The notes under the pieces: generated by a model
What the model was told of the DNA's origin: nothing
The model's database searches: none
Seen by the model: only the letters and a program-made list of their open reading frames with translations
Assembly: GCA_938040735.1 (NCBI GenBank)
Contig: CALHYE010000009.1
Span: 58,299 to 122,298 of the forward strand
Source: an uncultured Bellilinea sp.
GTDB taxonomy: Bacteria; Chloroflexota; Anaerolineae; Anaerolineales; Anaerolineaceae
Direction: 5' to 3'
DNA: 64,000 nt
Translations under genes and position numbers: made by a program
Shown here: piece by piece, positions 1 to 64,000 of the stretch
Layout: each line of letters starts with the position of its first letter
Position numbering within the stretch: the first letter of the stretch is position 1

Positions 1-1470
1 ATTCAGGTCTATTGTAATTCGGGCTTCTTCCAGATACTCACTGGCAATTTTATGATCCCATTGGGTATAGTTTTGCCCGCCCGTAGCCTGCACGGAATCC
101 CAGAAAGGGTAAGGGTCTGGATCGGGGGAACGGGTAAAGTTCAGGTCCACCAGCGCAGCCTGATAATCCCGCGGCGTTAGATGCTGATCAATTAAGTCCG
201 GGTAAGGCAGGTACTCGAGCGTGATTTGCACATTCACTGCTGCCCAGTCCTGCTGAATTGCCTCAGCCAGGGCGCGGGAACGAGGATTATCCGGTACCAG
301 CATTGTGAATTGAAGCGCATCGCCGTCCTTGCCAATACGCACATCCCCGCCCTCGGCTGGCAAACCGTAACCGGCGTCAATCAGAATCTGGCGAGCCCGT
401 TCGGGGTCGTAGTTAACCCGCGGTAGACCATCGTAGTACGCCCACGTCCCCGGGAAGATCGGGCCGTCCGCCAGAATCGCCTGCCCACCCAGAATTCGAT
501 CCACCAGATATTGGCGGTTGATCCCCAGATACAGCGCCCGCCGAACATCGGTCTTTTGCAGAAAGCCCGCTTCAGGGTTTTTGAGATTGAAAAGAATCAA
601 ACTAAGTTCCGGTTTTCGACCGGTGTAAATTGCTAAATCCCGTTCAGCCAGCGCTGAAGCAAGCGCCTCCTCGCTGATTGAGCTGATTCCCATCACCCGG
701 TCGCCCTGATAAGCCTGTAAGGCCGATACCGCATCGGGAAAATAGCGGAAGATGAACTGGGGTATGAATGGCTTCTTGCCGTAATAATCCTCGAATGCCA
801 GCAGGGAAACCCCCACAATTTGACCGTCCTCCACAATCAACTGGTCGAAGCGGTAAGGCCCGCAACCTACCGGCTGAATGTTGAATTGCAAGTCTCTGAT
901 TTGATCAATGGTGCGGTTGCCCAACAAATGCTGTGGGACGACGCCAAACGTCAAATAATCCAGAAATGGAGCGAACGGTTCAGGGAGTTTAAACTGGATC
1001 AGCGTATCGCTCAATTGGACAACATCCACATCACGCCAAAAACGCTGAAGGTCCTCCGGCACAATTTCGCCGCCGTTGCGAAGCATTTCGATCGTAAAAA
1101 CAATGTCCGCCGCGGTAAGCGGTTGACCGTCATGCCACTTGACATTCGGGCGAATCTCAAAGTTATAAATCGTACCATCCTGAGAAACGCCCCAGGAAGC
1201 GGCCAAATCCGGCACGGGAATACCGCGTTCATCAAAGGATAACAGACGGCAGTACAGGAGGCGGTCAATGTCACGGTCGGCCGGATTGTAAAAGTCCAGC
1301 AGCGGGTTCAAGCGCTGCAACGAACCGATCAAGGCTTCGGTATAAAAACCCCCCGTTACGGGTTCCGGCACGATTTGGGTAACCCCTTCGGGCTGCTCGC
1401 TGAGCAGCAAAATTCCAACCACCAAACCGGTCAGAAGAATGATGAGAATTTGCCAGCGGAATTTTTTCAT
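1..1470 (-). CDS. ABC transporter substrate-binding protein, SBP_bac_5 (oligopeptide) family; C-terminus runs off the left edge
   Basis: Minus-strand translation from ATG at 1470: MKKFRWQILIILLTGLVVGILLL...LNPLLDFYNPADRDIDRLLYCRL...WHDGQPLTAADIVFTIEMLRNGG..., typical SBP_bac_5 motifs; open to window edge. Confidence 0.93.
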   Translation of the reverse strand, partial: MKKFRWQILIILLTGLVVGILLLSEQPEGVTQIVPEPVTGGFYTEALIGSLQRLNPLLDFYNPADRDIDRLLYCRLLSFDERGIPVPDLAASWGVSQDGTIYNFEIRPNVKWHDGQPLTAADIVFTIEMLRNGGEIVPEDLQRFWRDVDVVQLSDTLIQFKLPEPFAPFLDYLTFGVVPQHLLGNRTIDQIRDLQFNIQPVGCGPYRFDQLIVEDGQIVGVSLLAFEDYYGKKPFIPQFIFRYFPDAVSALQAYQGDRVMGISSISEEALASALAERDLAIYTGRKPELSLILFNLKNPEAGFLQKTDVRRALYLGINRQYLVDRILGGQAILADGPIFPGTWAYYDGLPRVNYDPERARQILIDAGYGLPAEGGDVRIGKDGDALQFTMLVPDNPRSRALAEAIQQDWAAVNVQITLEYLPYPDLIDQHLTPRDYQAALVDLNFTRSPDPDPYPFWDSVQATGGQNYTQWDHKIASEYLEEARITIDLN

Positions 1471-1567
1471 TTTCGGTTAAACCTAAAAGGGCGATCTTCC
1501 CCAGAAAGGTGCCAATCGCCCTCTATGATATACAAAGTATCCTAATCTTGAATCCCTGCGGTTTAAT

Positions 1568-1792
1568 TCAGGAACCAATGGCTACGGAAAGGAGTGTGAG
1601 GATGACGAACAGAATCGCCAATCCAATGGTGATCAGGAAAATGGTTTTTTCCAAACCGCGCCGAGCCGTGAACACCTGACTGCTGTCTGCACCGGTCAAA
1701 CCACCCAGACCCACGCCTTTGTTTTGAAAGATCACGCTCGCAATCAACGCGATTGAGATTATAATCAAAGCAATGTCAATGTAATTTACCAC
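1568..1792 (-). CDS. secG: Preprotein translocase subunit SecG
   Basis: 74 aa, two TM segments, VIFQNKGVGLGGLTGADSSQVFTARRGLEK is the SecG signature. Confidence 0.93.
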   Translation of the reverse strand: MVNYIDIALIIISIALIASVIFQNKGVGLGGLTGADSSQVFTARRGLEKTIFLITIGLAILFVILTLLSVAIGS

Positions 1793-1856
1793 GCTCGTTC
1801 CTCCTTATCTTGAACGACCCGATTATACCGTTTTAGGGCGGAAATCGTCAACCATC

Positions 1857-2984
1857 ATGCACGAACTGGTCACCAATCTGCACATGCACACCCGCTATTC
1901 CGATGGCAGCGGCCTTCATGCGGATATTGCCCGGGCTGCCCTTGAAGCAGGTTTAGATGTGGTCATCGTAACCGATCACAATGTGCTGGTCAATGGTTTT
2001 GAGGGTTATCACCGAAAGAACGGTAAAACCTTGTTAATGCTGATCGGCGAAGAAGTCCACGACCAAGCCCGCCTGCCGCAAAAATCGCACCTGCTGGCGC
2101 TGGGCTGCAACCGTGAAATGGCTCGCTTTGCGGATGACCCACAGCGTCTGATTGACCGCGTTCGCGAAGGCGGCGGGCTTTCCTTCATCGCTCACCCCCG
2201 TGACCCGGCTTTGCCGCTCTTCCATGAGGATGACATCTCGTGGGAGGATTGGCAGGTAACCGGTTATACCGGCATTGAATTATGGAATGGGTTGAGCGAG
2301 CTCAAGACTCAGATCAAAAATTGGGCGGATGCGATCTTCTATGGCTTTTTTCCCCAATACCTTGCGCATGGGCCGCACCCGGAGGTGCTGGCGCGGTGGG
2401 ATGATCTGCTTGCCCAAGACCGCAGAGTGGTTGCCATTGGTGGCTCGGATGCGCACGCGCTGGAGATTCGGGTTGGTCCGATTCGCAAAACGATCTATCC
2501 GTATGAATTTCACTTCCGCGCCATCAACACTCACCTCCTGACCCCTCAACCGCTTAGCGGCGATTTAACCGCCGACCGCAAAATGATCTATCAGGCATTT
2601 CAACAAGGCCATTGTTTCGTGGGATACGACTTACCGGCTTCGACACGCGGTTTTCGATTTACCGCTCAGGGGAAAAATGGCAAGGCCATCATGGGGGATG
2701 AATTAATGATGGACAGCGCCATCACCCTGCAAATCAAATTACCGCTCAAGAGTGAGTGCAACTTATTGAAAGACGGAAAGGTGATTAAGACCTGGATAAA
2801 TCACGAGGTTTGTACCCACATCACCCGCGAGCCGGGGGTTTACCGAGTTGAGTGTTATCTGAACTTTTTGGGCAAACGGCGTGGCTGGATTTTCAGCAAC
2901 CCGATTTACCTGCGACCGCCACGCTGGCGGACCAACCCATTCAAGGGGTCACAATGGTCACAAACAATGTTACCCGGCTCTTGA
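1857..2984 (+). CDS. PHP-domain metal-dependent phosphoesterase
   Basis: NLHMHTRYSDGSG, VVIVTDHN, FIAHPRD, IGGSDAHA motifs. Confidence 0.85.
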   Translation: MHELVTNLHMHTRYSDGSGLHADIARAALEAGLDVVIVTDHNVLVNGFEGYHRKNGKTLLMLIGEEVHDQARLPQKSHLLALGCNREMARFADDPQRLIDRVREGGGLSFIAHPRDPALPLFHEDDISWEDWQVTGYTGIELWNGLSELKTQIKNWADAIFYGFFPQYLAHGPHPEVLARWDDLLAQDRRVVAIGGSDAHALEIRVGPIRKTIYPYEFHFRAINTHLLTPQPLSGDLTADRKMIYQAFQQGHCFVGYDLPASTRGFRFTAQGKNGKAIMGDELMMDSAITLQIKLPLKSECNLLKDGKVIKTWINHEVCTHITREPGVYRVECYLNFLGKRRGWIFSNPIYLRPPRWRTNPFKGSQWSQTMLPGS

Positions 2985-3451
2985 CCGCCAAAAAAATCCC
3001 ATTTGAAGCTTTTGAACTGCCCAACCAAAAAATCAGCGGGATGGAAACTGCCCGCCGGCTGGGCGTTGACCCCCAATTGATTTACAAGACGATGGTCGTC
3101 ACCCGAGAGAGAGGCGGCAAGCCCATCCTGGCGGTCATCCCGGCCCCTAATCAAGTGGATTTAAAGGCTTTGGCAGCCTTTATTGGGGAGAAAAAATTGA
3201 AACTTCCCACTCAGCGCGAAGCCGAGCAGATAACCGGCTTGCAGGCCGGCGGGATTTCACCGCTGGCTTTGTTGCAGCGCGGCTTTCAAGTGATCCTGGA
3301 TGAGGCGGCGTTGCAGCACGAAAAAATTCACATCTCCGGCGGGCAGCGCGGGTTGAACATCCGCCTGCCGGTAAACGCATTGATCGAATTGACCCACGCC
3401 CGCACCGCCCCCATCAGCGCGCCCGGCACGGAAGACACTGACCAGGATTAA
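2954..3451 (+). CDS. ybaK: YbaK/EbsC-family Cys-tRNA(Pro) deacylase
   Basis: [23 protein letters not shown]...[13 protein letters not shown]...[14 protein letters not shown]; start set at internal ATG 2954, overlapping the PHP gene. Confidence 0.85.
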
Positions 3452-4899
3452 CCCTTGATGACAATCACCGGACGCAGGCGGGCAACTTTGCGGGCAATCC
3501 CCGCCCCGTTGACCGTTTCAACCACTTCATCCACATCTTTGTAAGCCATTGGCGCTTCTTCCGCCAAACCCGACATCGAACCGGCCCGCACATGGATACC
3601 CGACTGTTCCAACTCATTGCGTAAACGTTCGCCGCGAAAGTCCTTTTTCGCCTTGTTGCGGCTGAGCACTCGTCCCGCCCCATGACAGGTAGAACCCCAA
3701 GAACGGGTCATACTGTCTTCAGTGCCAATCAGCACCCAGGAGGCCGTCCCCATACTGCCCGGCACCAATACCGGCTGTCCTATCGGTTTGTAAACCTCCG
3801 GCAATTCCGGGTGACCCGGGCCAAAGGCGCGGGTGGCTCCTTTTCGATGGACACAAACCTTCAATTTCCTGCCGTTGACCTCGTGACTTTCCACTTTGCC
3901 CATGTTGTGGGCAATGTCGTACACCTGATGTAACTGCCAGCGCAGACCGCTGCCGGCAAACACTTCCTCAAAGGCGCGCCGGGCATGGTAAGCCAGAATC
4001 TGACGGTTACAAAATGCGTAATTTGCCGCCGAGCGCATGGCAGCCAGATAATTTTGACCTTCCGGGCTATCCAGTGGAGCGCAAACCAGCTCGCGGTCGG
4101 GCAGCTGAATGCCATACCGTTTCACGGCGGATTGTAAGTCCTGCACATAATCGGTGCAGATCTGATGACCAAATCCACGCGATCCGCAGTGAATCATCAG
4201 CGTTAACATTCCCTCTTGTAAGCCCATTGCCGCCGCAGCCTCACGGTCAAAAATCTGATCAACCACATCCACTTCAATGAAGTGATTACCCGCCCCCAGC
4301 GTTCCCAGCTGCGCCATGCCGCGCTGCTTTGCGCGCTGACTGACTTTGCCCGGGTCAGCCCCTTCCAGACAACCGTTCTCTTCGGTACGGCGTAAGTCTT
4401 CCTCACTGGCCATTCCTTTTTTCAACGCCCAGCGTGCTCCCTGACGACAGACCGCATCCAGTTCAGCGGTGGTCAAGTGGATGGATCCTTCACTGCCCAC
4501 CCCGCTGGGGCAATAATGATTGAGCGCGTTTGCCAGATTATCCAGCCGTTCTTCGGCTGCCTCCAACGGAATAGTAGAAGCCAGCAAACGCACCCCGCAG
4601 TTGATATCGTAACCGATTGCGCCGGGTGAAATCACTCCATTGGGATAACGTGTCGCTGCAACACCGCCAATTGGAAATCCATATCCTTGATGCATGTCCG
4701 GCATCACCACTACCGGTTCAACCACTCCCGGCAAGGTTGCGGCATTGACCGCCTGCTCGATAGAAAGATCTTGTAATGCGGCTTCCAGCAACCGCCGGGT
4801 GACAAACAATCGCACGGCTACGCGCATATCCTGCCGATAGGACTTGGGAATCTCCCACTCGTAATCGCTAATTTTGTGCAGGTCTTGTATTCGAATCAT
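3448..4899 (-). CDS. rtcB: RtcB-type RNA-splicing ligase
   Basis: [67 protein letters not shown]. Confidence 0.97.
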
Positions 4900-4910
4900 G
4901 GCACACCTCG

Positions 4911-5318
4911 CTAAACATCAAACACCAACCGGGCTTCCAATCCATCTGCGCCGCGTTCTACGACGAGATTGTGAAAGGTAACTGCCTTGATCGGTTTTTC
5001 GATGCTGCGGATTGGTTTACCCCACAATTCGGCATCCAACCTGTTGCCATTTAATTTTAAGGGAAAATCCTCAAAACCGATTCGGTCAATTTCCAGATAA
5101 AACAGAATCTCGTTCAAAAAAGAAACCAGCAAACTTTCATCGTCCTCGGCAGTCAGGTGAAGATCAACCCGCCCCCCCGCTTCCTCTTCAAAATTTAAGC
5201 CCATCAGGGTATTCATCCCAAGGGCAGCCTGCCGGAACAATTCGGCACGGTCAGGCGCCCAAACCCTCAGCGCCCAATCTGCGGTATGTTGGAGTTCCTC
5301 AAATCCTGCTTTGTTCAT
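4911..5318 (-). CDS. Archease
   Basis: [35 protein letters not shown]; directly upstream of rtcB on the same strand. Confidence 0.92.
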
Positions 5319-5352
5319 CTTCTTCCCTCGACTGGTCTTATAATTATAAAGT

Positions 5353-6117
5353 ATGAAATCACGCCTTGATGAAATCGAATCCCGTCTGAAAGACTTAATC
5401 GAAAACCGGCTTGCGGCGTTGGCCTGGCGCAGGGATCATCCCAATCTCGCGGTTCAAATCGTCGAAGCCTTGCGCGAGCATCTGCTGGCGGAAAATCCAG
5501 ACAATCAGCCCTTGCCAAATGTGCTGGTGTTTGCCATGCATCCGCAGGAAGCGGCCGCCTGGCAGAATAACGCCGAGTGGCTGACCTGGCTGAACCAAAC
5601 CCTGCTCGAAAGCGTGCGTGAATCGGGCGCTTCCTTCGCTGCCCCGCCCGTGATTCAAGTGGTTAGCGACCCCCGCCAGCCGCCGGGCAAGCCCCGCATT
5701 ACCGCCGCCTATCAGGATACCCTGCCGGGTTCAACCGCCGTACTCCACCTCCCCACGGAAACCGAATTGAGTCCGTCCTCAACTACCAGCCGCGCTTACT
5801 TGATTCTCTATGGCAGTCAGTTCTTCCCGCTAGATCAACCGGTCACCAACATCGGCAGGCGCAGCGATAACCATCTGGTCATTGAGGACCTGAGGGTTTC
5901 TCGCGCTCACGCCCAAATTCGCCGCATCAAAAATCAGACCATTCTGTTTGATCTCAATTCGTCCGGCGGCACCTTTGTCAATGGTAAGCGGATTACCCAG
6001 GTCACCCTCTTCCCGGGCGATGTAATTTCACTGGCCGGTTTCACTTTGATTTACGGCGAAGATGTCAGCGAGTCGGCTTCAATCGGCGGCACATCCCCTG
6101 CCCAACCTCCGGTATAA
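5353..6117 (+). CDS. FHA-domain protein with FhaA-like N-terminal (DUF3662) region
   Basis: C-terminal FHA: VTNIGRRSDNHLVIEDLRVSRAHAQIR...DLNSSGGTFVNGKRI. Confidence 0.88.
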   Translation: MKSRLDEIESRLKDLIENRLAALAWRRDHPNLAVQIVEALREHLLAENPDNQPLPNVLVFAMHPQEAAAWQNNAEWLTWLNQTLLESVRESGASFAAPPVIQVVSDPRQPPGKPRITAAYQDTLPGSTAVLHLPTETELSPSSTTSRAYLILYGSQFFPLDQPVTNIGRRSDNHLVIEDLRVSRAHAQIRRIKNQTILFDLNSSGGTFVNGKRITQVTLFPGDVISLAGFTLIYGEDVSESASIGGTSPAQPPV

Positions 6118-6124
6118 TCCCAGC

Positions 6125-6562
6125 ATGAGCGGTATCCTCGTTCTTATTTTACGCATTCTTTTTGTCCTTCTACTATATGTCTTCTTGTACTGGGCGTTCA
6201 GCGTCATTTGGCGGGATTTGCGCGGAAAAACCCAAGCGCTCACTCACGATGCCATCCCCGCCTTGCTGATCACACCGCTGGATGCCCCCTCGGAGGAAGT
6301 GTTGCAATTTCAAACCAGCGAGGTCATTTTGGGACGCGATCCGGTTTGCAATCTGTGTGTACCCCACGAAACGGTTTCAGCCCGTCACGCTCGGTTTACC
6401 TTTCAGCAAAATCAATGGTGGGTGGAAGACCTAAACTCAACCAACGGCAGTTTCCTGAACGGTGAGCGGTTGACCACCCGCGCTGTGATCGTCCCCGGCG
6501 ACGAATTGCGCTGCGGGCAGATTGCCTTCCGAATTGAGATAGAACCCAAAAAATCATTTTGA
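6125..6562 (+). CDS. Membrane-anchored FHA-domain protein (FhaB-like)
   Basis: N-terminal TM LVLILRILFVLLLYVFLYWAFSVIWRDLRG, then FHA VILGRDPVCNLCVPHETVSARHARF...DLNSTNGSFLNGERL. Confidence 0.88.
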   Translation: MSGILVLILRILFVLLLYVFLYWAFSVIWRDLRGKTQALTHDAIPALLITPLDAPSEEVLQFQTSEVILGRDPVCNLCVPHETVSARHARFTFQQNQWWVEDLNSTNGSFLNGERLTTRAVIVPGDELRCGQIAFRIEIEPKKSF

Positions 6563-6579
6563 GCCAATGGGAGATTAAC

Positions 6580-7449
6580 ATGAGTCAACAAGCCATTTTA
6601 GGAATTATCGGCGGTTCAGGCCTGTATCATTTTGAGGGGTTGGAAGATACCCAATCCATCGAAGTCAATACACCCTTTGGGAAGCCCAGCGCGCCAATCC
6701 TGATTGGCAGCCTGGAAGGCAAACGGGTTGCTTTTCTCGCGCGGCATGGGATTGGTCACCACATCCTGCCTTCGGAAGTAAACTATCGCGCCAACATCTA
6801 CGCCCTGAAGCAATTGGGGGTACGCTTTGTCATCGGCGTCAGCGCCTGCGGTTCACTGCGCCACGATTACAAACCCGGAAATTTTGTTATTCCCGATCAG
6901 GTGATTGATTTCACCCGTGACCGCAAACGCTCTTTTTTTGGGGATGGGCTGGTTGCTCACATCAGCACCGCCGACCCGTACTGCGCCAATCTTTCCCGTC
7001 AGTTGTATGAGGCAGCCCTCAGCACCGGCGTTGAAACTCATCAGGGTGGCACCTTTATCACTATCGAAGGACCGCGATTTTCAACCCGGGCGGAATCGCA
7101 TCTCTTTCGAGCGTGGGGCATTTCCATCATCGGTATGACTACCTGCCCGGAGATCTTTTTGGCGCGCGAGGCGGAAATGTGCTATGCCAGTCTGGCGCAC
7201 ATCACCGATTACGATGTCTGGCACCTGGCTGAGGAACCGGTCAATGTTGAGATGGTCATCCGCACCCTCTCTCAAAATACTGCGGCAGCCCAGCAGGCCA
7301 TTCGCAGGCTGGCAAGCCAATTGCAAGAAAACACCGATTGTGAATGCAGCGCCGCCCTGGAAAAAGCGCTGATCACCGATCCAGCCCGCATCCCACCCGA
7401 AACCCGTCAAAAACTCGCCTTGCTGGTGGATAAATACCTCCCATCGTGA
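6580..7449 (+). CDS. mtnP: S-methyl-5'-thioadenosine phosphorylase
   Basis: ILGIIGGSGLYHFEGLED...RHGIGHHILPSEVNYRANIYALKQLGV...EGPRFSTRAES. Confidence 0.94.
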   Translation: MSQQAILGIIGGSGLYHFEGLEDTQSIEVNTPFGKPSAPILIGSLEGKRVAFLARHGIGHHILPSEVNYRANIYALKQLGVRFVIGVSACGSLRHDYKPGNFVIPDQVIDFTRDRKRSFFGDGLVAHISTADPYCANLSRQLYEAALSTGVETHQGGTFITIEGPRFSTRAESHLFRAWGISIIGMTTCPEIFLAREAEMCYASLAHITDYDVWHLAEEPVNVEMVIRTLSQNTAAAQQAIRRLASQLQENTDCECSAALEKALITDPARIPPETRQKLALLVDKYLPS

Positions 7450-10079
7450 ACCTTTTATTTCCTCCGGCTGCCGCAGCTCAAAATCTGTTAGAACGCCGGC
7501 TGATGGGGTTGTCCATTCTGGCAATCGGCTGTTATAGCCTGATTTTAACCCTTTCGCCGGCAGTCAGGCTGCACACCTTTCAGGTCGGATACCGTTGGCA
7601 GCACTGGATTGGCTGGATGGCGTGGGCAGTTCTCTTCACCCTGGCTTATCGCCATCTCAATCGTCAATTTGAAGACCACGATCCGTACCTCTTACCCATT
7701 ACCAGTCTGTTGAGCGGTTGGGGGTTAATTACCATTTACCGGTTGGACAATTCTCTGGGCTATCGTCAAACCCTTTGGCTGAGTATCGGGGTCATCGTTC
7801 TGATCCTGATCAGCCGCTACCCGCGGGTATTTATCGGGTTACGCCGTTACAAATATCTCTGGTTGACGATTGGGCTGCTGCTGACCGGCTTAACTTTCTT
7901 ACTGGGCACCTACCCAGCGGGTGAAGGTCCTCGCCTGTGGTTGGGCTGTTGTGGTTTGTATTTTCAACCCTCCGAGCCGTTGAAGCTGCTTCTGGTGGCT
8001 TATCTGGCAGCCTATCTGGCAGACCGGATTCCCTTGCGCTTTCGGCTGCCGGAACTCCTGGCCCCAACCTTGATCATGACCGCCTCCGCAGCCCTGATGC
8101 TGGCGCTTCAACGCGATTTAGGCGCTGCTACCCTGATCATCGGCATTTATACATTTGTAATTTTTCTGGCGTCCGGGCGGAGAAGGATTCTGCTCATCAG
8201 TGGTTTGTTCCTTTTGGCGGCTGCCATTACCGGGACACTTGTCTTTGATATTATCCGCCTGCGCATCGAAATATGGCTGAACCCCTGGGCAGACCCGGCC
8301 AACCGTTCTTTCCAAATCGTGCAGTCCTTGATATCGGTGGCAGCCGGCCGCTTATTGGGAACGGGGGTGGGACTCGGCAGCCCGGGGTTAGTCCCGGTCG
8401 CTCACTCTGATTTCATCGCCACTGCCATTGCCGAGGAAAGCGGCTTGGCGGGAATTCTGGCATTGATTGCCCTCTTTACCCTCTTAACCTACCGCTGCTT
8501 TGTCATTTCGCTTACGGCACGCACCACCTTTCAGCGTTTCTTATCTGCCGGAATCGGGGTTTATTTCGCTATCCAAGCCATTTTGATTATGGGCGGCAAC
8601 CTGCGCCTTTTACCCCTCACTGGAGTAACCCTGCCGTTTGTTTCTTATGGCGGCTCATCGCTGGTCACCAGTTTCATTGCGATTGGAATGCTGCTGTGGG
8701 TCAGCCTGCCGCACACCGACCCGCCCTTGCCGGTACAACAACCACGCGCAACTACCTGGGTTGCGGCTCTCTTTTTGGCTGGCTTTGCCGTCCTCGCAGC
8801 CTTCGCCGGTTGGTGGAGTATCGTCCGTGCGGACGCCTTACTGTCGCGCCCCGAAAACATCCGCTGGATGGTCAATTTACGCTTTGTCCCGCGAGGCGAC
8901 CTGCTCGATCGGAGTAACGAGACAATTGTCACCACAACCGGCGAACGCGGCAGCCTGAATCGTGTGCTGCTTTATCCCCCTCTGGGAAATACGGTGGGGT
9001 ACATCAATCCCCGTTTTGGAAAAGCCGGACTGGAAGCCTCCCTCGATGGTTATTTGAGCGGGTTGCAGGGTAATCCCGCTTCGCGAATCTGGCTGGCGGA
9101 ACTGATTTACTCCCAGCCGCCGGATGGACTGGACGTGCGCCTGAGCCTCGATTTAGAATTACAACGGATTGCCGACGAACTGCTGGAAAATCACCGCGGG
9201 GCAATTGTCCTTTTGAATGCTCGCAGCGGCGAGATACTTTTAATTGCCTCTCACCCTTATTATGATCCCAATCAACTTAATGACCGCTACCCCGAATGGC
9301 GGAACGATCCTGCTGCGCCATTTGTCAACCGCGCCACTCAGGGGCAATACCCCACCGCAACCATTTTAGGGCCGTTCCTCTACGCTTACCTGAGCGAAAC
9401 CGGCAGCCTGCCGGTCTTGCCGCTCAACCTTTCTTACATCTACCAGAATCAGACGCTCACATGCGCCACCCCGCCCCGAGCGCCCATCAGCCTTGAAACC
9501 GCCATCGAAGTCGGCTGCCCGGCCGCCTTGGTGGAAATGAGCCGCTCTATCACCACCGCCCAATTGCGTGAACTATTTACCGGTTTAGGTTTCTTCACTG
9601 CGCCGGAAATCCGCCTGGATGTCGCTCTGCCTTCTCAACCAGATCAATTAACCGGCAGCCGTTTAGCGGTAATTGGAAAAAGCGAGGTAAAAGTAACGCC
9701 TTTGCAAATGGCTCAGGCTGCCGCAGCATTGAGTAATGGCGGCTTACGTCCCAGTCCACGCCTGGCCGTATCGGTGGAAACGCCCCATCAAGGGTGGGTT
9801 ATTTTACCGGCTGACTCCCCTGTGGCAGTTTTTGGCAATCCGCAAGCAGTATCGGCTGCTGTGAATCGTCTTGCATCTCAGAATCTTCCCATCTGGCAAT
9901 CGGTTTCGGCGCAGCGGTACAACTCAACTGCCTATACATGGTTTATCGGGGGAACGCTCCCCCAGTGGAGCGGGACACCCCTGGCGATTGCCGTCCTGCT
10001 GGAGGAAAACAACCCCCAACTGGCGCAAACCATCGGTGAAACGCTTCTGCAAAACGCTCTCCAACCCCTCAGCCCTTAA
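7446..10079 (+). CDS. Fusion: SEDS (FtsW/RodA/SpoVE) polymerase plus penicillin-binding/transpeptidase-like domain with degenerate active site
   Basis: N-half FQPSEPLKLLLVAYLAAYLADR and HSDFIATAIAEESGLAG (SEDS); C-half VPRGDLLDRSNE, NRATQGQYPTATILG, TPLQMAQAAAALSNGG (PBP fold). Confidence 0.9.
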   Translation: MNLLFPPAAAAQNLLERRLMGLSILAIGCYSLILTLSPAVRLHTFQVGYRWQHWIGWMAWAVLFTLAYRHLNRQFEDHDPYLLPITSLLSGWGLITIYRLDNSLGYRQTLWLSIGVIVLILISRYPRVFIGLRRYKYLWLTIGLLLTGLTFLLGTYPAGEGPRLWLGCCGLYFQPSEPLKLLLVAYLAAYLADRIPLRFRLPELLAPTLIMTASAALMLALQRDLGAATLIIGIYTFVIFLASGRRRILLISGLFLLAAAITGTLVFDIIRLRIEIWLNPWADPANRSFQIVQSLISVAAGRLLGTGVGLGSPGLVPVAHSDFIATAIAEESGLAGILALIALFTLLTYRCFVISLTARTTFQRFLSAGIGVYFAIQAILIMGGNLRLLPLTGVTLPFVSYGGSSLVTSFIAIGMLLWVSLPHTDPPLPVQQPRATTWVAALFLAGFAVLAAFAGWWSIVRADALLSRPENIRWMVNLRFVPRGDLLDRSNETIVTTTGERGSLNRVLLYPPLGNTVGYINPRFGKAGLEASLDGYLSGLQGNPASRIWLAELIYSQPPDGLDVRLSLDLELQRIADELLENHRGAIVLLNARSGEILLIASHPYYDPNQLNDRYPEWRNDPAAPFVNRATQGQYPTATILGPFLYAYLSETGSLPVLPLNLSYIYQNQTLTCATPPRAPISLETAIEVGCPAALVEMSRSITTAQLRELFTGLGFFTAPEIRLDVALPSQPDQLTGSRLAVIGKSEVKVTPLQMAQAAAALSNGGLRPSPRLAVSVETPHQGWVILPADSPVAVFGNPQAVSAAVNRLASQNLPIWQSVSAQRYNSTAYTWFIGGTLPQWSGTPLAIAVLLEENNPQLAQTIGETLLQNALQPLSP

Positions 10080-10980
10080 CCAACAAATCCCGCAGGGCTG
10101 CTTCATGCTCCGAAAAATGAAAGGCATAACCGTATTCCAGCAACCGCTTTGGAATGGCGCGTTGGCCTTCCAGCACCAGCTTGCTCATTTCGCCCAAAAC
10201 CAATTTTAGAGCGAAAGCCGGCACCGGCAGCCAATAGGGACGGCGTAAAATTCGCGCCAGGGTTTTGCCAAATGTGGCATTTTGAACCGGTTGGGGTGCG
10301 CTCAAATTGAAGGCACCGGAAAGATTGGGGTTTTCGACCAAAAAATCCACCGCTCCCACCACATCCGCCATGTGAATCCAGGGCAGCCACTGACGTCCGC
10401 TGCCCAACGGCCCTCCAACAAAAAAGCGGAAGGGTAAAATCAAGCGGTTCAACACCTCTGCCCCCTCTGCCAGCACAACCCCGGTGCGCAGGATAATCCG
10501 CCGCACGCCCATAAACTCGGCTTCGCGGGTAGATTCCTCCCAATCCACACATAAACGAGCCAGAAAATCTTTGCCCGGCGGATTGGATTCATCCAACACT
10601 TGATCGCCGCCGTCTCCGTAATAACCGACCGCCGAAGACTGTACCATCGTCGTCGGTTTTCGGGAAGATTGACGCATCGCTTCGATCAGCGCACGGCCAG
10701 ACTGGATGCGGCTTGAATAAAAACGCTCCTTACGCTGCTCTGTCCAGCGTCCTGCGCCCAGGTTTTCTCCGGTCAGGTTGATGACCACATCAACCGCTTC
10801 CATCAACTCCCCCCATCCTTCAGCCGATCTGGCGTCCCATTCCACGCCTTGAGCCTTGGGCGGCAAAGCGGCTGTCGAACCGCGCCGGCTTAGAATGTAC
10901 ACTTCCTGTCCTTTTTGAATGTAATGGCGAGCCAAAGCAGAGCCGATTAAACCCGAACCGCCCGCGATAAGGATTTTCAC
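10069..10980 (-). CDS. TIGR01777-family epimerase/SDR protein
   Basis: MKILIAGGSGLIGSALARHYIQKGQEVYILSRR...VINLTGENLGAGRWTEQRK...SSAVGYYGDGGD. Confidence 0.92.
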   Translation of the reverse strand: MKILIAGGSGLIGSALARHYIQKGQEVYILSRRGSTAALPPKAQGVEWDARSAEGWGELMEAVDVVINLTGENLGAGRWTEQRKERFYSSRIQSGRALIEAMRQSSRKPTTMVQSSAVGYYGDGGDQVLDESNPPGKDFLARLCVDWEESTREAEFMGVRRIILRTGVVLAEGAEVLNRLILPFRFFVGGPLGSGRQWLPWIHMADVVGAVDFLVENPNLSGAFNLSAPQPVQNATFGKTLARILRRPYWLPVPAFALKLVLGEMSKLVLEGQRAIPKRLLEYGYAFHFSEHEAALRDLLVKG

Positions 10981-11084
10981 AATTCACCTCCTCGATTCAT
11001 CTCCTTCTAATATTAACACTTCTTAACCCATTTCTCATAGCGATTGTAGAAAGGTGGTGCTATAATTTTGCAGGTGAGGTCGCA

Positions 11085-11588
11085 ATGGCGGATAATGTGC
11101 TTGTACTCAACGCCAATTTCGAGCCAATCAATGTCTGCGACTTGCGCCGTGCGGTTGGTTTGATTTTGACACACAAGGCATCCATGGTGATGAATGGACG
11201 GGGAGAGATTCACACCGCTGGATCGTCCTTTCCGCGCCCCTCGATCATTCGGCTGCAACACATGGTTCACCGCCCGCGTCTCAAGGTCAAACTGACCCGC
11301 CGGGAGGTTTTCCGGCGTGATAATTACACCTGCCAGTACTGTGGTAAACGGACGGGAGACCTGACCGTTGATCACGTCATCCCTCGGCATTTAGGCGGTC
11401 AGCATATCTGGACGAATGTAGTTACGGCCTGTCCCCAGTGCAACCACCGTAAAGGCGGCCGCACCCTGGCAGAAGCTGGTATGCAGCTGCTGCGCCCCCC
11501 TTGCGAACCGCCGGCTTCAGCCCTGTATATTTTCGGGCGCCACCTGACGGAATACACTGAATGGGAACCTTTTCTACTCGGCTGGTGA
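11085..11588 (+). CDS. HNH endonuclease family protein
   Basis: FRRDNYTCQYCGKRTGDLTVDHVIPRHLGGQHIWTNVVTACPQCNHRKG. Confidence 0.93.
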   Translation: MADNVLVLNANFEPINVCDLRRAVGLILTHKASMVMNGRGEIHTAGSSFPRPSIIRLQHMVHRPRLKVKLTRREVFRRDNYTCQYCGKRTGDLTVDHVIPRHLGGQHIWTNVVTACPQCNHRKGGRTLAEAGMQLLRPPCEPPASALYIFGRHLTEYTEWEPFLLGW

Positions 11589-11589
11589 C

Positions 11590-12354
11590 TTAATCGCCTT
11601 TGGTCAGGTCAATCCCCATAAAATCTTCGCAAACATAAACCGCGCCGTCAAAGGCAGACTGTGCCTCGCGAATGAGTTCCTCTTTTGTGACATGCGCCGG
11701 ATAGTGAATCAGGTACAACTTCTTCGCACCGGCTTTCTGAGCTACTTCTCCGGCTTGCCGGGCAGAAGAATGTCCAATTGAATTCCCGGCCGATTCATGA
11801 ATCAGCGCATCGGCATTTTCCGCCAGACGCACAACCTCATCGCAGGGTTCGCTATCGCTGGAATAAGCGGCAACTTTTTGAATAGGGTTAAAGGCAATCC
11901 GCAGCCCTATGGTCGGCAGCAGATGCTTGACCGGCGAGGATACAATCTCCAAACCGTCCAACTCGAGCAGGGCCGCCCCCTCCTTTTCGGGTATTACACG
12001 GTATTCGAGCGGGAAAAAGCCCGGCCAACTGCGCCAGTCATACAATTCCATCATGGCTTGTAAGCGGGTGAGGGTATGTTCCAGTCCATAAATGAACAAG
12101 GGTTTTTTACGCCCCAACAGCCACAAATCCATCAAAAACAATGGGGCGCCTGAAACATGATCCGGGTGAAAATGCGTCAAGATCAAATGATTAATCTGTT
12201 CAAGGTTGATCCCCCCGCGCTGCAAGTGAACAATTGGATTTGCTGCGCAATCCACCAGAATGGCTTCTTGCTCATGGCGGATTAATAAATGGGTATTTTC
12301 CCGGCCAATAGCGGGAATGGCGTTTGCGGTGCCTAGAAAAACAATTTGATCCAT
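11590..12354 (-). CDS. MBL-fold metallohydrolase (RNase Z-like)
   Basis: VFLGTANAIPAIGRENTHLLI, HLILTHFHPDHVSGAPLF, AAYSSDSEPCDEV, LYLIHYPAHV. Confidence 0.88.
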   Translation of the reverse strand: MDQIVFLGTANAIPAIGRENTHLLIRHEQEAILVDCAANPIVHLQRGGINLEQINHLILTHFHPDHVSGAPLFLMDLWLLGRKKPLFIYGLEHTLTRLQAMMELYDWRSWPGFFPLEYRVIPEKEGAALLELDGLEIVSSPVKHLLPTIGLRIAFNPIQKVAAYSSDSEPCDEVVRLAENADALIHESAGNSIGHSSARQAGEVAQKAGAKKLYLIHYPAHVTKEELIREAQSAFDGAVYVCEDFMGIDLTKGD

Positions 12355-12391
12355 GCCGTTCCCTTTCTAGAAAAATTGATGCTTACTCCAA

Positions 12392-13822
12392 TCAGCCAAA
12401 GAAGCGCAAAATGATCAACGGCGTAATCCACGATTCGATCATCGCTGCCAACAGCAGCAACGGCAATACCAGCCCAATCATCACCTGCATCCAGCCTGCT
12501 ATAGCGATTATGAAAACCTCGCCAACTGTTTTATCCTTCATCGGTGTTGCCAGCAAGAAGCCGATTCTCAACACCGCCGCCGTGGAGAGCAAAATAGCCG
12601 GAACCTCCACAATCCCGTGAGGCACGACCCCAGAAAGGATAATTTGAGCGGCCGGCAATTGATTGACTTCCATAATCCGGGTGAAATAACCCAGCAGGCC
12701 GAGGGTCGCTACCAACGGCAGGGTACCCAATACTCCGAAAGAAAACAATCCCAGCAGCAAACCAACAATCAGCGCGCGGACATTCTGTAAAAAGATTTGC
12801 TGGACGCTCCCAACTCCGCCCACCGGAAGGTTGAAACCGAATTCGCGAACGCGTTCCTGAAATTCACCCTCCGGTAAGATGAGCAGAAAGCGGTCGGCCT
12901 GCTGAGCGCCAAGAATGATGACGATGACGGCCAGTACAACGGCTGCCAGCATACTGCCACGCAGTTCAAACAAAGTTTTACCCAGCACACTGCGGTACCA
13001 ATCCAGCAGATTGCGAGCCCCGCCACGGAAATGATCCCAGAAGATCCGCCAGATCCAGCGGATATTGAGCACATCAATTTCTCTGCCCAGCAGTTCTTCC
13101 CGTTGGAAATGCGCCAGCCCTATCCGAATCAGAAGCACCGCCAGAACCAACAGCCCAAACACGATCCACCACAAAGAAAGCGTATCCCGCCCCCAAAACA
13201 TCACCACCGCCTCAGCCTGAATCAATAATGCCATGGGAATGATGATAAAACTGGCCAGCAGATTGGCTGCCCGCACGGAAGTTGCCTGGGTAGAAACCAC
13301 CACCGCCCCACTGACCATCACCACCGCCTGTGTAATGGTCAGGACAATGATTTGCAGCATGGTTTCCGCATCCGGCAATGGGATGCGGTTGATGACCAGT
13401 CCGCCAATGTACACCGACATTCCCAAAAAACTGCCCACCAGCGGCGGCACGGTGGAGGAGAGCAACTTGCCCAAATACAGTTGCCAGTCAGCCAATGGCG
13501 AGGTTAACAGGGGTTCAATGCTGCCGCGTTCTTTTTCGCCGACAAAACTTTCCAGCGCGATCACCAGAGAAACACTGATGGGGAAAAAACCTGTGATCAG
13601 TAATAAAAAGGGAATCAAACGCTCCCCCACCAGACCTGCGCCGTACTGGTTGACGAAATTGAGCAATTGCCGGGCAGTAAAATTCATCAGGAAAGGAAAA
13701 AACAGCGTGAGAAACACAATCGGAAAGATGATCCGCCAGTCGCGGAACTGATCGCGGACTTCCCGCTGAGCGATAATTAATGCCGGACGAATGTCAAGCG
13801 CTTCCATTGCCATTCTCCTCAT
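12392..13822 (-). CDS. ABC-2 type permease fused to SpoIIM-like membrane domain
   Basis: N-half ALIIAQREVRDQFRDWRIIFPIVFLTLFFPFL and FVGEKERGSIEPLLTSPL (ABC-2); C-half ...QQIFLQNVRALIVGLLLGLFSFGVLGTLPLVATLGLLGYF...GVVPHGIVEVPAILL (SpoIIM/stage II sporulation M-like). Confidence 0.82.
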   Translation of the reverse strand: MRRMAMEALDIRPALIIAQREVRDQFRDWRIIFPIVFLTLFFPFLMNFTARQLLNFVNQYGAGLVGERLIPFLLLITGFFPISVSLVIALESFVGEKERGSIEPLLTSPLADWQLYLGKLLSSTVPPLVGSFLGMSVYIGGLVINRIPLPDAETMLQIIVLTITQAVVMVSGAVVVSTQATSVRAANLLASFIIIPMALLIQAEAVVMFWGRDTLSLWWIVFGLLVLAVLLIRIGLAHFQREELLGREIDVLNIRWIWRIFWDHFRGGARNLLDWYRSVLGKTLFELRGSMLAAVVLAVIVIILGAQQADRFLLILPEGEFQERVREFGFNLPVGGVGSVQQIFLQNVRALIVGLLLGLFSFGVLGTLPLVATLGLLGYFTRIMEVNQLPAAQIILSGVVPHGIVEVPAILLSTAAVLRIGFLLATPMKDKTVGEVFIIAIAGWMQVMIGLVLPLLLLAAMIESWITPLIILRFFG

Positions 13823-14756
13823 GCAGGCTGACAGCCCTCAAGTAAGCCTCCTCCAAACTGCGCGGCACAGGCGCGCAGGAAAGCACCGGTAATTGTTGAT
13901 CCAGCAACCGCTTCAACAATAACGGAATTTTCTCTTCCGGCTGATCAATCCGAAAAACATAGCGGCCGTTTTCTTGCCTGCTCAACGCAACCCCCAACGG
14001 CAGGATTTCAACCGGAATACCCGCCCCGTCGCGGAGAGTAATCTCATACTCCTCCGGTCCGAGCAGGAACTGTTTGAGCCGCTCCGGCACATCATTCAAA
14101 AAAATCCGTCCCCGGCGGATAATAGCAATCTGATCGGCAAGCATCTCCGCTTCGGCAAGGTTATGGGTGCACAAGATGACTGCCCGCTGATCCGAGCGCA
14201 GCGCGCGGATAGCATCCCGCACAATCCTGGCGCTCTCCGGATCCATCGCAGAGGTCGGTTCATCCAGCAACAATACCGGCGGGTTGTGGAGTAAAGCCCG
14301 TACCAACGCCAGTTTTTGGCGCATTCCCTTGGAGTATTCGCCCAGCTTCTTTTTACGCGCTTCCCCCAATCCAAATTGCTCCAGTAATTCCCGTTTGCGC
14401 TGCTCGATCAGCCCCTCCGGCATCCGGTAAAGGCGTCCGTAAAAAGTCAGATATTCATCGGCGTTCATCCGACTGTACAGGCCGTGATGCTCCGTCAAGA
14501 CGCCCACCGATGAACGAACCTTTTCCGCCTCGGCAACCACATCATAACCGGCAATTCTGGCCGTCCCGCTGGTCGGGCGCAATACGGAGGTTAACATCCG
14601 AACAGTGGTGGTTTTACCCGCGCCATTTGGCCCTAACAACGCCAATACCTGACCGGCCCGCACGTCAAGATGAATGCCTTGTACCGCAACAAAGTCGGCA
14701 AAGTGCTTGGTTAAATTTTCTGCGTAAATCATTCTCATCCCCTCAAACCTGCTCAA
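13794..14756 (-). CDS. ABC transporter ATP-binding protein
   Basis: LLGPNGAGKTTTVRML, EYSKGMRQKLALVRALLHNPPVLLLDEPTSAMDP. Confidence 0.97.
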   Translation of the reverse strand: MSRFEGMRMIYAENLTKHFADFVAVQGIHLDVRAGQVLALLGPNGAGKTTTVRMLTSVLRPTSGTARIAGYDVVAEAEKVRSSVGVLTEHHGLYSRMNADEYLTFYGRLYRMPEGLIEQRKRELLEQFGLGEARKKKLGEYSKGMRQKLALVRALLHNPPVLLLDEPTSAMDPESARIVRDAIRALRSDQRAVILCTHNLAEAEMLADQIAIIRRGRIFLNDVPERLKQFLLGPEEYEITLRDGAGIPVEILPLGVALSRQENGRYVFRIDQPEEKIPLLLKRLLDQQLPVLSCAPVPRSLEEAYLRAVSLHEENGNGSA

Positions 14757-14770
14757 CCGCTCAAAAACCT

Positions 14771-15589
14771 CTATCCGCCGACGGTTTGAGGCGGCTTATG
14801 GTCTGTGCGGTGCCGCCATAACAGCCCAAGCGCCGAGCCGACGGCAATCACCGCCATCACTGTCTGATTGACATTCAAACCGGCCAACGGAGAAGGGTCT
14901 AAACGTAAAAATTCTAAGAAAAAACGCCCAACCGGGTAAATAATCAGGTAGAGCAAAAAGACATCGCCTTTCTTCAAACGATCGCTGAATTTTCGTCCTA
15001 CCCACAGCAAAAACGCCATGTTAAGCAGGTTATAAATCGACTCGTATAAGAAAAGCGGGTGGTAATAGGCCACATCCCTGAACTCCGGCAAGCGGTGAAT
15101 CGGGTCAATGAAAATTGCCCATGGCAAGTTGGTCGGCGCGCCATATAATTCCTGATTGACAAAATTACCCCACCGCCCAATCGCCTGAGCCAGCGCCAAG
15201 CCGGGTGCAATGATATCCGTCCATTCGGCAAAACTTTGGCCCTTCTTGCGACAGTAAAGATACAACGCCAGCGCACCGCCCATCACCGCGCCGGGAATGC
15301 CAAGTCCGCCGTTCCAGATGGCAATGGCATCCAGCGGGTGGGTCAGATAATACCCTGTTGTAATTCCGCGTTCGACCATCGAAGCCGGCGGGGTCAATAT
15401 ATGCCAGATACGTGCGCCGACTACGCCAGCAATCAACAACCACGGCAGCATATCCCAGACCAGATCGGGGTTCAAGTTTCGCTGCTTTACCCGTCGGGCA
15501 GACAACCAGGCCGCCATGATTGCCCCAAACATGATGATGACGCCATAAAAGTGAATGGTAATTGGGCCTATACTAAAACTATTTGGCAT
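14771..15589 (-). CDS. lgt: Prolipoprotein diacylglyceryl transferase
   Basis: IHFYGVIIMFGAIMAAWLSARR, AIGRWGNFVNQELYGAPT, HPLFLYESIYNL, GRFFLEFLRLD. Confidence 0.97.
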   Translation of the reverse strand: MPNSFSIGPITIHFYGVIIMFGAIMAAWLSARRVKQRNLNPDLVWDMLPWLLIAGVVGARIWHILTPPASMVERGITTGYYLTHPLDAIAIWNGGLGIPGAVMGGALALYLYCRKKGQSFAEWTDIIAPGLALAQAIGRWGNFVNQELYGAPTNLPWAIFIDPIHRLPEFRDVAYYHPLFLYESIYNLLNMAFLLWVGRKFSDRLKKGDVFLLYLIIYPVGRFFLEFLRLDPSPLAGLNVNQTVMAVIAVGSALGLLWRHRTDHKPPQTVGG

Positions 15590-15612
15590 CCTTTTTTCAC
15601 CTCGTTATAAAC

Positions 15613-16245
15613 TCACGCCTTTGGCAAGTCTTCCTCTTTGCGGCTTTGCTGGTACACCAGCCACAACCGCTGCAAAGCAGTGAAGTTAGCCAACACTGCC
15701 AAAATCCACAACGCAATCAGCGGCTGACGGAGCAGAAGGAACGGGATGAGAACCACAAACCGCTCCACGCGGGTCAACAACCCGCCTTTGACCACGAATT
15801 GAGCCGCCTCGGCACGCGCTTTAACGTATGAAACCATCAGCGAACCGCCGGCTGCCGCATACCCCAGAAAAACAGGCAGCCATTCATTTTGCTGTAAGTA
15901 ATAGAACACCAATCCGCCGATTAAAATCATCTCCGCAAAGCGGTCAACGACCGAGTCGAGCACGCCCCCAAAACGGGTGGGTTTTCCGCTGAGACGCGCC
16001 ATCGTGCCGTCCAGCGCATCCAACGGCGCCATGACCAGCACCACTACCCCACCCCAAAAAAAATGTCCATACGCCAGTAATAATGCCGCGGCGAAAATAC
16101 CTGCCAGCCCTAACCATGTAACGCTATTCGGCGTCAACCCCAATCGAATGAAGAAAACCCCGATAGGGTCAAGCACTCCTTTGAATCGAGCGCGTAAAAA
16201 GTCGGTAAAAGTCCCTTTTGGGGGTTGTTTCTCTGTCCGAACCAC
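15613..16245 (-). CDS. CDP-alcohol phosphatidyltransferase family protein
   Basis: DALDGTMARLSGKPTRFGGVLDSVVDRFAE matches the CDP-OH phosphotransferase signature. Confidence 0.93.
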   Translation of the reverse strand: MVRTEKQPPKGTFTDFLRARFKGVLDPIGVFFIRLGLTPNSVTWLGLAGIFAAALLLAYGHFFWGGVVVLVMAPLDALDGTMARLSGKPTRFGGVLDSVVDRFAEMILIGGLVFYYLQQNEWLPVFLGYAAAGGSLMVSYVKARAEAAQFVVKGGLLTRVERFVVLIPFLLLRQPLIALWILAVLANFTALQRLWLVYQQSRKEEDLPKA

Positions 16246-16354
16246 ACTACACCATCATTAAGAAATGGATGCTGTTGCGGAACATCCCGCAACTTTTATG
16301 GTTTGTATCCTATCTTACCTGATGCAAACTGTCAAGCAATCCCCCGTCCAAAGA

Positions 16355-18508
16355 TTACTCATTATCTTCAGAGGGGTCGTCATCCAACGGGTCAATCAAT
16401 ACTTCGCGGTCTTTACCGCCGCCTTGCGCCGGCCCTACAATCCCCCTCTCCTCCAATTCATCCAGCAAGCGGGCAGCGCGGGGAAAACCAATCCGCAAAC
16501 GGCGCTGCAACAAACTGGCGCTGGCACGCTGGGTACGGCGCACCAGTTCGATGGCTTTCTCAATCAGGTCATCCCCGCCATCATCCTGATTGACCAGTTC
16601 CTCCCACGGGGCAGTCTGATCTGTTTGATCGGTCAACTTTTGCTGCCAGAAAGCGATCACCCGTTCAATTTCCTGATCTTGCAGCAGAACTCCCTGCGCT
16701 CGTAACGGCGATCCGGACTCCGGGTTCAAGAAAAGCATATCTCCCCTGCCCAACAGCGACTCGGCGCCGTTGACATCCAGAATGACCCGTGAGTCAATGG
16801 AAGAAGCCACACTAAAGGCAATCCTTGCCGGAAAATTGGCTTTAATCAGACCGGTGACCACGTCCGTACTGGGGCGCTGAGTGGCAATGACCAGATGAAT
16901 GCCCGTCGCGCGCGCCATTTGCGCCAGCCTGACCAGGCTGTGTTCGGTTTGATCGGGCGCCGACATCATCAGGTCAGCCAGTTCGTCAATCAGCACCACA
17001 ATGCGCGGCAGGGGCATCATACCGCGACGTTCCGCCTTACGGTTGTAGGCATTCAAATCGCGTGCTGCGGTGGTCTCAAACAAACGGTAGCGCTGTTCCA
17101 TTTCAACCAGCGTCCAGCGCAGCACGGCCAGCATCCGCTCAATTTCCGTCTCCACCTTGCCCAGTATATGCGGTAAGCCGGAAAACCGGGCTAACTCAAC
17201 CATTTTTGGATCGAGCACCACCAGCCGCAAGGTGGCCGGTGAATTATTCATCACCAGGCAGGTAATAATCGAAGCCAGACAAACCGACTTACCCGAACCA
17301 GTCGTACCGGCTACTAACAAATGCGGCATCCGCGCCAAATCCGCCACCACCGGCTGACCAGAGACATCCCTCCCCAGCCCAATTGCCAGAGGCGATTGCA
17401 ACTTCAAAAATTCAGCGGACTCAAGAATCGGGCGCAGCCTGACCAATGTGGTGCTGCTGTTGGGCACCTCTACACCCACATAAGAATGACCCGGTACGGG
17501 CGCTTCGATGCGTAAACGCTCTGCAGCCAGCGCCAGCGCCAGATCCCGCGCAAGCGCGGAAATCTGGGCAACCCGCACTTTTTGACGGATCATCTTGCCG
17601 TCCGGAGCCGGTTTTTCGACATAACCGGGTTCCACGGCAAACTGAGTAACGGTCGGTCCCTTGCGGTAACCGACAACCCGGCTGGGCACCCCAAATTCTG
17701 CCAGGGTTTTCTCGATCTGGCGGGCAATTGCCAGAATACGCTCCTCATCCAGACCATTGCTTTCCTCATTGGCCAACAGGGAAAGCGGCGGCAGGTTCTC
17801 CTCGCGCTGATAGGCAACTACCGGAATAGGAATTCCCTCCTCACGGGGAGCGGCGGAATTGCTCGGGGTTTGATCCTCCGGCTGCCATTGAGAGGCAGCG
17901 GGCAGTTCTACCGGCAGGGATTCGATCCAGGTCTGAATCCGCCGGCCTGCCCAGCGGTGGAAACCGGTAGCGCTGGATAAAAACCACAATCCCATGAAGA
18001 GCAGCAATAGGCTGCTCCAGGGCAGCGGTAAAAACCGGGTGATCAGATAAGCCAAACCCCAGCCGATTACCCCCCCATCCAGACCGGCCTCGGCCCTCTC
18101 CACCGAAACCCCGCCAAGCAGCGCCAGAAATGCCATTGCGCTAAAAATCAACCCTTCCCAGGCGAGAATGCGGCCCAAAGGGAAACGGCGGTTTTCAGCG
18201 GGGTTGCTGCGTAACAAAGAAGCCCCGGCCACCGCGGTGAGCGCCGCCAAAGGGAAACTGGCAATTCCCAGCCACCGTTTCAGCCAGTCTCCATAGGGGG
18301 AAATAAACGAACCGCTCGTCCATCCTACCAGCGCCATGAGGGTAAGCAAACCCAAGGCAATCAGTAAAACGCCTGCAATATCGCGTCCATAGCGTTCCAG
18401 ACGCACCATAACCCGCCCGACCCCTTCCAACAGGGAGGATGCCTTGAGCTGGTTTTCTAAAAAAGTTTTTTGGACGGATTTGCCCGCCTTGTTTCTGGAA
18501 GGACTCAT
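16355..18508 (-). CDS. ftsK: FtsK/SpoIIIE DNA translocase
   Basis: Four or more N-terminal TM segments; MPHLLVAGTTGSGKSVCLASI; RLAQMARATGIHLVIATQRPSTDVVTGLIKANFPARIAF; C-terminal gamma-like wHTH. Confidence 0.96.
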   Translation of the reverse strand: MSPSRNKAGKSVQKTFLENQLKASSLLEGVGRVMVRLERYGRDIAGVLLIALGLLTLMALVGWTSGSFISPYGDWLKRWLGIASFPLAALTAVAGASLLRSNPAENRRFPLGRILAWEGLIFSAMAFLALLGGVSVERAEAGLDGGVIGWGLAYLITRFLPLPWSSLLLLFMGLWFLSSATGFHRWAGRRIQTWIESLPVELPAASQWQPEDQTPSNSAAPREEGIPIPVVAYQREENLPPLSLLANEESNGLDEERILAIARQIEKTLAEFGVPSRVVGYRKGPTVTQFAVEPGYVEKPAPDGKMIRQKVRVAQISALARDLALALAAERLRIEAPVPGHSYVGVEVPNSSTTLVRLRPILESAEFLKLQSPLAIGLGRDVSGQPVVADLARMPHLLVAGTTGSGKSVCLASIITCLVMNNSPATLRLVVLDPKMVELARFSGLPHILGKVETEIERMLAVLRWTLVEMEQRYRLFETTAARDLNAYNRKAERRGMMPLPRIVVLIDELADLMMSAPDQTEHSLVRLAQMARATGIHLVIATQRPSTDVVTGLIKANFPARIAFSVASSIDSRVILDVNGAESLLGRGDMLFLNPESGSPLRAQGVLLQDQEIERVIAFWQQKLTDQTDQTAPWEELVNQDDGGDDLIEKAIELVRRTQRASASLLQRRLRIGFPRAARLLDELEERGIVGPAQGGGKDREVLIDPLDDDPSEDNE

Positions 18509-19458
18509 TCGGTTTGCACTAATCCCAGTCCCAGGCGACGGCGTTCCGTATCCAAATGCAAAATGCGGACATTCACTTCCTGACCAACACTCAGATAGTG
18601 ATGGATATTTTTACACTGAGGAGGCAGCCGGATCGAGGAAACATGAATCAACCCCTCCACCCCTTCTTCTAAACGCGCGAAAGCCCCAAACCTCGTCAAC
18701 GAAGTGATCCAACCCCGGACGACATCTCCGGGTTTGTAACGCACCGCCATGGTTTCCCACGGGTTAGGTTGCAGTCGCTTAAGACTGAGAGCAATCCGCG
18801 AGGTGTCTTCATTCACTTGCAAGACCTGCACCTGAACTTCCTGATTGATGCTCAACAAATCGGCCGGGTCTTGCACACGCCCCCAGGAAATCTCGGAAAC
18901 GTGAATCAACCCCTCTACCCCGCCCAAATCCACAAACACGCCAAAATCGGTGATATTGGTGATGCGCCCACTGACCACTGCGCCTTCTTTCAAGGTTGAA
19001 AATAATGCCCGGCGCTGGCCTTCACCGGCCAGAGCAGCCCGCTCTGAAAGCACCACCCGTTCACAGCGCGGTTCGCATTCAATAACCTTCAGGTGGATCA
19101 CGCGGTTGACATAACCCGCCAGAATATTGCGCCGTTCCTCTTCGCTTGCATCGGTCGGCATTTCGACCAGATGAGAAACCGGTACAAATCCCTGAATGTT
19201 TTTGCCCTGAACCAGCACTCCCCCGCGATTAAAGCCATGCACCTTCAGAGAAACAATTTCATCCTGTTCAAATATTCGTTGGACATATCCCCAATCGGTC
19301 GGAGTAATTACCCCTTGGTTTACTCCACTGCTTGAATTTGCTCCTTTTTTTGGGGGCGCGTAAACTTCCTCATCCGCAAGGACCGCCGCCCACCACCCCT
19401 CATCAATCGGATCCGCCTGCTGTTCCCCCAGATCCAGTTCAGTTTTTTTGGCAACCAT
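18505..19458 (-). CDS. S1 RNA-binding domain protein (ribosomal protein S1-like)
   Basis: Repeated S1 domains: GAVVSGRITNITDFGVFVDLGGVEGLIHVSEISW; GDVVRGWITSLTRFGAFARLEEGVEGLIHVSSI. Confidence 0.9.
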   Translation of the reverse strand: MVAKKTELDLGEQQADPIDEGWWAAVLADEEVYAPPKKGANSSSGVNQGVITPTDWGYVQRIFEQDEIVSLKVHGFNRGGVLVQGKNIQGFVPVSHLVEMPTDASEEERRNILAGYVNRVIHLKVIECEPRCERVVLSERAALAGEGQRRALFSTLKEGAVVSGRITNITDFGVFVDLGGVEGLIHVSEISWGRVQDPADLLSINQEVQVQVLQVNEDTSRIALSLKRLQPNPWETMAVRYKPGDVVRGWITSLTRFGAFARLEEGVEGLIHVSSIRLPPQCKNIHHYLSVGQEVNVRILHLDTERRRLGLGLVQTE

Positions 19459-19510
19459 CCTTTTACCTCCCTGCGATAAACACAAATAAGGTTGATTTAT
19501 TGTATATCAA

Positions 19511-21406
19511 TCACTCCGATTTTGGCAATTCGTTCGCGTGCCCATTTTGGGATTCCATTTCCAGAATTGCCTTGGCAACTGCCTCAATCGCCACGCGCTG
19601 TTTGCGGTACAGATCCGCTTCGGACATCGCCAGCCGCATGGCAATTTCTCTCACCTTCTTTCCCTCCAAAAATTTCATTTCCAATATATTATACAATACC
19701 CACTCACCTGTAAAGCGCCTTTCTCCCTCCGGCCGGACGCGTTCAATCGCTTCTCTCAAAATTGCCCGCAAAGCATTCGAAGTATTCCCATCATAACGAC
19801 TCAACATGGCCTGCACAATTTTCAATTTGGTCAACGGGCTCTCGGTTAATTTCGGGCCGCCCCAGTAATGTGAAAGGGCGTCCTTTACCCATTGTGAAAA
19901 ATCAGCCGCTGCCAGTGGAATTTCATCGTTCAACAATCCCGATTGATCATAACGACCGGCGGCTTGTAATTGGCGAATGTAAGCCGTTTTGGCGGTCAAT
20001 TCATCAATGGATCGGAAAACCCCTTCCTGCAGGCGGCGATCCTTGAGCGCCAGCAAGACCCGTTCACTAAAACTGTTGATCACTTGGATTTGATCCTCAT
20101 CCAAAATCATTCCGGCTGCGCCGCTGATGCCGAGTAACCCGATCAAGTCGGGAGCGCCCTCCTCGTTTTGATCTACCAGCGGAATCAGAATATCCTCACC
20201 CCAGTTGAAGATGTCCAGCGAAAGATGGTTGGCGCGGATCACGCTCTCCAGTTCGGCTGGATTCTGATCCTCATCAAAAAAGGTTTTGCCAACCCGAACG
20301 ATAATCTCAAGTCCTTCGGATTTAAGCGCAGCCACATAAGCGCCCCTCACCTGCAACCGGTCGCACACCGCCGCAAGGATCATCTCCAAAAACTGGCGCA
20401 AATCGTTGCGGGTAATCAGACGTTGTTCAAGGTTGCGCAAAACTTCGATCTCATCCTTGTCATTCCCGTAAAACAGCCAGCGCTCCAGCATCGGGAAGGT
20501 CAACGTGACCAGATACTGTCCGGTTAATATTGAGGAAACCATCACAATCGGCACGAGCGCATTGTAGGGAAGGCCGTACAATTCCCCCGCCCGCCGGATA
20601 ATTGTAGTCAAAGCCAGCGTAATTGAGGCTGTAACCGGGCCGCGTAAAATCCACTTGAAAAGCCGGCTTTTGACGGTTCGGTCGGGTAGAGCAACCCCAA
20701 AGAAAGCCACCGAGTAAGCCATCAGCACCACCAACCCGCCAACCAGAAAGTTGGTCAAAACAGAAATAATCCAAAAGGTCAGGCGGTGTTGAGCGGCGAA
20801 ATTGGATGAAAAGAGTAAAAAGGGGAATGACCCCAGCACCGGCGCAATGGAACCGACCAGCAGGTATCCAATCCGGCGTTTGCTGGTTTTGGTAGCAGAA
20901 CGGCGAAAAGCCCGCACAAAGTTATACCACGCCATCCCAATCGAAACAAAGTACACCAGCATGAACAAATCCGTACCCAAGACCGGTTGGAGATACGGCG
21001 CAGGCTGGGAGTCCACCGCCAATTCTCCGACCAGTAAACCCAAAGGCAGCATGGCTAAAAATAAAACCGCCAGAGCGTACGAGAGGCGAATAGCCCAACG
21101 GCGTTTACCGCGGCTGGGTTTTCCGGTGGTAGCCAGTAGAGCATCCGAAAAATGCAGGTAGGCTGAAGGCAGAAATACAATCCCCACCCATTGCAGTTGC
21201 AGCCATAATCCCAGTTCATCGGGACGGGGCGCCACACTGGCAAGCGACTCAGCCGAATAAATGACCACCAGACAAAATAAAATCATCGCAAATGAACGGG
21301 CTACCCGTTCCCGCAGGTTGAAGGTCAGCGAATACAGCAACAGCGAAAAGGCTGTAATCGCCACCCCTGCCATGAGAATCTGGTTAATCGTGATCAAGAT
21401 TCCCAT
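19511..21406 (-). CDS. 7TM sensor protein with GAF-like domain and C-terminal helix-turn-helix; no kinase domain seen
   Basis: N-terminal 7TM histidine-kinase-type sensor (SFNLRERVARSFAMILFCLVVIYSAESLASVAP); C-terminus ILEMKFLEGKKVREIAMRLAMSEADLYRKQRVAIEAVAKAI; no H-box or ATPase motifs. Confidence 0.7.
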   Translation of the reverse strand: MGILITINQILMAGVAITAFSLLLYSLTFNLRERVARSFAMILFCLVVIYSAESLASVAPRPDELGLWLQLQWVGIVFLPSAYLHFSDALLATTGKPSRGKRRWAIRLSYALAVLFLAMLPLGLLVGELAVDSQPAPYLQPVLGTDLFMLVYFVSIGMAWYNFVRAFRRSATKTSKRRIGYLLVGSIAPVLGSFPFLLFSSNFAAQHRLTFWIISVLTNFLVGGLVVLMAYSVAFFGVALPDRTVKSRLFKWILRGPVTASITLALTTIIRRAGELYGLPYNALVPIVMVSSILTGQYLVTLTFPMLERWLFYGNDKDEIEVLRNLEQRLITRNDLRQFLEMILAAVCDRLQVRGAYVAALKSEGLEIIVRVGKTFFDEDQNPAELESVIRANHLSLDIFNWGEDILIPLVDQNEEGAPDLIGLLGISGAAGMILDEDQIQVINSFSERVLLALKDRRLQEGVFRSIDELTAKTAYIRQLQAAGRYDQSGLLNDEIPLAAADFSQWVKDALSHYWGGPKLTESPLTKLKIVQAMLSRYDGNTSNALRAILREAIERVRPEGERRFTGEWVLYNILEMKFLEGKKVREIAMRLAMSEADLYRKQRVAIEAVAKAILEMESQNGHANELPKSE

Positions 21407-21425
21407 TGAGTACCCTCTGGACTTA

Positions 21426-21965
21426 TCATCTCAACATACTGCTAAAAAACAAGGCAATATCCTGATTGGCATAATATTGATCATTGTAACCGCTAAATTC
21501 AAAACCCAACTTAAGCGCCATGCGAATAGCCGGAGCATTTTTTGAGTGTGTTTCCAGAATCATACGTCGTAATCCGCGTCGGCTTGCCCATCCCTGAGCC
21601 GCCAGAAGCAAGGCGCTGGCAATTCCCTCCCGCCGGCAGCGAGCCGCCACCGCCAGATGCGCCACCCAGGCAGTTCGCGTCCCGATTCGTTCTTCCACTC
21701 CAATATAACCAATGATTTCACCCTTCAAAACTGCCGCCAGTAAAATCGTCTGTTGGCGCAGGCGGTCGGGCAGGCTTTCCATACTATAAGGATACTCCAC
21801 CTTCACCGAGCGCGGCAAACGCACCTCGCGGAAATTAACCGACAGTTGAGTTTCTTCCACAAGTCGTTCCATTTGCCAGACATAATCGCTCTTCCCATAA
21901 TGCTCAAGGGACATCAGGACCGGAATTTCACTGAGTTGAGCGGGTCTCACTTCTATTTCAGGCAT
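21426..21965 (-). CDS. GNAT-family N-acetyltransferase
   Basis: VAHLAVAARCRREGIASALLLAAQGWASRRGLRRMILETHSKNAPAIRMALKLGFE. Confidence 0.88.
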   Translation of the reverse strand: MPEIEVRPAQLSEIPVLMSLEHYGKSDYVWQMERLVEETQLSVNFREVRLPRSVKVEYPYSMESLPDRLRQQTILLAAVLKGEIIGYIGVEERIGTRTAWVAHLAVAARCRREGIASALLLAAQGWASRRGLRRMILETHSKNAPAIRMALKLGFEFSGYNDQYYANQDIALFFSSMLR

Positions 21966-21975
21966 AATCCTCCAA

Positions 21976-22677
21976 TCAGGGTGCGGAAATTCTCACAGGA
22001 ATGACACAAGCAGGGAACACATTATTTACATTATCCGTCACAACCAAGCGCAAGCGGTAATCACCGGGGGTCAGCATGGAAGTATCCCATTGTCCGCTGC
22101 CCTCTCCGCCCAGGGGTTGATCAACAATCACCCGATCTCCTGCGGCGATGGTCACCCACAGGCCGGATGCCGGTTCACTGTATTCATATTTGTAAAAACC
22201 GAGATTGGGAACGCTGACCGTTCCCCGAAGCGTGACCACTCCCTTTAATGTTTCGCCCGCCTTTGGAAAAGTCCACTCAATGACTCCCGGTATGCAGCCA
22301 TCTTGATTGGTTACATCCAGAGTTGGAATGCCAATTTGCTCAACCTGGGGCGTTTCCACCGCAACAGGCAGCAGAGTGGCGGTTGGGGTTGATAACAAGT
22401 CAGCAGTAGGAGTTGCCATCGCCTGAACATTTGGAAAATCGGGGAAGACAATTGCAGTCACCACAAACTCCGCAGCCCCCAATAGCAAGACAAATATAAA
22501 AACCGAAAGAGAGGAGCGGAAACGACGCTGCGCGCTTTCCTTTTCTAAACCGAACACCGCTGTTCGTAATTCTTGCGAGGCTGCCAGCATTCGGCGCATT
22601 GCAAACAGGCCTGTCCCTGCCAGCAGCAGATAAATCCAGGGTTCGTATGTTTTTAAAAAGCGGAGAACTTCCTCCAT
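21976..22677 (-). CDS. Membrane protein of unknown function with extracellular Ig-like region
   Basis: Two N-terminal TM segments, Thr/Pro-rich linker, then PKAGETLKGVVTLRGTVSVPNLGFYKYEYS...TPGDYRLRLVVTD. Confidence 0.6.
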   Translation of the reverse strand: MEEVLRFLKTYEPWIYLLLAGTGLFAMRRMLAASQELRTAVFGLEKESAQRRFRSSLSVFIFVLLLGAAEFVVTAIVFPDFPNVQAMATPTADLLSTPTATLLPVAVETPQVEQIGIPTLDVTNQDGCIPGVIEWTFPKAGETLKGVVTLRGTVSVPNLGFYKYEYSEPASGLWVTIAAGDRVIVDQPLGGEGSGQWDTSMLTPGDYRLRLVVTDNVNNVFPACVIPVRISAP

Positions 22678-22703
22678 ATTCCGCCTTTATCCACCCGCAA
22701 GGT

Positions 22704-23546
22704 TCAAGACTTCATCCGCCGCAGAACACCCCGAATCAGCGCAGTTAGTTTGGGAACCAGAATTTTACCGGCTTCTAACACCTCTTCGTGGGTGGTGACT
22801 GTGCTGCCATCTAAATTAGCTTTATTGGAAATACCCGAAATTCCAAGGACACGCATTTTTCCGTGGCGGGCGACAATCACCTCCGGAACCGTGGACATTC
22901 CAACGGCGTCCGCCCCAATCGTCCGCAAGAAGCGTAATTCGGCCGGCGACTCAAAGGAAGGACCGGCCAGCCAGGCATAGACACCCTCACGGAGTGAAAC
23001 GCCGGCTTCACTGGCTGCCTGCCGGCAAAACTCCATTAAGTTGCGGTCGTATGGTTGACTCATGTCCGGAAAACGTTCGCCAAATTCATCCAGATTCGGA
23101 CCGCGCAGAGGATTCATGCCCGCCATGCCCACCAGATTGATGTGATCCACAATCAACATCACGTCCCCCGGGAGATACTCCGGATGGATGGCGCCGGCAG
23201 CATTGGTGACAATCAGCGCGTCCAGACCCAAACGCTGCATGACCCGGATGGGAAAACCAATCCGGCTGATTGGATAGCCTTCGTAAAAATGGGCGCGGCC
23301 CTGCATGACCATCACCGGCTGGTTTTCGAGCCGCCCCACAATCAGCCGTCCGGCATGGCCATGAATGGTTGAAACCGGCCAATGGGGAATTTCCGCATAG
23401 GGGATGACCGCCGCATCCTCAATCGCTTCGGCCAGTGCCCCTAATCCCGAACCCAGAATAATTCCCGTTTTAGGTTGAACCTGGATATTTTTTGCAATGA
23501 AGCCGGAGGCTTCATTGATTTCAGCCAGCGTGATCCATTCAGACAA
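22704..23546 (-). CDS. Purine-nucleoside phosphorylase
   Basis: GIILGSGLGALAEAIED, IPHWPVSTIHGHAGRLIVG, GRAHFYEGY, VTNAAGAI, GPSFESPAE. Confidence 0.96.
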   Translation of the reverse strand: MSEWITLAEINEASGFIAKNIQVQPKTGIILGSGLGALAEAIEDAAVIPYAEIPHWPVSTIHGHAGRLIVGRLENQPVMVMQGRAHFYEGYPISRIGFPIRVMQRLGLDALIVTNAAGAIHPEYLPGDVMLIVDHINLVGMAGMNPLRGPNLDEFGERFPDMSQPYDRNLMEFCRQAASEAGVSLREGVYAWLAGPSFESPAELRFLRTIGADAVGMSTVPEVIVARHGKMRVLGISGISNKANLDGSTVTTHEEVLEAGKILVPKLTALIRGVLRRMKS

Positions 23547-23777
23547 CTGAGCACCTCCATTGAAGCGTTAATGATTTCCATGTGAATTATAACCGCAGTT
23601 TGCCCGGCCGGCTTTCCCATTTCGAACCGCATCCCTCGGTTTTGAGCGGCATAACCCCGTCTCTGTTTCAAACCTGCCATTCATCCACCCTGTTTGCGCC
23701 TTAATCTAAACTGTAAACGAATTGTAGAGCAACAAATCTCAAGAAATTTTTATAATAAACGAAAATAAAAAAGACCG

Positions 23778-25337
23778 ATGAGATCTTTGCTTTCAATTCC
23801 CGCCAAGCAACAACAAGCGCTGATATTTCCAGCCGTCCTGATTGCTTTGATTCTCAATCTGTTTTTACTGGTTTATTCCCTGATTGCGGGACTCAATTTG
23901 ATCGAAAATCAAATCAGCCTGGCAACCGCCTTACTGAAATTAGCCTATCTGCTCATTTTTTACATCCACCTCGTCCCTTTAATTGACCGTTACCCTGAAC
24001 GAAGTTGGGTAATTCTGGCAGTCAACACGATCGTCGTCGTATTGATCGAATTTATCGGTCACCATTTACCCCTGGGGTATTCGTTCATCTGCATCATGCT
24101 TATGACGGCTGTTTCTTCCCTGATTTTTAACCGTTGGTACACTTATATTTTTCTTGCCTGTGCCTCGGTCGCCCACATCGTCACGTTGGGACTCAACAGC
24201 CAAAATGTGACCGACTCAATTTTCCTTGACCTGTTCTTTTTGCCGCTACTGGGCATTGCCACTGCCGAAACCTTGCTCAAGCTGCAAAGTTCCCTCCAAT
24301 TTGAGATCAACCGTCAGCAAATCATTAATAAAGTATCGCGCAGTCTGTCTTCCTCCCTGGAAATTCATCAGGTCATTACGATGGTGACCACCGCCGTCCA
24401 AAGCGCTCTGGATGCGGACACCTACTATTTTGGATTAATCGAAGAGGATACCATCCATTTAGAATTGTTCTATGATGATGGGGAGTTCTTCCCCTCCATG
24501 AACGTGCCAATTGAAGGCACATTAGCCGGGCGAGTCATTCAAACCCGTCAACCTTTGCTCATTGGTGACCTGCCGGAAGAACGCAAAAAACTGAACATTG
24601 ACTATAAACTGGTGGGTAAAAACAAGGTCAGTCTTTCCTGGCTGGGAGTTCCGCTCATTACCGGCAAGGAAGTTCTGGGAATTATTGCAGTTGCATCCTA
24701 CCAAAAATCGGCATTTGATCAGCGCGATCAGGAATTGCTCGAAAACATTGCCCAACGAGCGGCTATGGCTCTGGATAACGCTTACCATCATCTTGAGGTA
24801 GAAACCCGTTCGCAGTTAGACAGTCTCACCGGTGTTCTCAATCACAATACCTTCCTTGTCCGTCTGGAACAGGCGGTGCAAATCGCTCAGACCTGCGGTC
24901 AGCCCATCTCTCTGATCATGCTGGATATTGACCACTTCAAGAAATACAACGACACCTACGGTCACCTGACCGGCGATAAGGTTTTAATCGAACTGACCCG
25001 AACTATCCGTCACAACATCAAAAAGGATGATTTGGTGGGACGCTGGGGCGGCGAGGAATTCATCATTGCCCTGCCGGACACTCAACCCGACCAAGCCTTT
25101 CTGGTGGCGGAACGTATCCGGGCTGCCTGTCAAAAGATTATCATTTTAGACCGCGACAAGAAGGCCGTTCCTGCCCCCACTATCAGTCAAGGGATTGCCT
25201 GTCTTCCCAAGGATACCGCGGCGCTGGAAAAACTGATTGATATTGCCGATCAGCGTCTTTATCTTGCAAAAGAACGCGGCCGTAACCAGATTCAAGCCCA
25301 ATCACCGGTGAATGATTCCCTGTTATCCAAAAATTAA
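23778..25337 (+). CDS. Membrane GAF-GGDEF diguanylate cyclase
   Basis: N-terminal TM helices; GAF region (VSRSLSSSLEIHQVITMV); GGDEF MLDIDHFKKYNDTYGHLTGD...GRWGGEEFIIALP. Confidence 0.93.
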   Translation: MRSLLSIPAKQQQALIFPAVLIALILNLFLLVYSLIAGLNLIENQISLATALLKLAYLLIFYIHLVPLIDRYPERSWVILAVNTIVVVLIEFIGHHLPLGYSFICIMLMTAVSSLIFNRWYTYIFLACASVAHIVTLGLNSQNVTDSIFLDLFFLPLLGIATAETLLKLQSSLQFEINRQQIINKVSRSLSSSLEIHQVITMVTTAVQSALDADTYYFGLIEEDTIHLELFYDDGEFFPSMNVPIEGTLAGRVIQTRQPLLIGDLPEERKKLNIDYKLVGKNKVSLSWLGVPLITGKEVLGIIAVASYQKSAFDQRDQELLENIAQRAAMALDNAYHHLEVETRSQLDSLTGVLNHNTFLVRLEQAVQIAQTCGQPISLIMLDIDHFKKYNDTYGHLTGDKVLIELTRTIRHNIKKDDLVGRWGGEEFIIALPDTQPDQAFLVAERIRAACQKIIILDRDKKAVPAPTISQGIACLPKDTAALEKLIDIADQRLYLAKERGRNQIQAQSPVNDSLLSKN

Positions 25338-26377
25338 CTGAGCGCCGCAGCAAAGCCTGCAACGGTCTTTTCAACATCCTCATCGTCGATCCAATAATGT
25401 AAAACCAATCGAAAAGTTTTTAGAGCCGTAACCCCAACCAGGATACCGCGCCGCGATAATTCTTCGGCTACTTGTCCGGCAGTTTTTGAAACCTCATCTC
25501 GCAGTGAAACAAAGACCATATTCGTCTGCGGCATCCCAAACGCAGGCTGCAAAGCCGGAATTTGAAACAGACCTTCGGCCAACCGGCGCGCGCGGCGGTG
25601 ATCTTCCGCCAATCGTTCGGTCATTTGCTCCAAAGCTACAATGCCGGCAGCCGCCAGCACGCCCGCCTGTCGCATCCCTCCGCCCAGCATTTTGCGAACC
25701 CGGCGCGCCCTGGCAATAAATTCCTTTGACCCGCATAACACCGACCCAACCGGCGCGCATAAGCCCTTGCTCAAACAAAAAGTGACCGAATCGGCCGCTT
25801 CGCTCAATTCGGTGACCGGTGCCTGGAGGGCAGCCGCAGCGTTGAAAATGCGCGCCCCATCCAGGTGCAGTTTCAACCCATGGCGGTGGGCTAACTCCCC
25901 CACCTGCCGCGTATATCTCCCATCCAGTACTGTACCACCGCAACGGTTGTGGGTATTTTCAAGAATAATCAAGCGGCTGATCGGCTGGTGAATGTCCGAA
26001 CCGCGGATGGCCTTTTCCAAATCACCCAGGGCAATGCTGCCATCCGCTTGATTTGGCAGAGTGTTCACAAAAACACCCCCCAGCGCCGAAACGCCGCCTG
26101 CCTCAAAGAGAAAAGTGTGTCCCAAATGCCCCATAATGGCTTCTTCGCCGCGCTGGCAGTGCGCCAGGACCGCAATCAAATTGCCCATCGTCCCCGATGC
26201 CACGAACAAACCGGCTTCTTTGCCCATCCGCTCGGCTGCCATCTCTTCCAGCCGATTGACCGTCGGGTCTTCGCCATATACATCATCCCCAACTTCGGCG
26301 TGCGCCATTGCCTCGCGCATCGCAGGGGTAGGATGGGTTACGGTGTCGGAGCGCAAATCTATGATTTTTTCCATCAT
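25334..26377 (-). CDS. ltaE: Low-specificity L-threonine aldolase
   Basis: IDLRSDTVTHPTPAMREAMAHAEVGDDVYGEDPTVNRLEE...HLDGARIFNAA...CLSKGLCAPVGSVLCGS. Confidence 0.95.
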   Translation of the reverse strand: MMEKIIDLRSDTVTHPTPAMREAMAHAEVGDDVYGEDPTVNRLEEMAAERMGKEAGLFVASGTMGNLIAVLAHCQRGEEAIMGHLGHTFLFEAGGVSALGGVFVNTLPNQADGSIALGDLEKAIRGSDIHQPISRLIILENTHNRCGGTVLDGRYTRQVGELAHRHGLKLHLDGARIFNAAAALQAPVTELSEAADSVTFCLSKGLCAPVGSVLCGSKEFIARARRVRKMLGGGMRQAGVLAAAGIVALEQMTERLAEDHRRARRLAEGLFQIPALQPAFGMPQTNMVFVSLRDEVSKTAGQVAEELSRRGILVGVTALKTFRLVLHYWIDDEDVEKTVAGFAAALS

Positions 26378-26397
26378 GTCCGCCTTTTTTACAAATT

Positions 26398-27321
26398 TCA
26401 GGATTTACGCAATTGCTGCAGAATTTGTTCCAATTCGGGAGGAAGGGGGGATTCAAAGGTTCGCGGCTGCTTTTCTCCCGGCAGCCTGATGATCAGACGA
26501 GCCGCATGTAAAAAATGACGTCTCAACGGCAGGCTGACCTTCCGCCTGCCATAGACGCTATCGCCCGCAATTGGACATCCAATGAAAGCCAGATGCAAAC
26601 GGATTTGGTGCGTTCTGCCGGTCAACGGATGAGCTTCAATGAGGGTATGCTCTGGGAACGACTCGCGGGTGAAGTATTCCGTGACGGCTTCCCGACCTTT
26701 ACCGGCTGGCACGACCGCCATTTGTTTGCGGTGAGCCGGATCCCGGGCAATTGGCGCTTCGATACGACCGTTGGGTGTTGGCGGCTTACCATCCACCAGC
26801 GCCAGATAAACCTTTTTCACCTGGCGCAGCCGGAATTGATCCTGCAAAAAGCGATGAGCGCGTTCGTTTTTGGCAATCAGAATCAAACCTGAAGTGTCTT
26901 TATCCAAACGGTGAACGATCCCCGGTCGAAGTTCTCCACCGATTCCTTCAAGGTCGGGCATCAACCCCATTACTGCATTGACCAGCGTGCCGCTTTCATG
27001 CCCGGCTGCCGGATGAACCACCAGCCCGGCCGGTTTATCAATCACCAGAACTTCCGGATGATCAAAAATCACCTTCAAAGGAATCGGCTCTGGTTGCAGC
27101 TCAACCGGTTGGACGGCCGGTAAATGCACTTCAATCGTCATACCGCTTTCCACCGTAAAACCGGTTTTGGCGACCACTGTTTGATTCACCTGCACAAAGC
27201 CATCCCGAATCAATCCCTGCATCCGTGAGCGGGAATATTCAGGAAAGCGGGCTGCCAGAATCTTATCGAGGCGCTCGCTGCTCTCGCCTTGATATTCAAA
27301 GCGAACAATCTGTTCACTCAT
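26398..27321 (-). CDS. rluD: RluD-family rRNA pseudouridine synthase
   Basis: S4-like N-terminus SERLDKILAARFPEYSRSRMQGLI; catalytic GIVHRLDKDTSGLILIAKN. Confidence 0.94.
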   Translation of the reverse strand: MSEQIVRFEYQGESSERLDKILAARFPEYSRSRMQGLIRDGFVQVNQTVVAKTGFTVESGMTIEVHLPAVQPVELQPEPIPLKVIFDHPEVLVIDKPAGLVVHPAAGHESGTLVNAVMGLMPDLEGIGGELRPGIVHRLDKDTSGLILIAKNERAHRFLQDQFRLRQVKKVYLALVDGKPPTPNGRIEAPIARDPAHRKQMAVVPAGKGREAVTEYFTRESFPEHTLIEAHPLTGRTHQIRLHLAFIGCPIAGDSVYGRRKVSLPLRRHFLHAARLIIRLPGEKQPRTFESPLPPELEQILQQLRKS

Positions 27322-27916
27322 TGGCTTCGCTAAAATCCACTCGTTCTGAGGGATGGTTTTCGGCAGCGGTTGGCCGCCTACCGATTTGTTTTTCCCGGCG
27401 TTCCTGAAGCCACACACCCAAGATTAAAACCAACACCCCGATGGTGATGCTCGAATCGGCAATATTAAAAACCGGAAAAGAGCCCACCGAGATAAAATCG
27501 GTTACATGCCCCACGGTTAACCGGTCAATCAGATTCCCCACCGCCCCGCCTAATTGCAATCCCATGGCGGCGCGCAGGGTCCAATCCTCCTTGGGAACAC
27601 GGGGATAATAGTAAATGATTCCCAGGGCAATCACAATCGCCAGAATCGCAAACCATTCGCCGCCGTTTTGAAACAAACCAAACGCAACCCCGCGGTTGTA
27701 CCAATGGACAATCCGGGCATACGGTGCCAGCCATTCCCATGGCATCCATGACTCGCCCAGAGCCAGATTCTGGCGGATAATGGACTTTGTCCACTGATCG
27801 AGGACAATGATCGTCCCCGAAACCAGCGCGAGAATGAAATAATCCCGAAGAAACTTTTTCAAAATCCGAACCTCCCGGCAATCAACCTGCCCCCATTTTA
27901 CCTTATTTCCCGGCAA
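27314..27916 (-). CDS. lspA: Lipoprotein signal peptidase (signal peptidase II)
   Basis: LDQWTKSIIRQNL, GAVGNLIDRLTVGHVTDFISVG, FPVFNIADSSITIGV. Confidence 0.96.
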   Translation of the reverse strand: MPGNKVKWGQVDCREVRILKKFLRDYFILALVSGTIIVLDQWTKSIIRQNLALGESWMPWEWLAPYARIVHWYNRGVAFGLFQNGGEWFAILAIVIALGIIYYYPRVPKEDWTLRAAMGLQLGGAVGNLIDRLTVGHVTDFISVGSFPVFNIADSSITIGVLVLILGVWLQERREKQIGRRPTAAENHPSERVDFSEANE

Positions 27917-27963
27917 TCCAACTTGACATGCTGATACCCTCTCGGTATACTGACCGGTAAGAG

Positions 27964-28539
27964 ATGTTAATTCGTGCTTTTATCGCCGTCGAGTTGCCCT
28001 CCCATATTCAGAAGGAACTGGAAATTATCCTCATCAACCTGCAAAAAAGCGGTGTGCGCAGCGTACGCTGGGTAAAACCCAATGCCATTCATCTCACCCT
28101 AAAGTTTTTAGGCGAATCATCCCCGCAAGAGCTCAGCCGAATCTCCGATGAAATCCGCGCAATCGCAGCCACAACCGCTCCGCTGGAACTACAGATACAG
28201 GGGATCGGGGTTTTTCCCAATCTCAAGCGTCCGCGGGTGGTTTGGGTAGGCGTCAAATCACCGCCGGCCTTGTTCCGCTTGCAAAAAGCGCTTGAAGATG
28301 CGGCTGAGCAGATAGGCTACCCCAAAGAAGACCGAGAATTTTCACCACACCTGACCTTGGGGCGAGTCAAGCGGGAAGCCTCCCCTGCCGAACTGACCCT
28401 TTTGGGGCAAACAATCGCCCAAAAACCGGTTGGCGTTCTGGGAAACATGACCGTTAATCAGCTCGTCTTGTTCCGAAGCGATCTCAAACCCGAAGGCGCC
28501 GTTTATACGCCACTGGCACACTTTCCATTGAATGGATAA
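27964..28539 (+). CDS. thpR: RNA 2',3'-cyclic phosphodiesterase
   Basis: MLIRAFIAVELP; two HxT motifs: IHLTLKFLGE and SPHLTLGRVK. Confidence 0.94.
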   Translation: MLIRAFIAVELPSHIQKELEIILINLQKSGVRSVRWVKPNAIHLTLKFLGESSPQELSRISDEIRAIAATTAPLELQIQGIGVFPNLKRPRVVWVGVKSPPALFRLQKALEDAAEQIGYPKEDREFSPHLTLGRVKREASPAELTLLGQTIAQKPVGVLGNMTVNQLVLFRSDLKPEGAVYTPLAHFPLNG

Positions 28540-28571
28540 AATAGACTTAAAAATCCAAGGAGAGGTGAATT

Positions 28572-28916
28572 CTGAAACCCATTGAACTTGCCCGAAGCAT
28601 CATCAATACCCTTGAAGATAAAAAGGGTGAAAACATTTTATTAATGGACATTCAGGACATTGCCACATTTACCGACTACTTTATCCTTTGCTCAGGCAGC
28701 AGTGAACGAATGATCGAAAGCCTTGCCGATGCCGTGCTGGAAAATGTCAAAAAAGAATTTCAAATGATTGGCAAAAAAGAAGGCTATGCACAGGGCGGCT
28801 GGGTGCTGGTGGATTTAGGAGATGTGATTGTTCATCTGTTTTCGCCTGAGCAGCGGGAATATTATCGTCTGGAAGAGCTGTGGAGTCAGGGTAAAATTTT
28901 ACTCCGCTTGCAATAA
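28572..28916 (+). CDS. rsfS: Ribosomal silencing factor RsfS; start inferred at a non-AUG codon (CTG 28572 or ATT 28569)
   Basis: In-frame upstream extension LKPIELARSIINTLEDKKGENILLMDIQDIATFTDYFILCSGSSERM matches the family N-terminus; AAGGAGAGG ribosome-binding site just upstream; in-frame stop TGA at 28566. Confidence 0.85.
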   Translation: MKPIELARSIINTLEDKKGENILLMDIQDIATFTDYFILCSGSSERMIESLADAVLENVKKEFQMIGKKEGYAQGGWVLVDLGDVIVHLFSPEQREYYRLEELWSQGKILLRLQ

Positions 28917-28985
28917 AGTCCCTTTCCATGACTCCGGGGGGAGGCAGGAAGGCGACTCCACGAATTCCACCTTTGGGGAGGAGCG

Positions 28986-30671
28986 ATGAAAGCCTGTAAT
29001 CCAACTTTGCTTACTTTTGTGGGGCTGGTCCTGCTGGGGCTGGTGGCTGCTTGTACCGCAGCCGTACCTCCACAATCCACACCCACCGCGCCGCCGGCTG
29101 TGGTCGAAACCGGTCAACTGCCCCGAATGCGCGGAGAGTTTTTCTCCGCCTCTGGCGAATGCGGATTTTGTCATACGGCTTTAAAAGACAGCAGCGGAAA
29201 GGATGTTTCCATTGAAACGGCGTGGCGCGCTTCGATCATGGCGAACGGCGCCCGCGATCCGTACTATCGCGCTTCGGTACGCTCGGAGACGCTTCAAAAA
29301 CCGGATTATGCCGAAGCGATTCAGGAAAAATGCGCCGTCTGCCACCTCCCCATGGGATTTCAGACCGCCATTCTGAAAGGCGAATCGCCAGCCTTCCTCC
29401 CCGATGCGGGATATTTCAACCCCGCTCATCCGCTTTACCCGCTGGCGCTGGATGGCGTCTCCTGTACGGTTTGCCATCAGATTAAGTCAGACAATTTAGG
29501 GACAATCGAAAGTTACAGCGGAGGATATTTGTTTGAAAAAGAGCCAAAACCGGGCGAACGCCCGGCTTATGGGCGTTTTGCGGTGGACGACAACATGGCT
29601 GCCGTGATGCGTAACGCCTCCGGCTACCAGCCGGTGCAGTCCGACCATGTAACCCAATCCGAACTGTGCGCCGTTTGCCACAATTTATACACCCCCTATT
29701 TCACCAATGAAGGCGAACTGAGCGCGGAACTGTTCCCGGAACAGACGCCCCATCTCGAATGGCTGGCTTCGGAATTTTCCGGTATCTCCTCCTGTCAAGC
29801 CTGCCACATGCCGGCTGCCGCTGGGGAAGCGCCAATTGCCAACACCGGCAGCCCCAAGCGCAGTCCGTTCATGCAGCACACCTTCATCGGCGGAAACCGT
29901 TATCTGCTTGAATTGCTGGCGGCCAACCTGGAGGGTTTGAAGGTCTCCGCGACAGCCGAACAATTGGAACAAGCCCGCCTGCTGACCGTGGAGCAACTCC
30001 AACAAAACACCGCCCAATTGAGCGGCAGCGTCCGCCAGGAAGGCGACGAGTTAATCGTCGAAGTTCTGGTTGAAGTCCTGACCGGACACAAATTTCCCAC
30101 CAGTTTTCCTTCACGCCGAGCCTGGCTTCACCTGACGGTGTTGGATGCCAACGGCAAGACCGTGTTTGAGTCCGGCGGCTGGCAGGCGGATGGTTCGATT
30201 ACCGGCAACGACAATGACCTTGATGAACTCCTGTTTGAGCCGCATTATCAAGTCATCACCCAGCCCGATCAGGTGCAGATTTACGAACCGATTATCGGCG
30301 ACCCGGACGGAAAAGTCACCACCACCCTGCTGCGCGCTCAACGCTATCTGAAAGACAACCGTTTACTCCCCCGCGGGTTTGAGAAAACTCAGGTCAACCC
30401 GGATATTGCTGTTTATGGCGAAGCCGCCAATGACCCGGATTTTTTGGGAGGTGGAGACACGGTTCAGTACCGTATCGCAACCGCCGGTTTTACCGCCCCG
30501 TTCAGGATTGAAGTGGAGTTGTTGTATCAATCCTTTGGGTATCGTTGGGCGGAAAAATTCCGCGGCCAAACCGATAACCCCGAAGCGCTGGAATTCTACC
30601 GTTACACCGATCAACTTCCGAATGCGCCTTCCATAATCGGCTCACTCTTGTTGACGGCTAGCAAGCCCTGA
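28986..30671 (+). CDS. Multiheme c-type cytochrome lipoprotein, five CxxCH motifs
   Basis: Lipobox-like LLGLVAAC; CGFCH, CAVCH, CTVCH, CAVCH, CQACH. Confidence 0.88.
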   Translation: MKACNPTLLTFVGLVLLGLVAACTAAVPPQSTPTAPPAVVETGQLPRMRGEFFSASGECGFCHTALKDSSGKDVSIETAWRASIMANGARDPYYRASVRSETLQKPDYAEAIQEKCAVCHLPMGFQTAILKGESPAFLPDAGYFNPAHPLYPLALDGVSCTVCHQIKSDNLGTIESYSGGYLFEKEPKPGERPAYGRFAVDDNMAAVMRNASGYQPVQSDHVTQSELCAVCHNLYTPYFTNEGELSAELFPEQTPHLEWLASEFSGISSCQACHMPAAAGEAPIANTGSPKRSPFMQHTFIGGNRYLLELLAANLEGLKVSATAEQLEQARLLTVEQLQQNTAQLSGSVRQEGDELIVEVLVEVLTGHKFPTSFPSRRAWLHLTVLDANGKTVFESGGWQADGSITGNDNDLDELLFEPHYQVITQPDQVQIYEPIIGDPDGKVTTTLLRAQRYLKDNRLLPRGFEKTQVNPDIAVYGEAANDPDFLGGGDTVQYRIATAGFTAPFRIEVELLYQSFGYRWAEKFRGQTDNPEALEFYRYTDQLPNAPSIIGSLLLTASKP

Positions 30672-32082
30672 GCAGGTCTGTCTTTCGGCAAGCTCTTTCA
30701 ATAAGGTGCACCGATAACAAAGTCAGCGAAGCCGCCCCCAGCACAATGATTCCATCTACAAAACCATAGGTGGGTATAGCTTTTGTTCGCAGAAGAATTA
30801 CCACAACCTCTCCCGCCAGAATTGAGAGAATGGGCGCTATTTTATGGATTTGAGGAAAGTACAAAGCTGCCAGTGTGGCAGGGGTAAGGGCGATCAAACC
30901 CGCAAAAGTGGTTTGGGTTAACAAGGTGAAAATTGGAATTTGCGGGTTCAAGCCGCTCGACAAAAAAAGCGCAATCAAAACACATAAACCAAGCGCTAAC
31001 CACCGTCCTGCCTGAATTGAATTTCGAGCAATCCCCAAATCATGCGAGAACATGGTTGCCAAGGCCAGCAATTGCGAATCGGCAGTGGACATCAGAGCCG
31101 CCATCGCCCCCACCATTACAAATACATACACCCAATCCGGTGCAAAATTCAAAACCATCGCCGGCAAGACCATATCCGGGTTGGATATGGTCAGCGATGT
31201 TCCGCGTGCCCACACGCCGATAGTAACCGGTGCCAAAAACAGAAAACTGACCAGTAAAGGATACAACCAGGTAACTTTCTTGAGAGAATCGGGCGTTTTT
31301 GCCGTGTAAAAACGTGAAAATACCTGGGGAAACAACGGATTGACAAATGTCCACAGGAGCAAGTAAGAAAACCAGGTCGTCACCTGAAAAAAATTATCCG
31401 GTCCAGGCCGGGAAAAATGTTCCGGAGAAGCCCGAAAGGCTGCTTCGCCGGCACTTTGCCAGCCTCCCAACCCCATACTCACAAAGATCACTGCCAGTAC
31501 CATCGCCAGGATCATCAAAAAACCCTGCAGAACATCTGTCCAGGCCGATGCTTTCATGCCCCCGAATACAACGGTTATCCCGACAGTCATAATGGTGACC
31601 GCTCCGCCTATTCTTAACAAATCAATGTTGAATAAAGACGAAAGCAGGATACCCGCGCCGACAGCCTGAGTAAGCAGGTATGGAAGGGTGAAAACCACCA
31701 TTACGATCATCACCAACCCGCGCAGAAAGCGGCTCTTAAACTCACCGCCGATCAATTCAGGCGCGGTGAGATAACCTTTTTGTCTCCCAAGTTTCCAAAC
31801 CGGCCATCCAATCCCATAAAATGCCAAAGGGACAAGCGCCGTACCTACACCCATAATCCCATACTGCCCAAAGCCGGTTTTCCACGCTGCTCCGGCAAAA
31901 CCGAGAAAAAAGAATGCCGAGAAATTAGTGGCAACCAGACTGAAAAACAAGACCACCAAACCTAAAGAACGGTTGGCAAGGAAGTATCCCTCCGGAGTTT
32001 GAGGAATTTTGCGCCTTGCTAAAACTGAAAGGGCAATCAACACAATTAGATAAGAGAAGAGAATAATCACCTTGACGGTCAT
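30658..32082 (-). CDS. Sodium:solute symporter (SSS) family protein
   Basis: About 12-13 TM; RRKIPQTPEGYFLANRSLGLVVLFFSLVATNFSAFFFLGFAG. Confidence 0.88.
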   Translation of the reverse strand: MTVKVIILFSYLIVLIALSVLARRKIPQTPEGYFLANRSLGLVVLFFSLVATNFSAFFFLGFAGAAWKTGFGQYGIMGVGTALVPLAFYGIGWPVWKLGRQKGYLTAPELIGGEFKSRFLRGLVMIVMVVFTLPYLLTQAVGAGILLSSLFNIDLLRIGGAVTIMTVGITVVFGGMKASAWTDVLQGFLMILAMVLAVIFVSMGLGGWQSAGEAAFRASPEHFSRPGPDNFFQVTTWFSYLLLWTFVNPLFPQVFSRFYTAKTPDSLKKVTWLYPLLVSFLFLAPVTIGVWARGTSLTISNPDMVLPAMVLNFAPDWVYVFVMVGAMAALMSTADSQLLALATMFSHDLGIARNSIQAGRWLALGLCVLIALFLSSGLNPQIPIFTLLTQTTFAGLIALTPATLAALYFPQIHKIAPILSILAGEVVVILLRTKAIPTYGFVDGIIVLGAASLTLLSVHLIERACRKTDLLRAC

Positions 32083-32288
32083 TTATCCTCCCATTGATGC
32101 CGACTGAGTAAACCAAATATCAAACTGGTCAGCAGGATTAATCCTACGTCAAACCAGACCCAATCCGGCATTCCGAAAATCAGGCGTGGAACTTTACCCC
32201 AATTATAAAAATCAACCCCTAAAAAAATTATGGCTAGCCACCCGCTCAGCCACAGTTGAATTTTTGGCTTTGTGTTTTTATGGCCCAT
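32079..32288 (-). CDS. Small two-TM protein coupled to the symporter (DUF3311-like)
   Basis: 69 aa, 4 nt overlap with the symporter gene, two hydrophobic segments. Confidence 0.55.
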   Translation of the reverse strand: MGHKNTKPKIQLWLSGWLAIIFLGVDFYNWGKVPRLIFGMPDWVWFDVGLILLTSLIFGLLSRHQWEDK

Positions 32289-32300
32289 AATGTTGGAAAA

Positions 32301-34100
32301 TTATAGCAGCACATCCACCACCAATGCCAGAAAGATGAACGCCAAATACATGGAGGAATACCGGTACATGCGCCAGGCAACTTTATTACCCGGTTTGCGC
32401 AGCACATTCCAGGCGGTGTGAATAAGCCACAAACCCAATACCGCCGCGGAGATCAGGAAGACGCTGCCGCCTACCTTGAAAACCGGCATTAATAAAGTAA
32501 GGGCAACCAGTTCAAGCGTGTAAATAAATATTTGGGTGCGGGTTTCTTTCTCGCCGCGCACCACCGGCAGCATCGGCACGCCAGCGCGGGCGTAATCATT
32601 GGCGCGCACCAGCGCCAGCGCCCAAAAATGAGGCGGAGTCCACATGAACACCAACGCAAACAGGAACAGCGAGGGGATGTTCAAACTACCGGTGGCGGCT
32701 GCCCATCCAACCAGCGGGGGTATTGCCCCAGCCCCTCCGCCAATCACAATGTTCTGCACCGTTAAGTGTTTAAGCCAGATGCTGTACACCAACACGTAGT
32801 AAACCATCCCGGCGACCGAAAGCAGCGCCGCCAACAGATTAACCGTCCCTGCCAAAATAAAAAACGCCGCCAAACAGGCGCTGATTCCATAAGCTAACCC
32901 TTCCGCGGGCGTCAATATTCCGGATGGAATCGGGCGTTTAGCCGTGCGCTGCATGGCTCCATCAATCTGGCGGTCAATGTACTGGTTGAGGGCGCTCGAA
33001 CCACCTGCCGCCAAAGCCCCTCCCAGCAAAGTCCAGAGGGTTAACTCCAGCGTGGGAATCGCCTTAGCGCCGACCACCATACCGGCGTAGGTCGTCACCA
33101 AAAGCAGCGTTACAATGATGGGTTTATTCAGCGCAAGATAGGCTTTCAGACGCTGTTTCCCGCTTACTCGCTGCATTTGTGCGGCTTGGCGCTCCTCAGC
33201 CTCGCTTTTTCCCAGCCGGATGGCTGCAATCAACAGCGTGACCACACTGACCCAAACCGCAGCCGTGATAGCCGCGTGAACCGCCACCAGATCCAGCGGA
33301 AAACTTCGCTGGACTTTAATCGCGCCAATCCAGGCCTGACCGGCAAACAATACCATCAGGGCGCTGGCAGAACTCAACACCAACGGCTGGTCAAAATAGG
33401 AGCGGCGTGCCTTGAAAAATACTCCAATTACTGCCAGACCTGCCAGCAAAGTCAACAGACGGTGACCGAATGCCAGCCAACCCAAAGCGGTTGCAGGCAG
33501 ACCGCCATTACACAGGGGGAAACCGGCGCAAGCGCTGCCAGCATCCAACCGGGCAGCCAATACACCAGAAATCATCAATCCAAAAATCAGCAAAAAGGCG
33601 GCTGCCGAGTTACGCCCCAGCGACGAACGCAAAGATACCGAACTCTTTGGCAGATTTCCGGTTGAAAGAAACAAATGGGTTACCGCCCCAACCAGTAAAG
33701 CCATCGTGAGGAGGGCCGCCGCTAAATGCGCGGCTGCCAGCCAAATTGTCCCCACCTGCCTCTGCTCTGCCAACCCGCTCCCCAGCCCCGCCTGAACGAG
33801 AAACAAAACCGAGGCAAGGGTCAGGCTGATCTTTGCCCATCCGCCCATTCGGCTTGCCCACATCCAGCCGGTCAAAAACAGGGTTATCAATCCGCCGGCT
33901 GCCGCGATCAAGCGATGGGCAATTTCCACCCGGGCAGCCGATTCAGCCGGAATGCTCCACTGGCCGAAACAGGTTGGAAAATCCGGGCAGCCCTCTCCGG
34001 CGGGATTGAAGCGCATCCCGTAGCCAATCATTAAAGAAATAAAGGTTAGAACAGCCGCCGTCAGCAGCCAGTATCGCAATCGTTGACTTTCAATGTTCAT
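32301..34100 (-). CDS. Fusion: heme A synthase (COX15/CtaA) plus protoheme IX farnesyltransferase (CtaB/CyoE)
   Basis: N-half GMRFNPAGEGCPDFPTCFGQW...VEIAHRLIAAAGG; C-half LALNKPIIVTLLLVTTYAGM...ALNQYIDRQIDGAMQRTAKRPIPSG. Confidence 0.92.
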   Translation of the reverse strand: MNIESQRLRYWLLTAAVLTFISLMIGYGMRFNPAGEGCPDFPTCFGQWSIPAESAARVEIAHRLIAAAGGLITLFLTGWMWASRMGGWAKISLTLASVLFLVQAGLGSGLAEQRQVGTIWLAAAHLAAALLTMALLVGAVTHLFLSTGNLPKSSVSLRSSLGRNSAAAFLLIFGLMISGVLAARLDAGSACAGFPLCNGGLPATALGWLAFGHRLLTLLAGLAVIGVFFKARRSYFDQPLVLSSASALMVLFAGQAWIGAIKVQRSFPLDLVAVHAAITAAVWVSVVTLLIAAIRLGKSEAEERQAAQMQRVSGKQRLKAYLALNKPIIVTLLLVTTYAGMVVGAKAIPTLELTLWTLLGGALAAGGSSALNQYIDRQIDGAMQRTAKRPIPSGILTPAEGLAYGISACLAAFFILAGTVNLLAALLSVAGMVYYVLVYSIWLKHLTVQNIVIGGGAGAIPPLVGWAAATGSLNIPSLFLFALVFMWTPPHFWALALVRANDYARAGVPMLPVVRGEKETRTQIFIYTLELVALTLLMPVFKVGGSVFLISAAVLGLWLIHTAWNVLRKPGNKVAWRMYRYSSMYLAFIFLALVVDVLL

Positions 34101-34905
34101 AAATTTCCTCACCAGAATGAATGGCGCTTTCATCAGCCTGATCGTTTGAAGTTTCGTTTTTGTTTTCCAATTGCTTGCGCACAAAGAAGGGATAGCCGAA
34201 AGCCAGAATTGCCGCAAACGAAAACCATTGCAAAGCATACCCAAAGTGAGGCCCTTCGGTCATTTCAATTTCGGGCAGGGAGGGGTACGGCAGTTGCAGG
34301 GTTGCCCCTTGGGGAGCTTCTTGAACCCAAATGGGCAGCAAGTTCAACCCGGTTTCAGCGCGCCAGCGCTCCAAATCAATCCAGTTCCAGGCTTGCGGGC
34401 CGGGTTGGTTCGGGTTGAACGGCGGGTCGGCCACTCCGCCAATCGCCGGCTTGGGCATCGGCCGGCGAATCATCCCGCTCACCGAAACCAAACCATCCCG
34501 GCGGTATTGCAGCCGGCTTTCGGCGTCTGCCGCTCCCAGCGGTATCCAGCCGCGGTTGACAAACACGACCCAGTCCGTACCATCAATCAACAGGGGGGTG
34601 AACAGATGATAGCCCGGCTGGTTATCCCAGACCTGATTGCGCCAGAGAAATTCATGTTCATCATCGTATCTGCCGCTGACCTGAACCATTCGATATTCCA
34701 TATCGAACAACTCATTCAGCGGCAGTTTGTCGTTCAAATCCAAGGCAGGGGAGTTAACTTGACTCAAGATGCGTTGGTTGAGACTGCGCCGCCATTCCAG
34801 GCGATCCAACTGCCAAAACCCCAAACGAATCATCACCGCCACAGCGGCAACCACCAGCAAGGTAGTCAAAATCCATCGCGGAGTGAGCAATTTACCGCTC
34901 ATCAA
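34090..34905 (-). CDS. SURF1 family cytochrome oxidase biogenesis protein
   Basis: LGFWQLDRLEWRRSLNQRI, VFVNRGWIPLG, HFGYALQWFSFA. Confidence 0.92.
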   Translation of the reverse strand: MMSGKLLTPRWILTTLLVVAAVAVMIRLGFWQLDRLEWRRSLNQRILSQVNSPALDLNDKLPLNELFDMEYRMVQVSGRYDDEHEFLWRNQVWDNQPGYHLFTPLLIDGTDWVVFVNRGWIPLGAADAESRLQYRRDGLVSVSGMIRRPMPKPAIGGVADPPFNPNQPGPQAWNWIDLERWRAETGLNLLPIWVQEAPQGATLQLPYPSLPEIEMTEGPHFGYALQWFSFAAILAFGYPFFVRKQLENKNETSNDQADESAIHSGEEIYEH

Positions 34906-34908
34906 AAG

Positions 34909-35430
34909 TTAACCAACCTCGCTCACCGCGTTTTCGGTTTCGCTGCCCGGCAGCGGTTTAACCACCAGCGTATAAAGCCAGAGCAAAATCCAGGTTGGGA
35001 AACCGATTGAGATGATCCCGAAGACTCGATCGGAGGCTTTGGCGCGCGGCAGTACATCAATCCCCAATGAGCGGGACTGCTGGAAGCTGCACTCCATCGT
35101 GTACTGGCTGGGACGGTCAAGCGTCATGCGGCTGGTGGAACCCGGCAGCACCCACAACGGACCTAATTGATGAGAAACCTCGTCCAGATTGCGGACAAGC
35201 AGGATATCCCCCTCGACAAACCGCATCTCCGGCAGCGAAGGGCCATTCTCTCCGTTGGCGATGCGCGCCGCCGTTCCGGCCGGTACCAGAATTTCCACCG
35301 TCTGCGGCGGCCGCTCACTCCGATCCTTGACCATCTGATACGAAACTTCGCTGACCGCAAAGGCAAAAATGGAGCTGATCAGCAAACTCCACCACAAACG
35401 CCGTAAGGCCGCCTGAACTGCCGGAGACAT
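34909..35430 (-). CDS. Two-TM protein with cupredoxin-like, ligand-degenerate domain
   Basis: VRNLDEVSHQLGPLWVLPGSTSRM...YTMECSFQQSRSLGIDVLPR between two TM segments; located in the cox operon. Confidence 0.55.
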   Translation of the reverse strand: MSPAVQAALRRLWWSLLISSIFAFAVSEVSYQMVKDRSERPPQTVEILVPAGTAARIANGENGPSLPEMRFVEGDILLVRNLDEVSHQLGPLWVLPGSTSRMTLDRPSQYTMECSFQQSRSLGIDVLPRAKASDRVFGIISIGFPTWILLWLYTLVVKPLPGSETENAVSEVG

Positions 35431-35431
35431 C

Positions 35432-36031
35432 TTAATTTTCCTTCAAAATCTGACGAATATCCGCGGCTATGTCCTTGGGGGAAGTTCCGTAGGAAAAAGT
35501 CAGCCGCAGATTACCCTTTGGGTCAATCAAATAAAGCCGGGTCGAATGATCCACCAGATATCCCAGAGCGGTTTGTCCCTCTTGAATCTGACGGTAGACC
35601 CCGTAAGCCTTCCAGATGGGGGATAACTCCTCTTCGCTGCCGGAAAGACCGATGAATTGCGGGTCAAAGCCGGCCGCGTAAGATTGAATGCGTTCGGGCG
35701 TATCCCGTTGAGGGTCAACCGTGATAAAAACCACCTCCAGACGATCCGTATAAGCCGCCAGATCAGCCTTAACGCGTTTCATCTCGGCCATCGTTGCGGG
35801 GCAAAAGTCCGGACAGGTGGTGTAACCGAAGAAAATCAGGGTAACCTTTCCCTGCTGATCGCTCAAACGATAGAGCGATCCGTCAGCCCGGGTAAGTTCA
35901 ATTGGCGGAGCGGTAACCGGCGGCTCAATCAGCGATCCGTGAAAGGAATACGGCTGAGCAAAGGCCACCAGCCATACGGCTACTAAGCCTGCCAAAACAG
36001 CCGCCACAATCAACCAGATCGTCCGATTCAT
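35432..36031 (-). CDS. SCO1/SenC family protein
   Basis: LIFFGYTTCPDFCPATMAEM (CxxxC), VFITVDPQRDTPERI, VDHSTRLYLID. Confidence 0.95.
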   Translation of the reverse strand: MNRTIWLIVAAVLAGLVAVWLVAFAQPYSFHGSLIEPPVTAPPIELTRADGSLYRLSDQQGKVTLIFFGYTTCPDFCPATMAEMKRVKADLAAYTDRLEVVFITVDPQRDTPERIQSYAAGFDPQFIGLSGSEEELSPIWKAYGVYRQIQEGQTALGYLVDHSTRLYLIDPKGNLRLTFSYGTSPKDIAADIRQILKEN

Positions 36032-36047
36032 TCCGGCCTCGTTTCTT

Positions 36048-36617
36048 TTATAGTGAACCGATCAGGTACAGGGCTGGGTAGAAGAAGATCCACACCACAT
36101 CCACAAAGTGCCAGTAGTTGGCTGCCGCCTCAACCGCCCAGTGTTTTTCAGGACTGTAATGTCCCTTCAATCCATTGCGAAAGACAATGAACAGGAAGAT
36201 GACGCCGGTCAACACGTGAAAGGCATGCATGCCGGTCATCATGAAGAAAACCGCACCTTCCGGGCCGTCCGCCGGACCAAACGGCGCCAGCCGCCATTCA
36301 AACCCGACTACGCCGACCAAAAAGCCAATTCCCAGCAGCATTGTGATCAGGATGCTGGTCAGAAAGCCTTTGCGGTTGCCTTTGGAAATTTGCACCTCTG
36401 CGCGGTTGGCAAAAAACGAACTGATCAACAACACTGAGGTCACAATTAACCCCAATTCCTGTTCCAAATGCGGGCGTTTGTCTCCCAGCAGGTAAAAGCG
36501 GGTGACCAGCAAAGCCGCAAAGACAAACGAATCCGACAGGATAAACAACCAGAGACCCAGCCGATTGTTGGCCAGTTTTTGCTTGTAAGTCGTCAGGGCT
36601 GCTTCCGGTGTGGTCAT
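36048..36617 (-). CDS. ctaE: Cytochrome c oxidase subunit III
   Basis: GMHAFHVLTGVIFLFIV, AVEAAANYWHFVDVVWIFFYPALYL. Confidence 0.95.
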   Translation of the reverse strand: MTTPEAALTTYKQKLANNRLGLWLFILSDSFVFAALLVTRFYLLGDKRPHLEQELGLIVTSVLLISSFFANRAEVQISKGNRKGFLTSILITMLLGIGFLVGVVGFEWRLAPFGPADGPEGAVFFMMTGMHAFHVLTGVIFLFIVFRNGLKGHYSPEKHWAVEAAANYWHFVDVVWIFFYPALYLIGSL

Positions 36618-36824
36618 TTAGTGTTCTCCCTCCGAGCGAAAGACCCGCCCAATATGCATGAAGTAAATCAGCACCAAACCGGCTTTCAAGAGCGCAACCA
36701 CCCAAAGAAAAATTGCAGGCGCTTCATGAGTGCCAAGGTAGTATTCGACCACGGTAAGGACGGCCAGCCCTAAAAAGACCAGCGCCCCGCGTCTGAGTTC
36801 ATCCATTTTTGTTGATTGCATCAT
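36618..36824 (-). CDS. Cytochrome c oxidase subunit IV-like protein
   Basis: 68 aa, TM segments VFLGLAVLTVVEYYLG and LLKAGLVLIYFMHI, between CtaE and CtaD. Confidence 0.8.
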   Translation of the reverse strand: MMQSTKMDELRRGALVFLGLAVLTVVEYYLGTHEAPAIFLWVVALLKAGLVLIYFMHIGRVFRSEGEH

Positions 36825-36832
36825 TCTCCTCC

Positions 36833-38680
36833 TTAATCGCCCGCTTGCTGGGGCAAGACTTCAACATAACGGGCGCCTTTCAAGCCGTAATCGTACGGAT
36901 CACCCACCACCCGAATCGGCTGTGGATAATTGTGCATCGGCGCCGGCGTGGGCAGCACCGTCCACTCCGGTGAGCGGGACTGCCATACATTCTCTGTTAC
37001 CACTTCACCGCGTTTGGCGCTGACAAATAAATTGATCAGGAAAATCAGCACCGAGAACGCGACCATGAAACCGGCAATGGTGATGATCAGATGAGCCGTT
37101 TCAAAACCCTGTGCCGGGTCATAATCCGCAATCCGGCGGCGCATCCCCAACAACCCAACTTGCATTTGCCCAAACGACATGATCAGGAACCCCGGCGTCA
37201 GCAGGTAAAAATGAATCTTTCCCAGTAAATCGTTCATCTTTCTGCCGGTAACTTTTGGATACCAGTAGTAAATTGCGGCAAACAACGGAAAGATGAAACC
37301 GCCAAACATGGTTGCGTGGAAATGCCCCACGACAAAATAGCTATCGTGCATGTGCAGGTTGGTCGAAACCGTGCCAAGCGGCGGGCCGCTCAAGCCGCCC
37401 ATCAAGAACACGATAATCGCCCCGATGAGAAACAACATTGGAACCTGAAAACGAATTCGCCCCATCCACATGGTGGCTACCCACGAGAAGAATTTAATAC
37501 CGGTTGGGACGGCCACCAGCAGCGTTGAGTACATGAACGGCACGCGCAGGTATTCCTCCATACCGGAAGTGAACATGTGGTGCGCCCATACCAGAAAGCC
37601 CACTAAGGCGATCCCCAGCGAGGACATGGCTACCCACTTGTAACCAAACAAGGGTTTTCGCACAAATACCGGCAGCAGTTCACTGATGATTCCCAAACCG
37701 GGCAGAACGAAGATATACACAGCAGGATGGGAATAGAACCAGAACAGGTGCTGGAACAGAATTGGATTGCCGCCCTGTGCGGCGTTGAAAAATCCCATCC
37801 CGAACAAGCGTTCAAAACTGACCATTTGAAATGAAGTGCCAATTAACTGGGTGGCCGTTAGAGCAATGATCGAAGTTGCCAGCGTCGCCCACGCAAAAAT
37901 CGGCATGCGGAACATCTTCATGCCGGCGGCGCGCATCCGCAAAATGGTGACAATCAAATTCAGCGCGCCTAAAATGGACGACCATCCCGCAAAGAAAACG
38001 GCCACAAAGAACATCTGCATTCCCATCGGAGCGCGGATGCTGAGCGGCGGGTATCCCGTCCAACCGGTATCAAACCCGCCGGTAAAAATTGCCGAAACCA
38101 GCACCAGCGAGGCTGGCACCGCCAGCCAGAAGGAAAAGGCATTCAGGCGCGGGAATGCCATGTCCCTGGCGCCAATCAACAGCGGCACGGCGTAATTGGA
38201 CATGGCCGAGATGCCCATCAAGATCGAAACAATCAGGGTCATGCCGTGCATGCCAATTAAGGTATTGAAGAAATTCAGGGTCACCCACTGCATTCCCGTC
38301 TGCACCAGTTCCACGCGGAAGATCAGCGCAAAGGAACCGCCAACCACCAACAAAAAGAGCGAAAGAAACGCGTACTGAACCCCAATGACTTTGTGATCCA
38401 AGCTATAGCCAAAGTAGCGTTTCACCCCCGGTTCTTCGTGAATTTCCTCCGGGTCGGGGGTTTCTTCGCCCTTCGCCCAGGCAAACCAGTCACGGAATGC
38501 GCCAATCCCGATCAAAAAGCCGATAATTCCAAGCGCTGCGCCAACCACCCAGGCCGGTTCGGCTTTGTAAGCCAACCCCATCAAAGCGCGAATGCCGGTT
38601 ACCAAACCTATACCGGCTGCCCAGCCAATTGCCTGGCCGATCAAACCCCGAAGAATTCCGTATGAAAAGATACCTTTCAT
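36833..38680 (-). CDS. ctaD: Cytochrome c oxidase subunit I
   Basis: HLFWFYSHPAVYIFVLPGLGIISELL, WAHHMFTSG, HDSYFVVGHFHATMFGG. Confidence 0.98.
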   Translation of the reverse strand: MKGIFSYGILRGLIGQAIGWAAGIGLVTGIRALMGLAYKAEPAWVVGAALGIIGFLIGIGAFRDWFAWAKGEETPDPEEIHEEPGVKRYFGYSLDHKVIGVQYAFLSLFLLVVGGSFALIFRVELVQTGMQWVTLNFFNTLIGMHGMTLIVSILMGISAMSNYAVPLLIGARDMAFPRLNAFSFWLAVPASLVLVSAIFTGGFDTGWTGYPPLSIRAPMGMQMFFVAVFFAGWSSILGALNLIVTILRMRAAGMKMFRMPIFAWATLATSIIALTATQLIGTSFQMVSFERLFGMGFFNAAQGGNPILFQHLFWFYSHPAVYIFVLPGLGIISELLPVFVRKPLFGYKWVAMSSLGIALVGFLVWAHHMFTSGMEEYLRVPFMYSTLLVAVPTGIKFFSWVATMWMGRIRFQVPMLFLIGAIIVFLMGGLSGPPLGTVSTNLHMHDSYFVVGHFHATMFGGFIFPLFAAIYYWYPKVTGRKMNDLLGKIHFYLLTPGFLIMSFGQMQVGLLGMRRRIADYDPAQGFETAHLIITIAGFMVAFSVLIFLINLFVSAKRGEVVTENVWQSRSPEWTVLPTPAPMHNYPQPIRVVGDPYDYGLKGARYVEVLPQQAGD

Positions 38681-38701
38681 AAGTCTGCCTCTCCTCTGCG
38701 A

Positions 38702-40120
38702 TTATTTGAGCGACTTGATATATTCAATGATTTCCAGAATCTGCTGTTCCGGGATCGTATCCTTGTAAATCTGCGGCATTACCCCGGGTACAAATCCTTT
38801 GGGAACCTGAGCGTTCGGATTGATAATCGCCGTCAATAAATACTCATCATCTACGGTGACCACCGAGCCGTCGGTGAGTTCATGGCTTAGTCCATACAAG
38901 CCTTTCCAGGTGGGACCCACGTTAGGCGAGCCGTCCACAGAATGGCAGGAAAGACAACCGTTATTCCGCGCCCAGACCTCCCCGCGTGTAACCGGATCGG
39001 TGCCAAGGGCAGCCAGTTGATCCTGCACCCATTGATCAAATTCGGACTGAGTGACCACCTTAACCGGAGATTCCATATAGGCGTGGGATGTGCCGCACAT
39101 CTCCGCGCAGCGCACTTTGAATTCGCCCAATTCGGTAGGGGTTACCCGTAGTTCACGCACCAAATTTTCCCCCGGCAGAGTATCTTGCTTGACCCGAAAC
39201 TCCGGCACCCAAAACGAATGAATGACATCCAGCGAAGTCAGTTTTAATAAAGCCTGCTTGTTGACCGGCATAACCATTGTGTTGGAAACAATCCCGTAAT
39301 CGGGATATTCAAACCGCCAGAACCACTGCCCGGCAACGACCTTGATCTCCAATGCCTGCGGGTCAGCCCGGCGCGTTTCAGCCAGCGAAACCGAACCCAA
39401 ATAAGCAAAATAAATCACGATTCCCAGTGGGATGACCGTCCAGATGATCTCAAGCGGATTGTTACCCTTGATGTAAGCGCCGTCCTCCTCCTCCCCCGGT
39501 TTATGACGAAAAACAACCATACTGTAGCCGAGAAAGACGACAATCAAAGAAAACAACAACGAGATCATGAAAAAATGCAGGTTGAACAACCGATCAATCG
39601 GTTGCGCCTGCAAACTGGCCGCAATCGGCAGCAAGGGGATATTGCTCAACAGGTAATAAATTAAGGCGGTAAAGGCAGCGATGAGAACACCAACAATCAC
39701 AAAATGCTTCATAGATGATCTCCTCTGTACAGGGGGTTGCTCACGGGTGGTTTGCGAAAACTTCGGTAAATTCAACCAATCCTCGGCTTGGGCAGGCGTT
39801 AGGGTGCGCCGGTCATACACAACCACCGCCCCGCTGGATTTCAAAGAAACCAGCATGACCTGCATGGGTTGATCGCCAGCGACAAATTCTTGTAAAAATT
39901 CAGCGCGGGAAATGGCTTTATCGTCATAATCCAGGATGATTAAGTCCGGCAGCCAGTTTTGCATCTCAGTCAGAACAGCCTCATTGGTAGCCACGCGGCG
40001 GATTTCCAATTGCGGATTTTTCCACTGACGCTGAATCATTTTTTCCAATCCCTGTCCAAACAGTGGATTGGCCGAGGCAATTAACACCCGCTGATAAGGC
40101 GCACTTGTTTTCGGACTCAT
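38702..40120 (-). CDS. ctaC: Cytochrome c oxidase subunit II with C-terminal cytochrome c domain, preceded in frame by a receiver-like domain
   Basis: CuA site VIHSFWVPEF and CAEMCGTSHAYM; heme CLSCH; N-terminal ~130 aa VLIASANPLFGQGLEKMI...PDLIILDYDD; internal ATG at 39712 with upstream AGAGGAG. Confidence 0.9.
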   Translation of the reverse strand: MSPKTSAPYQRVLIASANPLFGQGLEKMIQRQWKNPQLEIRRVATNEAVLTEMQNWLPDLIILDYDDKAISRAEFLQEFVAGDQPMQVMLVSLKSSGAVVVYDRRTLTPAQAEDWLNLPKFSQTTREQPPVQRRSSMKHFVIVGVLIAAFTALIYYLLSNIPLLPIAASLQAQPIDRLFNLHFFMISLLFSLIVVFLGYSMVVFRHKPGEEEDGAYIKGNNPLEIIWTVIPLGIVIYFAYLGSVSLAETRRADPQALEIKVVAGQWFWRFEYPDYGIVSNTMVMPVNKQALLKLTSLDVIHSFWVPEFRVKQDTLPGENLVRELRVTPTELGEFKVRCAEMCGTSHAYMESPVKVVTQSEFDQWVQDQLAALGTDPVTRGEVWARNNGCLSCHSVDGSPNVGPTWKGLYGLSHELTDGSVVTVDDEYLLTAIINPNAQVPKGFVPGVMPQIYKDTIPEQQILEIIEYIKSLK

Positions 40121-40257
40121 AACAATTCCCTGAAATTCAACTCCCAAAAATACCCACCTATAATTTACACAAAAATTGTCCGATTTTCTACTCTCGGACA
40201 ATTTTTTACAGGTTAAATTCAATTTTCCCTTGGGGTGATTTTCAGCTCACCCGCTCA

Positions 40258-40911
40258 TCATTCTCTTTTGTGAATCAGCCCTAATTGCAATCCCTTACTG
40301 ACGGCTTCGGTACGGTTGGACGCCTCCAATTTTTCGAGGATGTGGCGTACGTGGGTCTTTACGGTGTTTTCCGAGATGAATAAATGCGCCGCAATCTGAC
40401 TGGTGGTTTGACCGGCTGCCAGACAATCCAATACTTCTAATTCCCGGTCGCTCAACAAGGGTTGAGGTTTAATATCCCCCTGTTGCGCCAGAGCGCGCAG
40501 TACAACGCCGGTCACCTCCGGCGAAAGCGCCCCATCCCCTTGGGCAACCCGTAAAATGGCTTTTCGCAGATCCTCCGGCTCGATATTCTTCAGCAGATAA
40601 CCATCGGCGCCCAGCCGGATAGCCGAAAGCAAATCGTCTTCATCTTCTGAAATGGTCAGCATCAGTACGCGCACCGGCAGATTCAACCGGCGAATTTGAT
40701 CCACCGTCTGAATGCCGTCCATTTCCGGCATATTCACATCCAGCAACACAACATCCGGTTTCTCTTGCTGAATGACTTGCAACGCTTCTCGCCCGTTACC
40801 GGCTTCGCCGACCACCTTAAAACCGTGTAAATCGTTAATCAAGCCAATCAGGCCGCGCCGAAAGAGAGCATGATCATCCACCACAACCAATCGTATGGGA
40901 AAAGCGGTCAT
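40258..40911 (-). CDS. NarL/FixJ-type response regulator (REC + LuxR HTH)
   Basis: VVVDDHALFRRGL, VVLLDVNMPEMDG, LSDRELEVLDCLAAGQTTSQIAAHLFISENTVKTHVRHIL. Confidence 0.97.
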   Translation of the reverse strand: MTAFPIRLVVVDDHALFRRGLIGLINDLHGFKVVGEAGNGREALQVIQQEKPDVVLLDVNMPEMDGIQTVDQIRRLNLPVRVLMLTISEDEDDLLSAIRLGADGYLLKNIEPEDLRKAILRVAQGDGALSPEVTGVVLRALAQQGDIKPQPLLSDRELEVLDCLAAGQTTSQIAAHLFISENTVKTHVRHILEKLEASNRTEAVSKGLQLGLIHKRE

Positions 40912-42719
40912 ACTGGAGATTCCTCTTGCTTCAGGGGTAAATGAACTCGGATTGTCGTCCCTGCCTGAGGTTTACTGATCACCTGAAAGTCAGCGCCGAT
41001 CAATTCAGCCCGTTCGCGCATGCCGCGCAATCCATGCCGCGAGAATTCGGGGACATCCTCGGCGCTGAACCCCACCCCATTATCGCTGATTTCCAAAATC
41101 AGCATGCCTTTCCAATTCCGCACTTCTATGCGAACCCGGCTTGCCTGTGAATGTTTGCGCACATTACTGAGCGCTTCCTGAATAATTCTTAGCAATTGCG
41201 CCTGAACTTCGGGCTCAATTTTCGGCAGTTCAGATGGGAAATTGCGTTCAACCCGCATACCGCTGTTTTTTTCAAATTCGCGGGAAAGCGGTTCCAGCCA
41301 AAGAATCATATCCTCACCCGGACTTAATCTCAAACTATCAATCACCTGGCGGGTTTCCAGATAAGCATCCGCCAAAGCCTGATGAGACTGGAGAATCATT
41401 TGTTCGAGACGTTGTAACTCTCCATGCGCCAGTTGAGTTTGCATTTGAGCAACCGTCAATTTCAGGTACGCCAGGGTTTGAGCCAGACTATCGTGAATCT
41501 CCCGCGCCAGCCGGATGCGTTCTTGCAGCACAACCCGGTATTCGCGCTCCATCTGAGCCCGCTCACTCTCCACCAGCATCGCCAGTTGATTGGCAATGAT
41601 CGTTAATAGTGGACGGCTCTCGGCCGGGATTGATTGACCACCGCGACTGACCAAAAGGATGGCCCCAATCAACAAGTCGCCCGGCAGACAGCAAGGCAAT
41701 GCCAGAACCACCATTTCCTCGGTGATAGATGATACATCCTGAAGACCACAATTCGCCGGGCGCAGATTATTCAGCAACTCCTTCATCAATTGATCAGCCG
41801 CTTGAGACTGGATCCAGCCATTACTGCCCGCCATTAGTTGCATTCCGCGGAAGTGCGGCGGAGATGGTTTAATTTCCAGACGGGCTGCGCTAAAACCCAA
41901 AACAGCGCAAAGATGCTCCAGCAAGTTTTGGGCATAATGTTCAGTGGAGGATTGCAAATCTTGCGGAGATTGCAACTGCCGTAAGGCAGCCTGTTCCTGC
42001 GTTTTCAAGCGAATCACTTCCAGCGCCGAAAGCATTTCGCGCAGCAAGGTCGCGAGAAATTCGTGCGTTTCACTCTCTAATTGCTGGCTAGGCGCAAAGT
42101 AAATATTTAACATTGCCAACGTTTGCTGTTCGCGCTGTAAGGGCAGGCAGTAAATCCGCACCGATTGATCAAAAGGGGCTTCGAGCAGCGGACACGATTC
42201 GCCGACGGTGGTCTCCAACTTCTGGCAGACGCGGCAACGGCTGCGCACGCGCGGCTCACTCAAATGTTCTGCCCAGGCTTTCAAAACCGGCGCCGGATAA
42301 GCCCCGTGCGTCAGAGCATTCAGCGGTTGCCCCCATTCATCAAACGGCATAAAGGAAATGCCCACTGCCCCGGTCATTTCGCTGATGATGGCAAGAGACC
42401 GTTCAATCAATTCCTTTTCATTTTGCGCCTCTAACCAGACTTGATTCAGCCGCAGCATTCCGTGCAGACGGCGTTCTAAAGCGCTGCCCGTCTCACGAGT
42501 GTCTTGTAGAGAATGTTCCAGAATCTGCTGCTGTTTCCGGCGTTTCCACCAATCCGCCAACAGCCAGGAAATTGCCCCTGCCAGCAGCGCCGCCGGGATC
42601 CAAAATCCCCCATCATCTGGCTGGTTTTTCAGCATCCATTCCAACCCCAGCACAGTAATGAAACCAGCGAACAGAATGATTAAAACTACCGGGTCAACCG
42701 ATTTGAAACGCCTTTTCAT
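40908..42719 (-). CDS. Sensor histidine kinase (HisKA_3), GAF-like sensor regions
   Basis: QERIRLAREIHDSLAQTLAYLKL, LRIIQEALSNVRKHSQA, ISDNGVGFSAEDVPEFSRHGLRGMRERAELIG. Confidence 0.96.
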   Translation of the reverse strand: MKRRFKSVDPVVLIILFAGFITVLGLEWMLKNQPDDGGFWIPAALLAGAISWLLADWWKRRKQQQILEHSLQDTRETGSALERRLHGMLRLNQVWLEAQNEKELIERSLAIISEMTGAVGISFMPFDEWGQPLNALTHGAYPAPVLKAWAEHLSEPRVRSRCRVCQKLETTVGESCPLLEAPFDQSVRIYCLPLQREQQTLAMLNIYFAPSQQLESETHEFLATLLREMLSALEVIRLKTQEQAALRQLQSPQDLQSSTEHYAQNLLEHLCAVLGFSAARLEIKPSPPHFRGMQLMAGSNGWIQSQAADQLMKELLNNLRPANCGLQDVSSITEEMVVLALPCCLPGDLLIGAILLVSRGGQSIPAESRPLLTIIANQLAMLVESERAQMEREYRVVLQERIRLAREIHDSLAQTLAYLKLTVAQMQTQLAHGELQRLEQMILQSHQALADAYLETRQVIDSLRLSPGEDMILWLEPLSREFEKNSGMRVERNFPSELPKIEPEVQAQLLRIIQEALSNVRKHSQASRVRIEVRNWKGMLILEISDNGVGFSAEDVPEFSRHGLRGMRERAELIGADFQVISKPQAGTTIRVHLPLKQEESPV

Positions 42720-42863
42720 CGAAACAAATTTTACCCCGAAAGCGCCAAAGCGGCATATTTCGTATAACTTTATCGAATAATCTTATCTGCTTACAAAGTT
42801 TATTAAACAAAAAAGATGGGCAATTTTTGACCTTGCCCATCTCTCATGCTCAGACAGAGTAGT

Positions 42864-43286
42864 CTATTTGAAAGTTTTGATATAGGAAACTACCTGCCAA
42901 ATTTGCTCATCGGTAAGAATGCCCTTTTGAGCAGGCATGGAGGAATTGAACGGGGCCATCGAACCGCCTTCAGCAATCCGCCAGAAGAGATAATCATCGC
43001 CAGCCGTGCCAACCACCTCATTGAGGTGAGCGGGTTTGGGGTCTAAGCCAGCGGCTGCCGGACCATCGCCTGCGCCGCTGGGTCCGTGGCAGGACGCACA
43101 GCGTTCTTCATAAATGGTTTTTCCAGCCGCAACGGCATCGCTTCCAAGCGGGTTGGTCTTGCCGGCATATTCAGCCGGGACAGCGGGTCTATCGGAAGTG
43201 GCTTGTCCGCCGCCTCCGCCGCAGGCTGCAAGAATGAGTGCGCTCAGCACAAAAACCATCAGAATCGTTGGGAATACTTTTTTCAT
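42864..43286 (-). CDS. Cytochrome c lipoprotein, single heme
   Basis: Lipobox LSALILAACGGGGG; ERCASCHGPSGAGDGPAAAGL; IWQVVSYIKTF. Confidence 0.92.
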   Translation of the reverse strand: MKKVFPTILMVFVLSALILAACGGGGGQATSDRPAVPAEYAGKTNPLGSDAVAAGKTIYEERCASCHGPSGAGDGPAAAGLDPKPAHLNEVVGTAGDDYLFWRIAEGGSMAPFNSSMPAQKGILTDEQIWQVVSYIKTFK

Positions 43287-43469
43287 ATAATCCTCCTTTG
43301 GTGTAGTGAACCTCTTCACAATCCTTATTATAATACGCCTGTATCGAAAATAAAGCCCCTGTACAGCGCCCGCAGGGTGATTTTTATAATGAAAAAGAGA
43401 TTAATTTACGATAGCCCCTGAACCTAATTCGTCAATCTCAAAAGTTAGGTTTTGTCCTATAATTACCCC

Positions 43470-44894
43470 ATGTCAATTCTCAAGTTCAGAAAAATCCTTA
43501 TCTTGATTTTGATATTAGCGCTTGCAGGTTTACAACCGCCCACCTTTGTCCGAGCTGAGGACTTATCCAAAAATCTCCGGGATGGCGAGGTGTCTGCCTA
43601 TGACCTCATCCTTGCCATGAATACCCTGCGAGTATCAAATGGCTTACCTCCCTTAGTAGAAGACCCGATCATCAATGCCGTCGCTCAAGCAACCGCCGAA
43701 ATCATGGCAGTCAATCAAATGTCCTGGCACATTGGGAATGTATCCGGCCGTCTGCAGGCAGCCGGTTACGGCGGAGGCGCTAAGGTTTGGGCAACGGAAA
43801 ATTTTGCGGTTGGCACAAGCTTTACAATTGATCAGATCATGTTAGCCTGGGCAGATCCGGATCACATGATCCCGGCGGTAAATCCGGCTTACTGTCACGT
43901 TGGGGCAGGTGTTGCCAAATCGGCCAATGGGATGACCTACTACGTCCTACAAGCGGCCTACATTTCGGGCAAGTCCTGTGGAGAGTACCGCTCATCCCCA
44001 AACCCGCAACCCGGCGGCAGCAACCCTAACCCTGTTGTTCCTCAAATCATTGTCCCTGTCAAAGTTGCCACTCCCGATGAGGACGGGAAGGTTTTCCACG
44101 TCGTTCAAACCGGACAATCGCTCTGGGCAATCGCGGTAGCTTATAAGACCACCATCCGGGATTTGGAAGTATGGAATAATATCTCCCGCACTAAACCTCT
44201 ACAGGTTGGACAAAAATTGTTCATCCCCAGCAGCAACACCGAAGGATATGCCACCCCTACGCCGGTGGGCATGGTCAAAGTTGCTACCCCCGATGCAGAC
44301 GGCAGAATCATCCATATTGTTGAACCATACAATACGCTCATCACCATCGCCAGCGCCTACGGCGTAACTGTAGATACGATTCTGAAATACAATGGTATCC
44401 AGGCGGATTGGCCTTTGCAAATTGGGCAAAAACTGATCATCTATCCCGGCAATATCACCCCCAGCCCTACCCCCCGTCCGCTCACGCCGCTTGAAAAACT
44501 CACCCCTGCCAGCGATGGAAAATACTATCACACCGTTCAAAGCGGTGAAACGCTGGTGTGGATTGCAAAATTGTACGAGATAAGCCTGAACGACCTGCTG
44601 GCATGGAACGGTTTGAACTGGACTTCAATCATTCATCCGGGCGACCAAATCCTCTTGCAGGTTACCCCGCCCATGCCGCCGACTTCTACCCCCACCCGTA
44701 CCCTTTCACCTACAAACACCCCAATTCCGCTTACGGCTACCCCCAGCCCGATATCCATCGCGGTAACGGCCACACCGACTCCAATCCCCATCAACGGCTC
44801 ATCCCAAAATCCTCCGACTATTTTATTCGTGTTGATCGGGGCAGCTTCAACCGGAACCATTCTGGCATTCCTTTACTTTCGGAAGAAGAGGTAA
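43470..44894 (+). CDS. Secreted/anchored CAP (SCP)-domain protein with three LysM repeats and C-terminal TM
   Basis: CAP: ILAMNTLRVSNGLPPLVEDPIINAVAQATAEIMA...HVGAGVAKS; three LysM copies (HVVQTGQSLWAIAVAYKTT, HIVEPYNTLITIASAYGV, HTVQSGETLVWIAKLYEIS); Pro/Thr-rich linker. Confidence 0.9.
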   Translation: MSILKFRKILILILILALAGLQPPTFVRAEDLSKNLRDGEVSAYDLILAMNTLRVSNGLPPLVEDPIINAVAQATAEIMAVNQMSWHIGNVSGRLQAAGYGGGAKVWATENFAVGTSFTIDQIMLAWADPDHMIPAVNPAYCHVGAGVAKSANGMTYYVLQAAYISGKSCGEYRSSPNPQPGGSNPNPVVPQIIVPVKVATPDEDGKVFHVVQTGQSLWAIAVAYKTTIRDLEVWNNISRTKPLQVGQKLFIPSSNTEGYATPTPVGMVKVATPDADGRIIHIVEPYNTLITIASAYGVTVDTILKYNGIQADWPLQIGQKLIIYPGNITPSPTPRPLTPLEKLTPASDGKYYHTVQSGETLVWIAKLYEISLNDLLAWNGLNWTSIIHPGDQILLQVTPPMPPTSTPTRTLSPTNTPIPLTATPSPISIAVTATPTPIPINGSSQNPPTILFVLIGAASTGTILAFLYFRKKR

Positions 44895-44992
44895 GCCCAT
44901 TTTCAAAAGGCGATCATGACTTCGCCAAGCATCCTGCAGGTACGCTTGAGTTAGGCCAACTGGTTATAAAAAAATTACCCCTTCCAACGGGT

Positions 44993-45406
44993 TTATTTAA
45001 CCGTTTTGCTTCGGGTGGACGGTCTCGAAAAAATTTTCCATACCGAAAGAATGATCAATAAAGCCCCACTCAGACTGGTGTATGAATTAAAGCCATACAA
45101 AACCCCACCAAAACTCAACCGCGGTGGTAATAACGGATACAACCACGCATATAATCCCAAAGCCAGAAGGAATAGCAAAGCCATTACACCTGCTTTTTGT
45201 CCAGCAAAGTAGAGAAATATTCCAAAACTTATCCCCATAAAAATCAAGCTGCTCATGGCTACGATAACAAGGTGAGGAAAGAGAGCAAACTCCGTTGCCA
45301 TCGAGAGTCGCACTACTCTGATCAGATGATCCAGTCCAAAGCAAACAACAGGATATAAAAACCGAAACCAAAAGGCCTTTGTTTTCACATACCTCCTATT
45401 CATCAT
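44993..45406 (-). CDS. Small multi-TM membrane protein of unknown function
   Basis: 137 aa with four hydrophobic segments. Confidence 0.5.
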   Translation of the reverse strand: MMNRRYVKTKAFWFRFLYPVVCFGLDHLIRVVRLSMATEFALFPHLVIVAMSSLIFMGISFGIFLYFAGQKAGVMALLFLLALGLYAWLYPLLPPRLSFGGVLYGFNSYTSLSGALLIILSVWKIFSRPSTRSKTVK

Positions 45407-45878
45407 CCAACACTGCTTGAAAAACCATTAGTCACACACTAGAGCGCTTTGTCCTAAACCAATACAGAATTGTAATGTCCAGGAACTACCTCCCCGGACT
45501 AATTGGCTATACAAATGGACACCATGGTTACCTACTTCATCCTGCACATTTATAAAAACACCTTGCCAGGGAGTAGAAGTACCTTAACTCGTTCTCCCGC
45601 TGGGCCTCTTAAATACCTGCTGGCCTGTACATCTATTTGGGGAATAGATATTTTGAATCAGCAGAATTATCATCAATATGACATATATTACCGGTTTCCT
45701 GTCAAATTTACACTGATGGATTAAAAACTCTTGTTGGGTTGATTTTTCTCTGATTTATCACTCCGATTTTATGAATCAACACCATAGAATTTACTTCATT
45801 ATAGGAATAGCAACTTATCCACACAAGCACCCCTGGTCATAGAGGGTGGAATGACTTTCGGCATCAAGTAGATAACTG

Positions 45879-45920
45879 CAAAAAAATCATGACCGCCTGC
45901 TCATCTCTCTCAGGCGGTCT
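45879..45920 (-). terminator. Rho-independent terminator on the minus strand
   Basis: Minus strand: GACCGCCTG-agagagatgag-CAGGCGGTC then atgaTTTTTTT, 9-bp perfect stem plus T tract. Confidence 0.7.
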
Positions 45921-45950
45921 GTTCGGCTGGTTATGGCACGCATACGGCGG

Positions 45951-46070
45951 TCACTTGACCCATTGGTCGAGCCGTCTGTCCAGCGCAAACTGCCCGCTGC
46001 CGATGTACATTGCCGTCCACACCAGACGGACAACGAACGCGGCAGATAACAGCAATAGCGAGGCATACCA
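45951..46070 (-). pseudogene. 3'-end remnant of an unidentified membrane-protein gene next to the terminator
   Basis: Minus-strand frame ...YASLLLLSAAFVVRLVWTAMYIGSGQFALDRRLDQWVK* ends just before the terminator hairpin. Confidence 0.4.
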
Positions 46071-46079
46071 ATGACAAGG

Positions 46080-46324
46080 AACCTGCAGTGTCCCTTTTAT
46101 TATCAAACCAGAATGACTATACGAAGCATCTCATGCGCACCACTTGGAAAGAGGAGGTTGACCTATCCGAGTATGTGGATTTTGTCGATGCACGCAATCA
46201 GATTTGCCGATTTATCGAGGATGTGTATAATTACAAGCACATTCACTCATCGTTGGGTTACTTGACTCCCGCTGAGTTCAAGACTGACTGGTTGGCTGCT
46301 CAAACAGAGCCAGATACCCCCTAA
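46080..46324 (+). pseudogene. IS3-family transposase OrfB, C-terminal remnant
   Basis: HLMRTTWKEEVDLSEYVDFVDARNQICRFIEDVYNYKHIHSSLGYLTPAEFKTDW is the OrfB/rve C-terminus; catalytic N-terminal part absent. Confidence 0.82.
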
Positions 46325-46491
46325 ACCTTTCTTACTCCCAAATCAGCATCAGTTGTCCTCTTATTTTAGTCAATAAAACTATCTCCAGTCAGAGCATGCA
46401 AATGAGTAATCCAATGCTCGTGATCTCGCGGTAGTTCAACGACTAAAAGAGAATCATCCTTATCCTAATTGAGAATAATGACTTAACTTAT

Positions 46492-48063
46492 TTATATTCT
46501 ATTAATATAACCGCGAAACGCCTTTTCAAGTCTTATCATTGCATCCACCATCTTTTCTTGTAATTCATTCCACCGATCTTCATCTTTCAATCCATAATCC
46601 GAAATTACAAACCGAATTCGGCTTGCGCGTTTATCGGGAAGCAATTGCCAATCAAGGGATCCACCGAAAATCTGCTCTATCTCGGTTTTGTGTTGAAAGA
46701 AGTAGTTGTAAACATTTTTATTCCATGCAGCTTCACGATTATCAATATATAATTCTACTTGAGCATCTTCTATACGGACCACATAACTATAAAATAGACC
46801 CGCTTTACCAGCACCAGCATTGATCCAATTTTCTTTGCTAGGTTTCACTTTTGCGTAAAGATTCGTCCTCATCTTCGCTTTCTCCAACAATTGTTGCCAG
46901 AAGTTCAATCGCAACATATGTCGTTTTGCTAAATCATTATCCCTTATTCCCATTCTATTTTGGACATCAGTCTTCTTACCCTTTTGTTGCTTAACATAGG
47001 AAAACAATTTGTAAATAGAGAAAAACGAGTCGATTTGCTCGTTAGAAATCACTTGATCTATATCTTGCCAGTAGAGCGGCTCTATCATTTCCCCCTCTTC
47101 ATAATTCAGAACTCTCAATTCAATACCATTGGTAATTATCCCCCATTTCACCTGATAATACTTCGCTGCCAGAAAACAATAGGATTCCCATGGCAACTCG
47201 GGAACTATCTCTGCAAAATTTTCTCCAGGGTTCACGACAACCAATACCGCTTCGGGCGTGTGATTGGACCCCATGACATCCAGCGTGTACAAGCGTGGGT
47301 TGACCTCTTCCATGGTAAAACCAAGAACCTGGAAAAATTCCTTGATGTACTCCTTCCAGGTCGTTGAACTTGGGCTCTGGTAGTCCCGGTATTGTTTGAT
47401 GGTTTGCAGGGTATTGGTGATTTCTTCCAGTGATTCGGTTGGGAGGAAGTTCTGGAAGGAAACCCGGCGTCGCGTAGGGATGGGTGTTCTCGTCACAGGA
47501 ATTGCTGAGGCGTCATACTCTCGCAGCGCCCACACACCCTTGCCTACTCTCGTGAATAAATCTTTTCCTCCTCGATACAGAATTGAATCGGAAGAATGTT
47601 CTCCCATCACATGAATCACAATTCCAGTCCAACTTTTTGGAAAAGGTCCATCCTTGATCCGCCTTACCTCTTCACATATTTGTGCATTAGTGGCTTGCCC
47701 GCCAAGATTTTTCAAGGCTTGCACGATAGCCTCAACCCAAGTTGTCATTTGATCATCCTCCCTCTCACTAAAAGGAATGGTTGTTTGGGTGCTTTTCGCA
47801 ACCGAAAGACCAGGCTGGTAGGGGCTTCCCTCCAACTCACGCAACGCCCATACCCCTTTGGCAACCTTTCGGAACAAGTCCTTCCCTTTGAAGTTTGCCG
47901 AATCTGATGAATGGGCTTCAATTCTCTCGCGGATACTGGCTTGATAGTTGGCAGGCAAAGGTTCTGTTCGGATCCTTTTCACTTCGTCATAAATCTGGTT
48001 GAGGGTTGCCTGCCCGCCTAGGTTCTTCAACGCCTGAACAATGTCTTCGACCCAGGTCGCCAT
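46492..48063 (-). CDS. BREX-associated protein: two tandem HARE-HTH-like domains, HsdR_N-like middle region, DUF4268-like C-terminus
   Basis: Duplicated MATWVEDIVQALKNLGGQATLNQIYDEVKRI / MTTWVEAIVQALKNLGGQATNAQICEEVRRI; C-terminal LNFWQQLLEKAKMRTNLYAKVKPSKENWINAGAGKAGLFYSYVV...VELYIDNREAAWNKNVYNYFFQHKTEIEQIFGGSLDWQLL. Confidence 0.75.
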   Translation of the reverse strand: MATWVEDIVQALKNLGGQATLNQIYDEVKRIRTEPLPANYQASIRERIEAHSSDSANFKGKDLFRKVAKGVWALRELEGSPYQPGLSVAKSTQTTIPFSEREDDQMTTWVEAIVQALKNLGGQATNAQICEEVRRIKDGPFPKSWTGIVIHVMGEHSSDSILYRGGKDLFTRVGKGVWALREYDASAIPVTRTPIPTRRRVSFQNFLPTESLEEITNTLQTIKQYRDYQSPSSTTWKEYIKEFFQVLGFTMEEVNPRLYTLDVMGSNHTPEAVLVVVNPGENFAEIVPELPWESYCFLAAKYYQVKWGIITNGIELRVLNYEEGEMIEPLYWQDIDQVISNEQIDSFFSIYKLFSYVKQQKGKKTDVQNRMGIRDNDLAKRHMLRLNFWQQLLEKAKMRTNLYAKVKPSKENWINAGAGKAGLFYSYVVRIEDAQVELYIDNREAAWNKNVYNYFFQHKTEIEQIFGGSLDWQLLPDKRASRIRFVISDYGLKDEDRWNELQEKMVDAMIRLEKAFRGYINRI

Positions 48064-48065
48064 CT

Positions 48066-50138
48066 TTATCCCTCATCTCGCTGGAACACAATATCCGTTT
48101 CCCGGCATTTTCGCTTGGTTTGGTCAATTTCGCTCAATTCGTACTTTGATTCGGGCTTTTGGAAAATATCCAAGCCGCGCCCGGGATAGATACACCAGCC
48201 GTTATCTGCCCATATCTTCCGGTCGTGGATGACAGGGTCAAATTCAAAAGCAAAGTGTATGCCATGCAGGGTCAGGCTGGCTTTGATCTCTGCGAACTTT
48301 TGTTCCTGAACCTTTTCTTGATAGGCATCCTCGGATGAAGTGATCAGTCTCAGTTCTATTTGTCCGGCTGAGGTTTCTAAAATCCCCGCAAAAGCGACGA
48401 AGTTCCGAATCTGGTATTCCAATCGAACGTAAGGATCAACCACCACGATCTTTTTCGCGCCCTTGAGATAGGGTCCAAAGAGATTCTGGTAGCTGTATCC
48501 GGTTTCTCCCTCGCGGATGTGGACCGTCTTCGCCGTCAACGTCGTGGGTTGATCAGCGTTCGTTAACGGCTTTCCCACCTCTTCGCCTAAGAACTGGAAT
48601 ACTTTGGCTTCTTCCTCATCGGTTGGAACGACAGGCTCCGCGGAAACTGGGGGCGTTGCTTCTGCCAGGACGCTTTCTTCAATATAAAACACCAAACGGT
48701 GACAGCGTTGAAATTCATCGGGGATCTTGGACTTGAAGGTGGTGGGAATATACTCGCGGTCGAGTTTGCACAGCTCATCGCGCACACGCTGACGCAGCTC
48801 CAGTGCCGGGTTCACGCAGAGGGCGTAAAACTCGTCTTCCGCGGGGTCTTTATCAGGGAAGATAATTTTTAACAGACCCGTGGCACCCGCCTCGATGGCT
48901 TTGTTGTCGCGCATATCGTCGCAATTTTCCAGTTCCATCGTAGTTTTGACATAATCGCGGTAGCTGATGTCACTGCGCAGGGAGTGCAGGATTTCGCCAA
49001 AAATATCGCCTTTTAAACCGATTGCCCGCGAAGGGGTTTCTTTGCTGACGCGCGGCAAATCCCACCCGGGCAGCAATCCTGAAAAGCGGTCGATGAAAGC
49101 GGTCTCGCGTAAGAAGTTCGGGAAGACGCGGAACAGCCCGATTTGCTCATTGATCGGGCGTTTGTTCGCATCCAGTTCGATGTTTGCCAGCATGACCAAC
49201 CCTGCTTCGGCGGTGATCGAGCTGGCGCTGCCGCGCCCGAACCGCCCGGCTTCCAGGTAAGACTTCAAGAGAGCGGTCAGCTCGCCCGAGGTGTCGGCTT
49301 TGACTTTTTGGGCTTCGTCAACCACCACGCAATCGTAGCGGGTGATCAGTCCAGGCGTTTTGCGGGAATCGTTGAAGAACAGCACCGCGGGCGTGATCGC
49401 CCCTGAACGGACAGCCACATAGCGGGACATATTTTCAAATACAAAGCTCTTACCTGTGCCTTTCGGCGCCAGTTCGACCAGGTTGTAGCGCGGTTCCACC
49501 ATGGGGATCAGGCGCGAGATGAGCAAGATCTTCTGCCGTTCGGTGTAGAGCCGGTGATTGAACCCCATCGAAGACACCAGGAAATCAATCCATTCCTGGG
49601 TGGTGAAATGCTTGCGGCTCTCGCGGAAATACTCCAGGTCCATGTTCGCCAGTTGAAACGGGCGAAACTCGCGCATCCATACCTGCCCGCGCGGGTTGTC
49701 CTCGCTTTTAGGCACATAATAGAGCGTGCCTACCCCCCACAGCCCGCTACTCAATAGCATCTCATTGTCCTGCACGATTTGAGGTATCACGAATGCTGTG
49801 TCTTCGTCCAGGAATGGGATATGCAAGTAACGATCGCCCATTGCCAGATTGACATAGACAGAATAGTTGTCCAGCAATTGGACTTCCAATTGCTCGTAAA
49901 GCTGATTCTTGATCGTTTCTTTCTGGCTCTTATCCGGCAGGTATTTTTGCACAAAGCGCGCAATCTTTTCCCGGGCAGCATCGGTCAATTCATTGCTGTC
50001 CTCGATGTAATGCGAAATAATCCATTCACGCACATAGGTGGGTATGGCGCGGCTGCCAAAGCCAGCTTGGTGGACAAATGATTTGTTGATCACAATTTCG
50101 CTGAAAACGTCCAGAGCCTTTTGTTCGAAACTTTCCAT
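48066..50138 (-). CDS. brxL: BREX Lon-like ATPase BrxL
   Basis: NLVELAPKGTGKSFVFENMSRYV (Walker A), YDCVVVDEAQKVKADTSGELTALLKSYLEAGRFGRG, LRETAFIDRFSGLLPGWDLPRVSKE. Confidence 0.93.
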   Translation of the reverse strand: MESFEQKALDVFSEIVINKSFVHQAGFGSRAIPTYVREWIISHYIEDSNELTDAAREKIARFVQKYLPDKSQKETIKNQLYEQLEVQLLDNYSVYVNLAMGDRYLHIPFLDEDTAFVIPQIVQDNEMLLSSGLWGVGTLYYVPKSEDNPRGQVWMREFRPFQLANMDLEYFRESRKHFTTQEWIDFLVSSMGFNHRLYTERQKILLISRLIPMVEPRYNLVELAPKGTGKSFVFENMSRYVAVRSGAITPAVLFFNDSRKTPGLITRYDCVVVDEAQKVKADTSGELTALLKSYLEAGRFGRGSASSITAEAGLVMLANIELDANKRPINEQIGLFRVFPNFLRETAFIDRFSGLLPGWDLPRVSKETPSRAIGLKGDIFGEILHSLRSDISYRDYVKTTMELENCDDMRDNKAIEAGATGLLKIIFPDKDPAEDEFYALCVNPALELRQRVRDELCKLDREYIPTTFKSKIPDEFQRCHRLVFYIEESVLAEATPPVSAEPVVPTDEEEAKVFQFLGEEVGKPLTNADQPTTLTAKTVHIREGETGYSYQNLFGPYLKGAKKIVVVDPYVRLEYQIRNFVAFAGILETSAGQIELRLITSSEDAYQEKVQEQKFAEIKASLTLHGIHFAFEFDPVIHDRKIWADNGWCIYPGRGLDIFQKPESKYELSEIDQTKRKCRETDIVFQRDEG

Positions 50139-50166
50139 CGCACACTCCTACGCCAGTATCTTGATA

Positions 50167-52515
50167 TTACACGTCAAAGAGGTCGCTGTTCTTTTCTTCG
50201 ACCATCTTCTTCATGGTGATCTTCGCCTGGAAATCGAAGATGTGCTGCTCGCCGCGGGCTTGAAAACGAACGCGCAGCCGCAGGCTGGTTTGATCTTCCG
50301 GGACTTTGGTCTGCCGGAAGCGAGATTGGATTTGCAGCGAGGTCTTTGTCTTTCCATTCAGCAAAGATACCTTGACGGGTTCGCTTTCCACGTTGCCATT
50401 GAGCACCATCACCGAGATGTTTTCAACCGCCAGGTCGTTGGGATTACCCAGCTCCAGTTCGATGCTTTCCATGCGGTAGCGATACTCGGTTTTGCGCAGC
50501 AATACGGTCAGGTCTTGCAGCGGCACCGCTGCCGGCTCAAACACCAAGTAAGGGACGATCATTTCTTCTGGCAGCAAGCCGCCATGCACATAGAAGTCTT
50601 TCGCCGTGGGAATGAAACGGTTGCCGCGCCGTGCGCAGAGCACGTTTTCAGGATTTAAAAAATCATTGGCGTGCAGGAAAAAACAGTCCAGCCTCAAATT
50701 ATCGGCTAAACCCGCAAATCGCTCCGGGCTGACGGTGATGTAGCGGTGCGAGCGGGTGTCAAAACCCGCGGTTTTGAAAAAGGAGGGATCCAGGTCATTG
50801 GGGATTTCTGCCGGAATGCGCGTGGATCCATGGTCGGAAACCACGTGAATGCGGATGTTTTCCCGCAAGCCGTGCTTCTCGATAAACCGGACGCAGTTCT
50901 CCACCAGACTCTCCAGTAGGTGTTGAATGTGGACGCGGTGCGGCATGCCGATCTCATCGGCGGAGCGGTGCATGGCTTTATCCACTGCCAGGTAGTTGAC
51001 CACATAGGCTGCGGCGTCGACCGTCTGCACGGCAGAAAGCCCGCCGATATCGCTGAGGTAGCGGAAGGCGCGGTCGTTGAAATACGGCACCCAGCCTTTC
51101 TCGATAATCCCCTTGTAAGTCTTGTCATCCATCGCCTGGTAGCCGACCGCGCCGGAGAGCAGGCACTTCTTGGAGATCTCGGTCTCGCTGGGCGCCATGG
51201 CGATGTAGGGCTCGGCGGCAGCCAGGTAGTAGCCGCGCTCCTGGAACAGATCACGCAGCATTTCGGAAAAGGACCAATCCAGGTTGTCGATCACCAAAAC
51301 CAGGTTCACCACTCCAGCGCGTTTTAAATCCAGTGCTTTATTGGGGAGAATGTTGAAGACCATACGTTTCGAATTGGCGTGGAGGTTATCCCAGCTTTTC
51401 ATCAGCCACTCCGAAAAAAGGTCGCCGATTGAATACAGATCAGGGTCAAACTGTTCTTGACGATCACACCAGGATTGGTAGGGTAGGTAGGACTCGGTCG
51501 CCCATACAAGCATGGTATCCACATCCCAGTGAAGATCTGGGGGTTCGGGCTTGGGTGGACGGACAAGATCGCGCAAGGCAGCGATTTTCCGAGCGAGCCG
51601 GCGAGACTGAGCGCTGAACTTTTCCTCAATTTGATCCATCAGCTCCGCTGTGATCCAATCGGGATGGTCTCGCAGGTGCTTTTCGACCGCCTCAAACTCC
51701 ACCGCCAGCAGACCGCTGATGGTTTCGAGCAGCGCCGCCAGTTCGTCTGGGTTATTCGGCTGCTGGCTGTTCATTAAGTAAGTGACCTGGGTCACCGTTT
51801 CAGGGATCTCGTCTTCCTTGACCTCCAGCTCCTCCAGCGGCAGTTTGAGCGCTCGGAACAGGTCGAAAGTTTCGCCCAACAATGCATCCCCCAGGGCGGG
51901 ATAGCCGCGCAAGGCGCGAAACTGCATCAGGCTGCGCTTCAAAGCGGGTGGGTCGGCTGCGAACAGATCCACCAGCCGGCGCTGTTCACCGGAGCGAGCG
52001 TTGCTCTTCCACTCCTCTACGCGGCTGTGCAGGGCGCGCGCCAGCAGCGATATAGACTTCAACTTGCGCCAGCGTTGAGGCTCGACCGCATTGAGCAGGG
52101 CGGCGATCTGGGTGAAAGGAAAGGATTTGGCGTTGAAAATGGGCGCGTAAAAGTGCGCCAGCAGAGTATCCTCAAAAGAAAAGCCCGGCTTCGGCTGCAG
52201 GTCGAGCGCCAGCAGCCCGGCTTGGATGATTTCTTCATTGCTAACGCTGACGGGAATCGCCATCCCCCAGCGCTGAGCCAGGGCGGCGCGGGCGTCGAGC
52301 GTCTCAAAGACGAACGCCCCTTGCGGGTAGCGGGCGGACATATTCTTGAACCATTGTATAACCACCGGCTGCGTTATGACCAGGGCATACTCTTGATGAT
52401 TTCCGTAGGCGTGTTGGATATCTTTCACCCGTTGGGGATATTCCCCAATGGAGACCATTCGTTCTGCTGGAATGCCAAACCCCAAATTATTCGGATCTGC
52501 AATAATCTTAATCAT
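50167..52515 (-). CDS. pglZ: PglZ-domain (alkaline-phosphatase superfamily) BREX protein
   Basis: VVNLVLVIDNLDWSFSEMLRDLFQ...YIAMAPSETEISKKCLLSG...IHVVSDHGSTRIPAEIP. Confidence 0.92.
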   Translation of the reverse strand: MIKIIADPNNLGFGIPAERMVSIGEYPQRVKDIQHAYGNHQEYALVITQPVVIQWFKNMSARYPQGAFVFETLDARAALAQRWGMAIPVSVSNEEIIQAGLLALDLQPKPGFSFEDTLLAHFYAPIFNAKSFPFTQIAALLNAVEPQRWRKLKSISLLARALHSRVEEWKSNARSGEQRRLVDLFAADPPALKRSLMQFRALRGYPALGDALLGETFDLFRALKLPLEELEVKEDEIPETVTQVTYLMNSQQPNNPDELAALLETISGLLAVEFEAVEKHLRDHPDWITAELMDQIEEKFSAQSRRLARKIAALRDLVRPPKPEPPDLHWDVDTMLVWATESYLPYQSWCDRQEQFDPDLYSIGDLFSEWLMKSWDNLHANSKRMVFNILPNKALDLKRAGVVNLVLVIDNLDWSFSEMLRDLFQERGYYLAAAEPYIAMAPSETEISKKCLLSGAVGYQAMDDKTYKGIIEKGWVPYFNDRAFRYLSDIGGLSAVQTVDAAAYVVNYLAVDKAMHRSADEIGMPHRVHIQHLLESLVENCVRFIEKHGLRENIRIHVVSDHGSTRIPAEIPNDLDPSFFKTAGFDTRSHRYITVSPERFAGLADNLRLDCFFLHANDFLNPENVLCARRGNRFIPTAKDFYVHGGLLPEEMIVPYLVFEPAAVPLQDLTVLLRKTEYRYRMESIELELGNPNDLAVENISVMVLNGNVESEPVKVSLLNGKTKTSLQIQSRFRQTKVPEDQTSLRLRVRFQARGEQHIFDFQAKITMKKMVEEKNSDLFDV

Positions 52516-53176
52516 GATTCCTTTGCCCTGGATTCGGCTGTGGGAGCTGCCGGGTATCCACATGAACTTGCATACAGGCTCTAACAGTTTCAACAAATTC
52601 TTCCCTGGTTCGCTGTGAGGCGAGATTATATAGTTGCCTTCCTGTGCTATCCCACTGACTGTGGTGCGCCTTTTGATGCTGGTATGTAGTAAAACGCTTG
52701 TAGATAAAATCCAGGATTTCATCCCATATCAGCTGCACCGCAGCGGGAAGAATTGCGTCATTTTTTCTCTCGCCCAGAGCGAATAATCTCACCCGATAGG
52801 CATCATCCTGGAAAAAGCCCTGGTGATAGAGCGCCTGGGCGACCTCAACGACCCGTTGCGAATCAAACGCGCCAACGGCATACAAGACGCGCTGCATGTT
52901 TTCATCCAATGGATTGGTCCAGGGTCCGTTCAGGCGGCATAAACCGTGCTTGACTTCCGCAAAAATAATATCAATTCTGCCGTCGGAATTGAAAACGGGA
53001 TGGTCTGGCATTGGTTCGCCGGAGGTCAACAATTCCGCGCGGTGCGGGAACCTTACTGCCAGCACATCCACATCTGTGCGCTGCGAACCGCGCCGGTCGG
53101 GGTGTACCACAAAGTTCGTGATGGTAGCGCACCCGTTCAGGCGAAAGAACCAGTAGGCAATCCTCTCAGGATTCAT
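52508..53176 (-). CDS. BREX-embedded protein with candidate PD-(D/E)XK nuclease motif
   Basis: MNPERIAYWFFRLNGCATITNFVVHPDRRGSQRTDVDVLAVRFPHRAEL...GRIDIIFAEVKHGLCRLNG: D...(E)xK pattern; overlaps the pglZ start and abuts the pglX end. Confidence 0.6.
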   Translation of the reverse strand: MNPERIAYWFFRLNGCATITNFVVHPDRRGSQRTDVDVLAVRFPHRAELLTSGEPMPDHPVFNSDGRIDIIFAEVKHGLCRLNGPWTNPLDENMQRVLYAVGAFDSQRVVEVAQALYHQGFFQDDAYRVRLFALGERKNDAILPAAVQLIWDEILDFIYKRFTTYQHQKAHHSQWDSTGRQLYNLASQRTREEFVETVRACMQVHVDTRQLPQPNPGQRNHD

Positions 53177-53177
53177 T

Positions 53178-56100
53178 TCATACCTCCTTCTCCTCATCGG
53201 CGCGCCAGACCAGGTCATATTCTTTCAGGAAGCGGTTCTGCTCTTCAGTAAGACCGTAGATCGGGGCAATGAAATCATCCATGCGGTTGATGATATGCCG
53301 GCTTTTGCGCGGGTAAAACTCTTGATAATAGGCGGTCGAACCGCCCAAGGCAGTACTTTTGATAATTGAATTCTTCTGATAGTCGTCCATTAACTCTTTG
53401 ACCAACAAAGCCACTTTTTCCTGATTTTGACGGAAGGTTTCATAGCCGTGAATACCGAACTCGCCAATCTCGGAGATCAAGACATGAAATTCGTCACTTT
53501 GTGTAATCCACCAATAATAAAAAGGGAGGAGTTGACAAGTAAGACGAATAAATCTCTATCGAATGTATTGTTAAAATGAAATTCTCTCAATCCTGTAGAT
53601 ATTGATGGGATTGCATCCTTTCCCCGCTTAAAATACGGAACAAAGTCGTAGGCTTTGATCCAGTAGCGGGCAATATTATGAATATAGCAGGAATTATTGC
53701 TATCTGTATCGGTGGAAATTAAACTGCCTATTCTCAGAGGTGCGTTTTTGATCTTCCGATAGATTTCTGCACCTGTTTCAGAACCCACTTTTGGAATCAC
53801 GCTCTGATCTATACAATCCACATAAGCGAGTCCGGGTTCACGAACAACCTGCTCTTGATCTTCTTTTCGCCAGCGCCACAATTTTGAAGAATACAATTGA
53901 CACGCCGAAGTAAATCCTTTCGTATGGGCAACAAATATGGTGATTCGTTGTGAAACACCCTCAAACAAAGTATTTGGCCTTATAGAATAGTGGCTTGCAT
54001 ATAGTCGGTGGTAATTATGGTAAACCCCTTGGCGAACGTTTTCATAACTGGAACCGCAGGCAAACGATAACGGCACGATAAACCCAATCGATCCTCGAGG
54101 CTGATTCAAGTCGACTGCCCGGGTGATAAAGTGACCAAACAGGTTTCCACATCCGGCAGCGGGTTCTTTCTTGAAATAGCCGTTTTCCTTGAAGGTGTCA
54201 TAGGGCGGGTTGCAGGTGATGCAGGTGAAGCCGCGGCGCGATAAACAAACATCCGGGAACTCCAATTCCCAATGAAAGTGTTTTTGGAGCGCTAATGACC
54301 CGGCGAGGGGGAAGTCTTTGCTTTGAACCAGGGCAGCGTACTGCATTTCTTCCACTTGATTGCCAAAATACAGGCTGGTGTGCAGGTCGCAAATCGCCTT
54401 GTAGCCCTCCAAAATGCGCTCCATTTCCTCTAACCAGGCTTTCTTGGCGCGCACATCCTCCAGGCTGGCGGTGGCTTTGGCGGCGATCAGGCGGCTCTTG
54501 GCGATCACCTCTTCCACCGCTGCCTTGAAATCCGGGTCGCGTTCGAAGAGATTGAGCTGGCGCGGCTCCTTTTTGGTGGTGGAGAAGGGATAATTGCCGA
54601 TCTCATCCAGGCGCGCCCCCACCAGGCTGTTGCCACATTTGAGATGGTGATTTAAGAAAGAGAGTGGTTGGTTTTTCGCCATGGAGAGGATCCACAGCGA
54701 GAGCTTTGCCAGTTCCACCGCCAGCGGGTTGAGGTCCACGCCGTAGATACAGTTCTCCACCACCCAGCGCCGCCAGTAACCTGTGCCGCTTTCCAGGCTG
54801 GTCTCGATGCCGGTTTCGTTCAAAATTTCCGTGATAAAGTTAGCAATTAAATTGGCGGCATTGACCAGAAAATGCCCGCTGCCCATGGCGGGGTCTAGCA
54901 CTGAAAGTTCCAGCACCTTTTCGCGTACAAATGCCAGCGCATTTTCTTCCAAAAGCGCACCCAGCGCAGCACGCTCGTCGGCGTCAATCGCTCGCTGATA
55001 GGCTTCCAGGGTGGGTCGCTGTTCTGCCATAAAAGCGTCTTTGAGTTCCTTCAGCTTCTCGCCCACCGTGTTGCGCACAATGTAATCCACGATGTACTCC
55101 GGGGTGTAATACGAGCCGGTGGATTTGCGCTCGCTGGGATCACCAGCAAAATAGACCTCACCGGCTTTGATAAAATGTCCCTTCACCAGCCTGCCGCCCT
55201 GCGAAGCGGGGATGAACTGGATCTTCCCTTTGGCAACCTTGACTTCAGTATTCTCCTGGGCAATATACAGCTTGTGCTCCAGCAACCCTTCGTAGAGCGT
55301 GCCCAGGTGGCGCACACTCATGTCGCGGTAGCTGATCGGTTTCTCTTCACCGTTCTTCTCACGGTAACTGGTCAGGTTGAAAACGACATTTGCCAGATAG
55401 GAGTCGCTGATGCGGGTGTCGGACAGAAAACGGGTGAACTCGCTCTCCTGCGGGCTGAACAGACCGCCGTTGTAAGTTTGATCAATATCCACGAAGATCG
55501 TTTCCAGGTCTTCCCACAACCCGGCAGCGCCCGGGGAGCCGCCCCCTGCCTCCCTGAGGCGCTGGCTGGTCTCGATCACCTTCTTCAGCAGGGCGTGGTT
55601 CTCGTCGCTGAGCAAAAGGCGGGCGTCGGCGTACAAGAGGAACAGCAGACGGAACATGTATAGCATGGCGGAGTGGTAGATTTTGCGGCGCTGGGCTTCG
55701 TCATCCAAGCCCTCACCCCCAACCCCTCTCCCACCTGCAGGAGAGGGGAGAACAGATGAGGTTCGTAAAGACTCCACATACCCCATGCACAGGTCCGAAA
55801 GCACGCCCTTGCCGCCCTCTTCGCGCTGCTTGAGGGCGTTCGCCAGCTCTTTTTCGATGTAGTCAATCTTCTGCAGCGATTCCTGCTTGAAGCGGTCAAA
55901 CTGGCATTTGCCGTCTGCGCCGATGACGAAATTTTCCGCCTTCAGGAATTTGTGGAAGATCTGGTATGCATCCCTGGCTTTCGCCTTCAAAATAGCTTCG
56001 AGGTCAATCTCCAGATAGGTCTCATAAGGCGTGGGTTCATCCAGATGATAAATGCGCCAAAGATTGCCGTTGGTCAGCAGTCCCCATTGTAATTGGCGCT

Positions 56101-56455
56101 CGCGCACGGCGCGGATGGACTTTTCCGCCCAATTACGCCCCATGCGGGTGCTGTCCAAATCTTCCTCAGGCAGCAAGATAAAACAGACCGAAAGCGGCGC
56201 CTCATTGCCAGCGCTGCCCATGGGGAACAGGGATGTCAACGACTCGGAAAAGGGTTTGGCGAAAAACCCCAGCGCCGAGAGCACCTCGTGGACGTAGCTA
56301 TCTTTCCACGCCTGCAGGCTGCGTGTATCGGCGTACTCGCGGTATTCCGCCAGCACATTGAGCGAAGCCCACACTTCGGCGTTTTCCACCTGGCGGGTGA
56401 TTTCCTCCAGGTAAATCTCAGAAAAGAGCATTTCATTTCGGTAATAGATCGTCAT
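53178..56455 (-). CDS. pglX: PglX-like adenine-specific DNA methyltransferase, split by a 1-nt frameshift (ORFs 53477..56455 and 53178..53480)
   Basis: LDPAMGSGHFLVNAANL (motif I), ITCNPPYDTF (motif IV); frame 1 ends LVNSSLFIIGGLHKVTNFMS*, adjacent frame continues LVNSSLF-YYWWITQSDEFHVLISEIGEFGIHGYETFRQNQEK. Confidence 0.88.
55711..55750. repeat. Palindromic repeat-like insertion inside pglX
   Basis: CCCCTCTCC-cacctgca-GGAGAGGGG, 9-bp perfect inverted repeat preceded by CCTCACCCCCAA; read in frame as SVLPSPAGGRGVGGEG. Confidence 0.6.
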
Positions 56456-56500
56456 GGTGTCACGTTCTCGGAACTGTCTCTATCCAGCGCATGGAACCTG

Positions 56501-59500
56501 TTACTTGAGGTTATCCAAAGCCCGGCGGACTTCATTTTCCAATTCGTTTACCTTAAATAGATCCGCTTTGGATAGCTCATTGAGCAAGGAGCGCAAGGTG
56601 ATGCGGGCGGCGTCTTTGCTGGGGGGGAATACAAAGGTGACCGTCTCCTCGAAGGCGCTTTGTGCCGGGCGAACGATCTTGTATTTTTCAAGCTCGTCAA
56701 TCGCCTCGATGGTCTTGACCGCGCTGTAGTTGCCCTTTTCATCCGCCACCACCAGCTTGACTTTACGGTTGCCCTGGATGGTCAGCGTATCGCCGGGCGA
56801 TAGTTTACCCCGCTGCTGGCTGGAGGAAGGATCTGAGCCATCCACGGTGTAGTAGATGACCCCCTGACCATCTTCAGTATTCGCATGCAGAATCAACTCG
56901 CCTTGGTAGGTGACCTGGTTCCCATGTTGGGAAAGATCATTTTCGAATTCCAACTCGAGCTGGCTGATCTGCGGCGCGTTGTTCTCGATGTGCGCCTTCC
57001 CGTTGAGGATTCTCCCCACGTACATATCCACGTAATTGCTCATCCAGGTATCCACGCTGCCCAACCTATAGGCTTCCGGCAGGGTCTTGAAGAGCAGCTC
57101 GCGAATATTGACATACGAGGTGAACTTGACCAACGGTTTGCTGTCATTGTTATGATAGGACACCGTGAGGTCTTTTTGGATGCTACTCAGCCCGTTGTAC
57201 CAGTTCCTGAACGCCTCCTGGATGTCCAGGTCCAGATGAGAAGGGCTTCCGAACACTTCGGCTATCTTCTTCAGGATTTGCTCTTCAACGTTGGCTTGAA
57301 TCGCCTCCGCTGCAGCTTTGAAGGATTTCAAATGGACTTCGATATGGAGAAGTTTAGCGGGGGTCAGCGCCTCTCCCGGCACCTGACCGAGTAACTCCAA
57401 CAAGTCGTGCTTGATGAAGCGGAAGGGATCTTTTGTCTTCGCCTGACTTAAGGCTTCTGCCAGCGGCTTTTCTGCCTCCAAGTAGAAGTCCAGCGAACGG
57501 GCGATGATCGGCAGGTTATCCCACCAGGCAGTCACCGCCTGATACGCCTCGCTGATAGTGTATGTTTTGCCCGCCGGGGCCGGTAGGTTGGTGAAAATTT
57601 GCGTGACTTTGGCAAAGTACGCCTGGTCCTCGGCGCTGACCGGCTCAAACAGGATCACGGCGGAGGGATATTGCCCTTGAACCAGGGCAAGCATGTCCTC
57701 TGTACTGGCGAACTGGACATCGGTCAGATTGTTAGGCTCGCGCTTGAAGCGCAACCCATCGCCGTAGAAGCGCCTTGCCAGCAGCAGCATTAGCGTGACC
57801 GCGATTTCTCCCTGACCAAATTCCTCGAAGTACGGCTTAATGAACTTGAGCAGATTCACCTGCCCCATACCCTCCAACGAAGCCAGGCTTTCGAGCAGAT
57901 GGGCGTAAGCCGGCAGAGCAGCGCGGAATTTTTGGATATCCTTTTCAGTTTCCAGGTAACGGACATCGCCTTCCACACTTAAGATGCGCAAAGCCTGGTG
58001 ATCCACAAAACATTTGCGCAGGTACTTGGTTCCGCCGCGGTTATCGGGCCAGGACCAGTTGACACGAATCGGCTGCGAGAGGTCGCAGAGAATATCGCCG
58101 GCTTCTTTGAAAATGGCCCGCACCTGACCGGTCAAATTAATGTGGCACTTGTTGAATTCATTGTGCCCGAAGGTGTTGCGCCGCGCTCCGTAGAACGCCT
58201 GGACCATCCGGTTGGCAACGTCATGGCGTTTGTTCTCCTGAACAGGGACTTCCGCGCCGCCTTGGGCAAACCAGTACACTTTTGAGTTGGTAAAGTACGC
58301 AGTTTTCGCCTCCGCCAGGACTCTGAGCGCCTCATCGCGGATTTTCTTCTCTTCAGATTTTTCGTATGGGCTGAAGTTCTGTGATTGCTTCCTAAACCAG
58401 TCGCTGTCGAGGGATTTTAGGGTAAAGATCGCGTCATAGACCGCGATCGGGCTGCGAGGAATGGCGACCATGACCCGCGGCTGGTCGTTGTGAGCAACAG
58501 CTTTTTTAGCTGTGTCAATGTCCTGGTCGCTCTCGCAAAAGACATACACCACCGTGCCCTCGTAAGCGCCGGAGCGGCTGGCAACCGACTGCCTTTCCTG
58601 CTCTTGCGCGGCGAAGAATGACAGCGAAACGCCGTCGACCAGTTGCTTTTGGGTTAACTGGGCTGGAGTGGCAAAGACGACTTTGAGACGCTTGTCTTCA
58701 CTATACGCGGCGTTGTAATCTTTCGCTTCCAGGTATATTTCATCCCCTTTCAGTGGATTAAACTCCAGGAATGATCCCAGCAAGTTGGTTGGGCGGTTTG
58801 CCGGGTTGGCTTTATATTGCTCGACCAGACGCTGCACGTCTTTACGGTCCCCGCGCACGAGTTCATAAATGCCATGGTTATTAAAGAGCACGCCAGCATC
58901 GCAAAGCAGTTTGAGACGGGCTTCGATTTGGGTTTTTTCCTCGTTTGAGACGTAATCCAACGCAAACTCGATATTTTGGCCTGTGTTCGCAATGGTCACA
59001 TCTGGCGTGCTGGCAATCTCGTTCACCAGCATGACTTTGATGATCCGCAACATGAGGTCATCAGCCGTGTCGAACAATTGCTGCTGACTTTGTCGCGCTA
59101 CATATGCATTCAATTCGCGAAGCGTGGCTTCGTAGTTGATCACCGCGTTTTTCACGCGGTCCACCAGCCGGCTGTTGGTTGCTTTAAGACTATCTTTGAA
59201 ATAGTCCACCAGAAGGTCAGCCGTGTAGAGCGCCAGCTTTCCTTGTTCAACAACCTCATGATTCTCTATGAACCATGGGTAAGAATACGGTTGAACGTTT
59301 ACCCACCCATCTTCGCCGGTTTCAAACTCCGGGGCGAAGAACTTAAACACCGAGCGGTTATCCGAGCCAGCTTCCCCGGCTAACCGCAGCAACGCAAAGG
59401 TCGCAAGTGGGTGCATCGGATATATGTTTTGGATAACGTTGTTCTTGATTTTTGGGGCGGGGAGCCAGTTGAAGAGTCGCAAGCGGTTGCATTCTCCAGA

Positions 59501-60607
59501 GAACCAGGTGAACTTACCTGACTGCGACTGAACGGATTGCCATGCCAGCGAGTCTTTCTTGGGTTGGACAATGGCGGCAATGATGTCTTCCATCCCCTGG
59601 GTCTGGAGGCCGATTTCAGTGACACGCGCTTCCAGGGTTTCGGCGTTTAGGTCGCCAATTTGCCCGTGATTGCGAAAAGCTTTGTGCCCGGTTCCAATGA
59701 AGACAACCGTGCCGCCCTTTTCTAAAGTGGAATTAGCGCAGTATTGAGCAAAATCTAGCAAAGTTGTGTAATTCACCAAGTTTGCATCAATGGCTGCCCC
59801 AAATTCGTCATACAGAAATACAATCCCCTTGTATCGCTCCTTAAACTGGGGGGTTTGGAGGAGATCGGAGATGATATCGCGCAGGTTGTCTTTCTCATAG
59901 GCGAATTCGGTATCTGTCACTTGCTTGAAACAACTCTTGAAGGCGCTCAATGCCTGGTCGTCAAATTTCTCCAATCCGTCTATCAGATCGTTAATCGTCC
60001 AATCGGGATATAACCTACCGATGGCGGCTTCCAGGTCTGAATAAAACCGGCTTTCGATTCTGCGGGCTTCCCAATTCTTGATCCGGCGCAACGCTTCACG
60101 ATAATGACTATCCACCAGGATATTCGCTTCATCGCCTTTGAGAGCATCCTGCAACGCTCTTAGCAGCGCTCCTTCAAAGTCCAGGTTTAAACTGTACCGG
60201 CATAAAGCCACAAGATAGCGGCCCGATTTCCTGGCATCCTTAAGCGAAGCAGATTTTCGTTCTCTGAGCGTTTCACCCGGTTTAAGTAGCACCTCACCCT
60301 GCGCGGTTTCGTAATTCTTGAAGAACGTCTCAATTTCAGGCACATCACTGGGGTTAGCAAAGTAATTCGCCAGCATTAATAAAAGATGGGACTTACCCGT
60401 GCCATAACTCCCGGATAGAAAGTAAAAGCGGCGATCCTTTGGATTGAGCGCGTTTGCGATTTTCTCAAAAGCCTGACGATGGGCGGCGATGGGCTTGTAG
60501 CGTTCCATTCGCCCGCGGTTTTTCACAATGTCGTAGTATTCTTCGTACAGGTCAACATAACTGGTATAACCGCTATTGATCTGTATGATGTCGCGAATTT
60601 TTATCAT
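56501..60607 (-). CDS. brxC: BrxC/PglY-family BREX ATPase
   Basis: 1368 aa; IIQINSGYTSYVDLYEEYYDIVKNRGRMERYKPIAAHRQAFEKIANALNPKDRRFYFLSGSYGTGKSHLLLMLANYF; KGIVFLYDEFGAAID. Confidence 0.93.
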   Translation of the reverse strand: MIKIRDIIQINSGYTSYVDLYEEYYDIVKNRGRMERYKPIAAHRQAFEKIANALNPKDRRFYFLSGSYGTGKSHLLLMLANYFANPSDVPEIETFFKNYETAQGEVLLKPGETLRERKSASLKDARKSGRYLVALCRYSLNLDFEGALLRALQDALKGDEANILVDSHYREALRRIKNWEARRIESRFYSDLEAAIGRLYPDWTINDLIDGLEKFDDQALSAFKSCFKQVTDTEFAYEKDNLRDIISDLLQTPQFKERYKGIVFLYDEFGAAIDANLVNYTTLLDFAQYCANSTLEKGGTVVFIGTGHKAFRNHGQIGDLNAETLEARVTEIGLQTQGMEDIIAAIVQPKKDSLAWQSVQSQSGKFTWFSGECNRLRLFNWLPAPKIKNNVIQNIYPMHPLATFALLRLAGEAGSDNRSVFKFFAPEFETGEDGWVNVQPYSYPWFIENHEVVEQGKLALYTADLLVDYFKDSLKATNSRLVDRVKNAVINYEATLRELNAYVARQSQQQLFDTADDLMLRIIKVMLVNEIASTPDVTIANTGQNIEFALDYVSNEEKTQIEARLKLLCDAGVLFNNHGIYELVRGDRKDVQRLVEQYKANPANRPTNLLGSFLEFNPLKGDEIYLEAKDYNAAYSEDKRLKVVFATPAQLTQKQLVDGVSLSFFAAQEQERQSVASRSGAYEGTVVYVFCESDQDIDTAKKAVAHNDQPRVMVAIPRSPIAVYDAIFTLKSLDSDWFRKQSQNFSPYEKSEEKKIRDEALRVLAEAKTAYFTNSKVYWFAQGGAEVPVQENKRHDVANRMVQAFYGARRNTFGHNEFNKCHINLTGQVRAIFKEAGDILCDLSQPIRVNWSWPDNRGGTKYLRKCFVDHQALRILSVEGDVRYLETEKDIQKFRAALPAYAHLLESLASLEGMGQVNLLKFIKPYFEEFGQGEIAVTLMLLLARRFYGDGLRFKREPNNLTDVQFASTEDMLALVQGQYPSAVILFEPVSAEDQAYFAKVTQIFTNLPAPAGKTYTISEAYQAVTAWWDNLPIIARSLDFYLEAEKPLAEALSQAKTKDPFRFIKHDLLELLGQVPGEALTPAKLLHIEVHLKSFKAAAEAIQANVEEQILKKIAEVFGSPSHLDLDIQEAFRNWYNGLSSIQKDLTVSYHNNDSKPLVKFTSYVNIRELLFKTLPEAYRLGSVDTWMSNYVDMYVGRILNGKAHIENNAPQISQLELEFENDLSQHGNQVTYQGELILHANTEDGQGVIYYTVDGSDPSSSQQRGKLSPGDTLTIQGNRKVKLVVADEKGNYSAVKTIEAIDELEKYKIVRPAQSAFEETVTFVFPPSKDAARITLRSLLNELSKADLFKVNELENEVRRALDNLK

Positions 60608-60621
60608 GACTGTAAACTCCC

Positions 60622-61101
60622 CTAGGTGATGTCGTTAAAGTCGGTCAGATTCAGGATTCTACTTTTGCCTTGAGAATCATAAATTCTCAGGGCTTCAATT
60701 TCATGCGAAGTCTGCAGGCAAAGGATCAGTTTGGCTTTCATACCCTCTCTGTAGCCATCCCATTGGTTGTTCACCAGCCGATAGAAACCCTGTCGCTCTG
60801 ATCTTCTCCACGTGTCGATCAGGAAATCCACTCGATCAACGATCATTAAAGACTGAGATTGACTTTGTTGAATCAATAAGTTTCTGAATTTTTCAGGGTC
60901 GAAACAGTCAATATTTTCGCTCAGCTCCGGGAATTGAATGAATAAATCTAGTAGATCCAGATATTTTCCACCCAGATGGTTACAGATTTTTTGGCTGAAA
61001 GTGGTTAGGGCTGGAGCCATCATTGGAGCAGTATGAATAATAATGGCGCGATAGCGTTCTTGCTCCAACCCTCTTAAGTAATCAAAAACATCAATGGGCA
61101 T
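60622..61101 (-). CDS. Small BREX-operon protein, NTPase-like fold with no Walker A (BrxF- or BrxB-position protein)
   Basis: YRAIIIHTAPMMAPALTTFSQKI where a P-loop would lie; SLMIVDRVDFLIDTW Walker B-like; directly upstream of brxC. Confidence 0.5.
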   Translation of the reverse strand: MPIDVFDYLRGLEQERYRAIIIHTAPMMAPALTTFSQKICNHLGGKYLDLLDLFIQFPELSENIDCFDPEKFRNLLIQQSQSQSLMIVDRVDFLIDTWRRSERQGFYRLVNNQWDGYREGMKAKLILCLQTSHEIEALRIYDSQGKSRILNLTDFNDIT

Positions 61102-61102
61102 C

Positions 61103-61915
61103 CTATCCCTCGTAGATTTTATGAAGAACAAATTCTGGCGTCAGGTCATCGGTGAACCGTACCTGGTCCAAGTTGGCTAATTGCTCCAAACGCACCAGGC
61201 CGGCATTATGTAAACCCCCTAATTGCGATCTGACCTGGTATTCGGATAGAAGCAACACCCTCCCTGGGCTATTTTCAGCATGGCAAACCTCCTCAATACT
61301 CAGCGCTGAAGAGCCAGGAAAATGTTGTTCTCTGAAATGCGCCAGGCAAAACAAAAAAGCCAGAGCAGGAACGTCCACCGGTTTGGATTTAATAAAATTA
61401 CCTGTTCCTTTTGCAGCAAAGATCTCTAAATGAGACAGCTCGCTGCGTGTGTAAGCAGCAAAAACCGCTCCGACCTCTTTGGGTAATTTTTCGGAAATCG
61501 TTCTTTCTGAAAAATGGATAGCCAGATCGGGAAAATAGTGATCGGCAACTTGGTTAATTGAAAATTGATCTTGAGAAAATAATACGGTATTGATGATTCG
61601 ATGCCAAACGACATATTCAGGATTACTGGATACCAGATAGTGAATCATCCATAACGTATCAAGCCGATCAAAATAGGGGTCGAATTGGATGACAGCCTTT
61701 CCAAATGGCGTCAGCAGAGTTGCTCGTGGTAACACAAGTCCAAAACCAGTCATCATGCTAGTCAAATTTTCAACCTGTTTATAGGGGATACCCAAGCCAG
61801 CAACAATTTCCTGTCGAGGGATTTTCCTCCGACTTTCTTGGGAATGCAGGAATTGTAAAATCCTTGTTATTTGATCAAAACGTGGGCGATAACCGTTGGT
61901 AAATTGTAGTTTCAT
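61103..61915 (-). CDS. DUF4007-like protein, first gene of the BREX operon
   Basis: LLTPFGKAVIQFDPYFDRLDTLWMIHYLVSSNPEYVVWHRIINTV resembles the DUF4007 core (LTpfG..l...DPYLed..TLWLLHy.L.snpe....w...fN). Confidence 0.6.
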   Translation of the reverse strand: MKLQFTNGYRPRFDQITRILQFLHSQESRRKIPRQEIVAGLGIPYKQVENLTSMMTGFGLVLPRATLLTPFGKAVIQFDPYFDRLDTLWMIHYLVSSNPEYVVWHRIINTVLFSQDQFSINQVADHYFPDLAIHFSERTISEKLPKEVGAVFAAYTRSELSHLEIFAAKGTGNFIKSKPVDVPALAFLFCLAHFREQHFPGSSALSIEEVCHAENSPGRVLLLSEYQVRSQLGGLHNAGLVRLEQLANLDQVRFTDDLTPEFVLHKIYEG

Positions 61916-62036
61916 ATATTTATTCCCAAAGATCAGGGCTTGGGTTGGAATTTATTCTCTTAATCTTTTACCCAATTCTGTATTTTTTTCTTTCCGAAAC
62001 CGCCAAGGCTTACCTTACTTAGATCCCAGCAATTGT

Positions 62037-62122
62037 GAATCTTGAACCAACTTATACACCGTCGATAACGGGATCCGTAAATACTCAGCCGCTTCCTAAG
62101 CGGTTAGGAATTCGGACTGCAT
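62037..62122 (-). pseudogene. Excisionase/MerR-like helix-turn-helix gene interrupted by an amber codon
   Basis: Minus strand MQSEFLTA*EAAEYLRIPLSTVYKLVQDSQLLGSK*: typical HTH_17 sequence with TAG where Lys is expected. Confidence 0.6.
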
Positions 62123-62328
62123 GAATCCCTCCTCAGTGTTTGTTTAAGCGCAATTTCTGGAATTGATTATATCATCCAAGGAAAAAGGGGATTAAAAGAA
62201 CACCCACGAACCATTAATGCATTAATAAATCTCTTTAGACCCTGCTTTCAACAGAGGAGATTGACAAAAGAGAGGTCTTCTTCGGTACACTTTGTTCACC
62301 AACACTCTAATAACTGGAGAAGACCAAA

Positions 62329-62547
62329 ATGGATTATATCAATCTTGCGGTGCAGGAAGAGGTGAATGAGCATGGATTGATCTTTTATGTGGATAGTCTG
62401 TATACCTATTTCGAATAGGCGAGCAATACGCACAAGGCAAAGGGAAAGGACTACCTGTTGATGATAATGTTGGTGATGCTGCTGGCGAAGTTGGGAGGCG
62501 AAGATCAACCGAGTGGAATAGCGGAGTGGGTGAATCATCGGGTATAA
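62329..62547 (+). pseudogene. ISAs1-like transposase N-terminal remnant
   Basis: MDYINLAVQEEVNEHGLIFYVDSLYTYFE*ASNTHKAKGKDYLLMIMLVMLLAKLGGEDQPSGIAEWVNHRV*, with internal stop and no DDE core. Confidence 0.55.
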
Positions 62548-62552
62548 CAATT

Positions 62553-62855
62553 TTATGAGATGAAGGTCATATCCAAGAAGAACTCCAAGTTCATCACCTC
62601 ATCGAACAGAGATTTGATTCCGCGCTGGGTCAGTCTCCATCACAGGCTCGCCAATGGTTGAGTGTCGCGGTCACTCCGGAAGAACATCAGGTGTTTACTA
62701 ATGCATGGAGAAATGCTATTGGATACATTAATTCCAGTAATCCAATAAATACCACAACTGTTACTAAAGAGTATGTCTGGTTGGTGACTCAAGATATATA
62801 CTCCAGATATCCATCGTTATTAGAAGCAGCCAGGCAAACTATCTTCGGACAATAG
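62553..62855 (+). pseudogene. Orphan Rhs/polymorphic toxin C-terminal tip fragment (HH-containing nuclease-like)
   Basis: Reading upstream of the listed TTG in the same frame: DEGHIQEELQVHHLIEQRFDSALGQSPSQARQWLSVAVTPEEHQVFTNAWRNAIGYINSSNPINTTTVTKEYVWLVTQDIYSRYPSLLEAARQTIFGQ*; no Rhs repeats attached. Confidence 0.55.
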
Positions 62856-62865
62856 GAGGCCAGAA

Positions 62866-63697
62866 ATGGAAATCTGGCACAGGGTTACTTTCAACGCAAC
62901 CTTAAAGCCAATTTTCTTAGAAACCATTAAGGATATGAAATTAAGCTATAAAACCTTACAGCTGCCTGGCGATGGAGGATCATTGGTTTTCCTCGATATC
63001 TCCGAGACTAATTCGAATTGGCCAGCAGTATCCAGATTAATTTCCTCTTTAGGAGCAGCCGATTTACAAGAAACCTTTTCCTCAGAGGAAGAAATCCGCT
63101 CCGCCGCATGGCTTCGCATGATCTGTGTCTTTGAGCAAGGGATATCCGCAGCCCAAAATGACCTGGCCCTTCAATCAACCGGATCGGGAACTGCTCTGCC
63201 CCAAGTGTGCCATCTATCGCCAAATTGCCCCCATGCACATCGCCAAAGAGCCTCATCTTGGAAGAAAAGCCTTCATGACCACCATTTGGACCCATGAGAT
63301 TTTTTGTATCCCAGCAGTCCTTCAAGGTCTGCAAGAAATTCAGGCCACGGGATACGAAGATTGGGACGTGATCCTTCACAAGACCGGACAGGTTTCTCAG
63401 CGGGTACGCCAGTTGTTCATCCCAACCGTAGCCCGCCCGGGAGCCTTGTTGGATAAAGAACATCCAAGGACGGTCTGTCCCCAATGTGGTACGGTAAAAC
63501 ATGAAGCGCACATGCAGGGCGTGCTGCCAATCAAAAGAGATGCCCTGCTTCCAAACACCGATTTCATGCTGACCCATGAATGGTTCGGCTCAGGCTATTT
63601 TGCCTGGCGGGAGATTATCGTCTCCAATCGGATTGCACAACTGGTTCTTGACAAAGGCTGGCAAGGCATCCGCTTCAAAGTAGTGGCAGTGGTATAA
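62866..63697 (+). pseudogene. Putative immunity protein with two CxxC motifs, frameshifted near 63125-63145
   Basis: ORFs 62866..63297 (MEIWHRVTFNATLKPIFLETIKD...RMICVFEQG) and 63125..63697 (...YPQPKMTWPFNQPDRELLCPKCAIYRQIAP...RTVCPQCGTVKHEAH) join by a +1 shift. Confidence 0.5.
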
Positions 63698-63744
63698 GAC
63701 CGGAGGTGTTCAGAAAAGTGGCCCGTTCCTCCAATCGCATGATC

Positions 63745-64000
63745 CGTTGAGCGATCTATCAAAAACCGCCAGCGGCAGCACCTTAACAAGTTACGGCTTC
63801 ACCGGCGAGTGGCACGACCCCGTGGGTTGATCTACCTGCGTCCATCATGGCTGCAATCAGGGTTTCTTGGTAAGGGCGAATTGCGCTATACTACAGGTGA
63901 GTATTCCGTGCGCTACAAATTCACCGCCCAACGTGAGGAAGCCGCCTTGAGCCTGTACGACTACCGCGCCCGTTTCTACGACCCCCTGCTGGGACGCTTC
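63745..64000 (+). pseudogene. Rhs repeat core fragments, degraded, running off the right edge
   Basis: SYGFTGEWHDPVG(frameshift)LIYLR... followed by YSVRYKFTAQREEAALSLYDYRARFYDPLLGRF, two Rhs-core-like segments in close succession. Confidence 0.7.

Follow-up and report, generated by a model that had tools for sequence, protein, structure and literature searches.

Why should a receiver-like domain and subunit II of a cytochrome c oxidase (CoxII) lie in one uninterrupted reading frame in an anaerolineal bacterium? The question is raised by a 64,000-nucleotide stretch of DNA from an uncultured Bellilinea sp. (the window), in which a first-pass annotation had read a degenerate receiver running without a stop into CoxII from ATG 40120, and had offered either a cytoplasmic pseudo-receiver tethered to the oxidase or one ORF with two products by internal initiation as the explanation. 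Re-reading returned exactly these coordinates, with the first stop at 38702-38704, and the internal ATG 39712 is preceded by AGAGGAG (39726-39720) as had been described (Table 1). An AlphaFold model of the fusion comprises a folded N-terminal domain (hereafter PsR), a disordered linker (pLDDT <50 over residues 119-135) and three membrane helices.

Table 1. Features around the PsR-coxB gene, in window positions; residues are numbered from ATG 40120.
Feature	Position	Strand	Remarks
Single ORF, 472 aa	38702-40120	-	PsR, short linker, then complete caa3-type CoxII with cytochrome c
PsR domain and linker, residues 1-136	39713-40120	-	fold spans residues ~11-116, α4 missing
Linker, residues 119-136	39713-39766	-	variable, disordered, in frame; ends in translated Shine-Dalgarno (QRRSS)
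Internal Shine-Dalgarno AGAGGAG	39720-39726	-	7 nt ahead of internal ATG 39712
CoxB/CtaC, caa3-type subunit II with C-terminal cytochrome c	38702-39712	-	336 aa counted from internal ATG
First hydrophobic helix, residues 136-160	39641-39715	-	signal peptide or anchor; AlphaFold model
Further helices, residues 172-203 and 221-248		-	AlphaFold model
CuA site CAEMCGTSHAYM, residues 338-349	39074-39109	-	ligands invariant in alignment; extra ligand His301
Heme c motif CLSCH, residues 389-393	38942-38956	-	
Cox1 (CtaD)	36833-38680	-	directly downstream of PsR-CoxII; own AGAGGAG site
NarL/FixJ-family response regulator	40258-40911	-	active site intact
Sensor kinase	40908-42719	-	N-terminal TM region, GAF region with CxxC...C, HisKA_3, HATPase
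Lipoprotein-type cytochrome c	42864-43286	-	often upstream of kinase in relatives
Perfect hairpin AAAAATTGTCCGA/TCGGACAATTTTT, then T run	40171-40207	-	fold z = -5.5

The oxidase half is a complete CoxII-cytochrome c, as first annotated: it scores 162.3 bits against the NCBIfam CoxB family TIGR02866 (cut-off 147.7), contains a CXXCH motif and has CuA ligands that are invariant in the alignment (C338, E340, C342, H346, M349 and H301), and the two further helices of Table 1 are predicted to precede the cupredoxin domain, as in CoxII proteins. Its best PDB match is subunit IIc of the Thermus thermophilus caa3 oxidase (PDB 2YEV chain B, E 3e-43), which likewise combines a CuA site with a C-terminal cytochrome c but lacks both a receiver-like domain before the first membrane helix and an internal-start arrangement. 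After the first helix, the fused proteins share the sequence ASxQA, with A168, S169, Q171 and A172 kept or nearly so; CoxII precursors are processed in many bacteria. Two other ORFs of the region deserve mention. A 173-aa protein (34909-35430, minus strand), which most relatives retain in their cox operon and which has no Pfam or NCBIfam match, could by eye be cupredoxin-like and membrane-anchored, and may act in copper-site assembly. One 647-aa ORF (32301-34244, minus strand; by eye) apparently joins heme A synthase and protoheme IX farnesyltransferase, and a similar joined ORF lies downstream of PsR in locus L095 (4101-5939).

The window PsR alone falls below threshold against PF00072 (E 0.003; 18.2 bits against a gathering score of 30.2), although 53 of 64 family members match at E<0.01 (best 2e-8), and the family profile finds NarL receivers as its best PDB matches (1.7e-8 and 7.2e-7). 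A model built from the 64-sequence alignment (pLDDT 85.6) has the order β1-α1-β2-α2-β3-α3-β4-β5-α5 and, for want of α4, falls short of the full (βα)5 topology. Foldseek, proposed at first pass, returned almost exclusively receivers from the PDB for this model (TM ~0.5, probability 1.0), with a best E of only 1.7e-3. These matches bear out the receiver resemblance. The claimed loss of the acidic pair is confirmed, and its position now reads Ser16-Ala17, Ser16 being invariant in the family. All aligned members retain the phospho-acceptor Asp64; Ser92 occupies the Thr position in the window PsR and an invariant Arg104 the Lys position, both aligned by eye. Leu93 is also invariant, Tyr102 and Trp115 are nearly so, and the conserved set includes α3. 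A pseudo-receiver has been defined as a recognised receiver without any one of the five active-site residues D, D, D, T and K (PMC12632262); judged by its sequence, PsR is one, since the family is recognised as a receiver and active-site residues are missing. Its nearest sequence-profile matches, the NarL/FixJ receivers (M. tuberculosis NarL, 3EUL; E. coli, 1A04; EvgA and VraR), share the α1 motif PLFxxGL and the Asp64 position. Unlike these regulators, PsR has lost the acidic pair and α4, sits on a respiratory subunit and has no DNA-binding domain: the PsR-CoxII ORF gave no GerE match that would indicate a C-terminal LuxR-type HTH, and is thus not itself a NarL/FixJ regulator.

The N-terminal domain was found in 37 of 151 related genomes searched, mostly in an open frame of ~480-540 aa. 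Scanning a single genome for each species yielded 69 loci, of which ~65 are true relatives, nearly all from Anaerolineae; in all of the ~65 except two, PsR immediately precedes coxB. A class-wide profile search, in which ordinary receivers dominate the matches, gave distant PsR-coxB pairs in Caldilineales and other Anaerolineae groups; in a phylum-wide sample, used to look for fusions outside Anaerolineae, CoxB frames are mostly ~340 aa, with a few longer. Among ~70 Anaerolineae PsR loci, PsR is fused in frame in 39 and stands as a gene of its own in 31. In the CoxB tree, the clade of the window is fused in 21 of 21 rows, five cultured species included, another clade of 19 rows is wholly split, and at least 6-7 state changes are required overall. 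The fused isolates include Bellilinea caldifistulae, Thermanaerothrix daxensis, Anaerolinea thermolimosa, Longilinea arvoryzae and Levilinea saccharolytica. The in-frame arrangement that was to be sought in relatives therefore recurs; the stop before coxB that had been named as evidence against it also exists, in the 31 split loci, but these belong mostly to other clades and the fusion stands in the clade of the window. An assembly or frameshift artefact is ruled out by 39 fused loci that include five cultured species. One Levilinea MAG has two different PsR-CoxB fusions.

Comparison of the linkers shows that the fusion frame is conserved and that PsR and linker are under coding-type selection. 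At least eight linker length changes in the 21-row fused clade and at least three in a second fused clade are all multiples of three, whereas in the spacers of the 19-row split clade at least 8 out of 16 such changes shift the frame; at the split-clade rate, eleven consecutive in-frame changes would occur with p ~5e-4. Values of pN/pS are 0.08 for PsR, 0.10 for CoxII and 0.50 for the linker. Over seven independent pairs, the linker changed at 39/85 synonymous versus 56/278 nonsynonymous sites (p 5e-6); the spacers of split loci, averaged over frames, gave 0.46 versus 0.38, a control weakened by poor spacer alignment. A chance ORF resembling a receiver is ruled out by the PsR value. Since no stop separates PsR from CoxII in the fused species, every PsR there begins as part of a fusion.

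The internal start is likewise conserved, and at the nucleotide level. In 36 of 37 fused loci the CoxII start is preceded by a Shine-Dalgarno core of 5 nt or longer, a length reached by ~5% of random windows taken from those loci. Of 58 arginines in the eight codons ahead of the internal ATG, 55 use AGG or AGA, compared with 9.5% in the rest of these ORFs. The last five codons show a synonymous change of 0.20, and the flanking domains one of ~0.55; given this codon bias and low synonymous change, an apparently conserved RRS peptide is a translated Shine-Dalgarno. An internal Shine-Dalgarno and start selected as nucleotides are the sequence-level mark of a two-product gene. At the PsR start, 21 of the 37 loci lack any match as long as 4 nt and 14 have one of 4 nt, somewhat above random and far weaker than the internal sites. 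From this difference we infer two products in unequal amounts, and most likely one ORF would yield scarce PsR-CoxII and abundant CoxII. Tether and two products had been posed as alternatives; with frame and internal Shine-Dalgarno/ATG both kept, the comparative data favor the two together.

The kinase/NarL pair lies upstream in 53 of 66 PsR loci but in none of 27 PsR-less coxB loci (Fisher 6e-14, kinship ignored). In a tree-aware comparison of PsR and NarL, ~4 of 6 pairs agree and none oppose, with a median p of 0.125 in what is an underpowered test. Two genomes of one genus in the family of the window lack both PsR and NarL, and a cytochrome c is the nearest recognised gene before coxB. Away from coxB, PsR occurs as kinase-NarL-PsR-SURF1 and kinase-NarL-PsR-ctaAB (L148 and L095), and in L149 after a cytochrome c alone. 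PsR beside the kinase and NarL genes without an adjacent coxB indicates a link to the two-component system in addition to the one with CoxII. Most kinase orthologs carry the GAF cysteine motif (CxxC...C) and nearly all NarL proteins have an intact active site, so the system plausibly senses redox state or oxygen. The regulatory role that the first-pass annotation called plausible from the neighboring pair is made more plausible by conservation of the pair. Within the kinase of the window, the GAF region holds RxxCxxC...CPL, which most orthologs share and which is a candidate site for redox sensing by a metal or Fe-S cluster. Active-site residues have been lost even from the NarL-type regulator that neighbors a split PsR in one genus (L028, L029 and L030; IDTH/IDNH, IDTDF or FDTDF).

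The hairpin between the regulator gene and PsR was spotted by eye and then folded, its loop exceeding the limit of the automatic terminator scan. It is probably the terminator of the regulator gene, and PsR-coxB therefore probably starts its own transcript; a promoter-like ATGACA-N17-TAAATT, recognized by eye, precedes PsR in several relatives. Just upstream of PsR in L052 and L054, a near-perfect palindrome surrounds the promoter-like TTTGGTAAATTA (in L054, AACGGAGATAATTTGGTAAATTATCTCCGTT) and could be an operator or a terminator.

A mechanism is proposed where initiation at ATG 40120, with little Shine-Dalgarno, would give the PsR-CoxII fusion, and initiation at ATG 39712, with a strong one, would give ordinary CoxII in larger amount. 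As CuA lies outside, the inferred topology would place PsR in the cytoplasm, before the first membrane helix. A receiver-fold domain would then be displayed by a minority of oxidase assemblies, or of assembly intermediates, if the tether persists after processing. No longer phosphorylatable in the usual way, PsR would most likely dock a partner, for which the adjacent kinase or NarL regulator would be the first choice; with α4 gone, docking might use the α1/α5 face, through which NarL-family receivers dimerise (PMC12632262). The level of oxidase would thereby feed back on the redox two-component system. We give this dual-start model with a docking role for PsR, taken as a whole explanation, about an even chance of being correct. 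Its fullest form, in which the oxidase-borne, non-phosphorylatable receiver holds or modulates the neighboring redox kinase/NarL system, dual initiation sets the fraction of enzyme that bears it and the enzyme reports its own abundance, is tentative and rather unlikely to hold in every part. Several observations weigh against tethering and docking: in 31 of 70 loci PsR is an independent, apparently soluble protein, whose role can therefore not depend on the tether; 13 of 66 PsR loci have no kinase/NarL pair nearby, and the partner may be another; and the conserved α3 residues play no part in the proposed docking.

Signal peptidase may also cut at ASxQA after the first helix and free PsR from the oxidase. 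The tether would then be transient, leaving a membrane-anchored PsR and the same mature CoxII that the internal start provides. Near-complete conservation of the four ASxQA residues and the frequent processing of bacterial CoxII precursors fit this reading, but the split clade shows an anchored PsR to be dispensable, and we consider it unlikely. The split loci, each with its own PsR gene and a stop before coxB, lend themselves to the view that PsR and CoxII function independently and never joined, with the absent stop incidental and the read-through product rare or non-functional; the nearly universal internal Shine-Dalgarno agrees with that. A frame that survives at least eleven linker length changes in fused clades, in a linker that evolves as coding sequence, is difficult to reconcile with an incidental fusion, and this view is also unlikely.

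Two further readings each dispense with one of the products. If the internal ATG were silent, CoxII would always bear PsR, as the continuous ORF and strong selection on PsR would allow, but maintenance of the Shine-Dalgarno as nucleotides (the arginine codon bias and low synonymous change given above) makes this very improbable. Alternatively, the upstream ORF, directly ahead of coxB in nearly all loci, might serve as a leader that controls coxB translation in cis and not as a working protein. Pairing of the coxB Shine-Dalgarno does not exceed background (0.41 versus 0.39 unpaired), which gives no support for occlusion of the start; together with the strong amino-acid constraint on PsR and its persistence where coxB is not adjacent, this leaves the leader barely credible.

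Pseudo-receivers, caa3-type CoxII and internal starts are each known already, and it is their combination that appears to be new: the open-access literature searched yielded no receiver-fold domain in frame with oxidase subunit II across a class. The closest regulatory parallel is CmrRST of C. difficile, in which a receiver without active-site residues is encoded with an otherwise normal kinase/regulator pair, and for which binding or hetero-dimer models have been proposed (PMC12632262). PsR is similarly a pseudo-receiver encoded beside such a pair, but CmrT is an OmpR-type DNA-binding regulator, whereas PsR precedes or joins a membrane enzyme subunit. Bacterial N-terminal proteoforms that arise from internal starts, such as those in PMC11005335, also give two in-frame products of one gene from two starts; the long form here, in contrast, gains an entire folded regulatory domain, with conservation of both starts over many genera.

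The mode of action of bacterial pseudo-receivers is still unsettled (PMC12632262), and this family offers one whose partner is, on one side, physically in the same gene and, on the other, likely encoded by a neighboring gene. Fused, split and absent states form a natural comparison for the effect of tethering a regulator to an enzyme. The hosts were first described as strict anaerobes, and their genomes encode aerobic respiration, according to PMC4653796 and PMC4653793; in these organisms, the oxidase may itself provide the place where the redox two-component system of the neighboring genes docks.

What the first reader, a model, noticed from the sequence alone, without database searches (positions are those of the whole stretch)
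52508..53176. Candidate PD-(D/E)XK nuclease translationally coupled between pglX and pglZ
Seen: RTDVDVLAVRF ... GRIDIIFAEVKHG gives a D-(x)n-ExK arrangement, and the gene overlaps the pglZ start codon and abuts the pglX end, so it is an integral operon member. Established: canonical BREX core sets lack a recognised restriction nuclease and the exclusion mechanism is unresolved. Inference: this could be an effector nuclease or a DNA-recognition/regulatory subunit using a nuclease fold.
Basis: partly seen in the sequence, partly recalled or inferred. Interest (0 to 1): 0.75.

Follow-up and report, generated by a model that had tools for sequence, protein, structure and literature searches.

The report
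Uncatalogued nuclease paired with defence methyltransferases
A small gene inside a BREX anti-phage operon most likely encodes a working DNA-cutting enzyme from an unnamed family that bacteria have repeatedly placed next to the DNA-methylating gene of several different defence systems, which makes it a good candidate for a helper or back-up effector.

Summary
Window 52508-53176 is a 222-aa gene on the MINUS strand. It starts 1 nt after the methyltransferase stop codon and overlaps the pglZ start by 8 nt. The PD-(D/E)XK reading is well supported. In 55 homologues D37 is invariant (55/55), and E74 and K76 each occur in 54/55. The AlphaFold2 model (pLDDT 93) has the alpha-beta-beta-beta-alpha core, with D on strand 2 and E-V-K on strand 3. 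No Pfam, PADLOC or NCBIfam model or PDB sequence covers the family. Foldseek hits are mostly PD-(D/E)XK nucleases but none is individually significant.

The gene is not a BREX core component. It sits here in four Anaerolineae operons but is absent from eight distant loci of the same BREX subtype. Homologues occupy the slot after the methyltransferase in BREX-1-like loci (twice between halves of a split pglX), DISARM and type I RM. Many others stand alone.

Best reading: an active auxiliary DNase recruited into MTase-based defence operons, alongside an apparently intact PglZ nuclease. Auxiliary PD-(D/E)XK nucleases in BREX were surveyed in 2026 (PMC12839542). What appears new is this family and its recurrent MTase pairing.

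The parts
52508..53176 (-). Candidate PD-(D/E)XK nuclease, 222 aa, of an uncatalogued 'RLNG' family
   Evidence: ORF and translation; 55-member alignment; AF2 model pLDDT 93.4; no Pfam/PADLOC/NCBIfam/PDB sequence match
52949..53068 (-). Active-site codons: D37 (53068-53066), E74 (52957-52955), K76 (52951-52949); the invariant E4 is at 53167-53165
   Evidence: D37 55/55, E74 54/55, K76 54/55, E4 55/55; on strands 2 and 3 of the model
53182..53189 (-). Shine-Dalgarno AAGGAGGT in front of the nuclease ATG
   Evidence: sequence
53477..56455 (-). Adenine-MTase (PglX/DrmMI/type IIG-like), main ORF with NPPY motif; residues 1-180 form an HsdR/IIG-like nuclease domain without D/ExK
   Evidence: Pfam Eco57I, PADLOC DrmMI/IIG/PglX; NPPY; N-domain model and Foldseek hits HsdR EcoR124I, DrdV, BpuSI
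53178..53480 (-). C-terminal piece of the same MTase, separated by a 1-nt frameshift in a T-run near 53520
   Evidence: one frame in L014, L015, L016; tblastn in two frames
50167..52515 (-). PglZ, 782 aa; keeps D410, T445, D561-H562, H644
   Evidence: PADLOC/NCBIfam PglZ and PorX matches; alignments
48066..50138 (-). BrxL with a C-terminal PLD-like (MIT_C) domain
   Evidence: PADLOC BrxL E=4.6e-137, Pfam MIT_C
46492..48063 (-). DUF4268 protein (PADLOC candidate PDC-S11); middle domain homologous to the MTase N-domain
   Evidence: blastp E=2e-11
56501..60607 (-). BrxC/SspC-like ATPase
   Evidence: PADLOC SspC E=1.2e-15, BrxC E=1.6e-8
60622..61131 (-). Small degenerate P-loop protein (BrxB/BrxF-like iSTAND candidate, inference); distant homologues keep a Walker A
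   Evidence: homologues L095 GPPMSGKT, L100 GNPMTGKS; degenerate in the window clade
61103..61915 (-). DUF4007 protein (SspB-like; described as BrxA-like in PMC12839542)
   Evidence: Pfam DUF4007, PADLOC SspB

Best explanation
The gene encodes a catalytically competent, metal-dependent PD-(D/E)XK DNA endonuclease. It acts as an auxiliary (back-up or complementary) effector of an MTase-containing BREX operon, beside the core nuclease PglZ. Shown here (by sequence and model): fold, complete active-site residues, overlapping genes that imply translational coupling, and repeated recruitment directly downstream of the methyltransferase in BREX, DISARM and type I RM loci. Inferred: that it cleaves invading DNA, and that it is kept silent on host DNA by an activation step or substrate preference (modified, damaged or branched DNA, or a partner complex stalled on foreign DNA) rather than by the host methylation pattern alone. 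The last point follows because many intact copies exist as single genes with no methyltransferase nearby.
For: AF2 model pLDDT 93.4, pTM 0.89, alpha-beta-beta-beta-alpha core with D37 on strand 2 and E74/K76 on strand 3. D37 55/55, E74 54/55, K76 54/55, E4/H25/R42 55/55; D, E and K were not part of the search pattern. Foldseek list rich in PD-(D/E)XK nucleases: R2 endonuclease, MspJI, HamA, NucS, Exo5, Hjc, RecU, PspGI. Same operon place in L014-L016. After the MTase in BREX-1-like L051/L066/L067, DISARM L061, DISARM-like L053 and L043, type I RM L035/L059; ATGA overlaps on both sides in L066 and L035. At least 3 changes of MTase linkage forced by supported branches of the tree. Absent from sister BREX loci. 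PglZ residues intact.
Against: No Foldseek hit below E=1e-3 and no profile match to a characterised nuclease. No biochemical data, so substrate and trigger are unknown. Stand-alone copies show only a loose link to defence genes: 126 PADLOC models hit among 149 near neighbours versus 34 among 149 distant ones, which are counts of models rather than genes.
Confidence: 0.65

Rival explanations
1. It is the dedicated cleavage subunit of the methyltransferase complex: it binds PglX/MTase and replaces in trans the lost nuclease activity of the MTase's own N-terminal IIG/HsdR-like domain, cutting when the complex meets unmethylated sites.
For: Immediately downstream of the MTase, same strand, in several system types; between the two halves of split pglX in L051 and L066; between HsdM and the next gene with ATGA overlaps in L035. 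MTase N-domain predicted to have the HsdR/DrdV/BpuSI fold with no ExK.
Against: Most homologues are single genes without an MTase nearby. Other split-pglX BREX loci and distant same-subtype loci lack it. No interaction data.
Confidence: 0.22
2. It is a free-standing homing or mobile endonuclease that uses defence loci as insertion sites, with no defence role.
For: Patchy distribution, found in 5 of 299 genomes of the class after one spurious hit is set aside. Sits between split gene halves in L051/L066. Many single copies.
Against: The pglX split also exists without the nuclease at the junction (L144-L146, L154), so the insert did not cause it. The halves end without intein extensions. It repeats at MTase 3' ends rather than in conserved housekeeping genes. 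Rough binomial P of about 2e-5 for five independent MTase-adjacent origins among 62 loci if 0.5% of genes were MTases (the 0.5% and the five origins are estimates).
Confidence: 0.06
3. A nuclease fold used as a recognition, scaffold or regulatory subunit without catalysis.
For: Inactive PD-(D/E)XK domains are known in defence proteins (BrxHII, RapA; PMC12839542), and the MTase here appears to carry one.
Against: D/E/K all conserved in 53 of 55 members; only L020 (K to T) and L042 (E to D) deviate.
Confidence: 0.07

Closest known systems
Auxiliary/back-up PD-(D/E)XK nucleases of BREX and BR systems (Rakesh & Krishnan 2026, PMC12839542)
   Same: Stand-alone PD-(D/E)XK gene inside a BREX operon beside an apparently intact PglZ
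   Different: The main text read does not name this family, its MTase-adjacent slot, or its sharing with DISARM and type I RM; their supplementary lists could not be checked
BrxU (GmrSD-family type IV enzyme) in a BREX island (PMC8565348)
   Same: An accessory nuclease carried with BREX; L067 has a GmrSD/HNH gene directly after the nuclease
   Different: BrxU is GmrSD-type (ParB-like plus HNH); the window protein is PD-(D/E)XK with no GmrSD or HNH match
YraN/UPF0102, Hjc and other small PD-(D/E)XK nucleases
   Same: Similar core with an N-terminal helix Glu; one member reaches the YraN model at E=0.0098; Hjc, RecU and NucS are in the Foldseek list
   Different: No significant match; extra C-terminal helical region and invariant RLNG/H25/R42
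BREX type 4 (phosphorothioation), for the operon as a whole
   Same: DUF4007, SspC/BrxC-like ATPase, PglZ, BrxL
   Different: An adenine-MTase and no PAPS reductase in the operon

Membership tests
PD-(D/E)XK nuclease superfamily | alpha-beta-beta-beta-alpha-beta core topology | tested here: met
   AF2 model m9bc923f4ac85: H3-13 E17-24 E34-42 E68-75 H93-101 H106-119 E127-135, pLDDT 93.4
PD-(D/E)XK nuclease superfamily | Asp on strand 2 and (D/E)xK on strand 3, conserved among homologues | tested here: met
   D37 55/55, E74 54/55, K76 54/55
PD-(D/E)XK nuclease superfamily | Significant structural match to a solved member | tested here: inconclusive
   204 hits, none below 1e-3; the list is rich in PD-(D/E)XK enzymes
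PD-(D/E)XK nuclease superfamily | Metal-dependent phosphodiester cleavage | not testable with these tools
   needs purified protein
BREX core component | Present in all or most systems of the subtype | tested here: not met
   present in 4 close operons, absent from 8 distant same-subtype loci, several of them truncated by contig ends
Auxiliary nuclease of BREX | Nuclease gene within or next to BREX core genes, not part of the core | tested here: met
   between MTase and pglZ in four operons, optional elsewhere; nuclease activity itself not tested
BREX (the host operon) | PglZ plus BrxC-type ATPase | tested here: met
   PglZ E=3.9e-7 in PADLOC (Pfam PglZ below its cut-off); BrxC E=1.6e-8, SspC E=1.2e-15; BrxL E=4.6e-137
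BREX type 4 | PAPS reductase in place of a methyltransferase | tested here: not met
   no PAPS reductase match among the operon genes scanned; an adenine-MTase is present
GmrSD/BrxU | ParB-like DUF262 plus HNH | tested here: not met
   no such Pfam match
Homing endonuclease in a split gene | Host gene interrupted only where the endonuclease is present | tested here: not met
   pglX is split without the nuclease at the junction in L144-L146 and L154

The most novel reading that the evidence does not exclude
One unnamed PD-(D/E)XK family serves as a plug-in cleavage subunit for type IIG-derived methyltransferases whose own fused nuclease domain has decayed, and the same plug-in is shared by BREX, DISARM and type I RM. 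If so, these systems would share an interchangeable restriction effector, and MTase-associated cutting would be part of exclusion in some BREX systems.
Probability: 0.2. Interest if true: 0.75.

Novelty: new member of a known kind. Interest (0 to 1): 0.5.

Why it matters
How BREX stops phages is not settled. PglZ is now known to be a nuclease, but mutating it leaves substantial protection (PMC12205998), so other effectors are expected. This family gives a defined, testable candidate with a clear active site. It is absent from the profile libraries used to annotate defence systems, and it recurs in the same slot next to the methyltransferase in several unrelated systems, so one set of mutants would be informative for more than BREX.

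Tried and rejected
Translation of the plus strand at the given coordinates holds stops; the gene is on the minus strand. Single-sequence searches of Pfam, PADLOC, NCBIfam and PDB gave nothing useful, nor did per-member scans of the 55 homologues; a PDB profile search gave only two weak, unrelated-looking matches. Scans of viral contigs and phages found no relative. The G157 hit (E=0.0017) aligns with a membrane-protein-like ORF and was dropped. 'Integral BREX component' was rejected after the sister-locus checks. Intein-type or homing insertion in split pglX was rejected. A defence-island enrichment test for stand-alone copies gave only a coarse result.

Full report
Observation. The finding lies on the minus strand. 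ATG is at 53176 with AAGGAGGT 5 nt upstream, and the stop is at 52508; 222 aa. Its start is 1 nt after the stop of the methyltransferase's C-terminal frame, and its end overlaps the pglZ ATG (52515) by 8 nt. The operon, in order of transcription, is DUF4007 - small degenerate P-loop protein - BrxC/SspC-like ATPase - adenine-MTase - nuclease - PglZ - BrxL - DUF4268 protein. The window's MTase is split by a 1-nt frameshift in a T-run near 53520; three relatives have one continuous frame, so this is either an assembly error or a real lesion.

Fold and active site. A genome scan keyed to the N-terminal [WL][FY][FL]RLNG motif gave 61 homologues. That motif is therefore conserved by selection of the sample, but D37, E74 and K76 were not part of the pattern. 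In an alignment of 55 members D37 is invariant, E74 and K76 each hold in 54, and E4, H25 and R42 are invariant. AlphaFold2 on this alignment gives pLDDT 93.4 and pTM 0.89 with helix - three strands - helix at the core, D37 on strand 2 and E74-V-K76 on strand 3. Foldseek against the PDB has no hit below 1e-3, but PD-(D/E)XK enzymes are frequent in the list: R2 endonuclease, MspJI, HamA, NucS, Exo5, Hjc, RecU, PspGI, MunI, Cas4 (the assignment of these enzymes to PD-(D/E)XK is general knowledge). No Pfam, PADLOC or NCBIfam model and no PDB sequence covers the family. The nearest weak profile match of interest is YraN, itself a PD-(D/E)XK family (general knowledge), for one member at E=0.0098. 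A RefSeq plasmid homologue is annotated 'hypothetical protein'.

Where homologues lie. Three Anaerolineae (L014, L015, L016; 85%, 82% and 78% identity) carry the operon with the nuclease in the same place; the L014 contig begins inside BrxC. In BREX-1-like loci L051, L066 and L067 the nuclease follows pglX. In L051 and L066 pglX is split into an MTase half and a target-recognition half, with the nuclease between them (L051 has a further 288-aa ORF there); in L066 both junctions are ATGA overlaps. In DISARM L061 the order is DrmD - DrmMI - nuclease - DrmA - DrmB; L053 and L043 are DISARM-like with DrmD/DpdE-type helicases, and in L043 one gene lies between MTase and nuclease. In type I RM L035 it sits between HsdM and a 299-aa gene upstream of HsdS and HsdR, with ATGA overlaps on both sides; in L059 it lies about 400 nt downstream of HsdM at a contig end. 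L034 has it after Qat-type genes. On the tree the MTase-linked members need five changes of state, at least three forced by supported branches. Many of the remaining loci are single genes.

Core or auxiliary? Searching the class with the window's PglZ found eight distant loci (26-34% identity) of the same subtype, with MTase, DUF4007, the small P-loop protein, BrxC, PglZ and BrxL where the contig reaches them. None has a nuclease homologue. L101 has OLD/TOPRIM-like genes between MTase and BrxC instead (recognised by eye). Other split-pglX BREX-1 loci (L144-L146) also lack it, and L154 (the L022 genome) has it only beyond the end of the operon on the other strand. The nuclease is therefore a recruited auxiliary gene, and the pglX split is not caused by it.

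Mechanism. The window's PglZ keeps D410, T445 (the presumed nucleophile), D561-H562 and H644. These appear to correspond to the metal-site residues of PorX/PglZ; mutating T538 (alone or with H741) in E. fergusonii PglZ reduced defence by about 3 logs without abolishing it (PMC12205998). So the operon probably encodes at least two active nucleases. The MTase's first 180 residues are predicted to have the HsdR/type IIG nuclease fold (Foldseek list led by HsdR EcoR124I, with DrdV and BpuSI; none below 1e-3), but the strand that should carry ExK reads CFILLPEE and lacks the catalytic residues. This leaves room for the rival that the separate nuclease supplies cutting in trans. I rank it below the auxiliary reading because so many intact copies live without an MTase, which suggests the enzyme is safe on host DNA without one.

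Known or new. Rakesh & Krishnan (PMC12839542) report PD-(D/E)XK enzymes as the commonest auxiliary nucleases in BREX loci, many within the operon. The gene is therefore a new member of a known kind. What I did not find described in the main texts read is this family, its sharing among BREX, DISARM and type I RM in the slot after the MTase, and a DUF4007-containing BREX operon with an adenine-MTase in place of PAPS reductase. Their supplementary tables could not be read here, so absence from the text is not proof of novelty.

Noticed in passing
window 46492-61915: The operon combines type-4 BREX parts (DUF4007, SspC-like ATPase, PglZ, BrxL) with an adenine-MTase and no PAPS reductase. Distant relatives with the same plan occur across the class (L095, L100, L101), so it may be an undescribed BREX subtype.
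   Followed up: partly
window 53178-53545: 1-nt frameshift in a T-run in the MTase gene; three relatives have one open frame. Either a MAG assembly error or a real inactivation or switch.
   Followed up: partly
window 55886-56455 and 46969-47451: The MTase N-terminal domain and the middle of the DUF4268 protein are homologous (E=2e-11) and look like inactive HsdR/IIG-type nuclease domains.
   Followed up: partly
window 60622-61131; L095 7898-8386; L100 14372-14890: The small P-loop protein has lost its Walker A in the window clade but keeps it in distant homologues, suggesting decay to an inactive STAND-like sensor.
   Followed up: no
L154 10301-16598 (L022 genome); L144-L146: BREX-1-like loci with pglX split into MTase and recognition halves; L154 has two tandem recognition halves after one MTase half.
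   Followed up: partly
L148 543-5079: A different gene, Mrr-like by eye (421 aa), sits between fragments of another split pglX; possibly a second nuclease family in the same slot.
   Followed up: no
L014 11623-14516; L034 4951-9673: Qat-type genes (KAP ATPase and partners) lie next to both a BREX operon and a stand-alone copy of the nuclease.
   Followed up: no
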